Source: Microtetraspora niveoalba
GTDB lineage: Bacteria > Actinomycetota > Actinomycetes > Streptosporangiales > Streptosporangiaceae
NCBI RefSeq assembly: GCF_001570405.1
Contig: NZ_BBYM01000009.1
Location: forward strand, 62,001 to 126,000
Direction of reading: 5' to 3'
Length of the DNA stretch: 64,000 nt
Below, piece after piece: positions 1 to 64,000 of the stretch. Position 1 is the stretch's first letter. Each line of letters begins with the position of its first letter. The translations under genes were made by a program, and so were the position numbers. The notes beneath the pieces were generated by a model that was not told the DNA's origin, made no database searches, and worked only from the letters and a program-made list of their open reading frames with translations.

Positions 1-1
1 C

Positions 2-514
2 GTCGTCCTCGACCGGGATCTGCCCGGCCTGCACGGTGACGAGGTGTGCGGGACGCTGGTCGAGGCCGGCTATCCGGCGCGCGTGCTGATGCTCACGGCC
101 GCGGGGTCGATCGACGACAAGGTCACCGGGCTGGGCGTCGGGGCGGACGACTATCTCGCCAAGCCGTTCGCCTTCGCGGAGCTGGTCGCCCGGATCCGCG
201 CGCTGGCCCGGCGGTCGCGCCAGGTCCTGCCGCCGGTGCTCGTGCACGGCGATCTGCGCCTGGATCCGGCGACGCGGATCGCCACCCGGGACGGGCGGCG
301 GCTGCCGCTGAGTCCCAAGGAGTTCGCCGTGCTGGAGCTGCTGCTGTCCGCCCGGGGCACTGTGGTCTCCGCCGAGCAGCTCCTGGAGCGGGGATGGGAC
401 GAGTTCGCCGATCCGTTCAGCCAGACCGTGAAGGTGACGATCAGCCGGTTGCGCCGCAAGCTCGGCGACCCCCCGCTGATCGAGACGGTCGCGCGGGCCG
501 GGTACCGGATATGA
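2..514 (+). CDS. OmpR/PhoB-family response regulator, 5'-truncated by window edge
   Basis: The visible 170 residues begin inside the receiver domain. The phosphoacceptor Asp is probably the first D of LDRDLPG at the very start, and the conserved Lys is in DDYLAKPF near residue 56. A winged-helix DNA-binding domain follows (about residues 78-170), ending in the typical SRLRRKLGD...ETVARAGYRI. It is therefore a DNA-binding transcription factor activated by phosphotransfer. The stop codon overlaps the start of the following histidine kinase (ATGA at 511-514), so the two form an operon and almost certainly a cognate pair. The true start lies left of the window. The signal and target genes cannot be read from the sequence. 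Confidence 0.93.
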   Translation, partial: VVLDRDLPGLHGDEVCGTLVEAGYPARVLMLTAAGSIDDKVTGLGVGADDYLAKPFAFAELVARIRALARRSRQVLPPVLVHGDLRLDPATRIATRDGRRLPLSPKEFAVLELLLSARGTVVSAEQLLERGWDEFADPFSQTVKVTISRLRRKLGDPPLIETVARAGYRI

Positions 515-1626
515 GGTGGACGGTACGGCTGCGCCTGACCCTGCTCTACAGCGGCCTGTTCCTGGCGGCGGCGGTTCTGCTGGCCGCCCTCATCTACTTT
601 CTCGTCGAGTATTCGCCCTTCCCGGGACGGCCGATCGCGCCCGTCGCACCCGGTGACGGCGGCCCGCCGGTCGGGACGCCCCGGATCGAGGGGCAGCAGG
701 CGGAGACGCTGCGACGGCTGCTGGTCAACTCCGTGATCGCGCTGGTGGTCATGGCGTTCGCGTCGGCCTTCTTGGGCTGGCTCATGGCGGGGCGGGTGCT
801 GCGTCCCCTCGGCGACATGACGGCGACGGTACGGCGCATCACCGCCGACCGGCTCGACCGGCGGCTGGCCGCGTCCGGGCCGGACGACGAGCTCAAGGAG
901 CTGGCCGACACGTTCGACGAGCTGCTTGATCGGCTGGAGGCCGCGTTCTCGGCGCAGCGGCGGTTCGTCGCGAACGCCTCCCACGAGTTGCGCACTCCGC
1001 TGACGCTGCAGCAGGCCATGATCGAGGTCGCACTGGCCGACCCGGAGATCGACGCCGAGTCACTGCGGGCCGTACTGGAACGGCTGCTGGTCGCGGGACA
1101 GCAGCAGGAACGGCTCATCGAGGCGCTGCTCACCCTCGCCCGCAGCCAGCAGGGGACGCATCGCCGGGAGCCTTTCGACCTGGCCGCGATCACGCAGCAG
1201 GCCGTCGGGCAACGCGGAGATCCGGGCCTGCGGGTCGAGTCCGAGCTCCGTCCGGCTCCCGGGGTCGGCGACCGCGATCTGGTCGAGCGCCTGGTCGGGA
1301 ACCTGCTGGACAACGCCGTACGCCACAACGTGCGCGGCGGCTGGATCATGGTGGCGACCGGTGTGACGGCCGGGCGCCCGGCGTTGCGTGTCTCCAACAG
1401 CGGCCCGGTGATCCCTCCCGACCAGGTCGGCACCCTCCTGAAGCCCTTCCAGCGTTTGGAAGGCGGCAGGAGGGCCACCGGTGAGGGAGTGGGGTTGGGG
1501 CTGTCGATCGTCGCCGCGATCGTCGAGGCCCACCACGGCACGCTCGAGGCCCGCGCGCTCGCGGAAGGCGGGCTGGAGGTGACCGTCGTGCTCGGCGTGG
1601 CGGGGAGCGGCCCCCGAACCGGATGA
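511..1626 (+). CDS. Two-component sensor histidine kinase (HAMP, HisKA, HATPase)
   Basis: A 371-residue membrane kinase that pairs with the regulator just upstream through a 4-base overlap. It has a first membrane helix at about residues 8-31, a short extracytoplasmic loop of roughly 40 residues rich in Pro and Gly, and a second helix at about 75-95 leading into a HAMP segment (AGRVLRPLGDM). The phosphoacceptor His is in NASHELRTPL (about residue 160). ATP-binding boxes are N (NLLDNAVRHN) and G (GVGLGLSIV). The small sensor loop suggests detection of a membrane or envelope state rather than a large ligand; this is inference. A GC-rich hairpin follows the stop codon. Confidence 0.94.
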   Translation: MRWTVRLRLTLLYSGLFLAAAVLLAALIYFLVEYSPFPGRPIAPVAPGDGGPPVGTPRIEGQQAETLRRLLVNSVIALVVMAFASAFLGWLMAGRVLRPLGDMTATVRRITADRLDRRLAASGPDDELKELADTFDELLDRLEAAFSAQRRFVANASHELRTPLTLQQAMIEVALADPEIDAESLRAVLERLLVAGQQQERLIEALLTLARSQQGTHRREPFDLAAITQQAVGQRGDPGLRVESELRPAPGVGDRDLVERLVGNLLDNAVRHNVRGGWIMVATGVTAGRPALRVSNSGPVIPPDQVGTLLKPFQRLEGGRRATGEGVGLGLSIVAAIVEAHHGTLEARALAEGGLEVTVVLGVAGSGPRTG

Positions 1627-1643
1627 TCCCGCCCCCGGCTCGC

Positions 1644-1671
1644 TCCCGCCCCCGGCTCGCCGGGGGCGGGA
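1644..1671. terminator. GC-rich hairpin after the two-component operon
   Basis: A perfect 13-base inverted repeat (TCCCGCCCCCGGC and its complement) lies 18 bases after the kinase stop. The left arm is preceded by a second copy of the same CCCGCCCCCGGCTCGC string (from about 1628). There is no T-run, as is usual for actinobacterial terminators. It sits between a rightward and a leftward gene and could serve both. Confidence 0.7.
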
Positions 1672-1779
1672 AGGTGGTGCCGAGCGGGCCGTGCGGGCTC
1701 ATGACGCCGACGCGCGGTGCCGGCCCCCGCGGGCATCACGAACGCCGACCGGCCCTGCCGCTCCGCCGGTTCAGTACAA

Positions 1780-2106
1780 CTAGGCCGACTCGGTGGGCAG
1801 GCCGGCGTCGACCCAGTCCTCGATGCCTTCCCGGTACTTGCGGACGTTCGTGTAGCCGAGCGCGGTGAGCCGGTCGGCGACCTGACCGCTGTTCGGGCAG
1901 GCCGGATTGGAGCAGTACGTGACGATCGCGGCGTCGCGGTCCGGCAGCAGCTCCGCTGCCCGGGCGTCCGTCTCGGCGGGGGTCAGGGCGAGGGCCCCGG
2001 GCAGGTGCTGCTTGGCGTGGTACTCGCCGCCCAGCGCGTCGACGACGATCACCGTGCCGGTGTCGATCGCGGCCCGGAGTTCGTCGCGGGTGATGAGCGC
2101 GGTCAT
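1780..2106 (-). CDS. Single-domain rhodanese-like protein
   Basis: A 108-residue cytoplasmic protein consisting of one rhodanese fold. The start motif is VIVVDALGGEYHAKQHLPGA, and the catalytic loop is TYCSNPACPNS, where the first Cys (about residue 70) is the expected persulfide-forming residue. The C-terminal helix GIEDWVDAGLP is typical. Such proteins transfer sulfane sulfur, or act in sulfide or thiol stress handling. A good ribosome-binding site (GGAAGGAG, on the minus strand at about 2111-2118) precedes the ATG. It is divergent from a TetR-family gene, with palindromic operators in the short gap, so it is the likely target of that repressor. Confidence 0.9.
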   Translation of the reverse strand: MTALITRDELRAAIDTGTVIVVDALGGEYHAKQHLPGALALTPAETDARAAELLPDRDAAIVTYCSNPACPNSGQVADRLTALGYTNVRKYREGIEDWVDAGLPTESA

Positions 2107-2125
2107 GGCACTCCTTCCAGGAAAT

Positions 2126-2171
2126 GGACTATAGTCCGGTTATGCCTGCCGACAATAGCGGACCACAGTCC
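2126..2171. promoter_or_regulatory. Twin TetR-type operator between rhodanese and TetR genes
   Basis: GGACTATAGTCC (2126-2137) is a perfect 12-base palindrome. A second, imperfect copy GGACCACAGTCC (2160-2171) keeps both GGAC/GTCC arms, and both copies are followed by GG. The two centres are 34 bases apart, about three helical turns. The first site lies between the divergent genes and the second in the first codons of the TetR gene, so binding would repress both directions. Confidence 0.72.
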
Positions 2172-2759
2172 GGTTCTGCAATCCCGCTGGAGCTGCTCCG
2201 TACCCAGCCGCCCAAAGAGCGTGCCGACGCCGCGCGCAACCGGGTCGCCGTGCTGGAGGCGGCCGCGCGGCTGTTCGCCGAGCACGGCGTGGCCGCGGTC
2301 TCCATGGACCAGATCGCCGCGGCCGCCGGGGTCGGCAAGGGCACGCTGTTCCGGCGCTTCGGCGACAAGTCGGGGCTGGCCGTCGCACTGCTCGACGCAC
2401 GGGAACGGGTGCTGCAGGAGGCGATCCTGCACGGACCGCCACCGCTGGGCCCCGGGGCGTCGCCCGCCGAGCGGCTCACCGCGTTCGTCGACGCCTACCT
2501 CGACTACCTGCTGAAACACCTGGACCTGGTGCGGGTGTCGGAGACGGCGGCGCCCGGCGCCCGGTATCGGATCGGGGCCTACCGCTTCTGGCACCGGCAT
2601 GTGGCGATGTTGCTGGACGGCGTACCCGACCCGGACCACGCCGCGCACGCCCTGCTCGCCGCGCTGGCGGCCGAGCACGTGAGCGCCCTGCTGCCCGAAC
2701 TCGGCGAACCGCGTGTCCGGGCCGGGCTGCGCCGCCTCGCCGAGAGGTGCCGGGCCTGA
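2142..2759 (+). CDS. TetR/AcrR-family transcriptional repressor
   Basis: A 205-residue regulator. The N-terminal helix-turn-helix is canonical: ARNRVAVLEAAARLFAEHG, then MDQIAAAAGVGKGTLFRRFGDKSGL at about residues 27-80. A variable ligand-binding C-terminal domain follows. I chose the ATG at 2142; the ATG at 2124 would put the perfect operator palindrome inside the coding sequence. The gene is divergent from the rhodanese gene and the two share the operator, so it probably represses itself and the rhodanese in the absence of an unknown effector, perhaps a reactive sulfur or electrophilic compound (inference). Confidence 0.9.
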   Translation: MPADNSGPQSGSAIPLELLRTQPPKERADAARNRVAVLEAAARLFAEHGVAAVSMDQIAAAAGVGKGTLFRRFGDKSGLAVALLDARERVLQEAILHGPPPLGPGASPAERLTAFVDAYLDYLLKHLDLVRVSETAAPGARYRIGAYRFWHRHVAMLLDGVPDPDHAAHALLAALAAEHVSALLPELGEPRVRAGLRRLAERCRA

Positions 2760-2826
2760 ATGAGCCGGCCGGCCGGAGGGGCGGTGACGGCTGGAAGAAA
2801 GTTCTAGAGCTTGGTGTGCTTCCGGG

Positions 2827-2854
2827 TGTCGAGAATGTGGTGCCGGCTCCGTCC
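2827..2854 (+). promoter_or_regulatory. Candidate ECF42-type sigma promoter
   Basis: TGTCGA at 2827-2832 (-35) is followed after 17 bases by CGTC at 2850-2853 (-10). This agrees with the promoter type reported, as I recall it, for ECF42 sigma factors (TGTCGA at -35 and CG-A/T-C at -10). It precedes the YCII gene by about 50 bases, in front of the YCII-sigma factor operon, which would make the operon autoregulated. Confidence 0.65.
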
Positions 2855-2905
2855 CAGGGGCACGAGCGGCCACGACGGGCCGCGCGAGGAAGAAGGAGAA
2901 CCACC

Positions 2906-3313
2906 ATGAAGTACCTGCTGCTGAAGCACTACCGAGGCGGCCCGGCTCCCGCTGTCGACTGGGTGCCGATGGACCGGTGGACGCCGGAGGAGGTCGACGC
3001 GCACGTGCAGTACATGCGCGACTTCGCGGCCCGCCTGGAAGAGACGGGTGAGTTCGTCGACGGACAGGCACTGGCCCCCGAGGGCGCGTTCGTGCGGTAC
3101 GACGGCGAGGGGCGTCCGCCGGTGACCGATGGTCCGTTCGCCGAGACCAAGGACCTCATCGCCGGCTGGATGATCATCGACGTGGAGTCCTGGGATCGCG
3201 CGGTCCAGCTGGCCGGGGAGCTGTCCGCCGCTCCCGGGGCCGGCGGCGAGCCGATCCACGAGTGGCTGGAGGTCCGACCGTTCCTCACCGAGTCGCCCAC
3301 GGTGACCGAGTGA
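2906..3313 (+). CDS. YCII (DGPF)-domain protein
   Basis: A 135-residue protein of the YCII-related/DGPF family. It opens MKYLLLKHYRGG and carries the diagnostic TDGPFAETKDLIAGWMIIDV segment at about residues 73-92. A strong AGAAGGAG ribosome-binding site precedes the ATG. The gene overlaps the next gene by four bases (GTGA), the standard arrangement of ECF42 sigma factors with their YCII partners, and a matching sigma promoter lies upstream. The enzymatic role of these YCII proteins is not established; they are the main known target of the linked sigma factor. Confidence 0.92.
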   Translation: MKYLLLKHYRGGPAPAVDWVPMDRWTPEEVDAHVQYMRDFAARLEETGEFVDGQALAPEGAFVRYDGEGRPPVTDGPFAETKDLIAGWMIIDVESWDRAVQLAGELSAAPGAGGEPIHEWLEVRPFLTESPTVTE

Positions 3314-4455
3314 ACGAGTCGTTGCTGCGGGAGCTCGTGCCCGCGGTGATCGGTGTCCTCGTCCGGCGCGGAGCAGATTTCGCGTCGGCCGAGGACGCCG
3401 TGCAGGAGGCCCTGATCCGGGCGCTGGAAACCTGGCCGGACGATCCACCGCGCGACTCGAAGGCATGGCTCGTCGCGGTCGCGTGGCACAGGTTCCTCGA
3501 CGCCGCGCGTGCCGAGGCGTCCCGGCGGGGGCGGGAACTCGCGGTGGAGGTCGAGCCTCCCGCGGGTCCGGCGCCCGCCACGGACGACACGCTGCGGCTC
3601 TACTTCCTGTGCGCGCACCCCACCCTGCCGCAGGGCTCGGCCGTCGCCCTGACGCTGCGCGCGGTCGGTGGCCTGACCACGCGGCAGATCGCGGCGGCGT
3701 ACCTCGTCCCCGAGGCGACCATGGCGCAGCGGATCAGCCGGGCCAAGCGGCGGATCGCGGGGCTGCCACTCGACCAGCCCGGCGATCTCGGGACGGTGCT
3801 ACGGGTTCTCTACCTGATCTTCAACGAGGGGTACGGCGGGAACGTCGACCTGGCGGCCGAGGCGATCCGCCTCGCCCGCCAGCTCGTCGCCCTGACCGAC
3901 GAGCCCGAGGTCGCGGGGCTGCTCGCGCTCATGCTGCTGCACCATGCGCGCCGCGCGTCCCGCACCGGCCCGGGAGGTCGCCTGGTGCCGCTCGCCGAGC
4001 AGGACCGATCGTGCTGGGACACCGGTCTGATCGGCGAGGGGGTGACGATTCTCCAGGCCGCGCTGGCCCGCGACCGGCTGGGCGAATACCAGGCGCAGGC
4101 CGCGATCGCCGCCCTGCACGCGGACGCCCGGTGCGCCTCCGAGACGGACTGGGTGCAGATCGTGGAGTGGTACGACGAACTGCTGCTCCTCACCGGCAGT
4201 CCGGTGGTCCGACTCAACCGCGCGGTGGCGGTCGGGGAGGCCGACGGACCGCGGGCCGGTCTGGCGGCGCTGGCCGAGGTGAACCCCGATCTGCCCCGTT
4301 ACACCGCGGTGACGGCATACCTGCACGAACGCGCCGGCGACCTCGAGCACGCCGCCGAGCTGTACGCCGAGGCCTCCCGCGCCGCAGCCAGCGTGCCGGA
4401 GCGCGACCACCTCACTCGAGAGGCCGCCCGGGTACGGCAACTGCTGCGCCCGTGA
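3310..4455 (+). CDS. ECF42-group RNA polymerase sigma factor with C-terminal TPR-like extension
   Basis: 381 residues, about twice the length of a minimal ECF factor. Region sigma-2 spans about residues 5-75 (AEDAVQEALIRALETWP; WLVAVAWHRFLDAAR). Region sigma-4 spans about 100-160, with the helix-turn-helix LTTRQIAAAYLVPEATMAQRISRAKRRI. The remaining 220 residues form the helical repeat extension typical of ECF42, including NEGYGG, SPVVRLNRAVAVGEADGP and LHERAGDLEHAAELY. The start GTG overlaps the YCII stop. There is no anti-sigma gene next to it; in this group the C-terminal extension is thought to control activity instead. Confidence 0.94.
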   Translation: MNESLLRELVPAVIGVLVRRGADFASAEDAVQEALIRALETWPDDPPRDSKAWLVAVAWHRFLDAARAEASRRGRELAVEVEPPAGPAPATDDTLRLYFLCAHPTLPQGSAVALTLRAVGGLTTRQIAAAYLVPEATMAQRISRAKRRIAGLPLDQPGDLGTVLRVLYLIFNEGYGGNVDLAAEAIRLARQLVALTDEPEVAGLLALMLLHHARRASRTGPGGRLVPLAEQDRSCWDTGLIGEGVTILQAALARDRLGEYQAQAAIAALHADARCASETDWVQIVEWYDELLLLTGSPVVRLNRAVAVGEADGPRAGLAALAEVNPDLPRYTAVTAYLHERAGDLEHAAELYAEASRAAASVPERDHLTREAARVRQLLRP

Positions 4456-4699
4456 GTCCGGCCGTCACCGGCTCACCGTCCCTGCCTTGCGGCTCACCGT
4501 GGCTCCGGGGGTTGCGCGCCGACACGAGATCTGCGCGCGACCCTGCCGTGGAAAGCGCCCGGTTCGATGTCGGCCGCCGGCCGAGGAGGGGTCTCCCCGA
4601 GGAGGACATCCTGATTCCGGAGAATCACCCCAGAGGGGGACATGGGATCAAGGGGCGCTTTGACGACGGGGAAGGGGGACGACTTCTACCGTTCGACCC

Positions 4700-4966
4700 A
4701 TGGTTTTCAATTCGAACGCACTCCGTCGTGCGGCAGCCGGGGTCAGCCTCGTCCTCGCCGCCCTCACCTTCCCCGCCGCGGCACAGGCGGCGACGGCGCC
4801 GACCTCCGCCTCCACGGCCACCAGCACGTACGGGCCGGTCGTGTACGGCGTCTACATGACCCAGACCTCGTGTACGAGTGCGGCTGCCACCTACAAGGCT
4901 CTCGGGAAGTCCACTAACTGCGTTTGGACGTCGAGCATCAAGCGCTGGGTCCTTTACGTCTGGTAG
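4700..4966 (+). CDS. Small secreted protein of unknown function
   Basis: An 88-residue protein with a clear signal peptide: a basic start (NALRRAAAG), a hydrophobic core and an AQA-A cleavage site near residue 31. The mature part of about 57 residues is rich in Thr, Ser and Tyr, has two Cys residues (a likely disulfide) and ends in an aromatic strand, RWVLYVW. I do not recognise the family. It stands alone, separated from the sigma factor gene by about 240 bases in which I see nothing certain, and a strong hairpin follows it. Coding is likely from the signal peptide and the hairpin placement. Confidence 0.65.
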   Translation: MVFNSNALRRAAAGVSLVLAALTFPAAAQAATAPTSASTATSTYGPVVYGVYMTQTSCTSAAATYKALGKSTNCVWTSSIKRWVLYVW

Positions 4967-4992
4967 ACCCAATCGAAGGAGAAGTGACCGGC

Positions 4993-5041
4993 GTGCGGCG
5001 CGGCCCCGAAGCTGGGCCCGTTTCGGGGGCCCGCGCCGCAC
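4993..5041. terminator. Long GC hairpin downstream of the small secreted protein gene
   Basis: The left arm starts GTGCGGCGCGG and continues CCCCGAA; the right arm is the near-perfect complement ending CGCGCCGCAC, with a bulge of a few bases and a short loop. It starts 26 bases after the stop codon. No T-tract follows. Confidence 0.72.
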
Positions 5042-5284
5042 CCGGGTCGAAGCGCCCGGCACCGCTGCTGTAAGTGCTGAGATTCCAGCCACCGGCAGCC
5101 TCATACAGGTGGGCGGCCAATGCCGCCCCACGCTGGTCGGTCGGCACCTCCGTACAGTCGGTCCGGTCCGGGGCAAGTCGATGTCCTCGTAGCAGACCGC
5201 CGACAGCCGGGCGCGTCTCCTCGGTCACCGGGGGACGCGGGCGTCCGCGCTGCCGGCGGTTGCGCACGCGAACGCGTCGAGACC

Positions 5285-5944
5285 TCACCGCCTGCCGGGC
5301 GGTCCCGAGCCCAGTCCGGCGTCGCGGGCCCGTGCCACGGCGGCGGCGCGGTCGCCGACACCGAGCTTGCCGTACACCGTGCTGACGTAGTTGCGGACCG
5401 TCTTGTCGGAGACGTAGAGCCGGGAGGCGATGGCGGCGTTGGACAGTCCCCGCGCCATCAGGTCGAGGATCTCCACTTCGCGCTCGGTGAGCTCGGGCAG
5501 GGCGGGATTGGCGACGGCCCGCCGGGTCTCGGCGCCCACCAGTCCGGCGAGTGCCCTGGCGGCGTTCGGGCCGAAGTAGGCGCCGCCGCCCCGGCAGGCC
5601 TCCAGCGCCCGCAGGATCTCGTCCCGGCCCGCCTCCTTCAGGAGGTAGCCGCGGGCGCCGGCTCGTACGGCCGCGGCCAGCGACTCGTCGGACTCCAGCA
5701 TCGTCAGGACCACGACGGCGGTGCCCGGGAGCTCTTTCAGCAACCGAGCCGTCGCCTCGACGCCGTTCATGACGGGCATGTGCAGGTCCATCAGGACGAC
5801 GTCAGGAGCGAGCCGGAGGGCCGACTCCACCGCGGCCGCCCCGTCACCCGCCTCGCCCACGACCGTGATGTCCGGCAGGCGGGAAAGCGCCGCGGCCAGC
5901 CCTTCCCGGTACATGGGATGGTCGTCCACGATCAGCACGCGCAT
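5285..5944 (-). CDS. NarL/FixJ-family response regulator
   Basis: 219 residues. The receiver domain starts MRVLIVDDHPMYREG and has the phosphoacceptor Asp in VVLMDLHMPVMNG (about residue 54) and the conserved Lys in GYLLKEA. A LuxR-type helix-turn-helix covers about residues 148-205 (LTEREVEILDLMARGLSNAAIASRLYVSDKTVRNYVS). The gene sits one base after the stop of the upstream sensor kinase, so the two are cotranscribed. A 20-base palindrome in the divergent promoter ahead of the kinase is a plausible binding site. Confidence 0.95.
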   Translation of the reverse strand: MRVLIVDDHPMYREGLAAALSRLPDITVVGEAGDGAAAVESALRLAPDVVLMDLHMPVMNGVEATARLLKELPGTAVVVLTMLESDESLAAAVRAGARGYLLKEAGRDEILRALEACRGGGAYFGPNAARALAGLVGAETRRAVANPALPELTEREVEILDLMARGLSNAAIASRLYVSDKTVRNYVSTVYGKLGVGDRAAAVARARDAGLGSGPPGRR

Positions 5945-5945
5945 C

Positions 5946-7934
5946 TCACACCTCGACTCTCGGCAGCCGCACGCGGATCTCGGTGCCGCCGCCGGCCGGG
6001 GCCAGGATCTCGCATTCCCCGTCGAGCTGGGCGGCGGCCTCGGACATCGACTCCAGCCCCACGCCGACGCGCCACGCGGGGGAGGAGCCGGTCAGGCCCA
6101 CGCCGTCGTCCCGTACGGAGAAGCGCAGTGCGTCCGGTGCCAGTTCCACCTCGATGTCGCAGCCGCTGGCGCGCGCGTGCCGGGCGGTGTTGGCCAGCGC
6201 CTCGCTCACGATGCGCAGAGCCGCGGCTTCGGTGGCGGCCGGCAGCGGAGGGATGCCCTGTTCGGGCAGGCGCAACCGGATCGCCAGCCCAGGCCGGTCG
6301 AACGCCGCCGCCTGCGCGCGCAGCGCCTCGGCCAAGCCCAGGTCGTCCAGGGTGGACGGACCGAGGCCGTCTATGATCCGGCGGACGTCGCCGACGGCCC
6401 CCGCCAGCCACTCGGCGCACCGGCCCGCGAGCGCGCCGGCCGCGGCCGGGTCGGTCGTGGTCATGTCGCGGAGTGCCCACAGTTGCAGGTTCACCGCGGA
6501 CAGGCTCGGCCCGAGATGATCGTGTAGATCCCTGCGCAGCCGGCGGCGTTCCTCGGCGCGCGCGGCGACCAGCGCCCGCCTCGACCGGTCCAGGTCCGCG
6601 GCCAGCCGGGCGGCGTGCGCGGTCGCACCCGCCTGCCGGGCCAGAACCCGCAGCAGCCGGGCCTCGGCGGGACGGAAGTCCCCGGAGCGCGGCCGGGTCA
6701 GCACAAGCTCTCCCACCGCCTCCCCGGCGTGCACCAACGGCACACGCACCGGGTCCACACCGAGATCGTCTCCATGGCGGGACTCGGGCCCGTCCAGCAC
6801 CAGGACCCACACGGCCGGGACGCGGAGGAACCTGGCGACCTCCCCGGCCAGCCGATCGAGCGCCTCGCCAGGTGCCGCCGCCGTCTCCAGGGCCGCGCCC
6901 AGGCGCCCCAGCGCCTCGTACGGATCCGCCGCGTCGCCGTACAGCAGGCGCCGCACCCCCGTCTGCAGGAACCGGTGCACGGGAGCCACGCTGATGGCCA
7001 CCACCGCCGCGGCGACGAGGGGAGCCCCCACGCCGCGGCCGAGGAGATCGCCGAGCAGCGCGACCACAACCGTGTAACAGAGTGCGATCTCGGCTGACAT
7101 GAGCGCCCAGACCAGTCCTCGGCGCAGCACGGTCTCCATGTCCCAGAGCCGGTAACGCTGGACCGCCAGCAGAACGGAGACCGGCAACGGCACGGCCGAG
7201 GCCGCCAGCAGCACGCCCGACCGGTTCGCCTCGACCGTCTGAGCGGCCGCCAGCAGGATCAGCGCGACCGCCATCCCGGCGGTCACCCAGGCCAACTGGC
7301 CCCGCTCGTCGCCGTCGGCTCGGCGCAGGCGGACTCCCAGGGACACCAGCCCGCCCAGTGCCGCGATCGCGATCACGGCCAGGCAGACCGGGAGCAGCGC
7401 CTCGGCGCCCGCCACTCCCAACGGATTGACGAGCCCGCTGTCGGCCAGCGCCCGGTCGTCGCTGAGCTCCCACGGCAGCAGCGCCCACGCGGCCGATCCG
7501 GCCACCACGGCCGCACACCCGGCGTACATGAGGGGGCGGAAGAGCCGCGCCGGCCGCCGGCCCGACGGCAGCCAGTACGGAAGGACGGCCGCCACGATCG
7601 TGTAGGCCGGCAGCCAGGTCCACACCGACAACCAGAGCGCGACCAGGTGGCCGGGCCAGTCCCGCCGGGCCGCGGTGGCGGCGTATTCGGCGGCGAGGAC
7701 GCTCAGCGCGGCGCTCGCGCTCACCGTGAGGAAGAGCCAGCCCAGAATCATCCGGCCGCGCCGGATGAGGAACGCGCCGGGTGCGCCGTACACCAGGGCG
7801 GTGACCGAGATCCACAGCCAGTAGTCGTCGGCGAACTCCGCCGACGACAGCAGGCGCAGCCCGAATCCGGCCAGGGTCGCCGCGGCGGCGGCTCCCGCGG
7901 CCGAATCCCCGATCAGTACGAGACGCGAACGCAT
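5946..7934 (-). CDS. Multi-pass membrane sensor histidine kinase (HisKA_3 type)
   Basis: 662 residues. The N-terminal half (about 1-300) contains roughly eight to ten membrane helices. A GAF-like sensor segment of about 140 residues follows. The dimerisation domain carries the phosphoacceptor His in RRRLRRDLHDHLGPSLSA (about residue 475), and the HATPase has DDGVGLTGSS with a C-terminal VGVGLESMSEAA. I chose the ATG at 7934: a start at 7988 would place the palindrome at 7957-7976 inside the gene. No clear Shine-Dalgarno sequence is visible before 7934. It pairs with the NarL-type regulator downstream. Confidence 0.92.
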   Translation of the reverse strand: MRSRLVLIGDSAAGAAAAATLAGFGLRLLSSAEFADDYWLWISVTALVYGAPGAFLIRRGRMILGWLFLTVSASAALSVLAAEYAATAARRDWPGHLVALWLSVWTWLPAYTIVAAVLPYWLPSGRRPARLFRPLMYAGCAAVVAGSAAWALLPWELSDDRALADSGLVNPLGVAGAEALLPVCLAVIAIAALGGLVSLGVRLRRADGDERGQLAWVTAGMAVALILLAAAQTVEANRSGVLLAASAVPLPVSVLLAVQRYRLWDMETVLRRGLVWALMSAEIALCYTVVVALLGDLLGRGVGAPLVAAAVVAISVAPVHRFLQTGVRRLLYGDAADPYEALGRLGAALETAAAPGEALDRLAGEVARFLRVPAVWVLVLDGPESRHGDDLGVDPVRVPLVHAGEAVGELVLTRPRSGDFRPAEARLLRVLARQAGATAHAARLAADLDRSRRALVAARAEERRRLRRDLHDHLGPSLSAVNLQLWALRDMTTTDPAAAGALAGRCAEWLAGAVGDVRRIIDGLGPSTLDDLGLAEALRAQAAAFDRPGLAIRLRLPEQGIPPLPAATEAAALRIVSEALANTARHARASGCDIEVELAPDALRFSVRDDGVGLTGSSPAWRVGVGLESMSEAAAQLDGECEILAPAGGGTEIRVRLPRVEV

Positions 7935-7956
7935 GGGAGAAATTGTGGGGAGGGGA

Positions 7957-7976
7957 TGTCCCGTTTGCACGGGACA
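7957..7976. promoter_or_regulatory. 20-base palindrome in the divergent promoter of the sensor kinase
   Basis: TGTCCCG, six bases (TTTGCA), then CGGGACA: perfect 7-base arms. It lies 23-42 bases upstream of the kinase ATG and about 110 bases before the divergent membrane-protein gene. Size and symmetry fit a dimeric LuxR-type response regulator site; the assignment to the adjacent regulator is inference. Confidence 0.55.
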
Positions 7977-8085
7977 AATCGTCCTCATTTGCGAAGGGGG
8001 CAGCAGGCTCAGGCGGCCCGGGACACGATCCCGCCAGGGTTTCGGTGTGCGGCACCAAGGCCGCGATCTACCGAGGAGTCAGCCG

Positions 8086-8841
<756 letters not shown>

Positions 8842-8893
8842 TGGGGCGGCGACGGGAGCACGTCTCCGCGGCGACGCGGGCGGTGGCGGGGCG

Positions 8894-9298
8894 GTGCGGG
8901 TCAGGCACGTGGCGGACGCCGTCAACCTGCGCTGGTGGGGAAACGTGGGGCCGGGCAAGAACTGCCGCCCCATGAAGGACGATCCCGGCAGGTGCGACCC
9001 GCACATCAACCCGCGGACCGGCTCGACGCCGCTGAGCCGGGCACAGGCGGTGGGCTACGGCCGGCGCTGCACCTCGTACGCCGTCGCCGAGAACACGTAC
9101 GCCGGGTGGGGGCGCTCCCATGTCACGCCGCGGGCGGCCGTCACCTGGTGGATGAACAGCGAGCCGCACCGCGACGCCATCCTCAACCCGGCTTTCACCG
9201 AGATGTACGCCAAGGCGGCGTGGGGGAGCGCGGATCCGGCCGCCGGGACCGTCACCCCGGCCGTGACGTACGTGCAGATGTTCGGGCGCTGCGGCTGA
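8894..9298 (+). pseudogene. N-terminally truncated CAP/SCP-domain protein remnant
   Basis: 134 codons from a GTG. The C-terminal half matches the CAP (SCP/PR-1) superfamily: CTSYAVAENTYAGWG, then AVTWWMNSEPHRDAILNP, ending YVQMFGRCG. Normal actinobacterial CAP proteins are secreted and have a signal peptide plus about 40 more N-terminal domain residues with the first His. Here the frame has neither, and the upstream sequence to the preceding stop codon reads as non-protein in all three frames. I take it as a decayed or cut-down gene; an unusual short intracellular form cannot be excluded. Confidence 0.55.
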
Positions 9299-9321
9299 CG
9301 CCGTCGTCGCCGCGGCACCCG

Positions 9322-9355
9322 GGACCGGGGCGGCGGACGGCCGCCGCCCCGGTCC
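9322..9355. terminator. Bidirectional terminator hairpin
   Basis: A perfect 15-base stem (GGACCGGGGCGGCGG, loop ACGG, complement) lies between the converging CAP remnant and the subtilase gene, ending eight bases from the latter's stop. Confidence 0.82.
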
Positions 9356-9362
9356 GGTTTCG

Positions 9363-12300
9363 TCAGCGCAGGCCGAAGGCGCGCGTCACGGTGTGCTTGA
9401 GCCGGTTGCCCGCCTCGTCCCACGCCTCGACCTTCAGGCCGACCGCTCCCTTGGTGTCGGCGAGCTTCGGGTACTTCGCGGTGGCCCGGTAGGTGCCGTC
9501 GTTCTGCCGCTTCACCTCGACCGTCCGCCAGGTGGCGCCGTCGTCGGTGCTCGCCCACAGCTTGATCCCGGCGATCTTCGGCATCGTGCCCCCGGACGGG
9601 GAGTGGTACGGCTCGACGGTGAAGTGGTGGGTCCTGCCGGCCGGCACGGTGTTGTCCATCCCCAGATCACGGCCCAGGTCGTAGCCGACGAACACGGCCT
9701 GCGCCGGCCCGCACTCCTTGGCCCAGCCCTGGACGATCTGGCTGACGCAGACGAGCCCGGGCTGCGGCGTGCCCTTGACGGGCCGGGAGGCGAAGGTCCA
9801 CTCGGCCTCCTCCCCGCTCTTCTTCGCGGTGAGCCGGTAGGCGCCGGCCCCCTCGGGGATGGTGAAGGCGGGCGCGTTCTTCAGCGCCGGGTGCAGCGGA
9901 GCCCGCGGGAGCTCCACGTCGTCCCGGTAGAACTTCACCTCGTAGGCCGGGTTGAGCAGGCCCGGGCCCCAGAACCGGTCGCTGAAGTCCCTGTCCTCCA
10001 GCACCCCGCTCGTGACGCCGATCTCGGCCCACAGCACGTCGCCCTCCACACAGATGGCGCAGCGCAGGGTGGTGCCCTGCTGCGTTCCCGGCGCCGCCTT
10101 CGGGTCGGGGATCGACAGCGCCTTCGCCGTAGCAGACGCGGCGCCGAGCGTGCCGGGCGTGGCGAACCACTGCTGACCGGTGCGCCCGGGACGGTCGAAC
10201 GCCTCGACCCGGTACCGGGTCCCGTACGTGGTGGCCTCGTCGAGGCTGTGCGCGGTCATGCCGTGCAGGTGCGTGATCTCCGGATCGAGCGGGCCGACCC
10301 ACTCCTGCCGGCTGAGGGGCCCGGTGAAGGCGGTCGCGCCCCGATCGGACACCATCGTCGCCGTCACGAACAGGTCGTCCTGCTTCCAGACGTAGCGGAA
10401 GTCCTCGAAGGAGGCCGGCTGGGAGGAGTGCACGTCCAGGTCCACCTGGGCCAGGTCCTTCGCGCCGAGTTCGTAGCGCATCGAGGCGGGGACCCTGCCC
10501 TCCACGTACGGCTTGAGCACGTAGGTGTAGGGAGTCTCAGGAGTCCCGGTCACCTTGACGGTGACCGGCCCGGAGGCGAGGCGTCCGCGGAGGTCCATGC
10601 CCTCCTTGTTGGACAGCGAGACGTTGCTGATGCCCACGGGTTTGGCGTCGCCGGTGAACGGCTTCTGGGTGATGCGCAGCGGGATCGTGCAGTTGGTGCC
10701 CTTCCCCGGGAAGGCGGCGATGCCGGCGGCGCCGGCGTCCCTGATCGGGCCGACCAGCTCGACCGGCAGGCCGCAGAGCGGACCGAACACGCCGTCACTG
10801 AGGCCGGTCTCCAGCAGTGCCAGCTTGCCGCGCAGGTCGAGCCCGGCGAGGTCCTCGGGCGCTCCCTTGCCGACGTCGACGACCTGCAGGTCGCGCGTTC
10901 CGGTGAACGGTACGAAGCCGGGGTGGTAGTCCTGCTGGCCGAAGCGCTCGTGCTGCGGCGTGGCCGGGTGCAGCGTGACCGGCTTGCCCCCGGTCACGCG
11001 CATGGCCACCTCGGCCTGACCCAGCGTCCACGCGGTCGCGAACCTGAACGCCCCCTTGGTGACCTTCTCGGTCGGCAGGACCCACATCTTGTCCCACGGC
11101 TCGGCGGGCATTGACCCCGCCCAGGTCTCGCCGCCGGCGACGGTCCGCTGGAAGAAGCCGTAAGGGGTGTTGTTCAGCGGCTCGGCGGGCTTGGGGGTGC
11201 CGAAGCTCACCTGGGTGGCTTCCCTGACATCGAGCGTGATCTCCGTGTCGCCCGTGATGGCGACCTGCGGGTTCATCAGCCAGGCGGTGTTGTTCCTGTC
11301 GTCGCCGTCGGCCCAGGAGGCGAGCTGGGTCACGCTCACGGTCCCCTCGGGGACGCGGACGACGACGGTGCCCTCGCCCGTGAGCGCCTGGTCGGTGAGG
11401 AGGCCCAGGTCCCCGTCCACGTCGATGACGTACTGGGTGCTCGGGTTGAGCGGCTTGCCGTCCTTGCCGATCGTGTGCACGGTCAGCGTGTGCTTCGGGG
11501 CCTCGCGTACGGCGCCCACGGGCGTGGTCACCCGCACGTCGCCGGCCTGCGCGACGACCGCCCCGGTGTAGCGGCCGAACTCCAGGTCGGCGGGGTCCAG
11601 CGTGACGGTGGTCGTGGCCGTACCGGATGCGGGGACGGTCAGCGAGGACTCCGTCGTCAGCGAGCCCTCGATCGCCGGCCCGCGCACGTCGCGCAGCGTG
11701 CCGCTCAGCGTGAGCGTGACCGGCTCCGAACCCAGGTTGATGTAGCTGATCTTCCGTTCGAGTTTCGCGCCCGGATCGCCCACCGAGGCGAAGTCGGCGG
11801 CCGGGGTGGTGGCGAAGACCGTCTGCCGGTGCGCGCGGACCAGATCGACCCGGCCGGCGCCCTGCTCGTACGCGGCGAACCCGTCGTCCTTGGCCGTCGA
11901 CATCAGGGCCGCCTTGATCAGCGCTCCCTTCCACTCGGGATGCCGCTGAGCCATGATCGCCGCCGCCCCGGCCACGTGCGGAGTGGCCATCGAGGTGCCG
12001 TTCGCCCTGGTGTAGTACTCGTCGACCGGGGTGCCCATCGAGGTGCCGGCCGCGCGGCCGGCCGCGATGCCGACGCCGGGGGCGGCGATGTCGGGCTTCA
12101 GCGCCATGTCGCCGAAGCGCGGGCCCTGACTGGAGAAGTCGGCCAGTTCGTCGCCCTTGTCCACGGCGGCCACGGTGAGGGCCGCGTCGGCCGTGCCGGG
12201 GGAGTTGACCGATCCGACCCTGCCGTCGTTGCCGGCGGCGATCACGAACAGCGCGCCCGTGGCGGCGCTCAGCTCGTTGACGGCCAGGCTGGTCGGGTCG

Positions 12301-13388
12301 GTGCCGTCGGAGGTGTCGCCGCCGAGGCTCATGCTGATCACCTTGGCGCCGGCGGCGGCCGCCCACTCCATGCCCTCGACGACCCAGGACTCCAGGCCGC
12401 TGCCGCCGTTGCCGAGCACCTTGCCGATCAGGAGGTCCGCGCCGGGCGCGACGCCCTTGTTCCTCCCTCCTGACGCGGCCCCGCTGCCCGCGATCGTGGT
12501 GGCCACGTGGGTGCCGTGTCCGCCGAGGTCCTGTACGGCCTCGCCGGGCACGAACGACCGCGAGTCGGCGATCTTCCCCTTCAGGTCGGGGTGTCCGGCG
12601 TCGGCACCGGTGTCCAGCACCGCGACCTTGACCCCGGAGCCGTCGTGGCCGCCCGCCCAGGCCTCCGGCGCGCCGATCATCGGGACGCTCTCCGCGAGGT
12701 CCATCTTGATCTTGCCGTCGAGCCAGATCCTGGCGATCCCGCCGCTGAGTTTGGCCGCGCCGGGGGTGAAGTCGCCGCGTACGGCCTGCCAGAACGTGCC
12801 GGACTGGCCCTTGGTCACCTCGACCGCGGCCCCGTGAATGCTCTCCAGGGTGTGGGTGGGCGCGCCGGCCGGTAGGGCGTCGGCCGCGCTCTTGAGCGTG
12901 GCCGCGGGGGGCGTGCCCTGGTACTGCACGATGACCGGGACCCGCGCGGTCGCGTCGTCGGTGTAGCCGTTCTCGGCCAGGTACTTCACGTTGAACAGCC
13001 GGCGGTCGAGCCTGCCCGCGTCGACGGCCGGCATCGCGTCGCTCGGCAGGACGTAGACGCCGTCGGGGCCGCTCAGCGTGGCGAGCGTGGGGAGGTCGCC
13101 GTCCGGCCGGGGGACCGGTTCGGTGTCGACGGCGTACCTGCCGCCGCCGGTGTCGGTGAGTCTGACCTTGTCTCCGGTGATCAGGGTGACGGCGTGGACA
13201 CCGGCGCCCAAGCCGGACAGCGAGACGGACGGCGGGGCGGAGGGGGGAGCGGTGGCGGCCGGTTCCGGCTCGGCCTGGGCGGCCGGTGGGGGAAGCGCCG
13301 CGAGCAGCGCGAGCACGGCCGCGGCGGCGCACAGGGAGTTCTTCACGGACACAGGGAGGACTGCCTTTCCACGGGGGGTGACGCTCAT
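9363..13388 (-). CDS. Large secreted S8-family (subtilisin-like) serine protease
   Basis: 1341 residues. A signal peptide lies near residues 15-39 (core AAAVLALLAALPPPAAQA). A propeptide of about 200 residues follows. The catalytic triad is Asp259 (VAVLDTGAD), His291 (GGHGTHVATT) and Ser466 (NGTSMATPHVAG), with the oxyanion Asn in VIAAGNDG. After about residue 520 come several beta-rich accessory regions, including a PA-like segment around residues 870-930 with two Cys. Size and layout match large actinobacterial secreted peptidases of the S8 type. It is probably released to digest extracellular protein. A GTG at codon 15 is an alternative start that would give a more typical signal peptide. 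A LuxR-type ATPase regulator is encoded just upstream on the same strand. Confidence 0.93.
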   Translation of the reverse strand: MSVTPRGKAVLPVSVKNSLCAAAAVLALLAALPPPAAQAEPEPAATAPPSAPPSVSLSGLGAGVHAVTLITGDKVRLTDTGGGRYAVDTEPVPRPDGDLPTLATLSGPDGVYVLPSDAMPAVDAGRLDRRLFNVKYLAENGYTDDATARVPVIVQYQGTPPAATLKSAADALPAGAPTHTLESIHGAAVEVTKGQSGTFWQAVRGDFTPGAAKLSGGIARIWLDGKIKMDLAESVPMIGAPEAWAGGHDGSGVKVAVLDTGADAGHPDLKGKIADSRSFVPGEAVQDLGGHGTHVATTIAGSGAASGGRNKGVAPGADLLIGKVLGNGGSGLESWVVEGMEWAAAAGAKVISMSLGGDTSDGTDPTSLAVNELSAATGALFVIAAGNDGRVGSVNSPGTADAALTVAAVDKGDELADFSSQGPRFGDMALKPDIAAPGVGIAAGRAAGTSMGTPVDEYYTRANGTSMATPHVAGAAAIMAQRHPEWKGALIKAALMSTAKDDGFAAYEQGAGRVDLVRAHRQTVFATTPAADFASVGDPGAKLERKISYINLGSEPVTLTLSGTLRDVRGPAIEGSLTTESSLTVPASGTATTTVTLDPADLEFGRYTGAVVAQAGDVRVTTPVGAVREAPKHTLTVHTIGKDGKPLNPSTQYVIDVDGDLGLLTDQALTGEGTVVVRVPEGTVSVTQLASWADGDDRNNTAWLMNPQVAITGDTEITLDVREATQVSFGTPKPAEPLNNTPYGFFQRTVAGGETWAGSMPAEPWDKMWVLPTEKVTKGAFRFATAWTLGQAEVAMRVTGGKPVTLHPATPQHERFGQQDYHPGFVPFTGTRDLQVVDVGKGAPEDLAGLDLRGKLALLETGLSDGVFGPLCGLPVELVGPIRDAGAAGIAAFPGKGTNCTIPLRITQKPFTGDAKPVGISNVSLSNKEGMDLRGRLASGPVTVKVTGTPETPYTYVLKPYVEGRVPASMRYELGAKDLAQVDLDVHSSQPASFEDFRYVWKQDDLFVTATMVSDRGATAFTGPLSRQEWVGPLDPEITHLHGMTAHSLDEATTYGTRYRVEAFDRPGRTGQQWFATPGTLGAASATAKALSIPDPKAAPGTQQGTTLRCAICVEGDVLWAEIGVTSGVLEDRDFSDRFWGPGLLNPAYEVKFYRDDVELPRAPLHPALKNAPAFTIPEGAGAYRLTAKKSGEEAEWTFASRPVKGTPQPGLVCVSQIVQGWAKECGPAQAVFVGYDLGRDLGMDNTVPAGRTHHFTVEPYHSPSGGTMPKIAGIKLWASTDDGATWRTVEVKRQNDGTYRATAKYPKLADTKGAVGLKVEAWDEAGNRLKHTVTRAFGLR

Positions 13389-13557
13389 ACCGGCTCGAAG
13401 CCCTCAGGGGGCGCGGGTTCGAACTCCGCGCCCGGCTCGGGTTCGGTCTCCGGTACGGGGGTGGGGTCTGGTTCGGATATGGAGCAGGACATGGAGCAAG
13501 CGTGGTCAATGACCCGCGGGTGGAGTTATGGGGAACCCCTGGGGAAAACTCCCCAAT

Positions 13558-16467
13558 TCACCGGTAGAACAGGGCCAGCTCCGTGCGCGACCGGGCTCCG
13601 ACCTTGCGCATGGCGGCGCTGAGATGCTTGTCCACCGTCTTCGGTGACAGGAACATCTCCCTGGCGATCTCCTGGTTGGTCAGACCCGTGGCGGCCAGCC
13701 TGGCGACCTGCTCCTGCCGCGAGGACAACGCCGAACTTCCCGCCTCGCGCGGCTGGGCGAACTGCGGGAGGCGCACCCCCCACGTCCGGCCGAGGAGGCC
13801 GGCCCGGTCGAGATCCCACCGGGCGCCGAGCTCCGCGTACGCGGCGGTCGCCGCCTGGAGGATCGGCCCGGCGGCCGGGTCCCCGGCCCTGAGAAGGCAG
13901 GCCGCCGCCTGCTCGTCCGCCTGCGCGGCGTCGTAGGCGGCGGGGAGCGCGCGGAAACCTTCCGCGGCGGCGGAGAACGACCGGGCGGCCTCGGCCCACC
14001 GCCGGTCCGCCGCCCACAGCAGCCCGCGGCCCTGCGCCAGCGCGGGAGCGGCCAGCGGCGCGTCCAGCCCGCGCAGGTGTGCCTCGTAGCGGTCCACCAG
14101 CTCGGCGGCGTCATCCCCCCGCCCGGCCGCGAGCAGCGCCTCCACGAGCGCAGGCACCGCGCGCACGCCGGCGGGCCACATCTCCTTGCGCTCCCACACA
14201 CGTACCGCGGCGGCCGTCTCGGTGATCGCGGCGTCGTGCTCGCCGCGGGCGGTGGCCAGCCGGAGCAGCATCGAGACGGGCACGGGGAGCAGGTCGAAGT
14301 CGCCGATCGCGAACGCCCGGCCGATGACGTCGCGCAGGGCGTCCAGTGCGAGATCAAGGCGTCCCGGCGCGGGCGCCAGGCACGCCGTCACCGTGTCCAC
14401 TTGGACGCTCTCGTGCGGAGGGGCGTCGCCCTGCCGGCGCAGGGCGTCCACCATCGGGCGGAGCCCGCCCCACGAGCCGCGGCAGTAGTCGACGATGGCC
14501 AGCCTCGACCTGGTCCGTTGCTCGCTGACGCCCTGCAGGTCGGGGTCGGTGGTGTCCAGGGCCGTCTCCAGCAGGTTGCGGGCGAGGTCGTGGTGACCGG
14601 CGTAGCAGGCGTCCTCGGCGATGGAGCGGTACGCGTTGGCCTCCTGGTAGTCGCGTGCGCGGCCGTGCGTCTCCCCGCGGACCTGTTCGGTGAGTTCAAC
14701 CCAACGCGTGTCGCCCATCAGGACGAACACCATCGCCAACTTGCTCAGGATCAGCAGCCGCATGGTGCGGTCCTCGATGGAGGGCAGCAGACCGAGCGCC
14801 TGGTCGAGCCGGTCGCGCTCCACCTCGGGCGGGACGTCCGGCACGATCGGCAGTCCCAGCAGCACCAGCGCCCACGCGGCGAGGTCGGGACGGTCGCCCA
14901 GGTCCTCGATGGCCGCGGCCAGCACGCTGTTCCTATGAGTGGGATCTTCCCGGCTCACCTCGGCGTGGATGCCCGACAGGAAACGCAGCTCGCCGCGGAG
15001 CGCGGGTGACAGCTCGAAGTGGAGCGCTTCGGTGATCAGCTCGCGCACCTGCGGGAAGGGCAGCACCTGCAGGGCGGCCCAGCCCAGGCGCACGGTGAGC
15101 CGCGCTCGCCGTACCGGATCCAGCTCCGCGTTGCGCAGCAGGTCTTCGAGCAGCCGGGTGGCCTCGGCCTCGTCGCCGAGGGCGGCGGCCTGCTCGGCCG
15201 CTCTGGCGGCCGCGTCCGCCCACTCGGGGGTCCTGCCCGCCTGCCGCAGGTGGTGCGCCATCTGCCCGAGCGGCACCTGCCTCAGTCCCTGTACGGCCTC
15301 CGCCGCGGCGGCGTGCATCACCCGCCTGCGCCCCACGGGGATCGCCTCGTAGACGGCCTGCGCCGCCAGCACGTGCCGGAACCCGACCGTCCCTTCTCGC
15401 TCGGTCAGCAGCCCGGAGTCGAGCGCGCCGTCCATCGCCTCGGGTTCGGGCCGGCCGGCCGCGTGCGCCAGCACCGAGACGGGCACCGCGAGCTGGAGCA
15501 CCGCGGCGGTCTCCACCACGGCCCGTGCCTCGGGCGGCAGCCTGGACACCCGTTCCTGAACCGAGGCGCGCACGCCCACGGGCACGTCCAGCGCGTCGAG
15601 GGCACGCCGGGCCCAGCCGCCCTCCCATTTGATCAGTGCGCCGCGTGTGCGCAGCAGCGCGAGCAGTTCCTGTACGGCCAGCGGCAGCCCCGAGGCCCGC
15701 GCGCGCAGGTGTTCCGCGAACTCCTCCGTCACCTCGTCCACGTCCAGGATCGCCGCGGCGAGCACGCGGGTCTGCGCCGTGTCGAGCGGGGCGAGCGCCA
15801 GGTGCTCGTGCCTGACCGAGTCGGGCGGGCGCGCCGTCAGCGCGCGGACGGCGGCGGCCGCCTCGTCGCCCCGGTAGGTCAGCACCACCGACAGGTCCCG
15901 CTGCGGGGTCCCCAGCAGGTAGCCCAGGAACTCGACGGTCTGCTCGTCCGCCCAGTGCAGGTCCTCCACCATCAGGACGGCGGGGCGGAGCGCGGCCAGG
16001 ACCTCGACCAGGCCGCGGAACAGCCGGTGCCGCTCGGCCGCCCGGTTCTCCAGCGGCGGCGGCGGCTCCGGGAGCACCGCTTCGAGTTCGGGCAGGAGCC
16101 CGTGCAGCGCTCCCGCCACCGGCGAGAGGACAGCGCCGGTCAGGTCGGCGGCGCGGCCGCGCATCGCCTCCACGATCGGGCCCAGCGGGAACGGTTCCCT
16201 GATCTGGCCGCAGCCGCCGCTGAGGAGGCGGCGATCCGCCAGCTCGGGCCGGGCGGTCAGCTCGGCCAGCAGTCGTGACTTGCCGATGCCCGCCTCGCCC
16301 TCGACGACGGACACCGAGGGGGCCGAGGTCACCGCGGCGACGAGCCGCTCCAACTCCCGATCCCGGCCGACCAGGAGGGGTGACACCGTCCTGGCGAGAG
16401 CCTCGGGTCCGTTCACCAGCACCAGCCGCGCATCTCTCACCGTGTCCTGATCGTCGCACCGGCCCAT
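13558..16467 (-). CDS. LuxR-family regulator with N-terminal AAA ATPase (LAL/MalT type)
   Basis: 969 residues. An AAA-type P-loop domain is at about residues 30-250, with Walker A GEAGIGKSR and Walker B VLMVEDLHWADE. About 600 residues of helical repeats follow. A C-terminal LuxR helix-turn-helix spans about 905-965 (LSSRQEQVARLAATGLTNQEIAREMFLSPKTVDKHLS). Such proteins sense a ligand through the repeat region and activate nearby genes with ATP. The ATG at 16467 lacks a Shine-Dalgarno sequence; a GTG at 16440 with AGGA upstream is a fair alternative. It lies 169 bases upstream of the subtilase gene on the same strand and might regulate it (inference). Confidence 0.92.
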   Translation of the reverse strand: MGRCDDQDTVRDARLVLVNGPEALARTVSPLLVGRDRELERLVAAVTSAPSVSVVEGEAGIGKSRLLAELTARPELADRRLLSGGCGQIREPFPLGPIVEAMRGRAADLTGAVLSPVAGALHGLLPELEAVLPEPPPPLENRAAERHRLFRGLVEVLAALRPAVLMVEDLHWADEQTVEFLGYLLGTPQRDLSVVLTYRGDEAAAAVRALTARPPDSVRHEHLALAPLDTAQTRVLAAAILDVDEVTEEFAEHLRARASGLPLAVQELLALLRTRGALIKWEGGWARRALDALDVPVGVRASVQERVSRLPPEARAVVETAAVLQLAVPVSVLAHAAGRPEPEAMDGALDSGLLTEREGTVGFRHVLAAQAVYEAIPVGRRRVMHAAAAEAVQGLRQVPLGQMAHHLRQAGRTPEWADAAARAAEQAAALGDEAEATRLLEDLLRNAELDPVRRARLTVRLGWAALQVLPFPQVRELITEALHFELSPALRGELRFLSGIHAEVSREDPTHRNSVLAAAIEDLGDRPDLAAWALVLLGLPIVPDVPPEVERDRLDQALGLLPSIEDRTMRLLILSKLAMVFVLMGDTRWVELTEQVRGETHGRARDYQEANAYRSIAEDACYAGHHDLARNLLETALDTTDPDLQGVSEQRTRSRLAIVDYCRGSWGGLRPMVDALRRQGDAPPHESVQVDTVTACLAPAPGRLDLALDALRDVIGRAFAIGDFDLLPVPVSMLLRLATARGEHDAAITETAAAVRVWERKEMWPAGVRAVPALVEALLAAGRGDDAAELVDRYEAHLRGLDAPLAAPALAQGRGLLWAADRRWAEAARSFSAAAEGFRALPAAYDAAQADEQAAACLLRAGDPAAGPILQAATAAYAELGARWDLDRAGLLGRTWGVRLPQFAQPREAGSSALSSRQEQVARLAATGLTNQEIAREMFLSPKTVDKHLSAAMRKVGARSRTELALFYR

Positions 16468-16535
16468 GCGATCATGACATTCAACCCCAGAACATCATAA
16501 AAGTCACGAGTTTCGGTCAGTCCGGGGTGCGCCTT

Positions 16536-17435
16536 TCAGTAGGGAAGGAAGATCTGGCGCTCGGTCGCGCTGTCGTCGAACGCCTCCAACCGGGCCTGGC
16601 CCTCGGTGCCGAGGGTGTCCAGCATGGTGTGCAGCAGCGCGGTGCACAGGACCGTGGGACCGGCGTGCGAGTCGAACGCGAAGTCGGAGCTGACCGGCGC
16701 GAGCAGGACCTCGTCCGCGAGCTCGATGAGCCGGCCCACCGGTTGGTCGGTGATGAGAGCGATCTTCAGCCCGGCGCTCCGCGCCCAGACGAGCCCGTCG
16801 GCCAGTTCGCGCGGGTACCGCGGCAGCCCGATGGCGAGCACCCATTCGGCTCCGGCGTCGGCCGCCCGGCTCAGCCGGTCCTCCAAGGTCGAGCCCCCGG
16901 TGTCCAGTACGCGTACGTCCGGGAGCACCTTCTGCGCGAGGTAGCCGAACAGGTGCGCCAGGGAGGCGGAGATGCGCAGCCCCATGACCAGGAGCGGACG
17001 CGACCTGGCCAGTTGAGCGGCCACCGCTCGGAGCTGCGTCAAGTCCTGGAGTCCGTTCCGCAGCCGTTCGAGGTCGCGGATCTCGGAGTCGACCAGTTCC
17101 TGGATCTCGTTGAGGTCGTCCGCGAGCAGCGTCTGCTGCGGGCCGCCGAACACCGACGAGCGGAGCGCGTCCCGGAACTCGGGGAACCCCCTGAAGCCGA
17201 GCGCGGCGGCGAAGCGGGTGACCGACGGCTGGCTGACCCCGACGCGCTCGGCGATGTCGGCGCTGGTGAAGAAGACGGCCTCCTGCGCGTGGTCGAGCAG
17301 GTAGCGCGCGATCCGGCGTTGGGAAGGGGAAAGCCGGTGGTCGCCGAGGAGCCCGCGCAGGTTCGCGGAGATCCGCGCCGCGTCCGGTACGGCGAGGGGC
17401 TGTCCGTTGTCCCTGGCGTGCCCCATCTCGGACAC
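16536..17435 (-). CDS. MurR/RpiR-family regulator with SIS domain
   Basis: 299 residues. The N-terminal RpiR helix-turn-helix covers about residues 25-100 (LSPSQRRIARYLLDHAQEAV; SADIAERVGVSQPSVTRFAAALGF). A sugar-isomerase (SIS) sensor domain at about 130-270 carries LLVMGLRISASLAHLFGYLAQ and VLAIGLPRYPRE. Members sense phosphosugars and usually control amino-sugar or sugar catabolic genes. The flanking genes here are a carboxypeptidase and a LuxR regulator, so no sugar target is evident. An alternative ATG lies four codons downstream. Confidence 0.93.
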   Translation of the reverse strand: MSEMGHARDNGQPLAVPDAARISANLRGLLGDHRLSPSQRRIARYLLDHAQEAVFFTSADIAERVGVSQPSVTRFAAALGFRGFPEFRDALRSSVFGGPQQTLLADDLNEIQELVDSEIRDLERLRNGLQDLTQLRAVAAQLARSRPLLVMGLRISASLAHLFGYLAQKVLPDVRVLDTGGSTLEDRLSRAADAGAEWVLAIGLPRYPRELADGLVWARSAGLKIALITDQPVGRLIELADEVLLAPVSSDFAFDSHAGPTVLCTALLHTMLDTLGTEGQARLEAFDDSATERQIFLPY

Positions 17436-17502
17436 TTCCCTTCTCCGCGGAGTGACAGATCCGGTCGCGTGGTTCCCCTGGGCTCAACTGGGTTCAACGC
17501 CG

Positions 17503-17534
17503 CGCCGGGCGGCCTTTCAGAAGGCCGCCCGGCG
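17503..17534. terminator. Terminator hairpin after the M14 peptidase gene
   Basis: A perfect 14-base stem (CGCCGGGCGGCCTT, loop TCAG, complement) lies 24 bases beyond the peptidase stop, between it and the RpiR gene start (both leftward). Confidence 0.82.
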
Positions 17535-17557
17535 GGTCGGGACGGGACGACGCGGGC

Positions 17558-19027
17558 TCAGTTCTTCGGGCCGTTGCCGTTGAAGCGTGTCTTGCACTCC
17601 TGCAGTCTGACATCGACCTGTTCGCCTCTGTCGACGGTGACGTGCACCGTCTCGAGGACCTCGCCGGTCGGACGGGCACAGGTGAGCGTCCAGCTCTCCC
17701 GGAGGAAGTTGCCCGGGCCGGTGGCGACGACGCCGGTCCCCGTGTACGCCGGGACCGGCCGCACCGAGGGGTTGACGTGCCAGGTGAACTTGCCGTTGGT
17801 CGGCGCGACCAGGCTGGACCGCAGGTGGGTGGGGACCGCCTGGGGCGGATCGATGACGCCGCCCGGCTGCACGATCGGCGCCGTCCACAGGTCGAAGTCC
17901 TTCGTGATCGTCAGGACCGCGCCCTTCGGCGCCTTCCCCGTGATCACGGAGTGGCCCGCCGGGTCCGCCGCGTACTCCAGCGCCACGAGGAACGCCTCAC
18001 GGTTCGACTTGCCCGCGTAGCGACCGGTGCCGAGGTAGTCCTCGATCACCTCGGCGTAGGTGTTGTTGGTCGACTGGGTCTTCATGATCTCGAACGTGAA
18101 CCCGAGGCCGCGGGTCGCGTAGTACGACCAGTCCGGAGTCTCACCGGTCGTCTCGTAGTCGAAGCCCGACTTCATGCCCGTGTAACCGTTCTTGGCCGAC
18201 ATCGCGTCGCTCAGCGCGGCGTAGACGGCCTCGTCCGGGGTGTCGCCGGCGCGCTTCTCCAGCGGCGGGCGCAGGAGGGTGTGGCCGGAGGTGTGGTTCG
18301 TGATCAGGACGGTGACCTGGTTGGACGTGGTCAGGTCCATGATGTTCTGGATCTCGGGCTCGGAGCCCGGCGCGGGGCCGCGGTTCGTCGCGTTGGAACC
18401 CGCGTTGCTGCCCCAGCCGAGGGGGTAGTTGCGGTTGATGTCGACCCCGGCGCTGCTGGCGCACGTCGGCGAGACACCGCAGCTGGTCCGCCGGTTGATC
18501 ATGAAGCCGTCCACGTTGACGACCGGGACGAAGATGACCCGTGCCTGGTCGATCAGGCGCGAGATCCGCGGGTCCTTCCCGTCGTTGTTGATCAAGTCGT
18601 AGGCGAACTCCAACGTGTGCTCACCCGAGGGCCACTCGTTCCCGTGGTGCATGCCCATCATGAACAGGACGGGCTTGCCGTCGGAGGAGGCGACGTCGCG
18701 GCTCACTTCGATGCCGTACACCTCACGGCCCTGGCGCGTCTTGTGCGGCAGCGTGATGTGCTTGACGAGATCGGGGTGCTTCTCGCTCAGAGCGCGCATC
18801 TCGTCGTTGTAGTCCGTGATCGTCCGGTAGCCGGTTCGACCGCTGGGCAGACCGGACGTCTGCTCCGCCGCCAGTTCGGTGGTCGCCGCGATGTCGGCCG
18901 ACTCGGCGAAGCTGGTCGAGGCGGCCGAAATGCTGAGACTTCCCAGCAATCCGATGCTCAACGCAAGCGTCATTACGCGTTTTCCGGCATTAATCGCTGT
19001 GGGGGGATGCGAACCGCGTGAAGACAT
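17558..19027 (-). CDS. Secreted M14-family zinc carboxypeptidase
   Basis: 489 residues. The signal peptide ends near residue 41 (SISAASTSFAESA). The M14 domain covers about 65-385. Zinc ligands are His128 and Glu131 in HHGNEWPSGE and His245 in LITNHTSGH; the catalytic Glu is Glu313 in GFTFEIMKTQ. Two Cys (about 183 and 189) flank a loop before DINRNYPLGWG. A C-terminal beta-type extension of about 100 residues ends with a Cys pair. It removes C-terminal residues from extracellular peptides, and could work with the neighbouring secreted subtilase. GAAAGGG lies 7 bases before the ATG. Confidence 0.94.
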   Translation of the reverse strand: MSSRGSHPPTAINAGKRVMTLALSIGLLGSLSISAASTSFAESADIAATTELAAEQTSGLPSGRTGYRTITDYNDEMRALSEKHPDLVKHITLPHKTRQGREVYGIEVSRDVASSDGKPVLFMMGMHHGNEWPSGEHTLEFAYDLINNDGKDPRISRLIDQARVIFVPVVNVDGFMINRRTSCGVSPTCASSAGVDINRNYPLGWGSNAGSNATNRGPAPGSEPEIQNIMDLTTSNQVTVLITNHTSGHTLLRPPLEKRAGDTPDEAVYAALSDAMSAKNGYTGMKSGFDYETTGETPDWSYYATRGLGFTFEIMKTQSTNNTYAEVIEDYLGTGRYAGKSNREAFLVALEYAADPAGHSVITGKAPKGAVLTITKDFDLWTAPIVQPGGVIDPPQAVPTHLRSSLVAPTNGKFTWHVNPSVRPVPAYTGTGVVATGPGNFLRESWTLTCARPTGEVLETVHVTVDRGEQVDVRLQECKTRFNGNGPKN

Positions 19028-19067
19028 GCTGGAACCCTTTCTAGCTGCAGTCGAACCGAATCCGTGA

Positions 19068-20199
19068 AGACGCCGTTTCGTGGGGATTTCATTTCGGGGG
19101 ATCTTGTGGTAGGCATCTGAAGATCGCGAGTTGACTGCAAAGTTTCACGTAGTCTGTGGTATGAATACGGGCCTGTCAACCCGCTTCGGCCGGGTTCTTG
19201 TCCGTGCATTCATGGAATGCCGCGGCGGGGGACGGTTTACAGTGTGAAACTTCTCGGCGGAACGATGGGGAAATAAACGCAGGCCAGCGGGCCGATGGCT
19301 GCCGGGGAGGCTGGCCGTGCTCTTCCCCAGTGGGGAAGAAGGGCGTATCGTCGTCTGTTTCGCACTACGTGGCAGGTCGGCGGCATGTCCGGGCCGGCTG
19401 CTGGGGCCGGGAGGGCGGGGCGCCCCCGCGCCGCCGTGCCGGCGCCGATGACCGGCGGCGGCCGCCTGAATTCTCGGGTGAGGCGATGGAATGGCCGGGC
19501 GGCCGGCCTTTGAAACCGATTCGCGCATGGGCTGAACGGGAGCTTCCAAGTGCGGGTGCTTTTCGGTGCCCCCGCGTTTCGCGAATCGGCTCGACGGCCC
19601 CTCGTAAATCGCTTTCCGGTCGAGGGCCGGAATCTTCGGCCGGGATTTCTCCGAGCGGATGGTGATCTGCTCCTGGTGTATTCCGACCGGACGGCGGGCG
19701 CCTCGGTTTCCGGAAACCCGCTCAATCCGCCGGGCGGTCGTGACCCTGCTATCCGAATGGCGGCCCCGCCGGTTCCCGGGTTTCATGGGGCCGGCTCGGC
19801 CGGCTCGCATTCCTGTCCGCCGGGGGAAAGGCGGGTGTTTCCCCCGGAGTTCGGATGCTCCAGGCCGCCGCCGGGATCGCCGGGGAGTGGTGCGGCGACG
19901 ACGCCTCCTGCGCGATCGGCCCCGGGATGCCGCCGCGGTCGCGCGCGGCGAGCGTTACGTTCGGCCTGATTCTTCGTGAAACGTGACTTCATCCGAAAAG
20001 CTGAGTTTTGGCGGCCCGTTATGACGGTCATGTGTCGTTCCGGTGCGCCGGACACTATCCCGCAAGTGAAAGATCGTCCCTTTTGTAATGATTGTGAGTC
20101 TTGTGGGGCGAGTGGCTGCCTTGTATGGATCCGTTTTGTATAGGACCGTTCGGGGCTTAAATCTCGATCTTTTGTGGTTCCTTCGGCAAAATCCGTCTC
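19068..20199. other. Gene-free stretch, visibly more AT-rich
   Basis: About 1.1 kb between divergent genes with no convincing coding frame on either strand: the open frames present have no domain, signal peptide or start context. The base composition is noticeably less GC-rich than elsewhere in the window, especially at 19070-19270 and 19970-20200. AAGTTTCAC at 19140-19148 has its inverted copy GTGAAACTT at 19244-19252. It must contain the promoters for the M14 peptidase (left) and the FAD monooxygenase (right), but I could not fix either one. Confidence 0.7.
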
Positions 20200-21549
20200 A
20201 TGATGCGACGGGCCGGTGACCACGCCATCGTCCTGGGGGCGGGAATGAGCGGGCTGCTCGCCGCCCGGGTGCTGACCGATTTCTACGACCGGGTGACGCT
20301 GGTCGAGCGCGACGCGCTGGGGCCGGGTGAAGGAGAGGCGCGCGAAGACGGGCCGGGTGAAGAAGGGCCGGGGGAAAGGGCGCCGCGTAAAGGGGTGCCG
20401 CAAGGCTTCCACGCCCATGCGCTGCTGCCCAGGGGGCTCCAGATCATGGACGAGCTGTTCCCCGGCCTGACCGAGGAGATGATCGCGGACGGCGCCGTGC
20501 CGTACGAACCGGCGCACGTACGGATGATCATGGGAGGGTTCGAGTTCGCGCGCGCCCCGGCAGGTGAGGTCGGGGTGTCGGCGACGCGGCCCTTCCTGGA
20601 GGAGCACGTCCTGCGACGGGTACGGGCGCTGGACCGCGTGGCGATCGAGGACGGCGCGCAGGTCACCGGCGTCCTCATGGAGGAGGACCGGGTCGTCGGG
20701 GCGAGCGTCGCGGGACCGGGCGGGGAGCGCGACCTGCCCGCCGACCTGGTGGTCGACGCCATGGGCCGGGGCGGGCGCACCCCCGCCTGGCTGGAGGCGA
20801 TGGGGTTCGACCGCCCACAGGAGGACACGATCAAGGTCGAGGTCGCGTACGCCACCTGGTACCTGAGGTTTCCCGAGGGGGCCCTGGACGGGGAGCGCAT
20901 GGTCCTCGTCGGCGCGTCCCCCGGCACGCTCAAGGGCGCGGCGCTCTGCATGGTGGAGGGCGACCGGTGGCTGGTGACGCTGGGCGGCAGCGCGGGCGTG
21001 CGCCCGCCGGCCGACCGCGACGGCTTCCTCGCCTGGGTGGACGAGGTGCTCCCGTCCGACGTGGCGGCGGCGGTGCGGCACGCCGAGCCGCTCGGCGAGA
21101 TCGGCGCGGCGCGGATCCCGACGAGCGTCCGGCGCAGGTACGAGCGGCTGGACCGCTTCCCGGAGGGGCTCCTCGTCACCGGGGACGCGATCTGCCACTT
21201 CAACCCGATCTACGGGCAGGGCATGTCGGTGGGGGCGCTGGACGCGGTGGCGATGCGCGAATGCCTGCGCGAGGGGACCGGGAGCCTGGCCGCGCGGTAC
21301 TTCGCGGCCGTCGCGAGGGCGCTCGACCCCGCCTGGCGACTGTCGACCGGCGCGGACCTGGCCCTGCGCGAGGCCGAGGAGCAGAAGACGGTGGCGAGCC
21401 GGCTCCTCAACGCGTACCTCGGGAGGATGCGGCGGGCGGCCGCGCGGGACTGGCGGGTCGCGGAGGCGTTCGGCCGGGTGAGCGGCCTGGTCGACCGGCC
21501 CTCGGCCCTCGTCCGCCCCGCCGTGGTCTGGCGCACCCTGCGCGGCTGA
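20200..21549 (+). CDS. FAD-dependent monooxygenase/epoxidase-like oxidoreductase
   Basis: 449 residues. The N-terminal dinucleotide fold reads AIVLGAGMSGLLAARVLTDF (about residues 8-27) followed by an acidic strand end (VTLVERD). The second FAD-binding motif is LLVTGDAICHFNPIYGQGMS at about residues 326-345, and DLVVDAMGRGGRTP lies between them. This fits aromatic-ring hydroxylase or squalene-epoxidase-like flavoproteins of secondary metabolism; the substrate is unknown. About residues 45-66 form a Gly/Glu-rich insert (around GEGEAREDGPGEEGPGERAP) that looks like a slippage expansion before the conserved GFHAHALLPRG. It starts with two ATGs in a row. No biosynthetic partner gene is adjacent. 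Confidence 0.85.
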   Translation: MMRRAGDHAIVLGAGMSGLLAARVLTDFYDRVTLVERDALGPGEGEAREDGPGEEGPGERAPRKGVPQGFHAHALLPRGLQIMDELFPGLTEEMIADGAVPYEPAHVRMIMGGFEFARAPAGEVGVSATRPFLEEHVLRRVRALDRVAIEDGAQVTGVLMEEDRVVGASVAGPGGERDLPADLVVDAMGRGGRTPAWLEAMGFDRPQEDTIKVEVAYATWYLRFPEGALDGERMVLVGASPGTLKGAALCMVEGDRWLVTLGGSAGVRPPADRDGFLAWVDEVLPSDVAAAVRHAEPLGEIGAARIPTSVRRRYERLDRFPEGLLVTGDAICHFNPIYGQGMSVGALDAVAMRECLREGTGSLAARYFAAVARALDPAWRLSTGADLALREAEEQKTVASRLLNAYLGRMRRAAARDWRVAEAFGRVSGLVDRPSALVRPAVVWRTLRG

Positions 21550-21576
21550 CGGCACCGGCCTTCCGACGGGTGGCTT

Positions 21577-22182
21577 TCAGCCGTCGCCTTCCCCTCGGGC
21601 GGCCAGGGCCTCGCCCAGCTCGTCCGCGTGCCGCAGGGTCCGCACCAGGAACGGCACGGCGAACGCGGTGACGGACCGCTGCGCGCCGCGCGCCCTGGCG
21701 GCCTCCCGCACCTCGGCGGCGATCGCGGACAGGGCGGCGACGGCCCGCAGGGTGAGCCCGACGAGCAGGCCGATCCGGTCCGGCCGTACGCCGAACCGGC
21801 GCAGCGGCGCCAGCCCGCCCTCGACGGCCGACACCACGTCGTCGATCCTGGTGGTGATCGTGAACAGGTTGGCCGCGGCCAGCGCCGCCACGACGCGCAG
21901 GCACACCACGAGCGCCTGGCCGGCACCGAGCAGCCACCACTGCAGGACGAACACGAACGCCGCCAGCACCGCCAGCGAGCGGGCCACCCCCGCGCAGCGC
22001 CGGAGCGGGACCCGCGCCACGCCGTACGCGAGGACGACGGCGGCGCAGATCGCGCCGAGCCAGGCGGGGGAGCGCAACGCGAACACCGCCGCCGCCAGCA
22101 CGAGCAGGGCGGCGAACTTCCCGCCGGCCGGGGCCCGGTGCAACGGGCTCGACCCGGGCTCGTACCATCCGCCCGGCGTCAT
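21577..22182 (-). CDS. bioN: Energy-coupling factor transmembrane subunit EcfT (BioN-like)
   Basis: 201 residues with about five membrane helices. A cytoplasmic coupling region carries the Ala-Arg-Gly signature (REAARARGAQRS, about residues 155-165) that contacts the ATPase. It is the membrane coupling subunit of an ECF vitamin importer. It is the last gene of a five-gene leftward operon whose first gene is bioY, and its ATG overlaps the ATPase stop (22179-22182), so biotin is the likely substrate. Confidence 0.88.
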   Translation of the reverse strand: MTPGGWYEPGSSPLHRAPAGGKFAALLVLAAAVFALRSPAWLGAICAAVVLAYGVARVPLRRCAGVARSLAVLAAFVFVLQWWLLGAGQALVVCLRVVAALAAANLFTITTRIDDVVSAVEGGLAPLRRFGVRPDRIGLLVGLTLRAVAALSAIAAEVREAARARGAQRSVTAFAVPFLVRTLRHADELGEALAARGEGDG

Positions 22183-22853
22183 GTCACGAGCGCGCGGTAG
22201 TGGCGCAGCGCGGGCTCCGGCTCGTCGTCGGCGACGACCCGGCCTCCGTCGATGACGACGACGCGGTCGAAGCCGCCGAGCAGGTCGAGGTCGTGGGTCA
22301 CCAGCACGACCTGCTGCTCCAGGCCGCCGAGCAGTTCCACGAACCGCCGCTTGTTGCGCAGGTCGAGCAGGGTGGTCGGCTCGTCGCAGACGAGCACGGC
22401 GGGGTCGAGCGCGAGCACGGCGCACAGCGCGAGCACCTGCTTCTGCCCGCCGGAGAGCTGGTGGGCGGGGTGGTCGGCGTAGCCGCCGAGGCCGTACTCG
22501 GCCAGCAGCGCGGCGGCCCGCTCGGCCCGCTCGCGCCGGGGGAGCCCGGCCCGCCGGAGCGAGAACGCGACGTCCTCGCCCGCGGTGGGCATCACGATCT
22601 GGCTGTCGGGGTTGGTGAAGACGAACCCGACCCGCCGCCGCACCTCGCGGCCCTGGCGGCTCGGGTCGAGCCCGTCGACCAGGACCCGTCCCGAGGTCGG
22701 CGCGACCAGCCCGTTGATCATGCGGGCCAGGGTGGACTTGCCGGAGCCGTTCGCGCCGACGAACGCCACCCGCCGCTCGGCCAGGCGCAGGTCCACGCCG
22801 GTCAGCACGACCCGTTCGCCGTAGCTGTGCCCGACGTCCTCGAACTCGATCAC
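22179..22853 (-). CDS. bioM: Energy-coupling factor ATPase (BioM-like)
   Basis: 224 residues, one complete ABC domain: Walker A GANGSGKST (33-41), Q-loop around FTNPDSQIVM, signature LSGGQKQ, Walker B VLVCDEPTTLLDLRN, switch His in LVTHDLD. The PTTLLDLRN form is the one I associate with BioM. It energises vitamin uptake together with EcfT and BioY. It starts with GTG overlapping the thiolase stop (GTGA, 22850-22853). A single ATPase gene means the transporter would work with an ATPase homodimer. Confidence 0.91.
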   Translation of the reverse strand: MIEFEDVGHSYGERVVLTGVDLRLAERRVAFVGANGSGKSTLARMINGLVAPTSGRVLVDGLDPSRQGREVRRRVGFVFTNPDSQIVMPTAGEDVAFSLRRAGLPRRERAERAAALLAEYGLGGYADHPAHQLSGGQKQVLALCAVLALDPAVLVCDEPTTLLDLRNKRRFVELLGGLEQQVVLVTHDLDLLGGFDRVVVIDGGRVVADDEPEPALRHYRALVT

Positions 22854-23974
22854 GGCACCGCCTCCCACAGCGCGGCCACGCCGACGCCTCCGCCGGCGGA
22901 CAGGGCGGCCAGCCCGGAGCCCGCGCCGCGTACCCGGACCAGGGTGGCGAACAGGCGCACGACCAGCACGGCGCCGGACGCGCCCCAGGGGTGGCCGAGC
23001 GCGATCGCCCCGCCGTCGGGGCTGACCGTGCGCTCGTCGATCCCGGCGGCGTCCAGGCAGGCGAGCGTCTGCCCGGCGAACGCCTCGTTGAACTCCACGA
23101 CGTCGGGTGTGCGGCCGAGCACGGCCTTCATCGCGGGGACCGCGCCCAGGCCGAGCCGGTTCGGGTCGACGGCCGAGGTCGCCGAGGCGGTCAGCCGCAG
23201 GCCGGGCAGGCCGAGCCGGCGGCGTACGGTCTCGCTCACCACCAGCACGGCGGCGGCGCCGTCGTTGATGCCGCACGAGTTGGCCGCGGTCGCGGTGCCG
23301 CCGGGGGTGAACGCGGGCCGGAACCGGGCGAGGCGTTCCACGGTGAAGCCGACGCGGGGACGCTCGTCCCGCTCGACGCCGCCGACGGGGACCAGCTCGG
23401 CGGCGAACCGCCCGGCCCGCGCCGCCTCGACGGCCCTGGCGTGGCTGCGGGCGGCGAAGGCGTCCTGCCGCTCGCGGGAGATGCCCGCCTCGGCCGCCAC
23501 CAGGTCGGCGGCCGGGCCCATGTCCGGGTCGCCGATCTCGGCGGGGGCGAACGGCGCCCGCGTGTAGGGGCGCGGCGGCTCGCCGGGGCTCTCGGGACGC
23601 CACGCGCGGATGGGCGCGGTCGAGGCGCTCTCGACGCCTCCGGCGAGGTACGCCGTCCCCTCACCGGCGCGGATCATGGTCGCGGCGAGGACGATCGCGG
23701 CGAGGCCGCTGGCGCACTGCCGGTCCACGGTCATGCCGGGCACGCGCTCGGGCAGTCCGGCGCGCAGGGCGGCCATCCTCGCGGGGTTGCCACCGGGACC
23801 GAAGACGTTGCCGAGGACGACGTCGTCCACCGCGTCCAGCCCGGCGTCGTCGAGCACGGCGCGCAGCACCGGCGCGGCCAGCTCGTCGGCGGCGAGGCGG
23901 CGCAGGGCGCCCCCCACGTTGCCGATCGGGGTGCGCCGCGCGGCGACGATCACGGGGGTCAGGTCGTCGTTCAA
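22850..23974 (-). CDS. Thiolase-family enzyme (YhfS-like) with Cys-to-Ser change at an active-site position
   Basis: 374 residues of the acetyl-CoA acetyltransferase family. The nucleophile Cys87 (DRQCASG), the NEAFAG motif and His328 (GGAIALGHPWGASGA) are present. In the last motif, where active thiolases have C-x-GGG, this protein reads GLAALSAGGGVG: Ser359 replaces the Cys that acts as general base. Chemistry may thus be altered or slowed. The start is a TTG at 23974 that overlaps the ligase stop by four bases; all other junctions of this operon have the same overlap, which supports it. A GTG at 23953 is the alternative. It is encoded within a bioY-ecfAT biotin-uptake operon. Confidence 0.87.
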   Translation of the reverse strand: MNDDLTPVIVAARRTPIGNVGGALRRLAADELAAPVLRAVLDDAGLDAVDDVVLGNVFGPGGNPARMAALRAGLPERVPGMTVDRQCASGLAAIVLAATMIRAGEGTAYLAGGVESASTAPIRAWRPESPGEPPRPYTRAPFAPAEIGDPDMGPAADLVAAEAGISRERQDAFAARSHARAVEAARAGRFAAELVPVGGVERDERPRVGFTVERLARFRPAFTPGGTATAANSCGINDGAAAVLVVSETVRRRLGLPGLRLTASATSAVDPNRLGLGAVPAMKAVLGRTPDVVEFNEAFAGQTLACLDAAGIDERTVSPDGGAIALGHPWGASGAVLVVRLFATLVRVRGAGSGLAALSAGGGVGVAALWEAVP

Positions 23975-25275
23975 CGCAGCGGCTCGGCAGGGAGGGTGCC
24001 GTCCCGCAGCTGCAGGGCGATCGCGGCGCGGGCCGGCTTTCCGGACGGCGTGCGGGGGAGCGCCCGCGTCGCCAGCCAGCGGCGCGGACGTTTGCCCGGT
24101 TCGAGCGCGGCCCTCGCGGCGTCGCGCAGGTCGCGCAGCGCGGGACGCCCGCCCGCGCCGACCTCGACGACGGCGGTGACGATCGCGCCGAGTGCCGGGT
24201 GCGGCGTGCCGGTGACGAGCACGTCCGCCACGCCGGGGACGGCGCGCAGCACCGCCTCGACCTCCTCGGCGGACACGAGCCTGCCGCCGCTGGACACGAC
24301 CGCGCCGTCCCGGCCGCGCACCACGAGGCACCCGTCCGGGTCCGTCTCGACCCGGTCGCCCACGGTGGACCACTCGCCGTCCGGCGGATGGAGCACGCCG
24401 TCCCGGAGGCGGCCGCCGTACGCCAGGGGCGAGTTCACCCACAGCAGGCCGTCGCGGATGTCGAGCCGTACGCCGGGGACCGGGCGCAGGCCGTCGCCGC
24501 CGCGCCGGACGGCGATCAGCGAGTGCTCGGCCGAGCCGTAGTACTCGACCAGCTCGGCGTCCGGCAGCAGCCGGGCGAACCGGTCCCGCGTCTCGGCGCC
24601 GAGGTGCGCCCCTCCGCAGACCACGGTGCGCAGGGCCGTCCCCGCGCCGGGCCGCCCCTCCAGTACGGCGAGCAGCCCGGCCAGCATGGTGGGGACCAGG
24701 TGGACGGTGGCCGCGTCGCGGGCGGCGGCGGCCGCGGCCTCGGGGTCCCAGCGCGGCAGAAGCCGCGGGTCGTGGCCGCACCACAGCGCGTGCAGCGCGC
24801 CGAACAGGAAGAGCGACGAGCTCAGCGGTCCGGGGACCAGCACGGGACCGGGTAGGGGGCCGAGCGCCGCGAAGCTGCGCAGCCACGACCCGCGGGTGCG
24901 GATGAGCACCTTGGGCCGGGCGCTGCTGCCGGAGGTCGTCGGCAGGTAGAAGAAGGTGCCGTCGTCCCCGGCGGGCGCGACCCCGTCGGCGGCCGGGTCC
25001 GGCGTGCCGGCGACCGCGAGGTGCGGGCGGGCGTCGGCGAGCACCGCCTCCCGCTCGCGCGGAGTCCAGGCGGGCTCGACCAGCAGGGCCGCCGCGCCGA
25101 GCAGGTCCGCGCCGAGGAACCAGGCCAGCGCGTCCGGTCCGGTCGCGTCGACGGCGACGCGCGACCCCTCGCCGGCGCCGCGCGCGGCCATCCACCGGGC
25201 GGCCCCGTGCGCCCGGGCGAGCAGCGCGTACGGGACCGTGGCCGGGCCGAGGACCGGGGGCGTGGCGAGGGTCAT
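23971..25275 (-). CDS. Acyl-CoA/AMP-forming ligase (YhfT-like)
   Basis: 434 residues, shorter than typical 500-550 residue acyl-CoA synthetases. It has the ANL motifs: P-loop TTSGSSARPK (about 129-138), A5 YYGSAEHS, A7 VGDRVETDPDG, and the C-terminal catalytic Lys in TPSGKPAR. It should activate a carboxylic acid as an acyl-adenylate and then a CoA thioester. Placed between bioY and a thiolase, it recalls the Bacillus yhfU-yhfT-yhfS set (bioY homologue, ligase, thiolase), which is under biotin control there as I recall. A substrate linked to biotin precursors or pimelate is plausible but unproven. The ATG overlaps the bioY stop. Confidence 0.88.
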   Translation of the reverse strand: MTLATPPVLGPATVPYALLARAHGAARWMAARGAGEGSRVAVDATGPDALAWFLGADLLGAAALLVEPAWTPREREAVLADARPHLAVAGTPDPAADGVAPAGDDGTFFYLPTTSGSSARPKVLIRTRGSWLRSFAALGPLPGPVLVPGPLSSSLFLFGALHALWCGHDPRLLPRWDPEAAAAAARDAATVHLVPTMLAGLLAVLEGRPGAGTALRTVVCGGAHLGAETRDRFARLLPDAELVEYYGSAEHSLIAVRRGGDGLRPVPGVRLDIRDGLLWVNSPLAYGGRLRDGVLHPPDGEWSTVGDRVETDPDGCLVVRGRDGAVVSSGGRLVSAEEVEAVLRAVPGVADVLVTGTPHPALGAIVTAVVEVGAGGRPALRDLRDAARAALEPGKRPRRWLATRALPRTPSGKPARAAIALQLRDGTLPAEPLR

Positions 25276-25859
25276 GGGGCTCGCTTCGCCGATCCGGCCA
25301 GCCGTCCGGGCAGGGCGCGGTGCAGTACGGCGGCGATCAGCGACGCCGCCACCACCTTGGCGGCGTCGCCCGGGAGGAAGACCAGCGACTGTGTCGCGGC
25401 GGCGGGGAGGTCGCCGGTGTAGAGGCCGAGGAACGGCACGCCGATCAGGTAGTCGGCGGCCAGCCCGGCGGCGGTGGCGGCGAGCAGCACCGGCAGGCGG
25501 GGGCGCTTCGCGCGCTCCACGATCAGGCCGACGACCAGTGCGGACAGGATCCAGCCCAGCAGGAACCCGCCGCTCGGGCCGACGAAGGGGGCGATCCCCG
25601 CGCGCCCGCCGGACAGCAGAGGCAGGCCGATCGCGGTCAACGCGAGGAGCAGTACGACCGACGCGGCGCCGCGGCGGGCGCCCAGGACCGCTCCGGCCAG
25701 CAGCGGGCCGGCGTTCTGCAGCACGATGGGCACGCCGGAGCCGCCGACGTAGACGCCGGGGAAAATCCCGAGCACCGCGATGAAGGCGGCGAAGACGACC
25801 GTCCGGGCCAGGTCGGCGGCGGGCAGGGGGTTACGGGATCCTGACACGTCGCACACCAT
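25272..25859 (-). CDS. bioY: BioY-type biotin ECF transporter substrate-binding (S) component
   Basis: 195 residues with about six membrane helices. Recognisable BioY features are GSGVPIVLQNAGPLLAGAVLG, the GPSGGFLLGWI segment and YLIGVPFLGLYTG. It binds biotin at the membrane and passes it in using the EcfT and EcfA subunits encoded downstream in the same operon. The gene heads the operon. Its promoter faces a divergent YiaAB-type gene across about 120 bases that include two direct repeats. Confidence 0.93.
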   Translation of the reverse strand: MVCDVSGSRNPLPAADLARTVVFAAFIAVLGIFPGVYVGGSGVPIVLQNAGPLLAGAVLGARRGAASVVLLLALTAIGLPLLSGGRAGIAPFVGPSGGFLLGWILSALVVGLIVERAKRPRLPVLLAATAAGLAADYLIGVPFLGLYTGDLPAAATQSLVFLPGDAAKVVAASLIAAVLHRALPGRLAGSAKRAP

Positions 25860-25911
25860 ATCCGGCCGTCTTCCACCACATCGAGGCCGGGAACGGCCCC
25901 CGACCGGGTGA

Positions 25912-25950
25912 CGTACTCAGGTGCGGTCGGGTAGGCGTACTCAGGCGCGG
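25912..25950. promoter_or_regulatory. Direct repeats CGTACTCAGG-Y-GCGG in the bioY/yiaAB divergent promoter
   Basis: CGTACTCAGGTGCGG (25912-25926) and CGTACTCAGGCGCGG (25936-25950) differ by one base and are 24 bases apart. Each contains GTACTCA, which is one arm of the MacR recognition palindrome as I recall it from Streptomyces. A MacR/MacS pair is encoded 330 bases to the right. Binding by that regulator is inference. Confidence 0.55.
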
Positions 25951-25979
25951 AGGCCGGGGCGGGGCCGACCATCGGAGGC

Positions 25980-26273
25980 ATGAAGACCAAGCCCATCCAG
26001 CCCACGATGACGGCCGCCTACTACGCCCAGTGCGTCATCTCGTTCGGGCTCGCGCTCACCAGCGTCGCGGTCGGCGTCGCGTACCTGCCGGTCAGCCCGT
26101 GGGTGCGGGCGTTCCTCGCGGTCGGGGTGTTGTACACGGTGACGACGGCGTTCGCGCTCGCCAAGTGCGTGCGCGACCGGCAGGAGCTCGACAACATGTC
26201 CAACCGGGTGGACCAGGCGCGCCTGGAGAAGCTCCTGTCCGAGCACGACCCGTACAAGGTGGACGGCGTGTGA
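25980..26273 (+). CDS. YiaA/YiaB-type two-helix inner membrane protein
   Basis: 97 residues. Two membrane helices (about 15-35 and 42-62) surround VGVAYLPVSPWVRAFLAVG, followed by TAFALAKCVRDRQELDN, the hallmark of the YiaAB domain, and a charged C-terminal helix. Function in the family is unknown. It converges with the downstream MacR gene, separated by ten bases. The direct-repeat GTACTCA elements lie 30-68 bases before its ATG, where a regulator could act. Confidence 0.88.
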   Translation: MKTKPIQPTMTAAYYAQCVISFGLALTSVAVGVAYLPVSPWVRAFLAVGVLYTVTTAFALAKCVRDRQELDNMSNRVDQARLEKLLSEHDPYKVDGV

Positions 26274-26283
26274 CCTCGGGGTC

Positions 26284-26931
26284 CTATTCCTCGTCCAGCC
26301 CGCGCTCGATCGCGTAGCGGACCAGCTCGACCCGGTTGTGCAGCCGCAGCTTGCTGAGCGTGTTCTGCACGTGGTTCTGCACCGTGCGGTGGGAGAGCAC
26401 CAGCCGTTCGGCGATCTGCTTGTACGAGAGCCCCTTGGCGACCAGGCGCAGCACCTCGGTCTCGCGGTCGGTGAGCCGGGGGCCGTCGTCGGGCGCCGGC
26501 TGAGCGGCGAGCCGGCGGTACTCGCCGAGGACGAGCCCGGCCAGGCCCGGGGTGAACACGGCGTCGCCCGCGGCGGTGCGCCGTACGGCCTGGAGGAACT
26601 CCTCGCGGCTCGCGGACTTGACCAGGTAGCCGGAGGCGCCCGCCTTCACCGCGTCGAGGACGTCGTCCTGCTCGCCGCTCGCCGACAACACGAGCACGTG
26701 CGGCGGGTGCGCGGAGGCGGCCAGCCCGCGGGCCACCTCGACCCCGGACAGGTCGGGCAGCCGCAGGTCGAGGACGACCACGTCGGGTCGCACGGCCGCC
26801 GCGACCCGGAGCGCCTGCCGTCCCTCACCCGTGGTCGCCACCACGTCGCAGCCGGCCTCGCCGAGATCGCGTGCGATGGCGTCGCGCCACATCGGGTGGT
26901 CGTCCACCACCATCACCCGCAGACCGTTCAC
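26284..26931 (-). CDS. NarL-family response regulator (MacR-like)
   Basis: 215 residues: a receiver domain (MVVDDHPMWRDA, Asp in VVVLDLRLPDLSG, Lys in GYLVKSASREE) and a LuxR helix-turn-helix (LTDRETEVLRLVAKGLSYKQIAERLVLSHRTVQNHV). It follows a MacS-type kinase gene, and the two coding regions overlap by 107 bases. In Streptomyces the MacRS system controls morphogenetic membrane proteins. Assignment as MacR rests on the kinase partner. Confidence 0.9.
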   Translation of the reverse strand: MNGLRVMVVDDHPMWRDAIARDLGEAGCDVVATTGEGRQALRVAAAVRPDVVVLDLRLPDLSGVEVARGLAASAHPPHVLVLSASGEQDDVLDAVKAGASGYLVKSASREEFLQAVRRTAAGDAVFTPGLAGLVLGEYRRLAAQPAPDDGPRLTDRETEVLRLVAKGLSYKQIAERLVLSHRTVQNHVQNTLSKLRLHNRVELVRYAIERGLDEE

Positions 26932-28120
26932 GACCGTAACTGTAGGACGGCCGGGCGGGGCCCGTGGAGGCCGCGGGCCCGAGCAGCGGCCCGGTGGTCG
27001 GCCCGTTGGTCGGCCCGGTGGTCGGCACCGTCAGCTCGACCTCGGTGCCCTGCCCGGGGACGGAGCAGATGTCCACCGTGCCGCCGAGCGCGGCGATCCG
27101 GCCGCGGATGGACTGGGCGACGCCGAGCCGGCCGGCGGCCTCCGCCTCGGCCAGGCGCCCGGCGGGGATGCCGGGGCCGTCGTCGCGCACGGTCACGGTG
27201 ACGGAGCCGCCGTCCCCTTCCGCGAGCACCCAGGCCGGGGCGTCCTCGCCGCAGTGCCGGCGCACGTTGTCCAGGGCGGCGGCGACCGCGGCCACGACCT
27301 CCTCGGCCGATCCGGCGGGTAGCGGCAGCGGCGTGGCGGGCGTGGACACGGTCACCGAGGCGGAGCCGAGCCGGCGCAGCAGGGCGCCGACGTCGGCCAG
27401 CCCGGTGCCCGGAGGGGCGGGCGGCTCGGCGCGGATCAGCTCGCGCAGCGCCGCCTCCTGCTCTCCGGCGAGCCGTCCCAGCTCGGCGGCCTCGCCGCCG
27501 ATCTCCAGGCCGCGGCGCTGCACCAGGGCGAGCACCTGGAGGACGGAGTCGTGGATGCCGCGGGCGAGCCGTTCCCGCTCCCGGCCCGCCGCCTCGATCT
27601 CCACCGCCCGCTGGAGCCGCCGCTCGGCCCGTTCGGTGAGCCGGGCGACGTGGCCGACGACGGCCCCGGCCAGGACCAGCAGCACCGACCCGTTGAGGGG
27701 GAGGAGGAGGTCGAAGCCCCGCAGGCCGCGCACCCACAGGTCGGCGGCCGACAGCAGGACCCCGGCCGCGACGCCGGCGCGGCGTCCTCCTTGCACCCCC
27801 CAGGCCAGCACGGGGCCGCCGATCCAGGTCGCCGTGATCGGCACGACCCCGCCGTGCTCCGCCTCGGGCCCCTGCGCGTACGGGGAGGCGAGCAGGCAGC
27901 CCACGGTGACGAGCAGGTCGATCAGCAGCAGCGCCCGGCCGCGCGCGACGCGGTAGGCGACCGTCGCCCCCGCCGTCCAGAGCGCCATCACACCGAGGAT
28001 GAGCCACCCGAGGGCGGGGCGCCGGTAGTCTCCCGAGCCCGCGAGCAGCAGCGCGGCGTACGCGAGCGAGGCGACGCGGTACACCGCGATGGCCCGCCAG
28101 AAGGGTCCGTCCGTGCCCAT
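26825..28120 (-). CDS. MacS-family sensor histidine kinase
   Basis: 431 residues. The N-terminal region has about six membrane helices and opens FWRAIAVYRVASLAYAALLL, typical of the DUF5931/MacS sensor. The dimerisation helix has the phosphoacceptor His in RLARGIHDSVLQVLALV (about residue 193), and the HATPase ends with GQGTEVELTVP. Beyond this the frame reads a GP/TTGP repeat and then a basic tail of about 40 residues that overlaps the response regulator gene by 107 bases. The conserved domain ends before the overlap, so the tail is dispensable or the product of a lost stop codon. Confidence 0.88.
   Translation of the reverse strand: MGTDGPFWRAIAVYRVASLAYAALLLAGSGDYRRPALGWLILGVMALWTAGATVAYRVARGRALLLIDLLVTVGCLLASPYAQGPEAEHGGVVPITATWIGGPVLAWGVQGGRRAGVAAGVLLSAADLWVRGLRGFDLLLPLNGSVLLVLAGAVVGHVARLTERAERRLQRAVEIEAAGRERERLARGIHDSVLQVLALVQRRGLEIGGEAAELGRLAGEQEAALRELIRAEPPAPPGTGLADVGALLRRLGSASVTVSTPATPLPLPAGSAEEVVAAVAAALDNVRRHCGEDAPAWVLAEGDGGSVTVTVRDDGPGIPAGRLAEAEAAGRLGVAQSIRGRIAALGGTVDICSVPGQGTEVELTVPTTGPTNGPTTGPLLGPAASTGPARPSYSYGRERSAGDGGGRPPDVARRHRTRSRRGRLRRGGDHG
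26988..27023. repeat. Three 12-base tandem repeats in the MacS-like gene
   Basis: GGCCCGGTGGTC, GGCCCGTTGGTC and GGCCCGGTGGTC in tandem encode the GPTTGPTNGPTT segment at the C-terminal linker of the kinase, just before its long overlap with the regulator gene. Confidence 0.9.
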
Positions 28121-28258
28121 GGCTCCCGAGTCTCTCGTCTCTCACTTTTATGCCATATCGACGGATTCTTGGGGCGTCCGGCCGTGTCCCCCACCCCGTA
28201 CGCGGAGATCAGTAGAAGACGACAAGGGCCAAGGAGGCGCCTCGACTGGGGGGAACAC

Positions 28259-29077
28259 GTGGCCGCACACGCGAAGACCCCGAGGGTGGTCGCCGAGCTG
28301 GCCGCGGAGTTCGCGGGCACGCTGATCCTGATCCTTTTCGGTGCGGGGGTGGTGGCGCAGGTCGTCGCCGCGGACCTCGGGAACCACGACAGCATCTCCT
28401 GGTCGTGGGGGCTCGGCGTCACCTTCGGCGTGTACACGGCGGCGCGGATCAGCGGCGCGCACCTCAACCCGGCCGTCACGCTGGCGTTCGCGGTGTTCAA
28501 GGGGTTCGCCTGGCGCAAGGTCGTGCCGTACGTGCTCGCGCAGACGCTGGGCGCGTTCGTCGCCGCCCTGCTGGTGCGGTGGAACTACGACGAGGTGCTG
28601 ACGAAGGTCGATCCCGGTCTCACGTTCAAGACGCAGTTCGTGTTCTCGACCCTGCCGGGCAACGGGTCCCTGCCCGTGCCGCTGTGGGGCGCGTTCCGCG
28701 ACCAGGTGATCGGCACGGCGATCCTGGTGTTCCTGATCTTCGCGGTGGTGGACGAGCTGAACACCGCGCCGGGGGTGAACATGTCCCCGTTCGTCATCGG
28801 GCTGATCGTGGTGGCGATCGGCATGGCGTGGGGCGCCAACGCCGGGTACGCGATCAACCCGGCGCGCGACTTCGGCCCGCGCCTGGCGTCGTTCCTCACG
28901 GGGTACGCGACGGCGTGGCGGGACCAGTACGGCCAGCTCTACTTCTGGGTGCCGATCGTGGCCCCGCTGATCGGCGGCGTGGTGGGCGCCTGGCTCTACC
29001 AGGCGCTGGTCGCCAGGTTCCTGCCGGTCGCGGAGCCCGAGATCGGCCGTGTCCCCGGCGAGAACGAGGGGAGTTGA
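28259..29077 (+). CDS. glpF: Glycerol facilitator (aquaglyceroporin, MIP family)
   Basis: 272 residues, six membrane helices and two half-helices. The two NPA boxes are GAHLNPAVT and [13 protein letters not shown]; the Asp after the second NPAR is the glycerol-channel form. It lets glycerol cross the membrane by diffusion. The start is a GTG at 28259 with GGGGGGA just upstream; a better AAGGAGG (28231-28237) is too far away. Glycerol kinase starts 5 bases after the stop codon, so uptake and trapping are co-expressed. No glpD lies in this unit; a GlpD-like gene lies 8 kb downstream in another operon. Confidence 0.93.
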
Positions 29078-29082
29078 TCATC

Positions 29083-30600
29083 GTGCCGGACTTCGTCGGA
29101 GCGGTCGACCAGGGCACCACGAGCACCCGGTTCATGATCTTCGATCACAGCGGGAACGAGGTGGCCCGGCACCAGCTCGAACACCAGCAGATCATGCCGA
29201 ACGCCGGGTGGGTGGAGCACAACCCGACCGAGATCTGGGAGCGCACCCGCGCCGTGATCGAGACGGGGCTGCGCAACGCCCGGCTGTCGGCGTCAGACCT
29301 GGTCGCGCTCGGGGTCACCAACCAGCGGGAGACGACGCTGGTCTGGAACCGGCGCACGGGCCGGCCGTACTACAACGCGATCGTGTGGCAGGACACCCGG
29401 ACCGACCGGATCGCGGCCGCGTTGAACCGGGACGGCAGGGGGGAGGTCATCCGGGAGCGCGCCGGCCTGCCCCCGGCGACGTACTTCTCGGGGGCGAAGA
29501 TCCAGTGGATCCTGGAGAACGTCGACGGCGTGCGTGAGGCGGCCGAGTCGGGCGAGGCGGTCTTCGGCACCACCGACACGTGGCTGCTGTGGAACCTGAC
29601 CGGCGGGGCCGGCGGCGGCGTCCACGTCACCGATCCCACCAACGCCAGCCGGACCATGCTGATGGACCTGGAGACCCTGGACTGGGACGACGAGCTGCTG
29701 TCGTTCTTCGGCGTGCCGCGCCCGATGTTGCCGCGGATCCTCCCCTCGTCCCACCCGGAGGGGTACGGCCTGACCCGGCGGACGGGGCCGCTCGGCGGGG
29801 AGGTGCCGCTGGCGGGTGATCTCGGCGACCAGCAGGCGGCGACGGTGGGGCAGGTGTGCTTCGAGGCGGGCGAGGCCAAGAACACCTACGGCACGGGCAA
29901 CTTCCTGCTGCTCAACACCGGCACCGAGCCGGTGCGGTCGCGGCACGGGCTGCTCACCACGGTCTGCTACCGGTTCGGTGCCGAGCCGCCGGTGTACGCG
30001 CTGGAGGGGTCGATCGCGGTGACCGGGTCGGCCGTCCAGTGGCTGCGGGACCAGCTCGGCATCATCTCGGGGGCGGCGCAGAGCGAGGCGCTGGCCCGCC
30101 AGGTGGACGACAACGGCGGCGTGTACTTCGTGCCCGCGTTCTCCGGGCTGTTCGCGCCGTACTGGCGGTCGGACGCGCGCGGCGTCATCGTCGGCCTGTC
30201 CCGCTACAACACGAACGCGCACATCGCGCGGGCCGCGCTGGAGGCGATCTGCTACCAGAGCAGGGACGTGGTCGAGGCGATGCAGGCCGACTCCGGGGTC
30301 GTCCTCGACGTGCTGCGCGTGGACGGGGGAGTGACGGCCAACAACCTGTGCATGCAGCTCCAGGCCGACGTGCTCGGCGTGCCCGTGTCCAAGCCGGTCG
30401 TCGCCGAGACGACCGCGCTCGGCGCCGCGTACGCGGCCGGGCTGGCGGTCGGCTTCTGGCGCTCGACCGACGACCTCAGGACGCACTGGAACGAGGCGCG
30501 CCGGTGGACGCCGACGTGGAGCGACGAGCAGCGCGAGAAGGGCTACGCCGGGTGGAAGAAGGCGGTGGAGCGCACGCTCGGCTGGGTGGAGATGGACTGA
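29083..30600 (+). CDS. glpK: Glycerol kinase
   Basis: 505 residues, full length for the FGGY glycerol kinase. The phosphate loop is [16 protein letters not shown] near the start. Other conserved segments are [50 protein letters not shown] and [17 protein letters not shown]. It converts glycerol and ATP to sn-glycerol 3-phosphate. It starts with GTG, with GAGGGGAG 9 bases upstream. It is coupled to glpF and converges with the GntR gene. Confidence 0.96.
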
Positions 30601-30624
30601 GGCCGGCCCGCGGCCCCGGCCGGG

Positions 30625-31362
30625 TCACCGGATGCCGACGTAGAACCGTGTCTGGTCGCTGCGGTGGAGCGCGTAGTACGCCTCGAACCGGGTGTTGTCG
30701 TCCAGCCAGGCGACCGACTCGATGCCGAGCAGCGGCGTGGAGGTGGACACCTCCAGCAGCTCCGCGTCCGCGGGGGCGGGGAAGACGGCCTCGATCCAGC
30801 GGTCCGCCGCCGCGGGCTCGATGCCGTACCGGCGCCGCAGCATGTCGTACAGGGACTGGTTCTCCAGGACGGCGCGCTCCAGGCCGGGGACCAGGCGGGC
30901 GGGCAGGGCGGTGTCGACGAGCAGCCACGGCTGGCCGTCCACGCGGCGCAGCCGGCGCAGCCGGACGACCTGCTCGCCGAGCGGGATCCGGAGGAGGGCG
31001 GCCTCCCGCTCGTCGGCCTCGCCCAGCTCCTGGTGGATGGTCTGGGTGGTCACGCGGCGTCCCGACTCGCGCAGGTCGTCGGCGGAGCCGGACATCGACC
31101 CGACGAACCGCAGCTCGGTCTTGCGGGGGGCGACGAAGGCGCCGCGTCCTTTGATCTTGTAGATCAGGCGCTGCTGCACGAGCTCGCGCAGGGCCTCGCG
31201 CACGACGGTGCGGGACACGCTGAACATGTCGCTCAGCTCGGCCTCGGAGGGCAGCGGCTGGTCCGGGCCCAGCTCGCCGCTCTCGATCTCCGCGCGCAAC
31301 GCCCGCATGAGCTGCATCCACAGCGGCTCGGCCCCGTCGCGGTTGAGGCGCGGATAGGTCAT
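30625..31362 (-). CDS. GntR/HutC-family repressor with UTRA ligand domain
   Basis: 245 residues. A winged helix covers residues 10-77 (PLPSEAELSDMFSVSRTVVREALRELVQQRLIYKIKGRGAFVA). The UTRA sensor domain at about 95-240 includes LGEQVVRLRRLRRVDGQP and YALHRSDQTRFYVGIR. It is divergent from the sugar/polyol operon starting at 31627. A near-perfect 24-base operator lies on the predicted transcription start of that operon, and related half-sites lie before its own gene, so it very likely represses both until an intermediate of the pathway binds. Confidence 0.93.
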   Translation of the reverse strand: MTYPRLNRDGAEPLWMQLMRALRAEIESGELGPDQPLPSEAELSDMFSVSRTVVREALRELVQQRLIYKIKGRGAFVAPRKTELRFVGSMSGSADDLRESGRRVTTQTIHQELGEADEREAALLRIPLGEQVVRLRRLRRVDGQPWLLVDTALPARLVPGLERAVLENQSLYDMLRRRYGIEPAAADRWIEAVFPAPADAELLEVSTSTPLLGIESVAWLDDNTRFEAYYALHRSDQTRFYVGIR

Positions 31363-31403
31363 CGTCAGGAGTCCCTTCTCGGCGGCTTCTGGAAGCATGC
31401 CAT

Positions 31404-31428
31404 GACAGGGCGACCTGTCGTAACAGGT
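31404..31428. promoter_or_regulatory. Overlapping ACAGG/CCTGT palindromes upstream of the GntR gene
   Basis: GACAGG-N4-CCTGTC (31404-31419) overlaps ACCTGT-N4-ACAGGT (31413-31428). These share the ACAGG and CCTGT half-sites of the main operator at 31522-31545. They lie about 40-65 bases before the repressor start, as expected for autoregulation. Confidence 0.6.
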
Positions 31429-31489
31429 GGGCGCCATCTCGTGAAGATTATCCTCGCCCGTCCGATTCGTCCCGTCACAGAACCTGCTC

Positions 31490-31518
31490 TTGACAGGCAC
31501 GTAACGTCGGCTTAGTTT
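31490..31518 (+). promoter_or_regulatory. Housekeeping-type promoter of the polyol/sugar operon
   Basis: The -35 box TTGACA (31490-31495) is perfect. After a 17-base spacer comes TAGTTT (31513-31518) as -10. Transcription would begin near 31525, inside the palindrome at 31522-31545, leaving a leader of about 100 bases before the first gene. Confidence 0.7.
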
Positions 31519-31521
31519 GCT

Positions 31522-31545
31522 TGTCACTACAGGCCTGTAATGACA
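31522..31545. promoter_or_regulatory. GntR operator on the transcription start of the polyol/sugar operon
   Basis: A 24-base palindrome with core TACAGGCCTGTA and outer arms TGTCA and TGACA; only one symmetric pair (positions 6 and 19) fails to match. Placed immediately after the -10 box, it would block polymerase when bound by the divergent GntR/UTRA repressor. Confidence 0.75.
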
Positions 31546-31626
31546 TCCCGCCTCTTGCGTGTGATGCGTTCCCGCGGCTTTCGACCTCCCTCCCGCTACG
31601 GCGGACCTGCTCTCTCTGGAGACACG

Positions 31627-32745
31627 ATGCGTATCCGTCCCACACGCCGGCCCTGGCGCGCGGCCTCCGCGGCGACCATCGCCGCTCTCGCGGTCCTGGC
31701 CGCGGGATGTAGCTCCGGCGACAACAACGCCGCGGGCGACAAGGCGAGCTCCGGCGGCGGTGGCGGCGACAAGCCGTTCATCGCGCTGAGCAACGGCTTC
31801 ATCGGCAACGGCTGGCGGCAGACGATGATCGCCAAGTTCGAGGCGGCCGCCACGCAGGCGCAGAAGGACGGCCTGATCAGCAAGTACAAGGTCGTCAACG
31901 CGCCGGGTGAGAACTCGGCCACCGAGCAGGTCGCGCAGATCAAGAGCCTGCTGCTGCAGAAGCCGGACGCGCTGCTCATCGACCCGTCCTCGCCGACCGC
32001 GCTCAAGCCGGTCATCCAGCAGGCGTGCGACGCCGGCGTCAAGGTCGTCGTGTTCGACTCCGCGATCGACGCCCCCTGCGCGCACGTGCTGCAGAACAGC
32101 TTCGTCGACTGGGCCACGTACGCCGCCAAGCCGCTGCTCGAGGGCATCGGCGGCAAGGGCAACGTGATCGTCAGCCGCGGCGTCGTCGGCTCCCAGCCCG
32201 AGGCCGAGATGTTCGACACCACCAAGAAGATCCTCGCCGAGTACTCCGACGTGAAGACCGCGGCGACGGTGACCGGCATGTGCGACGGCGCCACCGCGCA
32301 GAAGGCCGTGCTCGGCGTTCTCTCCAGCGTGCCCAAGGTGGACGGCGTCATCGGCTGCGGCGACGGCTACGGCGTCGCCCAGGCGTTCGCCACCGCCGGC
32401 AAGCCGGTGCCCGCCGTGACGTTCGAGACCAACGGCCGCGCCCTGAACTACTGGAAGGACAACAAGATCGACAACGGCTCGGTCGCGGTCATGTCCGACC
32501 CGGGCCAGTCCGTCGCCGCCCTGTGGGAGGCCCTCGACCTGCTCGACGGCAAGGACGTGCCGAAGCAGCTCACCTTCCCGATCGTCCTCGTGGAGCAGAA
32601 GGACCGCGACGCCTGGGCCGCCGCGCTCAAGCCCGACGAGTACGCCGCGTGGCCGTGGACCCGCGACCTGTTCCGCCAGCAGGTCGAGGCCGTGAAGACC
32701 GGCGGCCAGCCGGTGCAGCCGCCGATCCCGACGGCCGCGGGCTGA
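31627..32745 (+). CDS. Sugar/polyol ABC transporter substrate-binding lipoprotein (LsrB/RbsB-like)
   Basis: 372 residues. A lipoprotein signal has the lipobox LAAGC at about residue 27, then a Gly/Ser linker and a type I periplasmic-binding fold (SNGFIGNGWRQTMIAKFEAAA; LLIDPSSPTALKPVIQQACDAGVKVVVFDS). It captures the substrate outside the membrane for the following ATPase and two permeases. The chosen ATG has CTGGAG 7 bases upstream; an ATG at 31540 lies inside the operator and is not credible. It is the first gene of the GntR-controlled operon. The ligand is unknown. Confidence 0.92.
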   Translation: MRIRPTRRPWRAASAATIAALAVLAAGCSSGDNNAAGDKASSGGGGGDKPFIALSNGFIGNGWRQTMIAKFEAAATQAQKDGLISKYKVVNAPGENSATEQVAQIKSLLLQKPDALLIDPSSPTALKPVIQQACDAGVKVVVFDSAIDAPCAHVLQNSFVDWATYAAKPLLEGIGGKGNVIVSRGVVGSQPEAEMFDTTKKILAEYSDVKTAATVTGMCDGATAQKAVLGVLSSVPKVDGVIGCGDGYGVAQAFATAGKPVPAVTFETNGRALNYWKDNKIDNGSVAVMSDPGQSVAALWEALDLLDGKDVPKQLTFPIVLVEQKDRDAWAAALKPDEYAAWPWTRDLFRQQVEAVKTGGQPVQPPIPTAAG

Positions 32746-32768
32746 TCCGGACCGCGTAACAGGAGGGC

Positions 32769-34283
32769 ATGCACGTGGACAACCGGGGACCGCGGGCCGG
32801 CGAGCCCGTCGTCGTCGCCAAGGGCGTGACCAAGACGTACGGGCGCACCCGGGCGCTCGCCGGAGTGGACCTGGAGGTCCGCGCGGGCGAGGTGCTCGGG
32901 CTCGTCGGCCACAACGGAGCCGGCAAGAGCACCCTCATGCGGGTGCTCGCCGGGCTGGAGGCCTGCGACGAGGGCGCGGTCCTGGTGCACGGGAAGGAGG
33001 TCTCCGGCGAGGCCGGGCCGCGCGCCGCGGACTTCCGCGCGGTGCGGATGGCCTACCAGGAGACCTCCCTCTGCCCCGACCTCACGGTGGCGGAGAACAT
33101 CTGGGTGTCCTCGCGGCACTGCCTCCCGCGCCTGCGCTGGCGGCGGGCCGCGAGCGACGCCGTGCGCCGCCGCCTCGACGAGATGTTCCCCGGCCACGGA
33201 GTGTCGCCGCGCGACCGGGTCGAGGACCTGTCGCTGGCCCAGCGCCAGATGGTCGAGATCACCAGGGCCAGCCTGGTCGACCGGCTCGACCTGCTCATCC
33301 TCGACGAGCCGACCGAGTCGCTCGGCCCCGACGCGGCGCGCTCCCTGTACGACTACGTGCGCACGCTCACCGCCGCCGGCACCGCCGTACTGCTGATCTC
33401 GCACCGCATCCGGGAGGTCCTCTCGGTGGCCGACCGCGTCGCCGTGCTGCGCGACGGCGCGGTCACCGCCGAGCGGTTCGCCGAGGGGCTGGGCGAGCAG
33501 GACGTGCTCGAACTGATGGGGGCGCACGTCGCGGTCCCGTCGGAGAAGGAGCGGTCCGCCGCCCGCGCGGCCACGGACGTCGCCGACCGGCCGGCCGTGG
33601 CCGAGCTGCGCGGCGCCACCGCCCCGGGCCTGCGCGGCGTGTCGCTGCGGGTCGGCGCGGGCGAGGTCGTGGGCCTGGCCGGGCTGGCCGGACAGGGCCA
33701 GCAGGAGGTGCTCGAACGCCTGTGGCGCCCGGTCCGCCGCGACACCACGGTGGCCGGCACCCGCGCGTACGTGCCCGGCGACCGGCAGCGCTCCGGCGTG
33801 CTGCCCCTGTGGAGCGTCGCCGAGAACCTCATCGTCACCGCCATGCGCGGCCTCGCACGCCAGGGCCTGCGCCGCCCGGCCGAGGAGCGCGCGGCGGTCG
33901 GCGACTGGGTCGAGCGGCTCTCGATCCGCGGCGGCGCGGACGCCGGCATCACCGAGCTGAGCGGCGGCAACCAGCAGAAGGTCATCGTCGCCCGCGCGTT
34001 CGCCTCGACGGCCGGGCTGGTGCTGCTCGACGACCCCTTCCGCGGCGTGGACGTGCACACCAAGACCGACCTGTACGCCCTGATCCGGCAGGAGGCGGCC
34101 CAGGGCCGCAGCGTCGTCTGGTACTCGAGCGAGAACGCCGAGATGGCCCACTGCGACCGGGTGTACGTCTTCCGCGCCGGCCGGGTGGTCGCCGAGCTCG
34201 TCGGCGACGAGATCTCCGAGGAACGCATCATCGCCGTCTCCTTCGACGAGTCGGATGAGACGGATGGAGAGCAGAGCAAATGA
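32769..34283 (+). CDS. Sugar ABC transporter ATP-binding protein, two ABC domains (LsrA/RbsA-like)
   Basis: 504 residues, tandem ABC domains. Domain 1 has Walker A GHNGAGKST, signature LSLAQRQ and Walker B LLILDEPTESLG. Domain 2 has a degenerate Walker A (GLAGQGQQE), as is normal for this family, a good signature LSGGNQQK, but Walker B LVLLDDPFRGVD: the catalytic Glu is Asp and the following Thr is Phe. ATP hydrolysis probably relies on domain 1. AGGAGG lies directly upstream of the ATG; the stop overlaps the first permease (ATGA). Confidence 0.94.
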   Translation: MHVDNRGPRAGEPVVVAKGVTKTYGRTRALAGVDLEVRAGEVLGLVGHNGAGKSTLMRVLAGLEACDEGAVLVHGKEVSGEAGPRAADFRAVRMAYQETSLCPDLTVAENIWVSSRHCLPRLRWRRAASDAVRRRLDEMFPGHGVSPRDRVEDLSLAQRQMVEITRASLVDRLDLLILDEPTESLGPDAARSLYDYVRTLTAAGTAVLLISHRIREVLSVADRVAVLRDGAVTAERFAEGLGEQDVLELMGAHVAVPSEKERSAARAATDVADRPAVAELRGATAPGLRGVSLRVGAGEVVGLAGLAGQGQQEVLERLWRPVRRDTTVAGTRAYVPGDRQRSGVLPLWSVAENLIVTAMRGLARQGLRRPAEERAAVGDWVERLSIRGGADAGITELSGGNQQKVIVARAFASTAGLVLLDDPFRGVDVHTKTDLYALIRQEAAQGRSVVWYSSENAEMAHCDRVYVFRAGRVVAELVGDEISEERIIAVSFDESDETDGEQSK

Positions 34284-35239
34284 GTGATCTCCTCGCGTCG
34301 GCCCTGCCGTCCCGGGCCAGGATGCGCCGCACGGCGCCCGCCGTGGTCAGCGCCGTCGCCCTCGCCGCGATGCTCGCGGTCTGCGCGTCGCTGCAGTCGG
34401 ACGTGCTGAGCGTCGGCGGCCTCACCCTGGTCCTGTCCGCGACCGTGCCCCTCGTCATCGCGGCCCAGGCCCAGATGGCGCTGATGTCGGTCGGCGACAT
34501 CGACCTCGGGATCGGCAACTTCGTCGGCCTGGTGACCGTGGTCTCGGCGACCACGCTCGTGTCGTCGCCGCTGGTCGGCGCCCTGACGCTGCTCGGGCTC
34601 GTCGCCGCGTACGCGCTGCTGGGCGCGCTCATCCACCTGCGTCGGGTGCCGTCGCTGATCGCGACCCTGGGCGCGTCGTTCGTCTGGCTGGGACTCGGCC
34701 TGTTCATCCTGCCGACGCCCGGCGGTTCGACCCCCGAGTGGCTGGCGACGTTCGGCTCGTGGCAGCCCGCCGGGTTCCCCGCGCCGCTGCTGCCGATCCT
34801 GGTCGTCGCCCTGGTGGTCTACCTGCTCACCGCGCGCAGCGCGCTCGGCGTGCGGATGCGCGGCCTCGGCAGCAACCCGGTGGCGTTGCAGCGGGCCGGG
34901 CTGCGCCCGCTGGCCGCCCGCGTCATCGCATACACGGTGGCGGGCGCGCTCGGCGTGGTCTCCGGCCTCGTGCTGGCCTCGCAGACGGGCGGCGGCGACG
35001 TGTCGTCGGCGTCCAGCTACACGCTCATGACCGTGGCCGCGGTGATCCTCGGCGGCGGCTCCTTCTTCGGCGGGAGCGCCGTCCCCTGGGGCGTGGCCAT
35101 CGGCGGCGTGACGCTCGGGCTGGTCAGCGTCGTCCTGAGCCTCCTCGACGTCCAGTCGAACATGCAGTCCGCCGTGCAAGGCGTGATCGTCCTGGCCGTG
35201 CTCGCCGGCCGCGTCGTGGTCGGGAAGGTGCTGCGATGA
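34280..35239 (+). CDS. Sugar ABC transporter permease (LsrC/RbsC-like)
   Basis: 319 residues with about eight to ten membrane helices of the BPD_transp_2 family: SVGDIDLGIGNFVGLV, then MRGLGSNPVALQRAGL, which contacts the ATPase, and ILGGGSFFGGSAVPWG. It forms half of the channel with the next gene product. It overlaps by four bases at both ends (ATGA), consistent with translational coupling and balanced subunit production. Confidence 0.93.
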   Translation: MSDLLASALPSRARMRRTAPAVVSAVALAAMLAVCASLQSDVLSVGGLTLVLSATVPLVIAAQAQMALMSVGDIDLGIGNFVGLVTVVSATTLVSSPLVGALTLLGLVAAYALLGALIHLRRVPSLIATLGASFVWLGLGLFILPTPGGSTPEWLATFGSWQPAGFPAPLLPILVVALVVYLLTARSALGVRMRGLGSNPVALQRAGLRPLAARVIAYTVAGALGVVSGLVLASQTGGGDVSSASSYTLMTVAAVILGGGSFFGGSAVPWGVAIGGVTLGLVSVVLSLLDVQSNMQSAVQGVIVLAVLAGRVVVGKVLR

Positions 35240-36249
35240 ACATCCGCGCGATCGTCTCGCGCCCGTGGATCTGGGGCTTCGCCGCGGCGGTGCTCGTCTG
35301 GGCGATCATCATGGCCATCTCGGGCCAGGGCGGCGGCCAGACGGTGTCGCTCGCGTTGTCCCTGGCGCCCTACCTCGTCATCGTGGGGCTCGGCCAGATG
35401 CTCGTCATCACGGCCGGCCCCGGCAACATCGACGTGTCGGTGGCGCCGATCATCTCGCTGGCCGGGTTCGCCTCGGTCGGGGTGGCCGCCTCGACCGGCT
35501 CGGCGACCGTCGGCGTCCTCGCGGGCGTCGGCGTCGGCGTCCTCGTCGCGGTCATCAGCACCGTGGCCATCCTCGGACTGTCCGTGCCGCCGATCATCGC
35601 GACGCTGGCCGCCGGGCTCGTCGCCTCGTCGGTCACGCTGACCCTGGCGAACGGCTTCACCGCCGTGCCCGACCCCGGCCTGCGCGAGCTCCTCAACGTG
35701 CGCCCCGCCGGCATCCCCGTACTGGCCGTGGCCGTCGCCGCACTGACCGCGCTGGTCATCGTGCTGCTGCGCCGTACGGTCTACGGACGGTCCCTGATCG
35801 CGGTCGGGCAGAACCGCAGGGCGGCCGAGCGGGCCGGCATCCCGGTCGCCCGGGTCATCGCCACGACGTACCTGGTGAGCGGCGCGCTCGCCGGGCTCAC
35901 CGGTGCGCTGCTCGCGGCCTACATCGCGCCCTCCGCCGACCTCGGCACGCGCTACCTGCTCGACTCCGTCGCCGTCGTCGTCATCGGCGGCACGCTCATC
36001 TCCGGCGGCCGGGCCGTGCCGGTGGGCGTGTGGGGCGCGGGCCTCTTCTTCATCCTGCTCGACGGCCTGGTCAACCTCGTGGGCTGGAGCACGGCCGCGC
36101 AGAACCTGCTCAAGGGCGGCCTGGTGCTCTTCGTCCTCTTCCTCGCCGGCGGGGGTGACCGTGCCGGGGGCACGGCCTCCCGATTCAGAAGACGGCCGCG
36201 ACCCGCGGCCGCGACCACCACAACAACAGGAGACAACATTCATGGCTGA
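35236..36249 (+). CDS. Sugar ABC transporter permease (LsrD/RbsC-like)
   Basis: 337 residues, second permease of the same importer. It has about nine membrane helices, [20 protein letters not shown], the cytoplasmic coupling segment [16 protein letters not shown] and [16 protein letters not shown]. The C-terminus carries an unusual basic, Thr-rich tail ([19 protein letters not shown]). The stop overlaps the aldolase gene by eight bases. Confidence 0.93.
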
Positions 36250-37132
36250 CACCGACGGCCTGATCGACGCCCGCGACTTCGGGACGTCCGCGGCCCCGGC
36301 GGGCGGCTTCCACGTGAAGGGCGCGCACGCGCAGGACTGGGGGCTGCAGAACCGGCTGTCCCGCATCTTCCGGCCGGACACCGGACGGACGGTCATGCTG
36401 GCGTTCGACCACGGCTACTTCGTCGGGCCGATGGCCGGGCTGGAGCGTCTCGACACCAACATCGCGCCGCTCGTCCCCGACGCCGACGCGATCATGATGA
36501 CGCGGGGCGCGCTGCGCACCAGCATCCCCTCGACCACCGGCGCCGGCATCGTGCTGCGCGCCAGCGGCGGCCCGAGCATCCTGCGCGAGCTGTCCGACGA
36601 GCACATCGCCCTCGACATCGAGGACGCGGTCCGCCTGAACGCGGACGCCCTGGCCATCCAGGTGTTCGTCGGCGGCGAGCACGAGTCCCGCTCGGTCGCC
36701 AACCTCGCCAAGCTGGTGGACGCCGGCCAGCGGCACGGCGTCGCCGTGCTCGGCGTCACCGCGGTCGGCAAGGACATGGTCCGCGACGCCCGCTACTTCC
36801 GGCTCGCCACCCGGATCAGCGCCGAGATGGGCGCGCACATCGTCAAGACGTACTACGTCGACGAGGGCTTCGAGACCGTCACCGCGAGCTGCCCGGTGCC
36901 GATCATCGTCGCCGGCGGCAAGAAGCTGCCCGAGCTGGACGCGCTGACCATGGCCTACCGCTCCATCCAGGAGGGTGCCGCCGGCGTCGACATGGGCCGC
37001 AACATCTTCCAGAGCGAGCACCCCGCGGCCATGCTCGCGGCCGTGCGCGCGGTCGTCCACGACGGGCTGAAGCCGGAGGAGGCCCACGAGCTCTTCAAGG
37101 AGCGCTCGGCCGCCGGCACCGCAGCGTCCTGA
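36242..37132 (+). CDS. LsrF-like class I aldolase/thiolase
   Basis: 296 residues and strikingly similar along its length to E. coli LsrF, which cleaves phosphorylated AI-2 product with CoA. Shared blocks include [54 protein letters not shown] and [14 protein letters not shown]. Lys202 in VKTYY matches the Schiff-base Lys of LsrF. It should cleave or transfer a C-C bond of a phosphorylated ketose-type intermediate. In this operon it is followed by a GlpD-like dehydrogenase and a kinase rather than LsrG, so the substrate may differ from AI-2. A strong hairpin follows. Confidence 0.9.
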
Positions 37133-37140
37133 CCCTTCGA

Positions 37141-37192
37141 GGGCGCGGGTCCCGGGCGGCACCGGCGGTGCCGCCGGCGGGGACCCGCGCCC
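37141..37192. terminator. Nested hairpin between the LsrF-like and GlpD-like genes (terminator or attenuator)
   Basis: Outer arms of 13 bases (GGGCGCGGGTCCC and its exact complement) enclose inner arms of 9 bases (GGCGGCACC/GGTGCCGCC) with a 3-base loop. It starts 9 bases after the aldolase stop and ends 22 bases before the next start. It would stop or thin transcription into the dehydrogenase and kinase genes, or protect the upstream message. Confidence 0.75.
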
Positions 37193-37214
37193 GCCACCCC
37201 CGGGAGCCAACCCC

Positions 37215-38870
37215 ATGCCGCACCACCCCGCCGGACGTGACGACGTCGTCGACCTCGCCGTCATCGGAGCCGGTATCAACGGGCTCGCCGTAGCCCGAGA
37301 CGCCGCCGCCCGCGGCCTGCGCGTCGTCGTCGTCGACCGCGCCGACGTGGGCGCGGGCACGTCGAGCACGTCGAGCCGTCTCATCCACGGCGGTCTGAAG
37401 TACCTCGAACGGTACGACTTCACCCTCGTGCACGAGTCCATCCGCGAGCGGCACCTGCTGTTCCGCACCGCGCCGCACCTCGTGCGCGACTATCCGATGC
37501 TCATCCCCTTCTACGAGGGGAACAGCAGGCCCGGCCCCCTGATCCGGCTCGGCCTCGCGGCGTTCGACGCCATGGCGATGAACCGCGGGCGGGGTGTCAG
37601 CCGCGGCGTCTCCGTGCGCAAGGTGGCCCGCCGCTGGCCCACGCTGTCGCGCGAGGGGTTGCGCGGCGCCGCGCTGTTCCACGACGCGCAGGTGCCGTGG
37701 GCCGAGCGGCTCTGCGTGGAACTGCTGCTCGACGCCCAGCGTCTCGGGGCGCGCGTGCTCACCTACACCACGGTCACCGGGCTGGTCGTCGAAGGCTCCC
37801 AGGTTCGCGGCCTGCGGATCCAGGACAACGCCACCGGCGAGCGGAGCGAGATCCGGGCGGCCGTCACCGTCAACGCGGCCGGGCCGTGGATCGACCGGAT
37901 CCTCGACGGCCAGGTGGAGAGCCGCCGCCTCAACGGAGGCACGAAGGGCAGCCACGTGATCGTGGACCCGTTCCCCGGGGCGCCCGACACCTGCATCTTC
38001 TTCGAGGCCGCCTCCGACCAGCGGCCGATCTTCGTCTTCCCCTGGCAGGGCCGGTACGTCCTGGGCAGCACCGACCTCACGTTCGAGGGCGACCTGGACG
38101 AGGTCGTCGCCAGCGACGCCGAGATCGACTACCTGCTCGCCGAGACCAACCGGATCTTCCCGGACGCCGGGCTCACCCCCGACGACGTGCTGTACAGCAT
38201 CGCCGGGGTGCGGCCCCTGCCGTACACGGAGGGGGTGTCGGACAACGCGAAGATCAGCCGCGGGCACACGGTGCTCAACCACGAGCCCGCGTACTCGGGG
38301 CTGCTCACGGTCATCGGCGGCAAGCTGACCACCCACCGCGCGCTCGCCGAGGACGTCACCGACGAGGTGCTGCGCGTGCTCGGCCGCCGCCCCCGGCGGT
38401 GCGTCACCCGGGAGCGGCCGTTCCCCGGCGCGGACACCGCCGACTGGAAGGCGTTCGCCCAGGACTTCATCCGCTTCTCGCCGCTGTCCGCCCGGCACTC
38501 GCGCCGCCTGCTCACCCTCTACGGCGTACGCGCCCGGCGGGTGCTCGAACTCGCCGCCGAGGACCCCTCGCTGGCGGAGGTCGTGGACCGGGAGTCCGGC
38601 GCCCTGGCCGCCGAGGTCGTGATGGCCGTCCGCGAGGAGGGGGCCGTGACGCTCGGTGACATCCTGCTGCGGCGTATCCTTGTCGGGCTCGGCGCGGACA
38701 TGGGCCTTTCGGCCGCCGCCGCCTGCGCCGACGTCGCCGTACGGCATCTCGGATGGGACGAGGCGCGGGCGCGCGCCGAGGTCGCCGACTACGAAGCGGA
38801 GCTGCGCCGCTTCCGCCCCCGGGCCCTGGCCACCTCGACAACAAGCGGCAGCGACAGGAGGAGCTCGTGA
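37215..38870 (+). CDS. GlpD/EryB-like FAD-dependent polyol-phosphate dehydrogenase
   Basis: 551 residues of the glycerol-3-phosphate dehydrogenase family. The FAD fold reads LAVIGAGINGLAVARDAAARG (about residues 14-34), then the family segment GTSSTSSRLIHGGLKYLERY, HVIVDPFPG and GSTDLTFEGDLDEV, with the C-terminal helical DAO_C domain after about residue 400. It oxidises a polyol phosphate and feeds electrons to quinone. It could serve the glycerol kinase product made by the nearby glpK, but it is translationally coupled (GTGA) to an FGGY kinase, as EryB is linked to EryA in erythritol pathways. Exact substrate unresolved. Confidence 0.9.
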   Translation: MPHHPAGRDDVVDLAVIGAGINGLAVARDAAARGLRVVVVDRADVGAGTSSTSSRLIHGGLKYLERYDFTLVHESIRERHLLFRTAPHLVRDYPMLIPFYEGNSRPGPLIRLGLAAFDAMAMNRGRGVSRGVSVRKVARRWPTLSREGLRGAALFHDAQVPWAERLCVELLLDAQRLGARVLTYTTVTGLVVEGSQVRGLRIQDNATGERSEIRAAVTVNAAGPWIDRILDGQVESRRLNGGTKGSHVIVDPFPGAPDTCIFFEAASDQRPIFVFPWQGRYVLGSTDLTFEGDLDEVVASDAEIDYLLAETNRIFPDAGLTPDDVLYSIAGVRPLPYTEGVSDNAKISRGHTVLNHEPAYSGLLTVIGGKLTTHRALAEDVTDEVLRVLGRRPRRCVTRERPFPGADTADWKAFAQDFIRFSPLSARHSRRLLTLYGVRARRVLELAAEDPSLAEVVDRESGALAAEVVMAVREEGAVTLGDILLRRILVGLGADMGLSAAAACADVAVRHLGWDEARARAEVADYEAELRRFRPRALATSTTSGSDRRSS

Positions 38871-40387
38871 CCGCCCCGACCACCTGCTACATCGGCGTCG
38901 ACGTCGGGCTGACCGCGTCGAAGGCCGCGGCCTTCGACACCGACGGCAACGAGATCGGCGTGGTCCACGCCCGCACGCCGCGCACCGCGGTGACCGCGCA
39001 CCGGCACGACGTGGACATGACCGTGCTCGCCGACACCGTGATGTCGCTGCTCGCCGAGCTGGCGGGCAAGCTGGCCGCCGACGGGTACGTCCCGGCCGGC
39101 ATCGGCGTGGCGGCGCACGGCAACGGCCTCTACCCGGTCGACGCGTCCCTGCGGCCGGTCGGCCCGGCCATCGCGTCGTCGGACAGCCGGGCCCAGCACA
39201 TCGTGGACGAGATCGCGGAGGAGGACGCCCTCCGGCTGGCGCGGGAGACCGGCTCCATCCCGTGGGCGGCCCAGCCCAGCGTGCTGCTGCGCTGGCTGCG
39301 CGAGGCCGAGCCGGAGGCGTACGCCGCCACCCGGTGGGCGCTGTCCTGCAAGGACTGGGTGACGTCGCAGCTCACCGGGGTGCCGAGCGCGGACTACAGC
39401 GACGCGAGCGCGTTCGGCATGGTGGCGCTCGACACCCGCGAGTACAGCGCGACCGCGCTCGAACTGGTCGGGCTGCCCGCGAGCGACCTGGACCGGTTCC
39501 CGCCGCTGCGCGAGTCGGGCGAGATCGTCGCCGGGCTGAGCGCGCGGGCGGCCGAGCTGACCGGCCTGCCGGAGGGGCTGCCGGTCATCGCGGGCTGCAT
39601 GGACTGCGTGGCCGCCACGCTGGGCGCCGGAGGCCGCGCGCTCGGCGACGTCACCATCATCGTCGGCACGTGGGCCATCAACGGCGTGGTCGTGCCCGCC
39701 GGCACCCCGGCGCCCGAGGTCACGCTCAGCGCGCTGATGCCGGACAGCGGCACGATGCTCGCGATGGAGGTCGCGCCGACCTCGGCCGCCAACCTGGAGT
39801 GGCTGGCGTCCGCGTCGGTGCCGCACGGCCGGGTCGGCGGCGTCCCCGCGGCCGAGCTGCTGGACGAGGCGGCCACGGTGCCGCCGGGCGCGGAGAGCCT
39901 GCTGTTCCTGCCCTTCGTGAACGGCGCCCCCGAGCACCCGGCCGCGTCCGGGACGTTCCTCGGCATCTCGGGCGTCCACCGGCGCGGTCACCTCACCCGC
40001 GCGGTGATCGAGGGTGTCGCGCAGTATCACCGGGTGCAGCTCGACCGTGTCCTCGCCAGCGGCGCCGACGTCGGCGACCGCCCGTGGCGGCTGGCCGGCG
40101 GCGGCGCCAGGTCCGAGGTGTGGGCGCAGATCTTCGCCGACGTGCTCGGGCGGCCGGTCCGCCGCCAGCTCACCAGCGAGCTGGGCGCCCGCGGCGTCGC
40201 GTCTCTGCTGCCCGCGGCGCTCGGCCACGACGTCGCGCCGTGGTCGGTCAGTGACGAGGACGATCTGTGCGTGCGCCCCGGTCCCGCCCGCGAGGCGTAC
40301 GTGCGGCACGCCGAGGTGTTCGACCGGTGCCTGGCCGGCATGTGGGCCGCCTGGTCGGAGGTCGAGCGGTACCGCACCTCCTCCTGA
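38867..40387 (+). CDS. FGGY-family carbohydrate/polyol kinase
   Basis: 506 residues. The phosphate-binding start is YIGVDVGLTASKAAAFDTDG. Also present are GVAAHGNGLYPVD, WALSCKDWVTSQLTG, a catalytic-type MDCVAATLGAG segment, IIVGTWAINGVV and AGGGARSEVWAQIFAD near the adenine site. The family phosphorylates pentoses, pentitols, tetritols or ketoses; this protein lies nearest to the xylulokinase/LsrK/EryA branch by eye. AGGAGGAG stands just before its GTG start, which overlaps the GlpD-like stop. It is the last gene of the operon. Confidence 0.9.
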   Translation: MTAPTTCYIGVDVGLTASKAAAFDTDGNEIGVVHARTPRTAVTAHRHDVDMTVLADTVMSLLAELAGKLAADGYVPAGIGVAAHGNGLYPVDASLRPVGPAIASSDSRAQHIVDEIAEEDALRLARETGSIPWAAQPSVLLRWLREAEPEAYAATRWALSCKDWVTSQLTGVPSADYSDASAFGMVALDTREYSATALELVGLPASDLDRFPPLRESGEIVAGLSARAAELTGLPEGLPVIAGCMDCVAATLGAGGRALGDVTIIVGTWAINGVVVPAGTPAPEVTLSALMPDSGTMLAMEVAPTSAANLEWLASASVPHGRVGGVPAAELLDEAATVPPGAESLLFLPFVNGAPEHPAASGTFLGISGVHRRGHLTRAVIEGVAQYHRVQLDRVLASGADVGDRPWRLAGGGARSEVWAQIFADVLGRPVRRQLTSELGARGVASLLPAALGHDVAPWSVSDEDDLCVRPGPAREAYVRHAEVFDRCLAGMWAAWSEVERYRTSS

Positions 40388-40402
40388 CCGGGGATCTCCT
40401 TC

Positions 40403-40882
40403 TCAGCGGGCCGAGTGGTAGCGGCGGTGCAGGTCGCGCACCCGCTCGGCCAGCTCGGGGGCCGGCCCCTCCACGGCGACGCCCGGCGCGACCTCCCGCA
40501 CGGGGAGGGCGCGCACCGGGGCGGCCGGGACCCCCAGCTCGTCCAGCCACGAGGTGAGCTGCGCGGTCGAGGTCGCGTACACGATGCGGCCCAGGCCGAC
40601 CCACGCGTGCGCCGCCGCGCACATCGGGCAGTGCTCGCCGGAGGTGTAGACGGTCGCGGCCGCCCGCGCCTCCGGCGTCATGTTCGCCGCGGCCCAGCGC
40701 GCCAGCTCGAACTCCGGGTGGCGGGTCCGGTCGCCGCCGGCGATCCGGTTGCGGTCCTCGGCGAGGACGGCGCCGTCCCCGGAGACGAGCACGGAGCCGA
40801 ACGGCTCGTCGCCGTCCTCCAGCGCCTCGACGGCCAGCTCCACGCAGCGCTCAAGATGCCGCAGATCCGTTTCGGTCACCAT
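40403..40882 (-). CDS. Nucleoside/guanine deaminase-like protein (CMP/dCMP deaminase fold)
   Basis: 159 residues. Zinc site: HPEFE at about residue 53 (His ligand, with Glu as proton shuttle) and SGEHCPMCAAAH with the two Cys ligands; PFGSVLVSGDGAVLAEDRN is the substrate-binding front. This is the pattern of guanine/cytosine deaminases and tRNA adenosine deaminase relatives, with His replacing the usual Pro before CPMC. It hydrolytically deaminates a base or nucleoside. A strong GGGGGAGG site precedes the ATG. It converges with the FGGY kinase and is divergent from the next transporter. Confidence 0.9.
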   Translation of the reverse strand: MVTETDLRHLERCVELAVEALEDGDEPFGSVLVSGDGAVLAEDRNRIAGGDRTRHPEFELARWAAANMTPEARAAATVYTSGEHCPMCAAAHAWVGLGRIVYATSTAQLTSWLDELGVPAAPVRALPVREVAPGVAVEGPAPELAERVRDLHRRYHSAR

Positions 40883-40999
40883 GGATGCCTCCCCCGTAGT
40901 GCGATATCTCCGGCAATGCTAGATCATGTCCTGTTACGTGCGTGAAGATGCTCTTTCCGGGCACTTTGGCCGCACGCCCGCGCACGCGTCTTCGTGAAC

Positions 41000-41014
41000 C
41001 ACGAGGTCCTCGTG
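41000..41014. promoter_or_regulatory. Palindrome upstream of the CUT1 sugar transporter operon
   Basis: CACGAGG-T-CCTCGTG, perfect 7-base arms, about 110 bases before the binding-protein start. It lies inside a wider inverted pair, GCACTTTG (40961-40968) and CAAAGTGC (41017-41024). This is a probable operator for a sugar regulator; which one is unknown. Confidence 0.5.
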
Positions 41015-41121
41015 CGCAAAGTGCAAGGATCGGCCGCTGTTTGTCCATGGAGCGCACCCTGCCCCGAAGGTGAAGGTTGCGGCGGACCGGATCACCTTGG
41101 GCTAGGGAGGACGAAGGCGTC

Positions 41122-42465
41122 ATGGGCGTCACACAGCAGGCGAGGCGGGCCGTAGGGCTGGCCGGTGGGATGACCGCGATCCTCATGGCCGCCGCGTGCG
41201 GGAGCGGCGGGGCGGGCGAACCCGGGGCCCCGGCCGCGTCCGCGGCGTCGGCCGCCGCCGGCGGGCCGGTGACCGTCGAGTGGTGGGGCTGGGCGCCGGG
41301 CTACGACAAGGCCGCCGAGGCGTGGAACGCCTCCCACCCGGACATCCAGGTGAAGTACACCCAGATCGAGTCCGGCGCCAAGGGCGGCTACCAGAAGATG
41401 CTCGCCGCGGTGAAGGCGGGCAACGCCCCGTGCCTCGGGCAGGTGGGCGGCGAGACACTGGCCAGCTTCCTCGTCGAGGGGGCGCTGGAGGACATCACCG
41501 GGTACGCCAAGGACTCGAACGCCAAGTTCCAGCAGTGGGCGGTCAACTCGGTCACGTTCGGCGGGCGGCAGGTCGCCGTGCCGGTGGACTCCGGGCCGAT
41601 GGGCCTGTACTACCGCAAGGACATCTTCGACAAGCACAAGATCGAGGTGCCGAAGACCTGGGACGAGTTCGCCGCGGCGGCCGGGAAGCTGCACGCCGCC
41701 GACCCGAAGGTCTTCCTCACCTCGTTCAACCCCGACGACATGTACGGCTTCAGCGGCTACGCCTGGCAGGCGGGCGCGAACTGGTTCTCCACCTCCGGCG
41801 ACGCGTGGAAGGTGAGCATCACCGACGAGCCCACGCTCAAGGTGGCGAACTACTGGCAGGGCCTGCTCGACAAGAAGCTCGTCGACGTCAAGCCCGCCTG
41901 GTCGGACGCCTGGTTCAAGGACTTCACCGACGGGAAGATCGCCTCGCTGGTCGGCGCGGTGTGGATGACCAAGGTGCTGGAGGACTCGATCCCGAAGACC
42001 TCTGGCAAGTGGGCGGTCGCCCCGATGCCGTCCTGGGAGGCGGGCACGACCGTCACCGGCAACGTCGGCGGCTCGCCCAACGCCGTGCTGAAGGGCTGCG
42101 CGCACCCGAAGGAGGCCGTGGAGTTCGCCACCTGGCTGGCCACCGACCCGGGCGCGTTCGACGACCTGGTGGTCAACGGCGGCCTGTTCCCGACCTCCGC
42201 CGACGGCACCTCGCTGCCCGCGATGAAGGCGCCGCGCCCCTTCTACGGTGACCAGCCGGTCTTCGAGGTGTTCTCCGAGGCCGCGAGGACGGTGGCGCCG
42301 TCCTTCGGCTGGGGCCCGACGACCCCGGTCGTGAACGACGCGTTCAACTCGGCGGTGGGTGAGGTGGTGACCAAGGGGGGCAGCCTGGCCGACGCGCTGA
42401 AGACCGTCCAGGAGAAGGCCGTGGCCTCCATCAAGGACAAGGGCCTGAGCGTGGCCGAGGGCTGA
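41122..42465 (+). CDS. CUT1 sugar ABC transporter substrate-binding lipoprotein
   Basis: 447 residues. Lipoprotein signal with Cys near residue 27 (ILMAAACGSG), an Ala-rich linker, then a family 1 solute-binding fold: VTVEWWGWAPGYDKAAEAWN, VPVDSGPMGLYYRKDIFDKH, VPKTWDEFAAAAGKL. It binds an oligosaccharide outside the cell for the two permeases that follow. The adjacent GH35 beta-galactosidase suggests galactosides. No ATPase is encoded; a shared MsiK-like ATPase elsewhere is the usual arrangement in actinomycetes. Confidence 0.94.
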   Translation: MGVTQQARRAVGLAGGMTAILMAAACGSGGAGEPGAPAASAASAAAGGPVTVEWWGWAPGYDKAAEAWNASHPDIQVKYTQIESGAKGGYQKMLAAVKAGNAPCLGQVGGETLASFLVEGALEDITGYAKDSNAKFQQWAVNSVTFGGRQVAVPVDSGPMGLYYRKDIFDKHKIEVPKTWDEFAAAAGKLHAADPKVFLTSFNPDDMYGFSGYAWQAGANWFSTSGDAWKVSITDEPTLKVANYWQGLLDKKLVDVKPAWSDAWFKDFTDGKIASLVGAVWMTKVLEDSIPKTSGKWAVAPMPSWEAGTTVTGNVGGSPNAVLKGCAHPKEAVEFATWLATDPGAFDDLVVNGGLFPTSADGTSLPAMKAPRPFYGDQPVFEVFSEAARTVAPSFGWGPTTPVVNDAFNSAVGEVVTKGGSLADALKTVQEKAVASIKDKGLSVAEG

Positions 42466-42498
42466 GCCCGGCCACTCATCCCCCGAGAAAGCGAGAAA

Positions 42499-43401
42499 AT
42501 GGCAGTCCAGCGACAGCGGACGGGCCGGGTGCGGGGCGGCGGGAAGACCAACCGGGCGGCGTTGGTCTTCCTCCTGCCGTTCGGCACGCTGTTCGTCCTC
42601 TTCTTCGTGCTCCCCATCGGGTACGCGGTCAACGAGAGCCTGTACAAGCTGAAGCGGTCCGGGCTCGGGTTCGGGACGCCGGAGCGGGTCTTCTCCGGCC
42701 TGGCCAACTACGCGGCCGTCTTCCGCGACGGCACCTTCCTGTCCGGGGTGCGGCGGCTGCTGCTGTTCGGGATCGTGCAGGTCCCGATCATGCTCGGCCT
42801 GGCGCTGGTGCTGGCCCTGATCCTGGACGGGTACGCGGCCCGGTTCACCCGGTTCTTCCGGCTCGTCTACTTCCTGCCGTACGCGGTGCCGGGCGTGATC
42901 GCGGCGATCGTGTGGTCGTTCCTCTACACGCCGGAGATCTCGCCGTTCGGGCTCGACCTGCTCGGCGACGGCGTGGTGCTGTGGTCGATCGGCAACATCG
43001 TCACCTGGACGTGGACCGGCTTCAACATGCTGGTCATCTACGCGGCGCTGAAGGCGATCCCGAGGGAGCTGTGCGAGGCCGCGGCGATGGACGGGGCGAG
43101 CCCGTGGCGCGTCGCCTGGTCGATCAAGGTGCCGATGGTGCGCCCGTCGCTCATCCTGACCGGCGTCTTCTCGATCATCGGGACGCTGCAGCTCTTCAAC
43201 GAGCCGACCGTGCTGACCGGCGTCACCACGGCGGTCTCCAAGAGCTACACGCCGCTGATGTGGTCACTCCAGGTCGCGCTCGACAACAACGACTACTCGC
43301 TGGGGTCGGCGATCGCCATCGTGCTCGCCGTCCTCGCGGGCGCGCTGTCGTTCCTCTTCCTGCGGCTTTCCGCCTGGCTCACCCGAAGGGGAGTGATGTG
43401 A
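42499..43401 (+). CDS. CUT1 sugar ABC transporter permease (MalF-type)
   Basis: 300 residues with six membrane helices (BPD_transp_1). The EAA loop for ATPase contact reads CEAAAMDGASPWRVAWSIKVPM at about residues 194-215. It starts with ATG after AGAAAGCGAGAAA. The second permease begins three bases after the stop, so the proteins are made together and form a heterodimeric channel. Confidence 0.95.
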   Translation: MAVQRQRTGRVRGGGKTNRAALVFLLPFGTLFVLFFVLPIGYAVNESLYKLKRSGLGFGTPERVFSGLANYAAVFRDGTFLSGVRRLLLFGIVQVPIMLGLALVLALILDGYAARFTRFFRLVYFLPYAVPGVIAAIVWSFLYTPEISPFGLDLLGDGVVLWSIGNIVTWTWTGFNMLVIYAALKAIPRELCEAAAMDGASPWRVAWSIKVPMVRPSLILTGVFSIIGTLQLFNEPTVLTGVTTAVSKSYTPLMWSLQVALDNNDYSLGSAIAIVLAVLAGALSFLFLRLSAWLTRRGVM

Positions 43402-43404
43402 CCG

Positions 43405-44241
43405 ATGCGGGCATCGATGCGGGCCCAGGTGCTCACCACCGCGTTCCTGTTCGTCGTCGCGGTCTACATCCTGCTGCCGCTGTGGTGGCTGGTCGTGTCC
43501 GCGACCAAGTCGGGCGGCGACCTGTTCGACACGCCCGGCCTGTGGTTCGGCGAGCTCCACTTCGCGGGCAACGTCGAGCGGGTGATGTCGCAGGACGGCG
43601 GCCTCTACCCCCGCTGGCTGCTGAACACGCTGATCTACTCCGGGGGAGGTGCGCTCGGCGCCACGCTGCTCGCCGCCATGGCCGGGTACGCGCTGGCGAA
43701 GTACCCCTTCCGGGGGCGCGGGGCCGTCTTCGCGGTCATCATGGGCGCCGTCCTCATCCCCGCCCCGCTGATCACGCTCCCGCTGTACCTCCTGGAGAGC
43801 CGGCTCGGCCTGCTGAACACCGTGTGGGGCGTGCTGCTGCCGTGCATGGTCAGCCCGTTCGGCGTGTACCTCGCCCGCGCGTACGCGGAGGCGGCGGTGC
43901 CCGACACGCTCCTGGAGGCGGGCCGCATCGACGGGGCGGGCGAGCTGCGGATCTTCTTCACCGTCGGGATCCGGCTGATGGCGCCCGCGCTGGTGACGCT
44001 GTTCCTGTTCCAGTTCGTGGCGATCTGGAACAACTTCTTCCTGCCGATGATGGTGCTCAACGACCAGGCCCTGTGGCCCGTCACCCTGGGCCTGGTCAAA
44101 TGGCACGGGATCCGCACCGGCTTCCTGCGGGACGCCGTGGTCACCGGCGCGCTCATCTCGATCGTCCCCGTCATCCTGGCCTTCGTGTCGTTGCAGCGTT
44201 TCTGGAAGGCCGATCTGGCGGCGGGAAGCGTCAAGCTGTGA
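43405..44241 (+). CDS. CUT1 sugar ABC transporter permease (MalG-type)
   Basis: 278 residues, six membrane helices. The EAA loop is LEAGRIDGAGELRIFFTVGIRL, and PLWWLVVSATKSGGD after helix 1 is typical of MalG partners. It ends nine bases before the converging GH35 gene. Together with the preceding permease and lipoprotein it makes an oligosaccharide importer without its own ATPase. Confidence 0.94.
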   Translation: MRASMRAQVLTTAFLFVVAVYILLPLWWLVVSATKSGGDLFDTPGLWFGELHFAGNVERVMSQDGGLYPRWLLNTLIYSGGGALGATLLAAMAGYALAKYPFRGRGAVFAVIMGAVLIPAPLITLPLYLLESRLGLLNTVWGVLLPCMVSPFGVYLARAYAEAAVPDTLLEAGRIDGAGELRIFFTVGIRLMAPALVTLFLFQFVAIWNNFFLPMMVLNDQALWPVTLGLVKWHGIRTGFLRDAVVTGALISIVPVILAFVSLQRFWKADLAAGSVKL

Positions 44242-44250
44242 CGCGCTGAC

Positions 44251-45996
44251 TCACCCGAGGTCGGGCTCCGGCCGCAGCTCCACGACCGGCTCGCCGGCCG
44301 CGTCCAGCTCCAGGACGACGATCTCGTTGTCCCCGGACCGCAGCAGCGGTCCGGGGACGTAGAGCGTCCGCTGCGGCCCGATCGACCAGTAGCGGCCCAG
44401 GCAGAAGCCGTTCACCCACACGTAGCCGTGGCCCCAGCCGGGCAGCGCGAGGAACGTGTCGGCCGGCTCCTCCACGGTCGCGGTCCCCCGGAAGAAGGCC
44501 GGCACGGCCGCGGCCGCCCCGGGACGGAACGGGACGTCGCCCCCCTCGCCGAACCGCAGGTCGCCGAGCCGCAGCGGCTCCGCCGTCACGCCGTGCAGGT
44601 ACTGCCGCTCGTGCCGGATCCCGCCGGTGACGCCCTTGCGCTCGCCCATCCGGGGGCCGTAGTTGACCCGCCCGAACGACTCGACCAGCAGCTCCACCGT
44701 GGCCGGGCCGGACACCTCCACCTCCGTGTGCTCCGTCCCGCCGGCCGCGGGGTCGAGCACGGCGACGCGGACGCCGTCCACGTAGACGTGCGCCCGGTCG
44801 CGCAGGCCGTCCACCGCCAGCGGGTACGGCCCGCGCGGGCCGGGCACCTCCACCCGGTAGCGGACCAGCCCGTGGTCGAGCCCGAGATCCTCGAACGCCG
44901 GGGGAGTCGGCCGGGCGACCGGCGGGCCCGCCAGGGCGGGCAGCAGCGGCAGCAGCGCGGCCGACTCCGTCAGCGGTACGGCGGCCGGGGGCAGCACCGG
45001 CGGCGCGGGAGGGGGCTCGGGCGCCGGGTTGTAGCGCGTCAGCACCTCGCGGAAGAGCCGGAACTTCTCCGTCGCCGCGCCGCTCTCGCTGATCGGCGCG
45101 TCGTAGTCGTAGGAGGTGACCGTGGGCAGGTACGCGCCGGTCACGAGGTCGCGGTTGGCCCCCGCCCAGGTGCCGAAGTTCGTCCCGCCGTGCGCCATGT
45201 AGATGTTGACGGACGCGCCCGCCTCCAGCAGTTCGGCGAGGACGGCGGCGGACTCGGCCGGGTCCCGGGTGACGCGCGGGCGACCCCAGTGGTCGAACCA
45301 GCCGATCCACAGCTCCATGCACACCATCGGGTCGTCCGGCCGGTGCCGCCGCAGCGTGCCGAGCGCGCCGGCGGGGTCGGAGCCGAACGTCGCGGTGGCG
45401 AGCACACCGGGGAGCGAGCCGCCGGTCAGCATGTGGTCCTCCGGCCCGTCCGCGGTGAACAGCGGGACGTCGATGCCCGCCGCGCGCATGGCGTCCGCGA
45501 GGTGGCGCAGGTAGGCGGCGTCCGTGCCGTACGAGCCGTACTCGTTCTCGACCTGCACCATGAGCACGTTGCCGCCCCGGGTGACCTGCCGCGCCGCGAC
45601 GCGCGGCAGGAGCCGGTCGAACCACCGGTCCACGTGCGCGAGGAACTCCGGGTCGCTCGTCCGCAGGCGGCCGGTCACCCACGACGGCAGGCCGCCGTTC
45701 TCCCACTCCGCGCAGATGTACGGCCCGGGCCGCACGATCGCGTGCAGGTCCGCGGCCGCCGCCGCGTCCAGGAAGCGGTCCAGGTCGTCCAGGCGCCGGT
45801 ACGCGCCGGGGCGCGGCTCGTGCAGGTTCCACGGCACGTAGGTCTCCACCGTGTTGAGGCCCATGGCCCGCATCATCGCCAGCCGGTGCGGCCACTGGTC
45901 GGGATGCACCCGGAAGTAGTGCATCGCGCCGGAGAGCAGGCGGAACTCCGCGCCGTCCAGGCGGAACCCGCCGCCCTCGATCGTGAAACGTCCCAC
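44251..45996 (-). CDS. GH35 beta-galactosidase, cytoplasmic
   Basis: 581 residues. A TIM barrel covers about residues 1-320 with acid/base Glu152 (VQVENEYGSYG) and nucleophile Glu228 (VCMELWIGWFDHWG). Beta-rich jelly-roll domains follow, including the C-terminal GWGHGYVWVNGFCLGRYW carbohydrate-binding-like motif. It has no signal peptide, so it acts on imported beta-galactosides. I chose the GTG at 45996, which has GGGGGA six bases upstream; a longer frame upstream to 46119 runs into the divergent AraC gene. It converges with the sugar transporter, whose cargo it likely hydrolyses. Confidence 0.93.
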   Translation of the reverse strand: MGRFTIEGGGFRLDGAEFRLLSGAMHYFRVHPDQWPHRLAMMRAMGLNTVETYVPWNLHEPRPGAYRRLDDLDRFLDAAAAADLHAIVRPGPYICAEWENGGLPSWVTGRLRTSDPEFLAHVDRWFDRLLPRVAARQVTRGGNVLMVQVENEYGSYGTDAAYLRHLADAMRAAGIDVPLFTADGPEDHMLTGGSLPGVLATATFGSDPAGALGTLRRHRPDDPMVCMELWIGWFDHWGRPRVTRDPAESAAVLAELLEAGASVNIYMAHGGTNFGTWAGANRDLVTGAYLPTVTSYDYDAPISESGAATEKFRLFREVLTRYNPAPEPPPAPPVLPPAAVPLTESAALLPLLPALAGPPVARPTPPAFEDLGLDHGLVRYRVEVPGPRGPYPLAVDGLRDRAHVYVDGVRVAVLDPAAGGTEHTEVEVSGPATVELLVESFGRVNYGPRMGERKGVTGGIRHERQYLHGVTAEPLRLGDLRFGEGGDVPFRPGAAAAVPAFFRGTATVEEPADTFLALPGWGHGYVWVNGFCLGRYWSIGPQRTLYVPGPLLRSGDNEIVVLELDAAGEPVVELRPEPDLG

Positions 45997-46020
45997 GGAC
46001 GATCCCCCTCGGTTCGTGAC

Positions 46021-46050
46021 GGGATCGTCATCCGTCCTCGTTACGATCCC
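46021..46050. promoter_or_regulatory. Inverted repeat between GH35 and AraC genes
   Basis: GGGATCGT (46021-46028) and ACGATCCC (46043-46050), perfect 8-base arms separated by 14 bases, centred in the 91-base divergent gap. Likely a regulator site for both genes; binding by the adjacent AraC protein is inference. Confidence 0.5.
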
Positions 46051-46087
46051 CGGCGCACGAGCTTGCCGAGGACGGGGTGGGACGACC

Positions 46088-46969
46088 ATGGACAATTCGC
46101 GGCGTCCTGTTGGACCCATCGACTGGGTCGAGGGGCAGGAGCCCTGGGACCACTGGTGGCACTACCTCACCCCGAGCCCGGTCCACCGGCGGATGGGGCT
46201 CGCCTGTCTCGCCGTCGGCACCCAGCACGGGCGGCTGCCACCCGTCGGGCCGCGCGTCCTCGACCACCACGTCGCGGTGGTCGTCCTGTCCGGCGAGGGC
46301 TGGTTCTCGTGGGGCGGGCGGCCCCCGGTCGAGGTCGCCGCGCCCGTGCTGCTGTGGTTGTTCCCCGGCGTCGTCCACCACTACGGCCCGTACGAGCCGG
46401 GCTGGTCGGAGTGCTTCGCCGACTTCACCGGCCCGGCCGTCGCCGCGTACGCCGAGCTGGGGTTCCTCGACCCCGAGGAGGCGGTCGTCCCGCTGACGTC
46501 GGCGGAGCCGGCCCACCTGGTCGTCAAGAAGATGGCCGCGGCCTGCCGCAGGGGCGGCCCCCACATGGAGGTGGAGACCTCCGCGGCCGTGCACGAGCTG
46601 CTGGTCGTCCTGCGGCGCAGCCGCGCCGACCACGACCCCAACGGCAACCCGGTGCTGGAGAGCCTGGCCAGGGACGCCTGCCTGCCGCTGTCGGTGCCCG
46701 AGCACGCCCGCCGGCTGTCCATGCGGGTCGCCGAACTGCGCGACGCCGTACGGCGCAGCGCCGGGTGCAGCCCCAAGGACTACGTGCTGCGGATCCGGCT
46801 CAACCAGGCCAAGGAGCTGCTGGCCGGCACCGACCTCGGGGTGGCCGCGATCGCCCGCCGGGTGGGGTACCACGATCCCGGATATTTCACCCGGCTGTTC
46901 ACCCGGCGTGTCGGGGTCGCCCCGAGCGTGTTCAGGGAGCAGCAGTCTCGGGGGCCGTCCGGTTCCTGA
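46088..46969 (+). CDS. AraC-family transcriptional regulator
   Basis: 293 residues. The N-terminal cupin-type sensor is at about residues 20-140 (HHVAVVVLSGEGWFSWGGRPPVEV; LFPGVVHHYGP). The C-terminal double helix-turn-helix at about 195-285 has AKELLAGTDLGVAAIARRVGYHDPGYFTRLFTRRVGVAPSVFR. It is divergent from the GH35 gene and shares its promoter region, so it probably activates beta-galactoside use in response to a sugar. The first recognition helix is less canonical than the second. Confidence 0.92.
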   Translation: MDNSRRPVGPIDWVEGQEPWDHWWHYLTPSPVHRRMGLACLAVGTQHGRLPPVGPRVLDHHVAVVVLSGEGWFSWGGRPPVEVAAPVLLWLFPGVVHHYGPYEPGWSECFADFTGPAVAAYAELGFLDPEEAVVPLTSAEPAHLVVKKMAAACRRGGPHMEVETSAAVHELLVVLRRSRADHDPNGNPVLESLARDACLPLSVPEHARRLSMRVAELRDAVRRSAGCSPKDYVLRIRLNQAKELLAGTDLGVAAIARRVGYHDPGYFTRLFTRRVGVAPSVFREQQSRGPSGS

Positions 46970-47042
46970 TGTCGGGACATGGCCGTTTTCGTGGAAAAGT
47001 AGTGCTCCGCAAGTGTGGACACCGTTGAGAGGACGAACGGCA

Positions 47043-48203
47043 ATGGCCGGAGACCGCCGAAGCCTGCGGCTGCTCGTGACCGGGGGTGGGACCGGCGGGC
47101 ACACCTATCCGGCGCTGACCACGATCGGGGCCGTCCGCGAGCGCGCCGCAGCCGCGGGTTACGACCTCGACGTGCTGTGGGTGGGCACGGCCGACGGCCT
47201 GGAGGCGCGGGTCAGCGCCGAGAACGGCATCCCGTTCCGGGCGATCAAGGCGGGCAAGCTGCGCCGCAGGCCCAACCTGCGCGAGCTGGCCTCGAACGTC
47301 GCCGACATGTTCCGGATCCCGGTGGGCCTCACGCAGGCCGCCGTCATCGCGGCCCGCTACCGGCCCGACGTCGTGTTGTCCACCGGCGGCTACGTGTGCG
47401 TGCCGATCGGCCTGGCGTCCCGGGTGCTCGGCCGGCCGCTGGTGATGCACGAGCAGATCACCGCGCTCGGCCTGGCCAACCGCATCCTGGCGAGGTTCGC
47501 CTCGCGGATCGCGCTCACCCACCCGTCGTCGATCGACCACCTGCCGCGCGGGGCCCGGGAGCGGGCCGTCGTCACCGGCAACCCGATCCGGCCGCACCTC
47601 GTGCACGGCGACGCCGCCTCCGTCTGGGAGCGCTTCGGCCTCACGCCGGGCCTGCCGCTCATCTACGTCACCGGGGGCGCGCAGGGCAGCCGCCAGATCA
47701 ACACGATGATCGAGGAGATCCTGCCCTCGCTGCTCACCCGGTCGCAGGTGCTGCACCAGTGCGGCGCCGGCTGGATCGACCAGCTCTCGCAGGCCGCCCA
47801 GCGCCTTCCCGCCGAGCTGCGGCGGCGCTACCACCCGGTGCCGTACATCGGGGGCGAGCTGGCGGACGTTTTCGCCGCGGCCGACATCGTGGTCTCGCGC
47901 AGCGGCGCGGGCACGATCGCCGAGCTGACCGCGGTGGGCAAGCCGTCCGTCCTCATCCCGCTGGTGCCGTCCGCCGGGGACGAGCAGCGGCAGAACGCGC
48001 GCTACCTGGCCGACTCGGGCGCCGCGCGGGCCATCCTGGAGGACCGGCCCGGGGCCGACCGGCTCCTCGCCGAGCTGAACGCCCTGCTGGGCAACCCGGG
48101 CGACCGCGCCGCGATGGCGTGGGCGGCCAAGTCCCTCGGCCGCCTCGACGCCGCCGACGCGCTCGCCCAGGTCATCCTCGACGAGGCCGGCGTCCTGCCG
48201 TAG
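47043..48203 (+). CDS. MurG-family glycosyltransferase, outside a cell-wall cluster
   Basis: 386 residues. The N-terminal fold has LRLLVTGGGTGGHTYPALT, and the C-terminal UDP-GlcNAc site has VVSRSGAGTIAELTAVGKPSVLIPLVPSAGDEQRQNA. Also present are VLSTGGYVCVPIGLAS and TGNPIRP, all standard for MurG, which adds GlcNAc to lipid I. None of the usual division and cell-wall neighbours (ftsW, murC, ftsQ) is present, so this may be a second copy with a specialised role such as sporulation or a natural-product sugar transfer. GAGAGGA lies upstream of the ATG. Confidence 0.88.
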   Translation: MAGDRRSLRLLVTGGGTGGHTYPALTTIGAVRERAAAAGYDLDVLWVGTADGLEARVSAENGIPFRAIKAGKLRRRPNLRELASNVADMFRIPVGLTQAAVIAARYRPDVVLSTGGYVCVPIGLASRVLGRPLVMHEQITALGLANRILARFASRIALTHPSSIDHLPRGARERAVVTGNPIRPHLVHGDAASVWERFGLTPGLPLIYVTGGAQGSRQINTMIEEILPSLLTRSQVLHQCGAGWIDQLSQAAQRLPAELRRRYHPVPYIGGELADVFAAADIVVSRSGAGTIAELTAVGKPSVLIPLVPSAGDEQRQNARYLADSGAARAILEDRPGADRLLAELNALLGNPGDRAAMAWAAKSLGRLDAADALAQVILDEAGVLP

Positions 48204-48215
48204 TCCCGTTCCCGG

Positions 48216-49985
48216 TCAGAAGACCGGAACGCCCTCGCGGACCAGCTTCCAGTTCGGCTCGGCGAAGGTCGCCGGGTCGATCGTGCCGGAGGCGGTGGCG
48301 TACTCGATCAGCGCCTGCCGGATCTCGACCTGCGCGTTGTAGAGCACCGGGGCGGTCGTCACGTGCGGGAAGCCGCCGCCGCCGGACTGGCGGTAGTTGT
48401 TGATCGCGACCACGAACCGCTGGTCGGCGGCCACCGGCTGCCCCTGGTAGGAGAGCCCGGCGATCCGCTGCCCGACCGGCTTGGAGATGTCGATGTCGTA
48501 CACGACGCCCGAGAGCTGGTCGTAGTTGTAGTCGGGCGTGCCGGACGCGTTGGTGAGCGCGGCGACGTCCACCGGCGCGCCGGGGGCCACCTGGGCGAAG
48601 TACTTGGCGGAGTACTCCAGGTAGTCCTTGAGCTGGGCGCCGGTCAGCGTGACGGCGAGCAGCGTGTTGTCGTAGACGTACAGGCCGGCCATGTCGCGCA
48701 CGCTCACCGGGCCGGCGGGGAAGACGGCCGTGCGGCTGAACGGCGCGGCGATCGAGATCACCGGCAGCGACGCCTCGGGGGTGCCCGCGATCGCCCTGCT
48801 CACCAGGTCGGTCTGCACCTTCTGGATGTAGTCGAGGATCGCGGTGTCCTTGTACGGCGACTCCGCGGCGGAGAGCTGCTCCTTCGACTGGGCGATCACC
48901 TGGTTGACGTAGCCCACGGTCTTGTCGTGCTGGGACTTCATCAGCGCGACGATCTTCGGGTCCTCGGCCACCGTGTTCGTGTTGAGCGTGGTGGACGACT
49001 TCGCGGTGACCGTCCACCGGCCGCGCTGCTTGGTCAGGGTGAAGTCGACCACGGACAACCGCTGGCCCCACTTGGCCGGCTCGGTCAGCAGCACCTGCTG
49101 CCCGGTGGCCTTGTTGGTCACGAACCGCTGCGGCACCTCGTTGTGGGCGTGGCCGAACAGGACGGCGTCCACGCCCGGCACCTCCTCGGCGACCATCGCC
49201 GCGGCGTTCTCCACCGGGAGGTCGGTGCCGTAGGAGGACAGGCCGCTGTCGCCGGCGTGCGCGGTGACGAGGACCACGTCGGCGCCGAGGCCGCGCATGA
49301 CCGGCACCCACTTCTTCGCGGTGGCGACCAGGTCGAGGAACTTCAGCTCGCCCTCGACGTTCGCCTTGTCCCAGATCGCGACGCCCGGGTTGGTCAGCCC
49401 GAGCACGCCCACCTTGATCGGCTTCTCGCCCTTGACCTTCATCGTCTTGATGACGTACGGCTCGTACGCGGGCAGGCCGGTCCTGGCCGACACCGCGTTC
49501 GCGCCCAGGACGGGGGCGTCCATCTGCTCGATCCACCTGGCCAGCAGCGGCAGCCCGTAGTTGAACTCGTGGTTGCCGAGCGTCACCGCGTCGTACCCGA
49601 TGGCGTTCATGGCCTTGGCCATCGGGTGGGTCTCGCGGGAGCCGGTGATCGGCTCGACCTTGGCGTAGTAGTAGTCGAGGGGCGTGCCCTGGATGGTGTC
49701 GCCCGAGTCGAAGAGCAGCGTGTGGTCCGCCCCCCGCTCGGCGCGGATCCGCTTGACCAGCGTGGAGATCTTCGCCAGGCCGACGTCGTTGTGCGCGCTG
49801 TCGTCGTACTCGGCGTCCTTGAAGTAGTCCCAGTTGAGGGCGTTTCCGTGGATGTCGGAGCTGGCCATCACGGTGATCTTCACCGAGTGGTCGGGAGCGG
49901 CGGCGAGGGCCGCGGGGGTGGCGAGACCGAGGACCGCCAGGGCGGTGGCGCCGGTCATGAGCGCCCGCCGGACTTTTGGTGACAT
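48216..49985 (-). CDS. Secreted bifunctional metallophosphatase/5'-nucleotidase
   Basis: 589 residues. Signal peptide to about residue 29 (ALAVLGLATPAALAAAP). The metallophosphoesterase domain has VMASSDIHGN, DSGDTIQG, LGNHEFNYG, TAHAGDSG and GHAHNE, the full metal-binding set. The C-terminal 5'-nucleotidase domain (about 350-560) has the substrate stack around NNYRQSGGGGFP. It degrades extracellular nucleotides to nucleosides and phosphate. No cell-wall anchor motif is visible, so it is probably released. Convergent with the MurG-like gene at 12 bases. Confidence 0.94.
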   Translation of the reverse strand: MSPKVRRALMTGATALAVLGLATPAALAAAPDHSVKITVMASSDIHGNALNWDYFKDAEYDDSAHNDVGLAKISTLVKRIRAERGADHTLLFDSGDTIQGTPLDYYYAKVEPITGSRETHPMAKAMNAIGYDAVTLGNHEFNYGLPLLARWIEQMDAPVLGANAVSARTGLPAYEPYVIKTMKVKGEKPIKVGVLGLTNPGVAIWDKANVEGELKFLDLVATAKKWVPVMRGLGADVVLVTAHAGDSGLSSYGTDLPVENAAAMVAEEVPGVDAVLFGHAHNEVPQRFVTNKATGQQVLLTEPAKWGQRLSVVDFTLTKQRGRWTVTAKSSTTLNTNTVAEDPKIVALMKSQHDKTVGYVNQVIAQSKEQLSAAESPYKDTAILDYIQKVQTDLVSRAIAGTPEASLPVISIAAPFSRTAVFPAGPVSVRDMAGLYVYDNTLLAVTLTGAQLKDYLEYSAKYFAQVAPGAPVDVAALTNASGTPDYNYDQLSGVVYDIDISKPVGQRIAGLSYQGQPVAADQRFVVAINNYRQSGGGGFPHVTTAPVLYNAQVEIRQALIEYATASGTIDPATFAEPNWKLVREGVPVF

Positions 49986-50094
49986 GCGAGGGAGAGTAGT
50001 TACGGGAGATTAATCCGTGGTCACGGCTTCCTTAAGGCGACACAGTCCCCTCGTGACCGGCGCGGTGACCCGGCGCCTCTCGTATGTGAGCCGC

Positions 50095-51111
50095 CTACCA
50101 GCGCATGCGGACCTGCTCGGCCCAGCCGAGCAGGCCGTCCACCCGGACGGGCGCGCCGCCGTCCGGCCGGATCACCCCGTTGTAGTGGCCGAAGCACTGG
50201 TGGCCCTCGGTCGCGATCACCAGCGCGTTGGTCCGGTCGGCCCGCTCGTGGAACGGCGTGAACGTCAGATCCACCCGGTCCGAGCCCGGCGTCCGCAGCG
50301 TCCACGGCGCGAGGTAGTCGGCCGTGGAGTACGTCCACTCCAGCTCCTCGCCGATCTTGGTGAGCCGGCCGTCCACGCACAGCGCGTTCTCGGTCATGCC
50401 GGTGCCCGCCGTCCACTTGCCGCCGAACTGCAGGCCCACCACGTGGCCGTCGGTCTCCCCCGAGGCCGCGCCCCAGTTCCACAGCGTGTCGTACGGCCAG
50501 CGGCCCCGGCCGTGGTCGAGCACGCCCCAGCCGGCGAAGTCGATCGTCTCCGAGCCGATTCTGACCGTCCCCTCGGCGCGGCGCGCCGTGTGCTTCGACG
50601 TGTACTGGAAGCGGCGCTCGCTCCACGGGATCACCACGCTGAGCGTCTCGTGGCCCGGCGGCAGCGCGACCAGCAGGTCGGCCTCCAGCGGTCCGTCCGG
50701 CGTCGCGCAGCGGGCCCGCAGCCGCGTGCCGCCCTCCTCGTGCCGGATCCCGGCCGTGACCGCGCCGTACACCGTCACGTCGCCGTCGAGGAGGCTGCGC
50801 GGCAGCCGCACCCCCTTGGCGAACGGGACGATGCTGGTCTTGGCGTGCTCGCGCCCGCCGTACTCCAGGAAGTAGACGCTGTTCAGCGCCATGTAGTCGA
50901 TGTCGCTGACGGTGATGGCGATCAGGTGCGTCGGCGTCGTGACGCACCAGTACTCCCACCGCTTGGTGCGGCCCCAGCCCCGCAGGTTGCAGCGGTGCAG
51001 CGGCGTGCGCGACCAGCCGACGGCGGCCGGGTTCAGCCGCCCGTCGGAGGTGCAGAGATCGATCGGCGCGGTGATCTCCGGCTCGTGGGTGGTCGTCTCG
51101 TGAGGGGACAT
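50095..51111 (-). CDS. DUF2804-family protein
   Basis: 338 residues, no signal peptide, beta-rich. Recognisable family segments are LHRCNLRGWGRTKRWEYWCVTTP near residue 45, FAGWGVLDHGRGRWPYDTLWNWG around 205 and GLQFGGKWTAGTGMTENAL around 240. The function of the family is unknown; the fold has been likened to lipid-binding or lipocalin-like proteins, which I cannot confirm here. A longer start is possible upstream, but the ATG at 51111 begins the conserved region cleanly. Divergent from the antiporter operon. Confidence 0.82.
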   Translation of the reverse strand: MSPHETTTHEPEITAPIDLCTSDGRLNPAAVGWSRTPLHRCNLRGWGRTKRWEYWCVTTPTHLIAITVSDIDYMALNSVYFLEYGGREHAKTSIVPFAKGVRLPRSLLDGDVTVYGAVTAGIRHEEGGTRLRARCATPDGPLEADLLVALPPGHETLSVVIPWSERRFQYTSKHTARRAEGTVRIGSETIDFAGWGVLDHGRGRWPYDTLWNWGAASGETDGHVVGLQFGGKWTAGTGMTENALCVDGRLTKIGEELEWTYSTADYLAPWTLRTPGSDRVDLTFTPFHERADRTNALVIATEGHQCFGHYNGVIRPDGGAPVRVDGLLGWAEQVRMRW

Positions 51112-51239
51112 GCGCCGCAGCCTAACCAGACCGGCCCTTCCCGAGGAAGGTTCGGTTTTCCGGCGGACACGCCACCCGAAGAGGGCTGTCCGGATTGGTA
51201 CGGTTGAAGCCCCGGACAGACCCAAAGTTAAGGAGACCC

Positions 51240-51722
51240 GTGGAGGTCGAACAGACAGCGCTGCCCGGAATAGGGCTGCGTCACGAGTTCGTCACGCAGG
51301 CGGGCAGGCGCATCGGTGTCGTGTCGCACCGTACGGGGCGCCGCGACCTGATCGTGTACGACCGCCTCGATCCCGACCGCGCGTGTGAGGCCATCAAGCT
51401 GAACGACGAGGAGTCGGACGCCCTGGCCGAGCTGCTGGGCGCGCCCCGGATCGTCCAGCGGCTCAACGCCCTCCATCGCGAGGTGGAAGGGCTCGTCAGC
51501 GAACAGCTCCCCATCGCCCCGGGCACCCCGTACGCGGGGCGGCCGATGGGAGACGCGCGCGTGCGCACCCGGACGGGGACGTCGATCGTCGCCGTGGTGC
51601 GCGCCGGACAGGTGATCGCGAGCCCGGGACCGGAGTTCGTGCTTCAAGCAGGAGACGTGGTGGTCGTGGTAGGAAGCTCAGAAGGCACCGAGGCCGTCGC
51701 CGAGATCATGGCGAACGGGTAG
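51240..51722 (+). CDS. Cation:proton antiporter regulatory subunit (KhtT-like, TrkA-C domain)
   Basis: 160 residues. The N-terminal part is EQTALPGIGLRHEFVTQAGRRIGVV, and a TrkA-C (RCK C-terminal) domain at about 85-158 contains GTSIVAVVRAGQVIASPGPEF and GDVVVVVGSSEGTEAVAEI. It gates the membrane antiporter encoded 8 bases downstream, probably in response to a nucleotide or cation. A GTG start with AAGGAG five bases upstream. Equivalent to KhtT of Bacillus potassium efflux systems; no KhtS homologue is seen. Confidence 0.9.
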   Translation: MEVEQTALPGIGLRHEFVTQAGRRIGVVSHRTGRRDLIVYDRLDPDRACEAIKLNDEESDALAELLGAPRIVQRLNALHREVEGLVSEQLPIAPGTPYAGRPMGDARVRTRTGTSIVAVVRAGQVIASPGPEFVLQAGDVVVVVGSSEGTEAVAEIMANG

Positions 51723-51730
51723 GGCAGCGG

Positions 51731-52888
51731 GTGCACACAGCGATCCTCTTCGTCGAACTCGGTGGTGTAATTCTGGCGCTGGGCGTGCTCGGAGCGCTCG
51801 CCCTGCGCGTCGGTATCTCTCCCATCCCCCTCTATCTGATCGCCGGTCTCGCCTTCGGCACCGGCGGCATCCTCCCCCTCGCGACCAGTGAGGACTTCAT
51901 CTCGGTCGGCGCGGAGCTGGGCGTCATCCTCCTGTTGCTCACCCTCGGCCTCGAATACAACGCGGACGAGCTGGTCACCAGCCTCCGCGGCAACTTCCGC
52001 GGCGGTCTCGTCGACCTGGTACTCAACGCCGCCCCCGGCGCCGTATGCGCCCTCCTGCTCGGCTGGGGACCGGTCGCGGCGATCGCGATGGCCGGCGTCA
52101 CCTACGCCACGTCATCCGGCATCACCGCCAAGGTGCTGTCCGACCTGGGCTGGATCGGCAACCGGGAAACCCCGGTGGTGCTGTCGCTGCTGGTCTTCGA
52201 AGACCTCACGATGGCGCTGTACCTGCCGATCCTCACCGCCGTCCTCGCCGGGGTGAGCTTCATCGGCGGCGCGGTCACCGTCGCCATCGCGCTCGCCACC
52301 GTCAGCGTCGTCCTCCTGGTCGCCCTGCGGTACGGCCGCGTCATCGAGGCGTTCGTGCGCAGCCCCAACTCCGAGGTCCTGCTGCTCAAGGTGGTCGGCC
52401 TGGCCCTGCTGGTCGCGGGCCTCGCCCAGAAGCTGCAGGTCTCGGCCGCGGTCGGCGCCTTCCTCGTCGGCATCGCCCTGTCCGGCGAGCTGGCCGAGGA
52501 CGCCCGCGCCCTGCTCTCCCCGATCCGCGACCTGTTCGCCGCGGTGTTCTTCGTCTTCTTCGGCCTGCAGACCGACCCGGCCGCCATCTGGCCCGTCGCC
52601 GGTCTGGCCGCGCTCCTCGCCGTCGTCAGCATGATCACCAAGCTGGCCACCGGCGCGTACGCGGCCCGGAGGGCAGGCATCGCACGGGAAGGCCGGGTAC
52701 GGGCCGGCATCGCCCTCATCCCGCGAGGCGAGTTCAACATCGTCATCGCCGGACTCGCGGTCGCCGCCGGGGCACATCCGGACCTCGGCCCCCTCGCCGC
52801 CGCGTACGTCCTGATCCTGGCGGCGTTCGGCCCGCTGGCCGCCCGCCTCGTCCAACCCCTCATCGCCGCCGTCGCCCGCCGCGCCTGA
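51731..52888 (+). CDS. CPA2-type cation:proton antiporter (KhtU-like)
   Basis: 385 residues, about 12 to 13 membrane helices. The transport core shows GVTYATSSGITAKVLSDLG and the family segment FAAVFFVFFGLQTDP; PRGEFNIVIAGLA is near the C-terminus. It exports K+ or Na+ in exchange for protons, controlled by the TrkA-C subunit encoded just upstream. GTG start. A near-perfect terminator hairpin follows 12 bases after the stop. Confidence 0.93.
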   Translation: MHTAILFVELGGVILALGVLGALALRVGISPIPLYLIAGLAFGTGGILPLATSEDFISVGAELGVILLLLTLGLEYNADELVTSLRGNFRGGLVDLVLNAAPGAVCALLLGWGPVAAIAMAGVTYATSSGITAKVLSDLGWIGNRETPVVLSLLVFEDLTMALYLPILTAVLAGVSFIGGAVTVAIALATVSVVLLVALRYGRVIEAFVRSPNSEVLLLKVVGLALLVAGLAQKLQVSAAVGAFLVGIALSGELAEDARALLSPIRDLFAAVFFVFFGLQTDPAAIWPVAGLAALLAVVSMITKLATGAYAARRAGIAREGRVRAGIALIPRGEFNIVIAGLAVAAGAHPDLGPLAAAYVLILAAFGPLAARLVQPLIAAVARRA

Positions 52889-52899
52889 CAGACCCGTCC

Positions 52900-52934
52900 C
52901 CTTGGCGATCGAGTCGGCCACTCGATCGCCAAGG
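52900..52934. terminator. Terminator hairpin after the antiporter operon
   Basis: A perfect 15-base stem (CCTTGGCGATCGAGT and complement) with a 5-base loop. It ends two bases before the first unit of the inverted-repeat region. Confidence 0.85.
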
Positions 52935-53131
52935 AATGGTGACCGCTGCGCTGCGGCGGGCGGTTGCTCCGGTGTAAATGGTGGCGGCGGCGGATCGAAG
53001 CTGTATCCGGTTCGCTCTGCTGGATGGTGACGGCTGCGCTGCGGCGGGCGGCTGCTCCGGCGCAAATGGTGGCGGCGGCGGATCGGAGCCGTATCCGGTT
53101 CTCGTCGCCTCATGGTGACCGCTGCGCTACG

Positions 53132-53245
53132 GCGGGCGGCTGCTCCGGCGCGCCGTGATAGTTGCGCTCTGCCGATTCCCCGCTTCGCGGTCTCGGGCGC
53201 GGTGGTACAGGGCACGGTCTTACGCGCGCCGGAGCAACCGCCCGC
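53132..53245 (+). repeat. 114-base element with 22-base terminal inverted repeats, copy A (left arm)
   Basis: It starts GCGGGCGGCTGCTCCGGC and ends with the complement (one mismatch in 22). The body includes CGCTTCGCGG, GGGCGCGGTGGTACAGGGCA and CGGTCTTACGCGCG. It resembles a miniature inverted-repeat element or a structured RNA/DNA repeat. Confidence 0.8.
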
Positions 53246-53373
53246 ACTCCGCTCCGCTCGCCACCGCCTTGCCCCCGTCGCCGTCACCGCACCGTCTCGT
53301 CCTCGGCCTGCTTCTCGCCGCAGGCCGGAAACCAGACTCATGGCTCGCGCCGTCTGAGATCACGCTGCGCTGC

Positions 53374-53487
53374 GGCGGATGGCTCCTCCGGCGCGCCGTG
53401 ACAGCTGGTCTCTGGTGCAACCGCTTCGCGGCTCCGGGCGCGGTGGTACAGGGCACGGTCCTACGCGCGCCGGAGGCCCCACCCGCC
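53374..53487 (+). repeat. 114-base element, copy B (left arm), diverged ends
   Basis: Same length and same internal strings as copy A (CGCTTCGCGG, GGTGGTACAGGGCACGGTC, GCGCGCCGGAG), but the terminal arms (GGCGGATGGCTCCTCCGGC versus GGCGGGTGGGGCCTCCGGC when complemented) have several mismatches. Copy A and copy B are direct repeats within the arm. Confidence 0.78.
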
Positions 53488-53796
53488 TCCGCTCCGCTTC
53501 CCCGCCGTTTCGGCCTCCCCGCTCCGCCGTTCCGATTTCCAGGTTCACCGCCGTATGGGTCGGTCTCGTTTCTCATGTCGGCGTGGGAGTGCTTCGCCTC
53601 GTTTCGGAAGGGGGGATGCCTTCCCGGCCCGGCCTTTTCGCTAGGGCGGGGATGTGGAGGCGGCCTTCTCGCCAGGCGGGCTCTCCGCCTCGCCGAAGCG
53701 GCGTTCGCACGGCCGTCGTCCAGGGAGTAGGTGAGTGGGGGCGTTCCGCAAGGCGGTGGGGTGGGCGGCAACAGGCCAAGGTGGCTTGACGAGTGG

Positions 53797-53853
53797 TTAC
53801 GCGACGAGCAGGAGCACGCTGATCGCCGGCATCACCACTGCGGTAGCGCCGTG
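53797..53853 (-). pseudogene. C-terminal stub of a DUF4267-like membrane protein gene
   Basis: Reading leftward, the last 18 codons before a TAA read HGATAVVMPAISVLLLVA, which matches the C-terminal helix of DUF4267 small membrane proteins as I know them. Upstream of His the frame is meaningless. Such genes are often neighbours of TetR regulators, so this looks like the end of the regulator's former target, whose body has been deleted. Confidence 0.45.
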
Positions 53854-53921
53854 GAGTAGAGGCGATGTCGCGCACAAGCGCGATAGCAGCGCTAGTTGTG
53901 ATAGCGACGATATTCCTATCG

Positions 53922-53949
53922 TAGACATGATGTCTAGCATTGCTATGAT
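53922..53949 (+). promoter_or_regulatory. Operator and -10 box of the TetR gene inside the inverted repeat
   Basis: TAGACATGATGTCTA (53922-53936) is a perfect 15-base palindrome, followed by TAGCA-T-TGCTA (53935-53945). TATGAT (53944-53949) is a good -10 hexamer just six bases before the ATG, so the transcript is probably leaderless. A repressor bound here would shut its own gene. Confidence 0.6.
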
Positions 53950-53955
53950 GTCGCT

Positions 53956-54549
53956 ATGTCCGCCATCGCCAAACGTCGCGAACGTGAACGCGCCCAACGC
54001 CATCAGCTGATCATCACGGCCGCCCGCGAACTGGCCGAGGCCGAAGGGTGGGAGGCGGTGACAACGCGAAAGCTGGCTGAGCGCGTCGAGTACAGCCAGC
54101 CTGTGCTTTACAGCCACTTCAACGGGAAGGACGCCATCCTGCGCGCCGTTGCCCTCGAAGGCTTCGGTGAACTCGCGGCCCGCCTGCGCCGTGCCCGGCT
54201 GGCCACCCCCGAGCCGCCTCAGGCGCTGCACGCCGTCTGCCGCGCTTACCTGGAGTTCGCGGCCGAGCAGCCCGCCCTCTACCAGGCCATGTTCGTCCTG
54301 CCGACCGATGTGAAGTTCGCGCACGCCGAGACGCCGCCCCCACTGCGCGCCGCTTTCGACGAGTTCGTGAACTGCTTCCGCTCGGACAACTCGCGACGTG
54401 AACTGTTCGCCGAAGTCACCTGGAGCGCGTTGCACGGCATGGCCGTCCTGTCGGACAGCGGCCGCATCCCCCCGAACGGCCAAACGGAGCGGCTCGACTT
54501 CCTTGTCACCCAGATCGCCGGCACACCAAGTGGACCGGCCACGCTGTGA
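53956..54549 (+). CDS. TetR-family regulator (WHG-domain type) enclosed by the inverted repeat
   Basis: 197 residues. The helix-turn-helix covers about residues 10-65 (QRHQLIITAARELAEAEGWEAVTTRKLAERVEYSQPVLYSHFNGKDAIL). The C-terminal domain has AVCRAYLEFAAEQPALYQAMF, characteristic of WHG-type TetR proteins. No Shine-Dalgarno sequence; the -10 box is six bases upstream, indicating leaderless translation. The operator palindrome suggests autoregulation. The likely former target (DUF4267 gene) survives only as a stub. The surrounding DNA is slightly more AT-rich than its neighbours. Confidence 0.9.
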   Translation: MSAIAKRRERERAQRHQLIITAARELAEAEGWEAVTTRKLAERVEYSQPVLYSHFNGKDAILRAVALEGFGELAARLRRARLATPEPPQALHAVCRAYLEFAAEQPALYQAMFVLPTDVKFAHAETPPPLRAAFDEFVNCFRSDNSRRELFAEVTWSALHGMAVLSDSGRIPPNGQTERLDFLVTQIAGTPSGPATL

Positions 54550-54743
54550 AGGGCCATTGAGAGGCCAAGGGGCTGAGCCGAGCCACTGGCAGGCCGAGGA
54601 AGGTACGCGGCCGTGATCGATGGCGGGCCTGGTTTCTCGGCGGATCCGTTCGATCTTGTCGTGAAGGTGGCCGGCGGCGGGCCGGTGGGACGGGGATCGA
54701 CCGAATCGCGTGGTCAGAGGGTGCGGCGGGGAAGCGAAGCGGA

Positions 54744-54857
54744 GGCGGGTGGGGCCTCCGGCGCGCGTAGGACCGTGCCCTGTACCACCGCGCCCGGAGC
54801 CGCGAAGCGGTTGCACCAGAGATCAGCTGTCACGGCGCGCCGGAGGAGCCATCCGCC
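54744..54857 (-). repeat. 114-base element, copy B' (right arm)
   Basis: Inverted counterpart of the copy at 53374-53487, nearly identical to it. Confidence 0.78.
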
Positions 54858-54985
54858 GCAGCGCAGCGGCGATCCCCGCCGTGCAGGACCATGCGCTGGT
54901 TTCCGGCCTGCGGTGAGAAGCAGGCCGAGGACGAGACGGTGCGGTGACGGCCACGGGGGCAAGGCGGTGGCGAGCGGAGCGGAGT

Positions 54986-55099
54986 GCGGGCGGTTGCTCC
55001 GGCGCGCGTAAGACCGTGCCCTGTACCACCGCGCCCGAGACCGCGAAGCGGGGAATCGCCAGAGCGCAACTATCACGGCGCGCCGGAGCAGCCGCCCGC
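54986..55099 (-). repeat. 114-base element, copy A' (right arm)
   Basis: Inverted counterpart of the copy at 53132-53245, with the same 22-base terminal inverted repeats. Confidence 0.8.
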
Positions 55100-55343
55100 C
55101 GTAGCGCAGCGGTCACCATGAGGCGACGAGAACCGAGCAGGGTTCCGTTCCGCCGCCGCCACCATTTACACCGGAGCAACCGCCCGCCGCAGCGCAGCGG
55201 TCACCATGAGGCGACGAGAACCGGATACGGCTCCGTTCCGCCGCCGCCACCATTTGCGCCGGAGCAGCCGCCCGCCGTAGCGCAGCGGTCACTGTTCGGC
55301 GAGGTGAACCCGGCACCGCCTCAATACCGCCACTCCAGCGCCG

Positions 55344-55976
55344 TCACCCCACGCCGAAGTCGGCCCGGCAGGCGTCCAGGCCGTGGATCTCCACCGGAAC
55401 GGGGGAGACGAAGTCCTCGCGCAGCAGCCGGAAGTGGTGGTCGACGACCCGGCGGCCGCGCACCGCGACGATGTCGTGGCCGTCGGGCCGGTAGCCGAGC
55501 TTGCGCGAGACGGCGTGCGACGCCTCGTTGCCGGAGAGCGCGGAGGAGATCGCGCTCTCCGCTCCGAGTCCCGCGAAGGCCAGGTGGAGTACGGCGGCGC
55601 GCATCTCGGTGCCGATGCCCTTGCCGTGGTGGGCGCGGCCGAGCCAGGATCCGCTGCCGACCTCCCGTGTGACGGCGAAGTCGGTCGCCCGCAGACATTG
55701 GGTGCCCACGACCTGTCCCTCGTGGACGATCATGAAGTAGCAGCGCCAGTTCTCCGGCGTCCAGTTCGCCAGGGCGGCGAGCTGGCTCCGGATCAAGCGT
55801 CCGGGCAGCTCCTCGGCCGGAGCGTCCGTCCAGGAGGACAGGAACGGCATGAACTCCGGGTCGTGTATTCCTTCGACGGCCCGGTCCGCGAGTCGGTCGA
55901 GGTCGTCGAGGGTAGGCAGCCGGAGTTCGAGGCGAGGCGTGGTCAGGCGGAGATCGAGGAGCGGCCAGTGACGCAT
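55344..55976 (-). CDS. GNAT-family N-acetyltransferase (RimJ/RimL type)
   Basis: 210 residues. It opens with TPRLELRLPTLDDLDRLADRA, as in the RimJ/RimL-like subgroup. The acetyl-CoA-binding loop is GRAHHGKGIGTEMRAAVLHLAF at about residues 113-134, and the NEASHAVSRKLGYRPDG strand-helix follows. It transfers an acetyl group to an unknown amine (protein N-terminus, antibiotic or small molecule). Standing alone next to the right repeat arm and divergent from the next gene. Confidence 0.91.
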   Translation of the reverse strand: MRHWPLLDLRLTTPRLELRLPTLDDLDRLADRAVEGIHDPEFMPFLSSWTDAPAEELPGRLIRSQLAALANWTPENWRCYFMIVHEGQVVGTQCLRATDFAVTREVGSGSWLGRAHHGKGIGTEMRAAVLHLAFAGLGAESAISSALSGNEASHAVSRKLGYRPDGHDIVAVRGRRVVDHHFRLLREDFVSPVPVEIHGLDACRADFGVG

Positions 55977-56077
55977 GGCCTGGATTGTCGTGGAAGGCGG
56001 GACATGACGGCATCCGTTTTTCTTTCTATCGTTGCTTGCGGGATGCCGGGCGCACCGCCGTACCTTCGAGGATCGAT

Positions 56078-56611
56078 GTGACCACCAGCAGGACGCCGTC
56101 GCCGTTCGAGCCGGGGGAGACCTCCCTCATCGTGAGGACGCCCGAGGCGGAGCCGATCGTGAGCCGATGGCGGGAGCGGTTCGACCCGTCGGCGGCGTAC
56201 GGCGTGCCCGCCCACGTCACCGTCCTCTACCCGTTCCTTGAGTACGCGCGGATCGACGCCGCGGTCGTGGCGGAGCTGCGGGAGCTGTTCTCCGGTCACG
56301 CGGCGTTCGAGTCGCGGCTCGCGCGGTGTGGCCGCTTTCCCGGCATCCTGTACCTCGTTCCCGAGCCGGAGGAGCGGTTCGTGGCGTTGACGGAGGCGGT
56401 GGCCGCGCGCTGGCCGGAGGCTCCGCCGTACCGGGGGCAGTTCGACGAGGTGATCCCGCACCTGACGGTGGCGGACGGCGACGACCTCGACACGATCGAG
56501 CGGGAGGTCGCGGCCCGCCTCCCGGTGGTCGTCCGCGCCCTGTCGGTGTCGCTGGAGGTGTTCGACGGCGAGCGGTGGCGTCAGGAGGCCGAGTTCCCGC
56601 TGCGGCCGTGA
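56078..56611 (+). CDS. 2'-5' RNA ligase-like 2H phosphoesterase
   Basis: 177 residues with two H-x-T motifs, the catalytic pair of the 2H superfamily: AHVTVLYPF at about residue 41 and PHLTVADG at about 127. The protein opens with TSLIVRTPEAEPIVSRWRERFDP. Members cleave or form 2',5' or cyclic phosphate bonds in RNA or nucleotides; the substrate here is unknown. The GTG start has GAGGA five bases upstream. Confidence 0.9.
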   Translation: MTTSRTPSPFEPGETSLIVRTPEAEPIVSRWRERFDPSAAYGVPAHVTVLYPFLEYARIDAAVVAELRELFSGHAAFESRLARCGRFPGILYLVPEPEERFVALTEAVAARWPEAPPYRGQFDEVIPHLTVADGDDLDTIEREVAARLPVVVRALSVSLEVFDGERWRQEAEFPLRP

Positions 56612-56680
56612 CCCGGGGCGTGCCTTCCGCCTGGTGAATTAGGACCGGTTTCGTCCTATTGGCCGTCTAGTGTCACCGGC

Positions 56681-57856
56681 ATGGCAGACAACAGCGAAAC
56701 CCGCCCTTTCCGCGTGGACGCCCCGGAGGCCGGTCCGGGCGGTCCACGGGTGCTGGGGCGGCGGGCGCTCAGCCGGGCGACCCTGGAGCGGCAACTGCTG
56801 CTGCGCCGCCACGACCTTCCGGTGGCCGCCGTGGTGGAGCACCTCGTCGGTCTGCAGGCGCAGACCACGCAGACCTGGTACACCGGCCTGTGGACGCGCA
56901 TCGAGGGGTTCCGGCCCGAGGACGCCTCCGACCTGCTGGCCGGGCGCGAGCTGGTCCGCGTCGCGCTCATGCGCTCGACGATCCATCTGGTGACCGCCGC
57001 CGACTGCCTGGCGCTGCGGCCCGTGGTGCAGCCGGCCATGGAACGCGGCCTGTACGCCAACAGAGCCATGCGGCCGATCGCCGGCCTGGACCTGGACAAG
57101 GTGGTGGCCGCCGGGCGGGAGCTCCTGGACGAGCTGCCGCGCACCACCGCCGAGCTGGGCGCGCTGCTCCACGAGCGGTTCCCCGAGGGCCCTCCCAACG
57201 CCCTCGCCTCCGTCGTACGCAACCTCGCCACGCTCGTGCAGGTGCCGCCCCGAGGGCTCTGGGGCGGGAGTGGGCAGACGCGGTACGCGACGGCCGAGAC
57301 CTGGCTCGGCCGTCCCCTCGACCCCGCGCCGTCCGTCGAGAGGACGATCCTGCGCTATCTCGGGGCGTTCGGGCCGGCCACGGTCAAGGACGTGCAGACC
57401 TGGTCCGGGCTGACCCGGCTCGGCGAGGTGCTCGACCGCCTGCGGCCCGGGCTCGTCACGTTCCGGGACGAGCGGGGCCAGGAGCTCTTCGACCTGCCGG
57501 AGGCCCCCCGCCCGGGCGAGGACGTGCCGGCGCCGCCGCGCTTCCTGTACGACTTCGACAACCTCCTGCTGTCGCACGCCGACCGGAGCCGCGTCCAGAC
57601 CGAGGCGTGCGCGAGGACGCGCTCGCACGTCAAGAACGGCCTCGTCCCCGGCGCTGTGCTGGTCGACGGGTTCACCGCCGCGAACTGGAAGATCAGCCGA
57701 GGCAAGGAGGGGGCCGTCCTCGAAATCCAGCCGTACGCCGCGCTGTCGCCGGGGGACGCGGACGCCGTCGTGGAGGAGGGGGCCCGGCTGCTCGGCTTCG
57801 CCGCCGCGGGCGCCGCGGCCCACGACGTGCGGATCCTGCCCCCGGTCCGCGGCTAA
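56681..57856 (+). CDS. Winged-helix protein of the AlkZ-like DNA glycosylase family (HTH_42)
   Basis: 391 residues. Family features: LGRRALSRATLERQLLLRR, then VEHLVGLQAQTTQTWY with the Q-x-Q motif of AlkZ-like glycosylases, RSTIHLVTAADC, WLGRPLDP, FLYDFDNLLLSHADRSR and VLVDGFTAANWKI. AlkZ itself unhooks DNA adducts and crosslinks for a toxin producer; relatives in actinomycetes often give genotoxin resistance or have general repair roles. No biosynthetic cluster is adjacent, so a general repair function is the cautious reading. Confidence 0.85.
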   Translation: MADNSETRPFRVDAPEAGPGGPRVLGRRALSRATLERQLLLRRHDLPVAAVVEHLVGLQAQTTQTWYTGLWTRIEGFRPEDASDLLAGRELVRVALMRSTIHLVTAADCLALRPVVQPAMERGLYANRAMRPIAGLDLDKVVAAGRELLDELPRTTAELGALLHERFPEGPPNALASVVRNLATLVQVPPRGLWGGSGQTRYATAETWLGRPLDPAPSVERTILRYLGAFGPATVKDVQTWSGLTRLGEVLDRLRPGLVTFRDERGQELFDLPEAPRPGEDVPAPPRFLYDFDNLLLSHADRSRVQTEACARTRSHVKNGLVPGAVLVDGFTAANWKISRGKEGAVLEIQPYAALSPGDADAVVEEGARLLGFAAAGAAAHDVRILPPVRG

Positions 57857-57892
57857 CCTGCGAGTCCACCCCCGATGTGGAGACGAGGAGCC

Positions 57893-58591
57893 ATGGAGAG
57901 TACGAACGGCGCGGAGCTGGTGCGCCGGGCCCGGGTGCTGGCGGGGAGGTCGGCGGACGCCGGCCGTCCGGTCGTGCTCGGGATCGCGGGAAAGCCGGGC
58001 GCGGGCAAGTCGACGCTCGCCGCGGCGCTGGCCCGGGCGCTGAACGCCGAGGCGCCGGACCGGGGTGTGGTGCTCGCCCCGATGGACGGTTTCCACCTGA
58101 GCAACGACGTCCTCGACGGACTGGGCCTGCGCGACCGCAAGGGGGCGCCCGAGACGTTCGACGCCTGGGGTTTCCTCGCCCTCCTGGAACGGATCAGGGC
58201 CGGGCGGGAGCCGGTCGTGTACGCCCCGACGTTCGACCGGGCCGTCGAGGAGCCGGTCGCGGGTGCGATCCCCGTCCCCAGGGAGACGCGGCTGGTGATC
58301 ACCGAGGGCAACTACCTGCTGCTGGACGGGGAGCCGTGGCGGCGGGCCCGCGCCCTCCTCGACGAGGTCTGGTACGTGGAGGTCGCGGACGCGCTGCGGC
58401 TCGACCGGCTCACCGCCCGGCACGCGGCCTTCGGCAAGACGCCCGAGCAGGCGCGGGCCTGGGCCACCGGCAGCGACGAGCGCAACGCGGAGCTGGTCGG
58501 CCGCGCCGCGGGCCGCGCTGACCTGCGCGTACGCTTGGACGGCTGGTCCTTGGAGACATTTGGCCAGGTTATGGGATTTGGTAGACAATAA
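57893..58591 (+). CDS. P-loop nucleoside/sugar kinase (PanK/FrcK-like)
   Basis: 232 residues. Walker A GIAGKPGAGKST (about 30-41), then LAPMDGFHLSNDVLDGLGLRDRKGAPETFDAWGF, typical of the uridine kinase/pantothenate kinase fold, and LVITEGNYLLLDGEPW. These features match the family annotated as nucleoside/nucleotide kinase or fructose-transport kinase. It phosphorylates a small hydroxyl substrate with ATP; the identity is not determinable from the neighbours. AGACGAGGAGCC precedes the ATG. Confidence 0.88.
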   Translation: MESTNGAELVRRARVLAGRSADAGRPVVLGIAGKPGAGKSTLAAALARALNAEAPDRGVVLAPMDGFHLSNDVLDGLGLRDRKGAPETFDAWGFLALLERIRAGREPVVYAPTFDRAVEEPVAGAIPVPRETRLVITEGNYLLLDGEPWRRARALLDEVWYVEVADALRLDRLTARHAAFGKTPEQARAWATGSDERNAELVGRAAGRADLRVRLDGWSLETFGQVMGFGRQ

Positions 58592-58652
58592 GCGGAATGT
58601 CCAGGTAGTCCCGTCGGGCGGTTCACCCGGCACGCGAACAAGGAGGCGCGAC

Positions 58653-60935
58653 GTGGCGAGGAAGGCACCCGGCGAGGACGTCAGCGACAAGGACCTCACG
58701 GTCGGACCGCCCAAGGAGTGGGCCGCCGGCATCCCGGCCGTCACGAACTCCCTGCGCATGTCGTACGACCAGATGGGCGCCGGGCGCACGCTGCTCACCC
58801 TGGCCAGGGTCAACCAGAAGCACGGGTTCGACTGCCCGGGTTGCGCCTGGCCCGAGGGCGACCACCGCAGCCCGGCCGAGTTCTGCGAGAACGGCGCGAA
58901 GGCCGTGGCGGAGGAGGCCACCACCCGCCGGGTCACCCGCGAGTTCTTCGCCGCGCACCCGGTGCGCGAGCTGGCCGGCCGCACCGACTACTGGCTCGGC
59001 CAGCAGGGACGGCTCACCGAGCCGATGCACAAGCCCGCGGGCGCGGACCACTACCGGCCGGTGAGCTGGGACGAGGCGTTCGCGATCATCGCCCGGGAAC
59101 TGCGGGCGCTGGAGTCGCCGGACGAGGCCCTGTTCTACACCTCCGGCCGCACCTCGAACGAGGCCGCGTTCGTCTACCAGTTGCTGGTCCGCAGGTTCGG
59201 CACGAACAACCTGCCCGACTGCTCCAACATGTGCCACGAGTCCAGCGGCTCCGCGCTCAACGAGACCCTGGGCATCGGCAAGGGGACGGTGTCGCTGGCC
59301 GACCTGCACCGCGCCGACCTCGTCTTCGTGGTCGGGCAGAACCCCGGCACCAACCACCCGCGGATGTTGTCGGCCCTGGAGAAGGCCAAGCGGAACGGCG
59401 CGCGGATCATCGCGGTGAACCCGCTGCCCGAGGCCGGGCTGCTGCGCTTCAAGAACCCGCAGCGCGCCTCGGGCGTGGTCGGGCGCGGCACCACCCTGGC
59501 CGACCGTTTCCTGCAGATCCGGCTCAACGGCGACCTCGCGCTCTTCCAGGCGTTGTCGCGGCTGCTGCTCGACGCCGAGGACGCCGCCCCCGGCACGGTC
59601 GTGGACCGGGAGTTCGTCGAGGAGCACACGTACGGCTTCGAGAAGTGGGCGGAGGGTCTGCGCGGCCTCGACTGGGACGAGGTGGCCGAGGCCACCGGGC
59701 TGGACCGGTCCGCCATCGAGGAGACCGCCCGGGACGTGATGGCGGCCGAGTCCGTGATCGTCTGCTGGGCGATGGGCCTCACCCAGCACAAGAACTCCGT
59801 CCCCACGATCCGCGAGGTGGTCAACTTCCTGCTGCTGGGCGGGAACGTCGGACGGCCCGGCGCGGGCGTCTGCCCGGTGCGCGGGCACTCCAACGTCCAG
59901 GGCGACCGCACGATGGGCATCTACGAGAAGCCCGGGGCGGCGTTCCTCGACGCGATCAGGGACGAGTTCGGGTTCGAGCCGCCCCGCCGCCACGGGTTCG
60001 ACACCGTCGAGGCGATCAGGGCCCTGCGCGACGGGCGGGCCAAGGTGTTCTTCGCGATGGGCGGCAACTTCGTCGCGGCCACGCCCGACACGGAGGTGAC
60101 CGAGGCCGCGATGCGCGGGGCCCGGCTCACCGTCCAGGTGTCCACCAAGCTGAACCGCTCGCACGCCGTGTGCGGCGAGGAGGCGCTGATCCTGCCCACG
60201 CTTGGCCGTACGGAGCGGGACGCCGACAGGTTCGTCACGGTCGAGGACTCCATGGGCATGGTCCACGCCTCGCGCGGGCGGCTGCGGCCCGCCTCGCCGC
60301 ACCTGCTGCCGGAGGTGGAGATCGTCTGCCGGCTGGCCCGCGAGCTGTTCGGTCCGGACGACCACCTGCCGTGGGAGGAGTTCGCGGCCGACTACGGCGC
60401 GATCCGCGACCGGATCGCGCGCGTCATCCCGGGGTTCGACGACTTCAACGCGCGGGCCCTGGACGGCTTCGCGCTGCCCAACGCCCCCCGCGACGAGCGG
60501 CGCTTCCCCACGGCGACCGGCAGGGCCAACTTCACCGTGAACACCCTGGAAGTGCTGCGCGTGCCCGAGGGCAGGCTGCTGCTGCAGACCGTGCGCAGCC
60601 ACGACCAGTACAACACCACGATCTACGGCATGGACGACCGCTACCGCGGGGTGAAGGCGGGCAGGCGCGTCGTCTTCGTGCACCCCGACGACCTGGCCGA
60701 GCGCGGCCTGGCCGACGGCGACATGGTGGACCTGATCAGCGAGTGGCCGGACGGGGAGCGCCGGGCCGAGGCGTTCCGGGTCATCGCCTACTCGACCGCG
60801 CGCGGCTGCTGCGCCGCGTACTTCCCGGAGACGAACGTGCTGGTGCCGCTGGACTCGGTCGCCGAGACCTCGGGCACTCCCACGTCCAAGAGCGTCGTGG
60901 TCCGGCTCAGCCGGTCCGGCGCGGCGACCGCCTGA
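58653..60935 (+). CDS. FdhF/YdeP-family molybdopterin oxidoreductase
   Basis: 760 residues. The N-terminal part lacks the usual four-Cys iron-sulfur motif of formate dehydrogenases, showing only HGFDCPGCAWPEG and EFCENGAKA. The molybdenum-binding region reads NMCHESSGSALNETLG, where the Cys takes the position of Sec/Cys in FdhF. Further motifs are VGQNPGTNHPRMLSALEKA, RGHSNVQGDRTMGI and the C-terminal dinucleotide domain (PTATGRANFTVN; SHDQYNTTIYGMDDRYRG). This is the YdeP type, linked in E. coli to acid resistance; its reaction is unknown. AAGGAGG lies six bases before the GTG. No FdhD or chaperone gene is adjacent. Confidence 0.92.
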   Translation: MARKAPGEDVSDKDLTVGPPKEWAAGIPAVTNSLRMSYDQMGAGRTLLTLARVNQKHGFDCPGCAWPEGDHRSPAEFCENGAKAVAEEATTRRVTREFFAAHPVRELAGRTDYWLGQQGRLTEPMHKPAGADHYRPVSWDEAFAIIARELRALESPDEALFYTSGRTSNEAAFVYQLLVRRFGTNNLPDCSNMCHESSGSALNETLGIGKGTVSLADLHRADLVFVVGQNPGTNHPRMLSALEKAKRNGARIIAVNPLPEAGLLRFKNPQRASGVVGRGTTLADRFLQIRLNGDLALFQALSRLLLDAEDAAPGTVVDREFVEEHTYGFEKWAEGLRGLDWDEVAEATGLDRSAIEETARDVMAAESVIVCWAMGLTQHKNSVPTIREVVNFLLLGGNVGRPGAGVCPVRGHSNVQGDRTMGIYEKPGAAFLDAIRDEFGFEPPRRHGFDTVEAIRALRDGRAKVFFAMGGNFVAATPDTEVTEAAMRGARLTVQVSTKLNRSHAVCGEEALILPTLGRTERDADRFVTVEDSMGMVHASRGRLRPASPHLLPEVEIVCRLARELFGPDDHLPWEEFAADYGAIRDRIARVIPGFDDFNARALDGFALPNAPRDERRFPTATGRANFTVNTLEVLRVPEGRLLLQTVRSHDQYNTTIYGMDDRYRGVKAGRRVVFVHPDDLAERGLADGDMVDLISEWPDGERRAEAFRVIAYSTARGCCAAYFPETNVLVPLDSVAETSGTPTSKSVVVRLSRSGAATA

Positions 60936-60948
60936 CGACGCGCACGGA

Positions 60949-60981
60949 AAGGCCCGCGCGGAGGGTGTCCGCGCGGGCCTT
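60949..60981. terminator. Bidirectional terminator between oxidoreductase and YcnI genes
   Basis: A perfect 14-base stem (AAGGCCCGCGCGGA, loop GGGTG, complement ending CCTT) between converging genes, 14 bases after one stop and 19 before the other. Confidence 0.88.
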
Positions 60982-60999
60982 CACGTCATCGGAGAGCGG

Positions 61000-61716
61000 T
61001 CACTGGGCCCGGCGGCGCAGGCCCGCCACCCCGACGGCGGTGCCCGCGACGCCGACGACGACCCCGATCGCGCCGATGAGCCGCGCGGTGCCGTCGGACG
61101 ACGAGGTCTCGGCCACCGCGGCGACCGACGGCGCGGCGGACGGGGACGCAGCGTGGCCGCCGGCCGTGTCGTCGCCGGCCGCGACCAGCTTCAGGACGGG
61201 CGCCGGGTGGTCCGGCTCGGAACCGTCCGCCTTGGCCGGGTCGGCCCACTTCACGACCTCGCCGCCCGAGTAGGTCTGGACGGTCGGGAACGCCAGCTCG
61301 TCCACCTTGCTGGGCAGCGGGCCGACCGACGCCTCGAACTCCTGGAACTGGCCGGGGCCGATCTTCCCGCCGGACCAGGTGATCTTCAGGACCGACTCGG
61401 TGATCGTGTCGCCGGAGTCGGACACCACGGGGGCGGGCAGCTTGCCCTGGGTCACCTTCACGTCCCAGCCCGGGACCGGCCGGACCGAGACGAAGGGCAG
61501 CGGGTTGTCGGTCGGGAACTCCACCTCGACCTTGGTGGTGGAGGCGTCGTCCCGCTCGTTCGGGACGCGGAAGGCGAGCTTGCTCCAGGAGCCCTTCACC
61601 GCGGATCCGGGGTTGACGCTGACATGGGCGAGAGCCGGTACGGCGAGGCCGATCGTGAGCGCGAGGGCACCGGCGGTGACGGCGGCGGCGCGGCGGGCGG
61701 CGGTGGTCATGGTCAT
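61000..61716 (-). CDS. ycnI: YcnI-type copper-binding secreted/anchored protein
   Basis: 238 residues. The signal peptide is cleaved at ALA-HVSVNP near residue 30; the new N-terminal His is the copper ligand of YcnI proteins. The DUF1775 domain covers about 31-175 (KLAFRVPNERDDASTTKVEVEFP; PLPFVSVRPVPGWDVKV). A Ser/Ala-rich linker, a membrane helix (LIGAIGVVVGVAGTAVGVAG) and a basic tail (LRRRAQ) anchor it to the membrane. It handles copper outside the membrane, probably passing it to the CopD-CtaG protein encoded divergently nearby. Confidence 0.94.
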   Translation of the reverse strand: MTMTTAARRAAAVTAGALALTIGLAVPALAHVSVNPGSAVKGSWSKLAFRVPNERDDASTTKVEVEFPTDNPLPFVSVRPVPGWDVKVTQGKLPAPVVSDSGDTITESVLKITWSGGKIGPGQFQEFEASVGPLPSKVDELAFPTVQTYSGGEVVKWADPAKADGSEPDHPAPVLKLVAAGDDTAGGHAASPSAAPSVAAVAETSSSDGTARLIGAIGVVVGVAGTAVGVAGLRRRAQ

Positions 61717-61816
61717 GGGAGGTCTCCAGTCGTCTTCGTGAATGCCGGAAGGGCGCGAACCGCCGGACGGGCGGGGAGGGGCCCCGGCCCTGGGGGACGC
61801 GGTCGCGCGCGGAACG

Positions 61817-62368
61817 TCAGAAGGCGGGGAGAACGGGCGGGCCGCGCCGTACCAGCGCGTGCCTGAGCACCCGGCCGGTCAGCCGCGTGGGCGCGGCCGC
61901 GGCGCGGGGGAGCGGGACGAGCGGCGCGGCGGGCAGTCGCGCCGGGGCGAGCAGGCGCAGCGCGGACGCGCCCAGCCTGCGGAGCAGGGACCACAACGCG
62001 TTCTCGCCGCGCGCCAGCCACCACCCGGTGACCAGCGTGGCGACGAGGTGGGCGGCGACCATGCCCACGTCCACGCCGAGGCGGTGGGTGTGCGGCGGCA
62101 CGGCGAGGCCGTCCGGGACGGTGGCCCGGCCGAGCAGCAGGTGCAGGAAGAGCTGCGCTCCCGCGAGGAGGCCGGTGATGGCGGCGCGCGAGCGCTCGCG
62201 TCCGGCCAACGCGGCCGAGGCCGCCATGATGACCGTGCCGCCGACGGCGAGCGCGCCCGGCGTGGGCCCGGTCCCTCCGGCGAACCTGTGCGCGCAGACG
62301 CCGAGAACCACGCAGACGACCGAGAAGGCGGCGGCGCGGGCGAGACGCAGGGGGAGGCGGGCACGCAT
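61817..62368 (-). CDS. Membrane protein of the copper locus, unknown function
   Basis: 183 residues with about four membrane helices in the first 125 residues, then a basic Pro/Ala-rich tail (about 130-183). A His-rich patch, PPHTHRLGVDVGMVAAH, sits between helices 3 and 4 and might bind metal. It lies 100 bases upstream of ycnI on the same strand, so it is probably cotranscribed. I do not recognise a named family. ATG at 62368 preferred over a TTG three codons earlier. Confidence 0.78.
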   Translation of the reverse strand: MRARLPLRLARAAAFSVVCVVLGVCAHRFAGGTGPTPGALAVGGTVIMAASAALAGRERSRAAITGLLAGAQLFLHLLLGRATVPDGLAVPPHTHRLGVDVGMVAAHLVATLVTGWWLARGENALWSLLRRLGASALRLLAPARLPAAPLVPLPRAAAAPTRLTGRVLRHALVRRGPPVLPAF

Positions 62369-62622
62369 GACGCCCAAATGGTCTCACAGAGAGTCGCCGG
62401 GCCGTCTCTCCCCTGAACCTTTCATTTCCCGCGCTGGCCTGCGGGCGGATGAGCCGGGGGGCCCGTTTCCCGACGAAACCCTCGTCTCTGACGGCATGTG
62501 CGGACATACTCGGACCCGAGCGGTTTCCCTGCCGGGGACCGGGCCCGGGAACGCGGTTCGGGCGCCCGGCTCGGGTCCCGTGGCGACGACCCCCCATCGC
62601 GACGAACCGTGGCGAGGACACC

Positions 62623-64000
62623 GTGACGTCTCCCCCCGCACGTCCCGAGGAGCCCCCGGCGCAGGGCTCGCACGCCGTACACCCCGCACCGGGCGACGCG
62701 CCCCCGGCCTCCGCTCCGGCGGCCTCCATCACGGCGGTCGCCGCTCTGGTGGGCGTCGCCGCCTTCGCCGTGCTCGGGCTCGCCCTGTGGTTCGGCGGCG
62801 GCACGCCGCGCCCGCCGATCGAGGGGCTGCCCGCCCCCGACGTGGTCACGATGATCGGCCTCCCGGCCGTACGCGTGCTCCACGACGCCTGCGCCGCCGC
62901 GACCGTGGGAACACTGCTCGCCTCCCTGATGGGCCCGGCCGAGAGCGCGGGACGGATCGCGCGTTCGGCCGGGCCGTGGGCCCTCGGGTGGGCGGTGAGC
63001 GCGATGCTCACCGAAGTCCTCACGCTGTCGGACTTCCTGGCCCTGTCCGTGCCCGAGACGCTGAGCTCCGGGGTGCTGCCCACGTTCGTCCTGGACATCC
63101 CGCAGGGCCAGGCGTTCCTCGTCGTCGGCGTGCTCGCCCTGCTGGTCGCGGTCGGCGTGCGCGGGCCGCTCGGCGCCCTCGGCCGTACGGGACCGGCCGT
63201 GCTGACCGGGCTCGCGGTCGTCGCCGTGCTGCCTCCGGCGTACGTGGGGCACTCGGCCTCGGCGGCGGACCACAACCTCGCGGTCTCCAGCCTGATGTTG
63301 CACATCGCCGCGGTGACCCTGTGGGTCGGCGGCCTGTACGGGGTGGTCGCGCTGCTGCGCGGGCCGGTGCTCGCGGTGCGCCGGTTCAGCGCCCTCGCCC
63401 TGTGGTGCTTCGCGGCCGCCGGGTTCTCGGGGCTGGTCAACGCGTGGATCCGGCTCGGCGATCCGGTCCGGCTCCTCGACTCGCGGTACGGCCTGCTGCT
63501 CCTCGCCAAGATCGCGGCGCTGGCGGCGCTGGGCTGGTTCGGATGGCGGCACCGCCGCTCGACCATCGCCGCGCTGGAGAGCGGGCGCGGCTCGCGGCCG
63601 TTCCTGCGGCTGGCGGCGGCGGAGATCGCGGTGATGGCGGCGACGCTCGGACTGGCCGTGGCGCTGTCGCGCACGGCGCCGCCCCAGGCGGAGGGCGGCC
63701 TGGCCCACCAGCACGAGTTGCTCGGCTACGTCGTCGCGCCGCTCGTCCCCGGACGGCTGCTCACCGTTGTCCGGCCGGACCCGATCGTGCTCTTCGCCGT
63801 CGCGGGGGCGCTCGCCGCCTATCTGGTCGCGGTGCGGCGGACCGGCGGCCCGTGGCCCGTCCGGCGGATCGCCGCCTGGTCGGCGGGGGCGCTGGTCCTG
63901 CTGTACGCCCTCGTGGGAGGCGTGGCCGCGTACGGCCCGGCCGTCTTCTCGGCGCACGCGGCGCAGCTCGCGCTGGCGGGCACGGCCGGCCCGGCCCTGC
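62623..64000 (+). CDS. CopD / cytochrome c oxidase assembly (CtaG) fusion protein, 3'-truncated by window edge
   Basis: 459 visible residues after a GTG start (GAGGA upstream). A Pro-rich cytoplasmic start is followed by about eight membrane helices of the CopD type, with conserved His residues in AYVGHSASAADHN and SLMLHIAAVTLWVGGLYG. After about residue 350 the motif AHQHELLGYVVAPL begins a second membrane domain typical of caa3-CtaG, as in the fused CopD-CtaG proteins of actinomycetes. It moves copper across the membrane and helps load cytochrome oxidase. Divergent from the YcnI operon across about 250 bases, where GGACCCGAGC (62512-62521) has its inverted copy at 62569-62578. Confidence 0.9.
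   Translation, partial: MTSPPARPEEPPAQGSHAVHPAPGDAPPASAPAASITAVAALVGVAAFAVLGLALWFGGGTPRPPIEGLPAPDVVTMIGLPAVRVLHDACAAATVGTLLASLMGPAESAGRIARSAGPWALGWAVSAMLTEVLTLSDFLALSVPETLSSGVLPTFVLDIPQGQAFLVVGVLALLVAVGVRGPLGALGRTGPAVLTGLAVVAVLPPAYVGHSASAADHNLAVSSLMLHIAAVTLWVGGLYGVVALLRGPVLAVRRFSALALWCFAAAGFSGLVNAWIRLGDPVRLLDSRYGLLLLAKIAALAALGWFGWRHRRSTIAALESGRGSRPFLRLAAAEIAVMAATLGLAVALSRTAPPQAEGGLAHQHELLGYVVAPLVPGRLLTVVRPDPIVLFAVAGALAAYLVAVRRTGGPWPVRRIAAWSAGALVLLYALVGGVAAYGPAVFSAHAAQLALAGTAGPAL

Follow-up and report, generated by a model that had tools for sequence, protein, structure and literature searches.

The long inverted repeat around a tetR gene of Microtetraspora niveoalba is one copy of an apparently undescribed, hairpin-bearing repeat family of soil actinomycetes. 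We consider it rather probable that the repeat marks a docking site for accessory genes without a resident recombinase, where the repeat arms would bring about gene conversion, inversion and the exchange of cassettes. In the window (i.e. the whole stretch of 64,000 nt that was analysed), the initial annotation had singled out inverted arms of 569 bases around a TetR gene, a structure for which no known counterpart could be named. Arms and gene are real (Table 1), but the structure is not a one-off built around TetR; instead, it is one member of a family present in 11 genera.

The window site lies between two convergent genes, for a Na+/H+ exchanger and a GNAT acetyltransferase. A repeat search of the window returned two ungapped inverted matches, an outer one of 402 nt (52934-53335 against 54896-55297, 93% complementary) and an inner one of 145 nt (53363-53507 against 54724-54868, 99% complementary). 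Global alignment of the left with the right arm gives 93.9% identity over 571 positions; their inner ends are 1216 nt apart. The third 88-nt repeat of the right arm is 69% alike and extends past the arm end. The mismatched patch noticed earlier between the arms was found again, 27 bases long: in this patch, the left arm is similar to the arms on contig C23 of the same genome (G000), and the right arm to those of the orthologous site in M. fusca (G001). From this, we infer that the left-arm patch was converted from another site. A chance origin of the arms is excluded, because the arm recurs elsewhere in G000 and in all four genomes of the genus searched. The near-palindrome TAGACATGATGTCTA is a possible operator for tetR. 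As for a link of this TetR to viruses, 15 pattern matches were obtained in viral contigs and none was confirmed.

Table 1. Features of the inverted-repeat site and its flanks (positions in the window)
Feature	Position	Strand	Description or basis
Left flanking gene, Na+/H+ exchanger family	51731..52888	+	points at left arm
Left arm	52934..53507	+	88-nt tandem repeats (outer) and two hairpin elements
Two 88-nt tandem repeats, left arm outer part	52936..53111	+	repeat family D3
Hairpin element, left arm outer unit	53121..53270	+	covariance model R1
Mismatched patch, left arm, 27 bases	53336..53362	+	between the two ungapped matches
Hairpin element, left arm inner unit	53364..53510	+	covariance model R1
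Enclosed cargo segment	53508..54723		repeat search
Near-palindrome TAGACATGATGTCTA, 15 nt	53922..53936		19 nt upstream of tetR ATG
TetR-family regulator, 197 aa	53956..54549	+	PF00440 E=3.5e-14; PF13305 E=1.3e-13
Gene-stub region, right inner edge	54592..54721		74% identity to same edge in G001
Hairpin element, right arm inner unit	54721..54867	-	covariance model R1
Right arm	54724..55297	-	inverted copy of left arm
Hairpin element, right arm outer unit	54961..55110	-	covariance model R1
Three 88-nt tandem repeats, right arm outer part	55083..55346	-	repeat family D1
Right flanking gene, GNAT acetyltransferase	55344..55976	-	points at right arm

Each window arm contains two copies of a quasi-palindromic hairpin of about 139 nt, whose stem is long and whose interior is conserved. 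When 28 cores were aligned, both members of the pair had changed in 16 of 31 stem pairs, and 95.0% of cells were paired, values favoured by the derivation of the structure from this same alignment; neither was reached in any of 500 shuffles, and slid versions of the structure gave 2-7 two-sided pairs. An earlier alignment had two-sided changes in 6 of 24 pairs. Stem changes are nearly all from one Watson-Crick pair to another, and helices 1 and 2 include a single G-U cell. As the stem thus keeps its Watson-Crick pairs, we infer that the conserved feature is a palindrome in DNA and not an RNA; correction of the quasi-palindrome during replication could alternatively account for the stem compensation. 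That the hairpin interior is so strongly conserved suggests a function beyond the provision of homology. A known structured RNA was also considered, and Rfam gave no match up to E=1 within 51500-56500 of the window. In two other genera (L178-L181 and L172-L177), arm homology reaches about 80 nt inward of the hairpin, to the edge of the aligned DNA, and these inward extensions have the motif GCTGAAGC in common.

The distribution of the family was examined with two models. Covariance model R1 detected the element in 18 of 75 genomes, at 1-25 elements per element-bearing genome, and model R2, filtered strictly (E of 1e-4 at most), in 33 of 200 Streptosporangiaceae genomes, or 11 of 68 genera. R2 counts were higher than R1 counts in G008 (13 vs 11), G018 (8 vs 6) and G068 (15 vs 14) and, under the stricter filters, lower in G003 (15 vs 20) and G070 (15 vs 25). 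A degenerate pattern in which 23 bases are fixed matches 53 of 59 local copies; it occurred in 72 stretches of a named genome collection, all belonging to Microtetraspora, Microbispora, Planotetraspora or Acrocarpospora. The four Microtetraspora genomes with arm matches are G000, G001, G002 (M. glauca) and G003 (M. sp. NBRC 16547). Besides the window site, G000 has inverted pairs on contig C23, enclosing FAD-binding monooxygenase-like, GntR/TetR, reductive-aminase-like and TetR genes, and on contig C16, enclosing epimerase, HAD hydrolase and luciferase-like genes; single arm copies are located at C43, at C44 and at a second place on C9, the contig of the window. Membership in a known repeat family had been named as grounds for refutation. 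A repeat family was indeed found, but it matched no named family in Rfam, among plasmids and phages or in the literature: the plasmid and phage searches, made with a view to the origin of the arm, gave no match, and no description of the family was found in the open-licence literature searched, which is weak evidence of absence.

The elements are strongly oriented with respect to each other. When 171 R1 places were reduced to 163 elements in 18 genomes by merging tandem units less than 400 nt apart (R2 elements excluded), 40 of the 42 neighbours at most 12 kb apart faced inward, one outward and one in direct orientation, orthologous pairs being non-independent observations in these counts. Under uniform random placement, about 2.85 pairs of any orientation would be expected. 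Inward pairs are spaced by 616-9405 nt. By the 12-kb rule, 83 of the 163 elements are unpaired, some of them at contig ends and others not; in G068, all 14 R1 elements belong to inward pairs, and in G070, whose genome is a single contig, 12 of the 25 elements are in pairs.

Both the setting and the content of the pairs follow a pattern. Of 25 pairs with retrieved DNA, 22 had both flanking genes predicted, and in 16 of these 22 the flanks were convergent; among neighbouring genes of the window, 11 of 52 pairs are convergent (binomial P=3e-7). With orthologous sites counted once, in a manual count, the figure is 10 of 14 (P=8e-5). A flanking gene that points at an arm ends 47-323 nt ahead of the hairpin. 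Between the arms, 22 of the 25 pairs contain 1-9 predicted genes, commonly regulators (TetR, MarR, MerR, PadR, GntR, BTAD, sigma factors), oxidoreductases and hydrolases. GC3, based on gene calls from a simple script, is 0.901 in cargo (n=72 genes) and 0.936 in flanks (n=85 genes), and from its lower GC3 the cargo looks acquired. The earlier remark that no transposase or integrase is visible holds for the window cargo and for 60 other proteins scanned: none of these 61 proteins in or beside arms, covering 25 of 44 listed cargo genes, matched a transposase or integrase family, and no recombinase family was found among the scanned cargo proteins. The 61 include one UvrD-helicase-like protein and two DUF222 proteins.

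Several individual sites can be mentioned separately. Elements are located just 3' of genes that look parB-like by eye at L091, L099 and L179 (three genomes of two genera); in G018, the parB-adjacent elements form a pair around a WD40-like gene. Elements of subfamily B lie downstream of genes resembling, by eye, phosphate transport genes: L078 and L082 are pairs spanning 0.8 kb with no predicted gene, and L066 is a single element near a contig end. In Microbispora hainanensis (L140, 284-6424), a pair surrounds two similar, by eye LacI-like regulators in direct orientation, which flank a large secreted-looking protein. A cassette of G008 (L172, 3589-5388) combines an ABC ATPase that by eye resembles ABC-F proteins with a GNAT acetyltransferase. 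Finally, a 609-nt stretch of cargo with 86% identity is present at two different sites in two species (L237 2779-3386 and L221 5273-5880), possibly reflecting cargo movement between sites.

DUF222 genes occur in multiple copies in Microtetraspora. Arms of G003 have a DUF222 protein next to or between them (DUF222 being its only Pfam match, with an HNH-like C-terminus by eye); by manual count, 7 of 25 DUF222 matches in this genome are at most 4 kb from an arm. Sites with DUF222 (13E12-like) in G003 comprise L071 (1-2031), L077 (3610-5616) and L072 (3163-6734), and two contig ends lie inside the family.

We compared the content of orthologous sites between species. At the window site, both arms are present in G001, where tetR exists in pieces only and is joined by genes for a subtilase and a sigma factor and by a third gene. 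In G003 the arms are split over two contigs, the right one being accompanied by a DUF222 protein, and G002 has no arm. A second site, beside a gene that is response regulator-like by eye, was compared in 16 genomes of another genus. Three states were observed there: i) eight genomes had neither arm nor cargo, with 24-207 nt between the genes, ii) four had arms with three different cargos, namely a MerR gene in G008 and G068 and other genes in G060 and in G070, and iii) four had 1.6-5.8 kb of other DNA and no arms. As for iii), no inverted repeats of at least 40 nt were found around the arm-less cargos of G063, G064, G065 and G067. Between arm-less and armed genomes, the intergenic DNA is too variable for a target duplication to be read. 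Many further same-site pairs carry unlike cargo in between-species comparisons. At one of the sites, designated (b), different DNA was counted for G000, G001 and M. malaysiensis only; G003 was left out because its gene list runs beyond the MarR-like gene of the right flank. As these comparisons of sequence indicate, related species have lost accessory genes within arm pairs, exchanged them and, at two sites, reversed their orientation.

The inversions were seen in two of ten between-species comparisons with shared cargo. In L174/L220 (G008/G068, the site compared in 16 genomes), the flanks align in plus orientation (left 98.2%, right 92.7 and 97.8%), whereas arm and cargo (2413-3748) align in minus orientation at 93.1%. 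In L175/L245 (G008/G070), both flanks align in minus and one cargo gene in plus orientation (811 nt, 82%). The remaining eight comparisons were colinear (L172/L235, L173/L237, L175/L238, L176/L254, L176/L247, L243/L248, L249/L251 and window/L060), L176/L254 being judged from match totals only. L238/L245, which shows the same inversion as L175/L245, and the colinear L247/L254 were not counted again, and L177/L239 (G008/G068, colinear) was kept outside the count, only one arm having been detected in G008. Both inversions could also represent independent insertions in opposite orientation. The earlier proposal that the enclosed segment might flip is largely upheld: enclosed DNA is inverted between species at two sites in a related genus, but not at the window site, where G000 and G001 agree in the orientation of the cargo edges.

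At several sites, paired arms within a genome are more alike than orthologous arms between genomes. At the inverted site L174/L220, the arms are 97.0% (G008) and 97.4% (G068) identical within the genome and 89.6-90.6% between genomes in any combination. At the window site, left and right arms are 97.4% identical in G001, next to the 93.9% of G000, and the four cross-comparisons gave 91.2-91.8%. A further shared site was equally clear (93.2 and 93.8% within pairs, 89.9 and 89.5% between orthologues); two others were mixed (88.5 and 93.6 against 91.8 and 91.1%, and 92.9 and 85.5 against 90.5 and 87.2%). Since this pattern recurs at several sites including the window, the arms seem to recombine, and the gene conversion suggested earlier from the similarity of the window arms is largely borne out.

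A model of a docking site, which we regard as the likeliest account, would combine these observations as follows. Two facing, hairpin-bearing repeats between convergent genes would frame a replaceable cargo, in the window tetR. Host homologous recombination would act on the arms, given that arms within one genome are similar enough to recombine. According to the model, i) crossing-over within a pair would invert the cargo, ii) gene conversion would keep the arms alike, and iii) the cargo would be swapped when arms undergo exchange with those of another site or of incoming DNA. Such changes would be tolerated in convergent intergenic space because no promoter is cut off.

Two further accounts assign the hairpin a more specific role, and we hold both to be possible though unlikely. 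The first regards the hairpin as a recombination site of fixed polarity, read by a putative host or element protein, so that cassettes would be captured, inverted and traded among many docking sites of the chromosome in an integron-like manner, again without a resident integrase, making this a separate class of gene-cassette system of actinomycetes; we offer it only tentatively. The second, to which we would give equally modest credence, considers arm, cargo and arm together as a non-autonomous mobile element, with the hairpins as ends moved by a recombinase encoded elsewhere, perhaps the DUF222 protein of G003. The appearance of arm pairs as units against arm-less sites would fit such an element, as would the shared polarity of 40 of 42 close neighbours and the strongly conserved hairpin interior with its compensated stem; moreover, at several G003 sites the DNA shared by the DUF222 cassette stops just outside the hairpin. 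However, DUF222 is absent from G008 and G018, both of which bear arm pairs, and is thus not a general engine of the family. The scanned cargo is also free of transposase and integrase families, and while differences in cargo at the same site are many, the same cargo at two sites was noticed outside G003 in one possible case (the 609-nt stretch above).

Alternatively, the arms might provide the convergent genes with structured 3' ends, acting as bidirectional terminators or as stabilisers, and the cargo would merely have landed between them. The conserved fold and the short distance between the ends of the flanking genes and the hairpin would be expected of such ends. Nevertheless, we find this improbable: at the site compared in 16 genomes, 12 do without an arm (eight without cargo, four with other cargo), the stem pairs would fit a DNA palindrome better than an RNA, and a genome contains merely 1-25 elements. 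Still harder to sustain is a phase-variation switch that would turn tetR on and off by inverting the segment. The arms are long enough for recombination, and inversions did occur at two other sites, but the segment includes tetR together with the palindrome upstream of it, so that a flip need not alter expression; other sites hold other cargo, and the window cargo edges kept their orientation between G000 and G001. We consider such a switch very improbable. Finally, an assembly artefact, proposed earlier as a way to refute the structure and favoured by the many contigs that end near arms, is hardly credible, as the assembly of another species (M. fusca) has the pair at the same site and one-contig genomes also have pairs.

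Among known systems, the docking sites may by analogy work in the manner of minimal mobile elements into which inverted homology arms are built; minimal mobile elements are not known to carry mobility genes of their own. In Neisseria, they are described in PMC3082526 as differing whole-gene cassettes between two conserved genes, brought in via homologous recombination. The likeness consists in different cassettes between the same conserved genes, both at the window site (G000, G001, G003) and at the site compared in 16 genomes. The present arms differ in forming a dispersed family of long hairpin repeats in inverted arrangement, subject to homogenisation and inversion, and the comparison here is between species, not strains.

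REPINs are likewise palindromic repeats arranged as inverted doublets in extragenic space (PMC3116915), and REPs are given as 20-40 bp (PMC3733652). In a REPIN, two short REPs and a spacer make up one hairpin; in contrast, each element here is itself a hairpin of about 139 nt, with arms of up to about 570 nt and pairs 0.6-9.4 kb apart. RAYT (Y1 transposase) was rejected as a driver: PF01797 had no match in the element-bearing G000 and G002 and was present in 9 of 12 genomes searched. In Haloquadratum, PATEs (transposase-free, with near-terminal palindromes) and SMRs (inverted ends, no target duplication), as characterised in PMC3119063, resemble the present family as transposase-free repeats with palindromes or inverted ends. 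By description, however, these are too short to encode a transposase, whereas the ends described here enclose whole genes; unlike PATEs, which lack terminal inverted repeats, the present family has palindromes and also ends that repeat one another in inverse orientation. REP13E12 is named as a class of repetitive element in mycobacteria in PMC10589994. The likeness lies in the multi-copy DUF222 genes of Microtetraspora, some of them beside or between arms in G003, but DUF222 is missing from two arm-bearing genomes and the arms hold many other cargos.

The family also differs from composite transposons and IS elements, in that no transposase was found among the 61 proteins scanned, and from MITEs, which are too short to code, in that 22 of 25 pairs enclose predicted genes. 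Integron cassettes involve directly repeated attC sites and an integrase; here, one direct neighbour stands against 40 inward ones, and the scanned cargo contains no integrase. Invertible elements are approached insofar as a segment was found in both orientations in two of ten between-species comparisons, with one genome per species, and in none at the window site.

If the docking-site reading is right, the family would provide a visible sequence mark for the points at which accessory genes enter chromosomes of rare actinomycetes with no obvious mobile machinery involved. The accessory genes at such sites comprise regulators, oxidoreductases, a subtilase and an ABC ATPase that looks ABC-F-like. 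That long hairpin inverted repeats alone might serve as gene-trading posts is now a testable idea.
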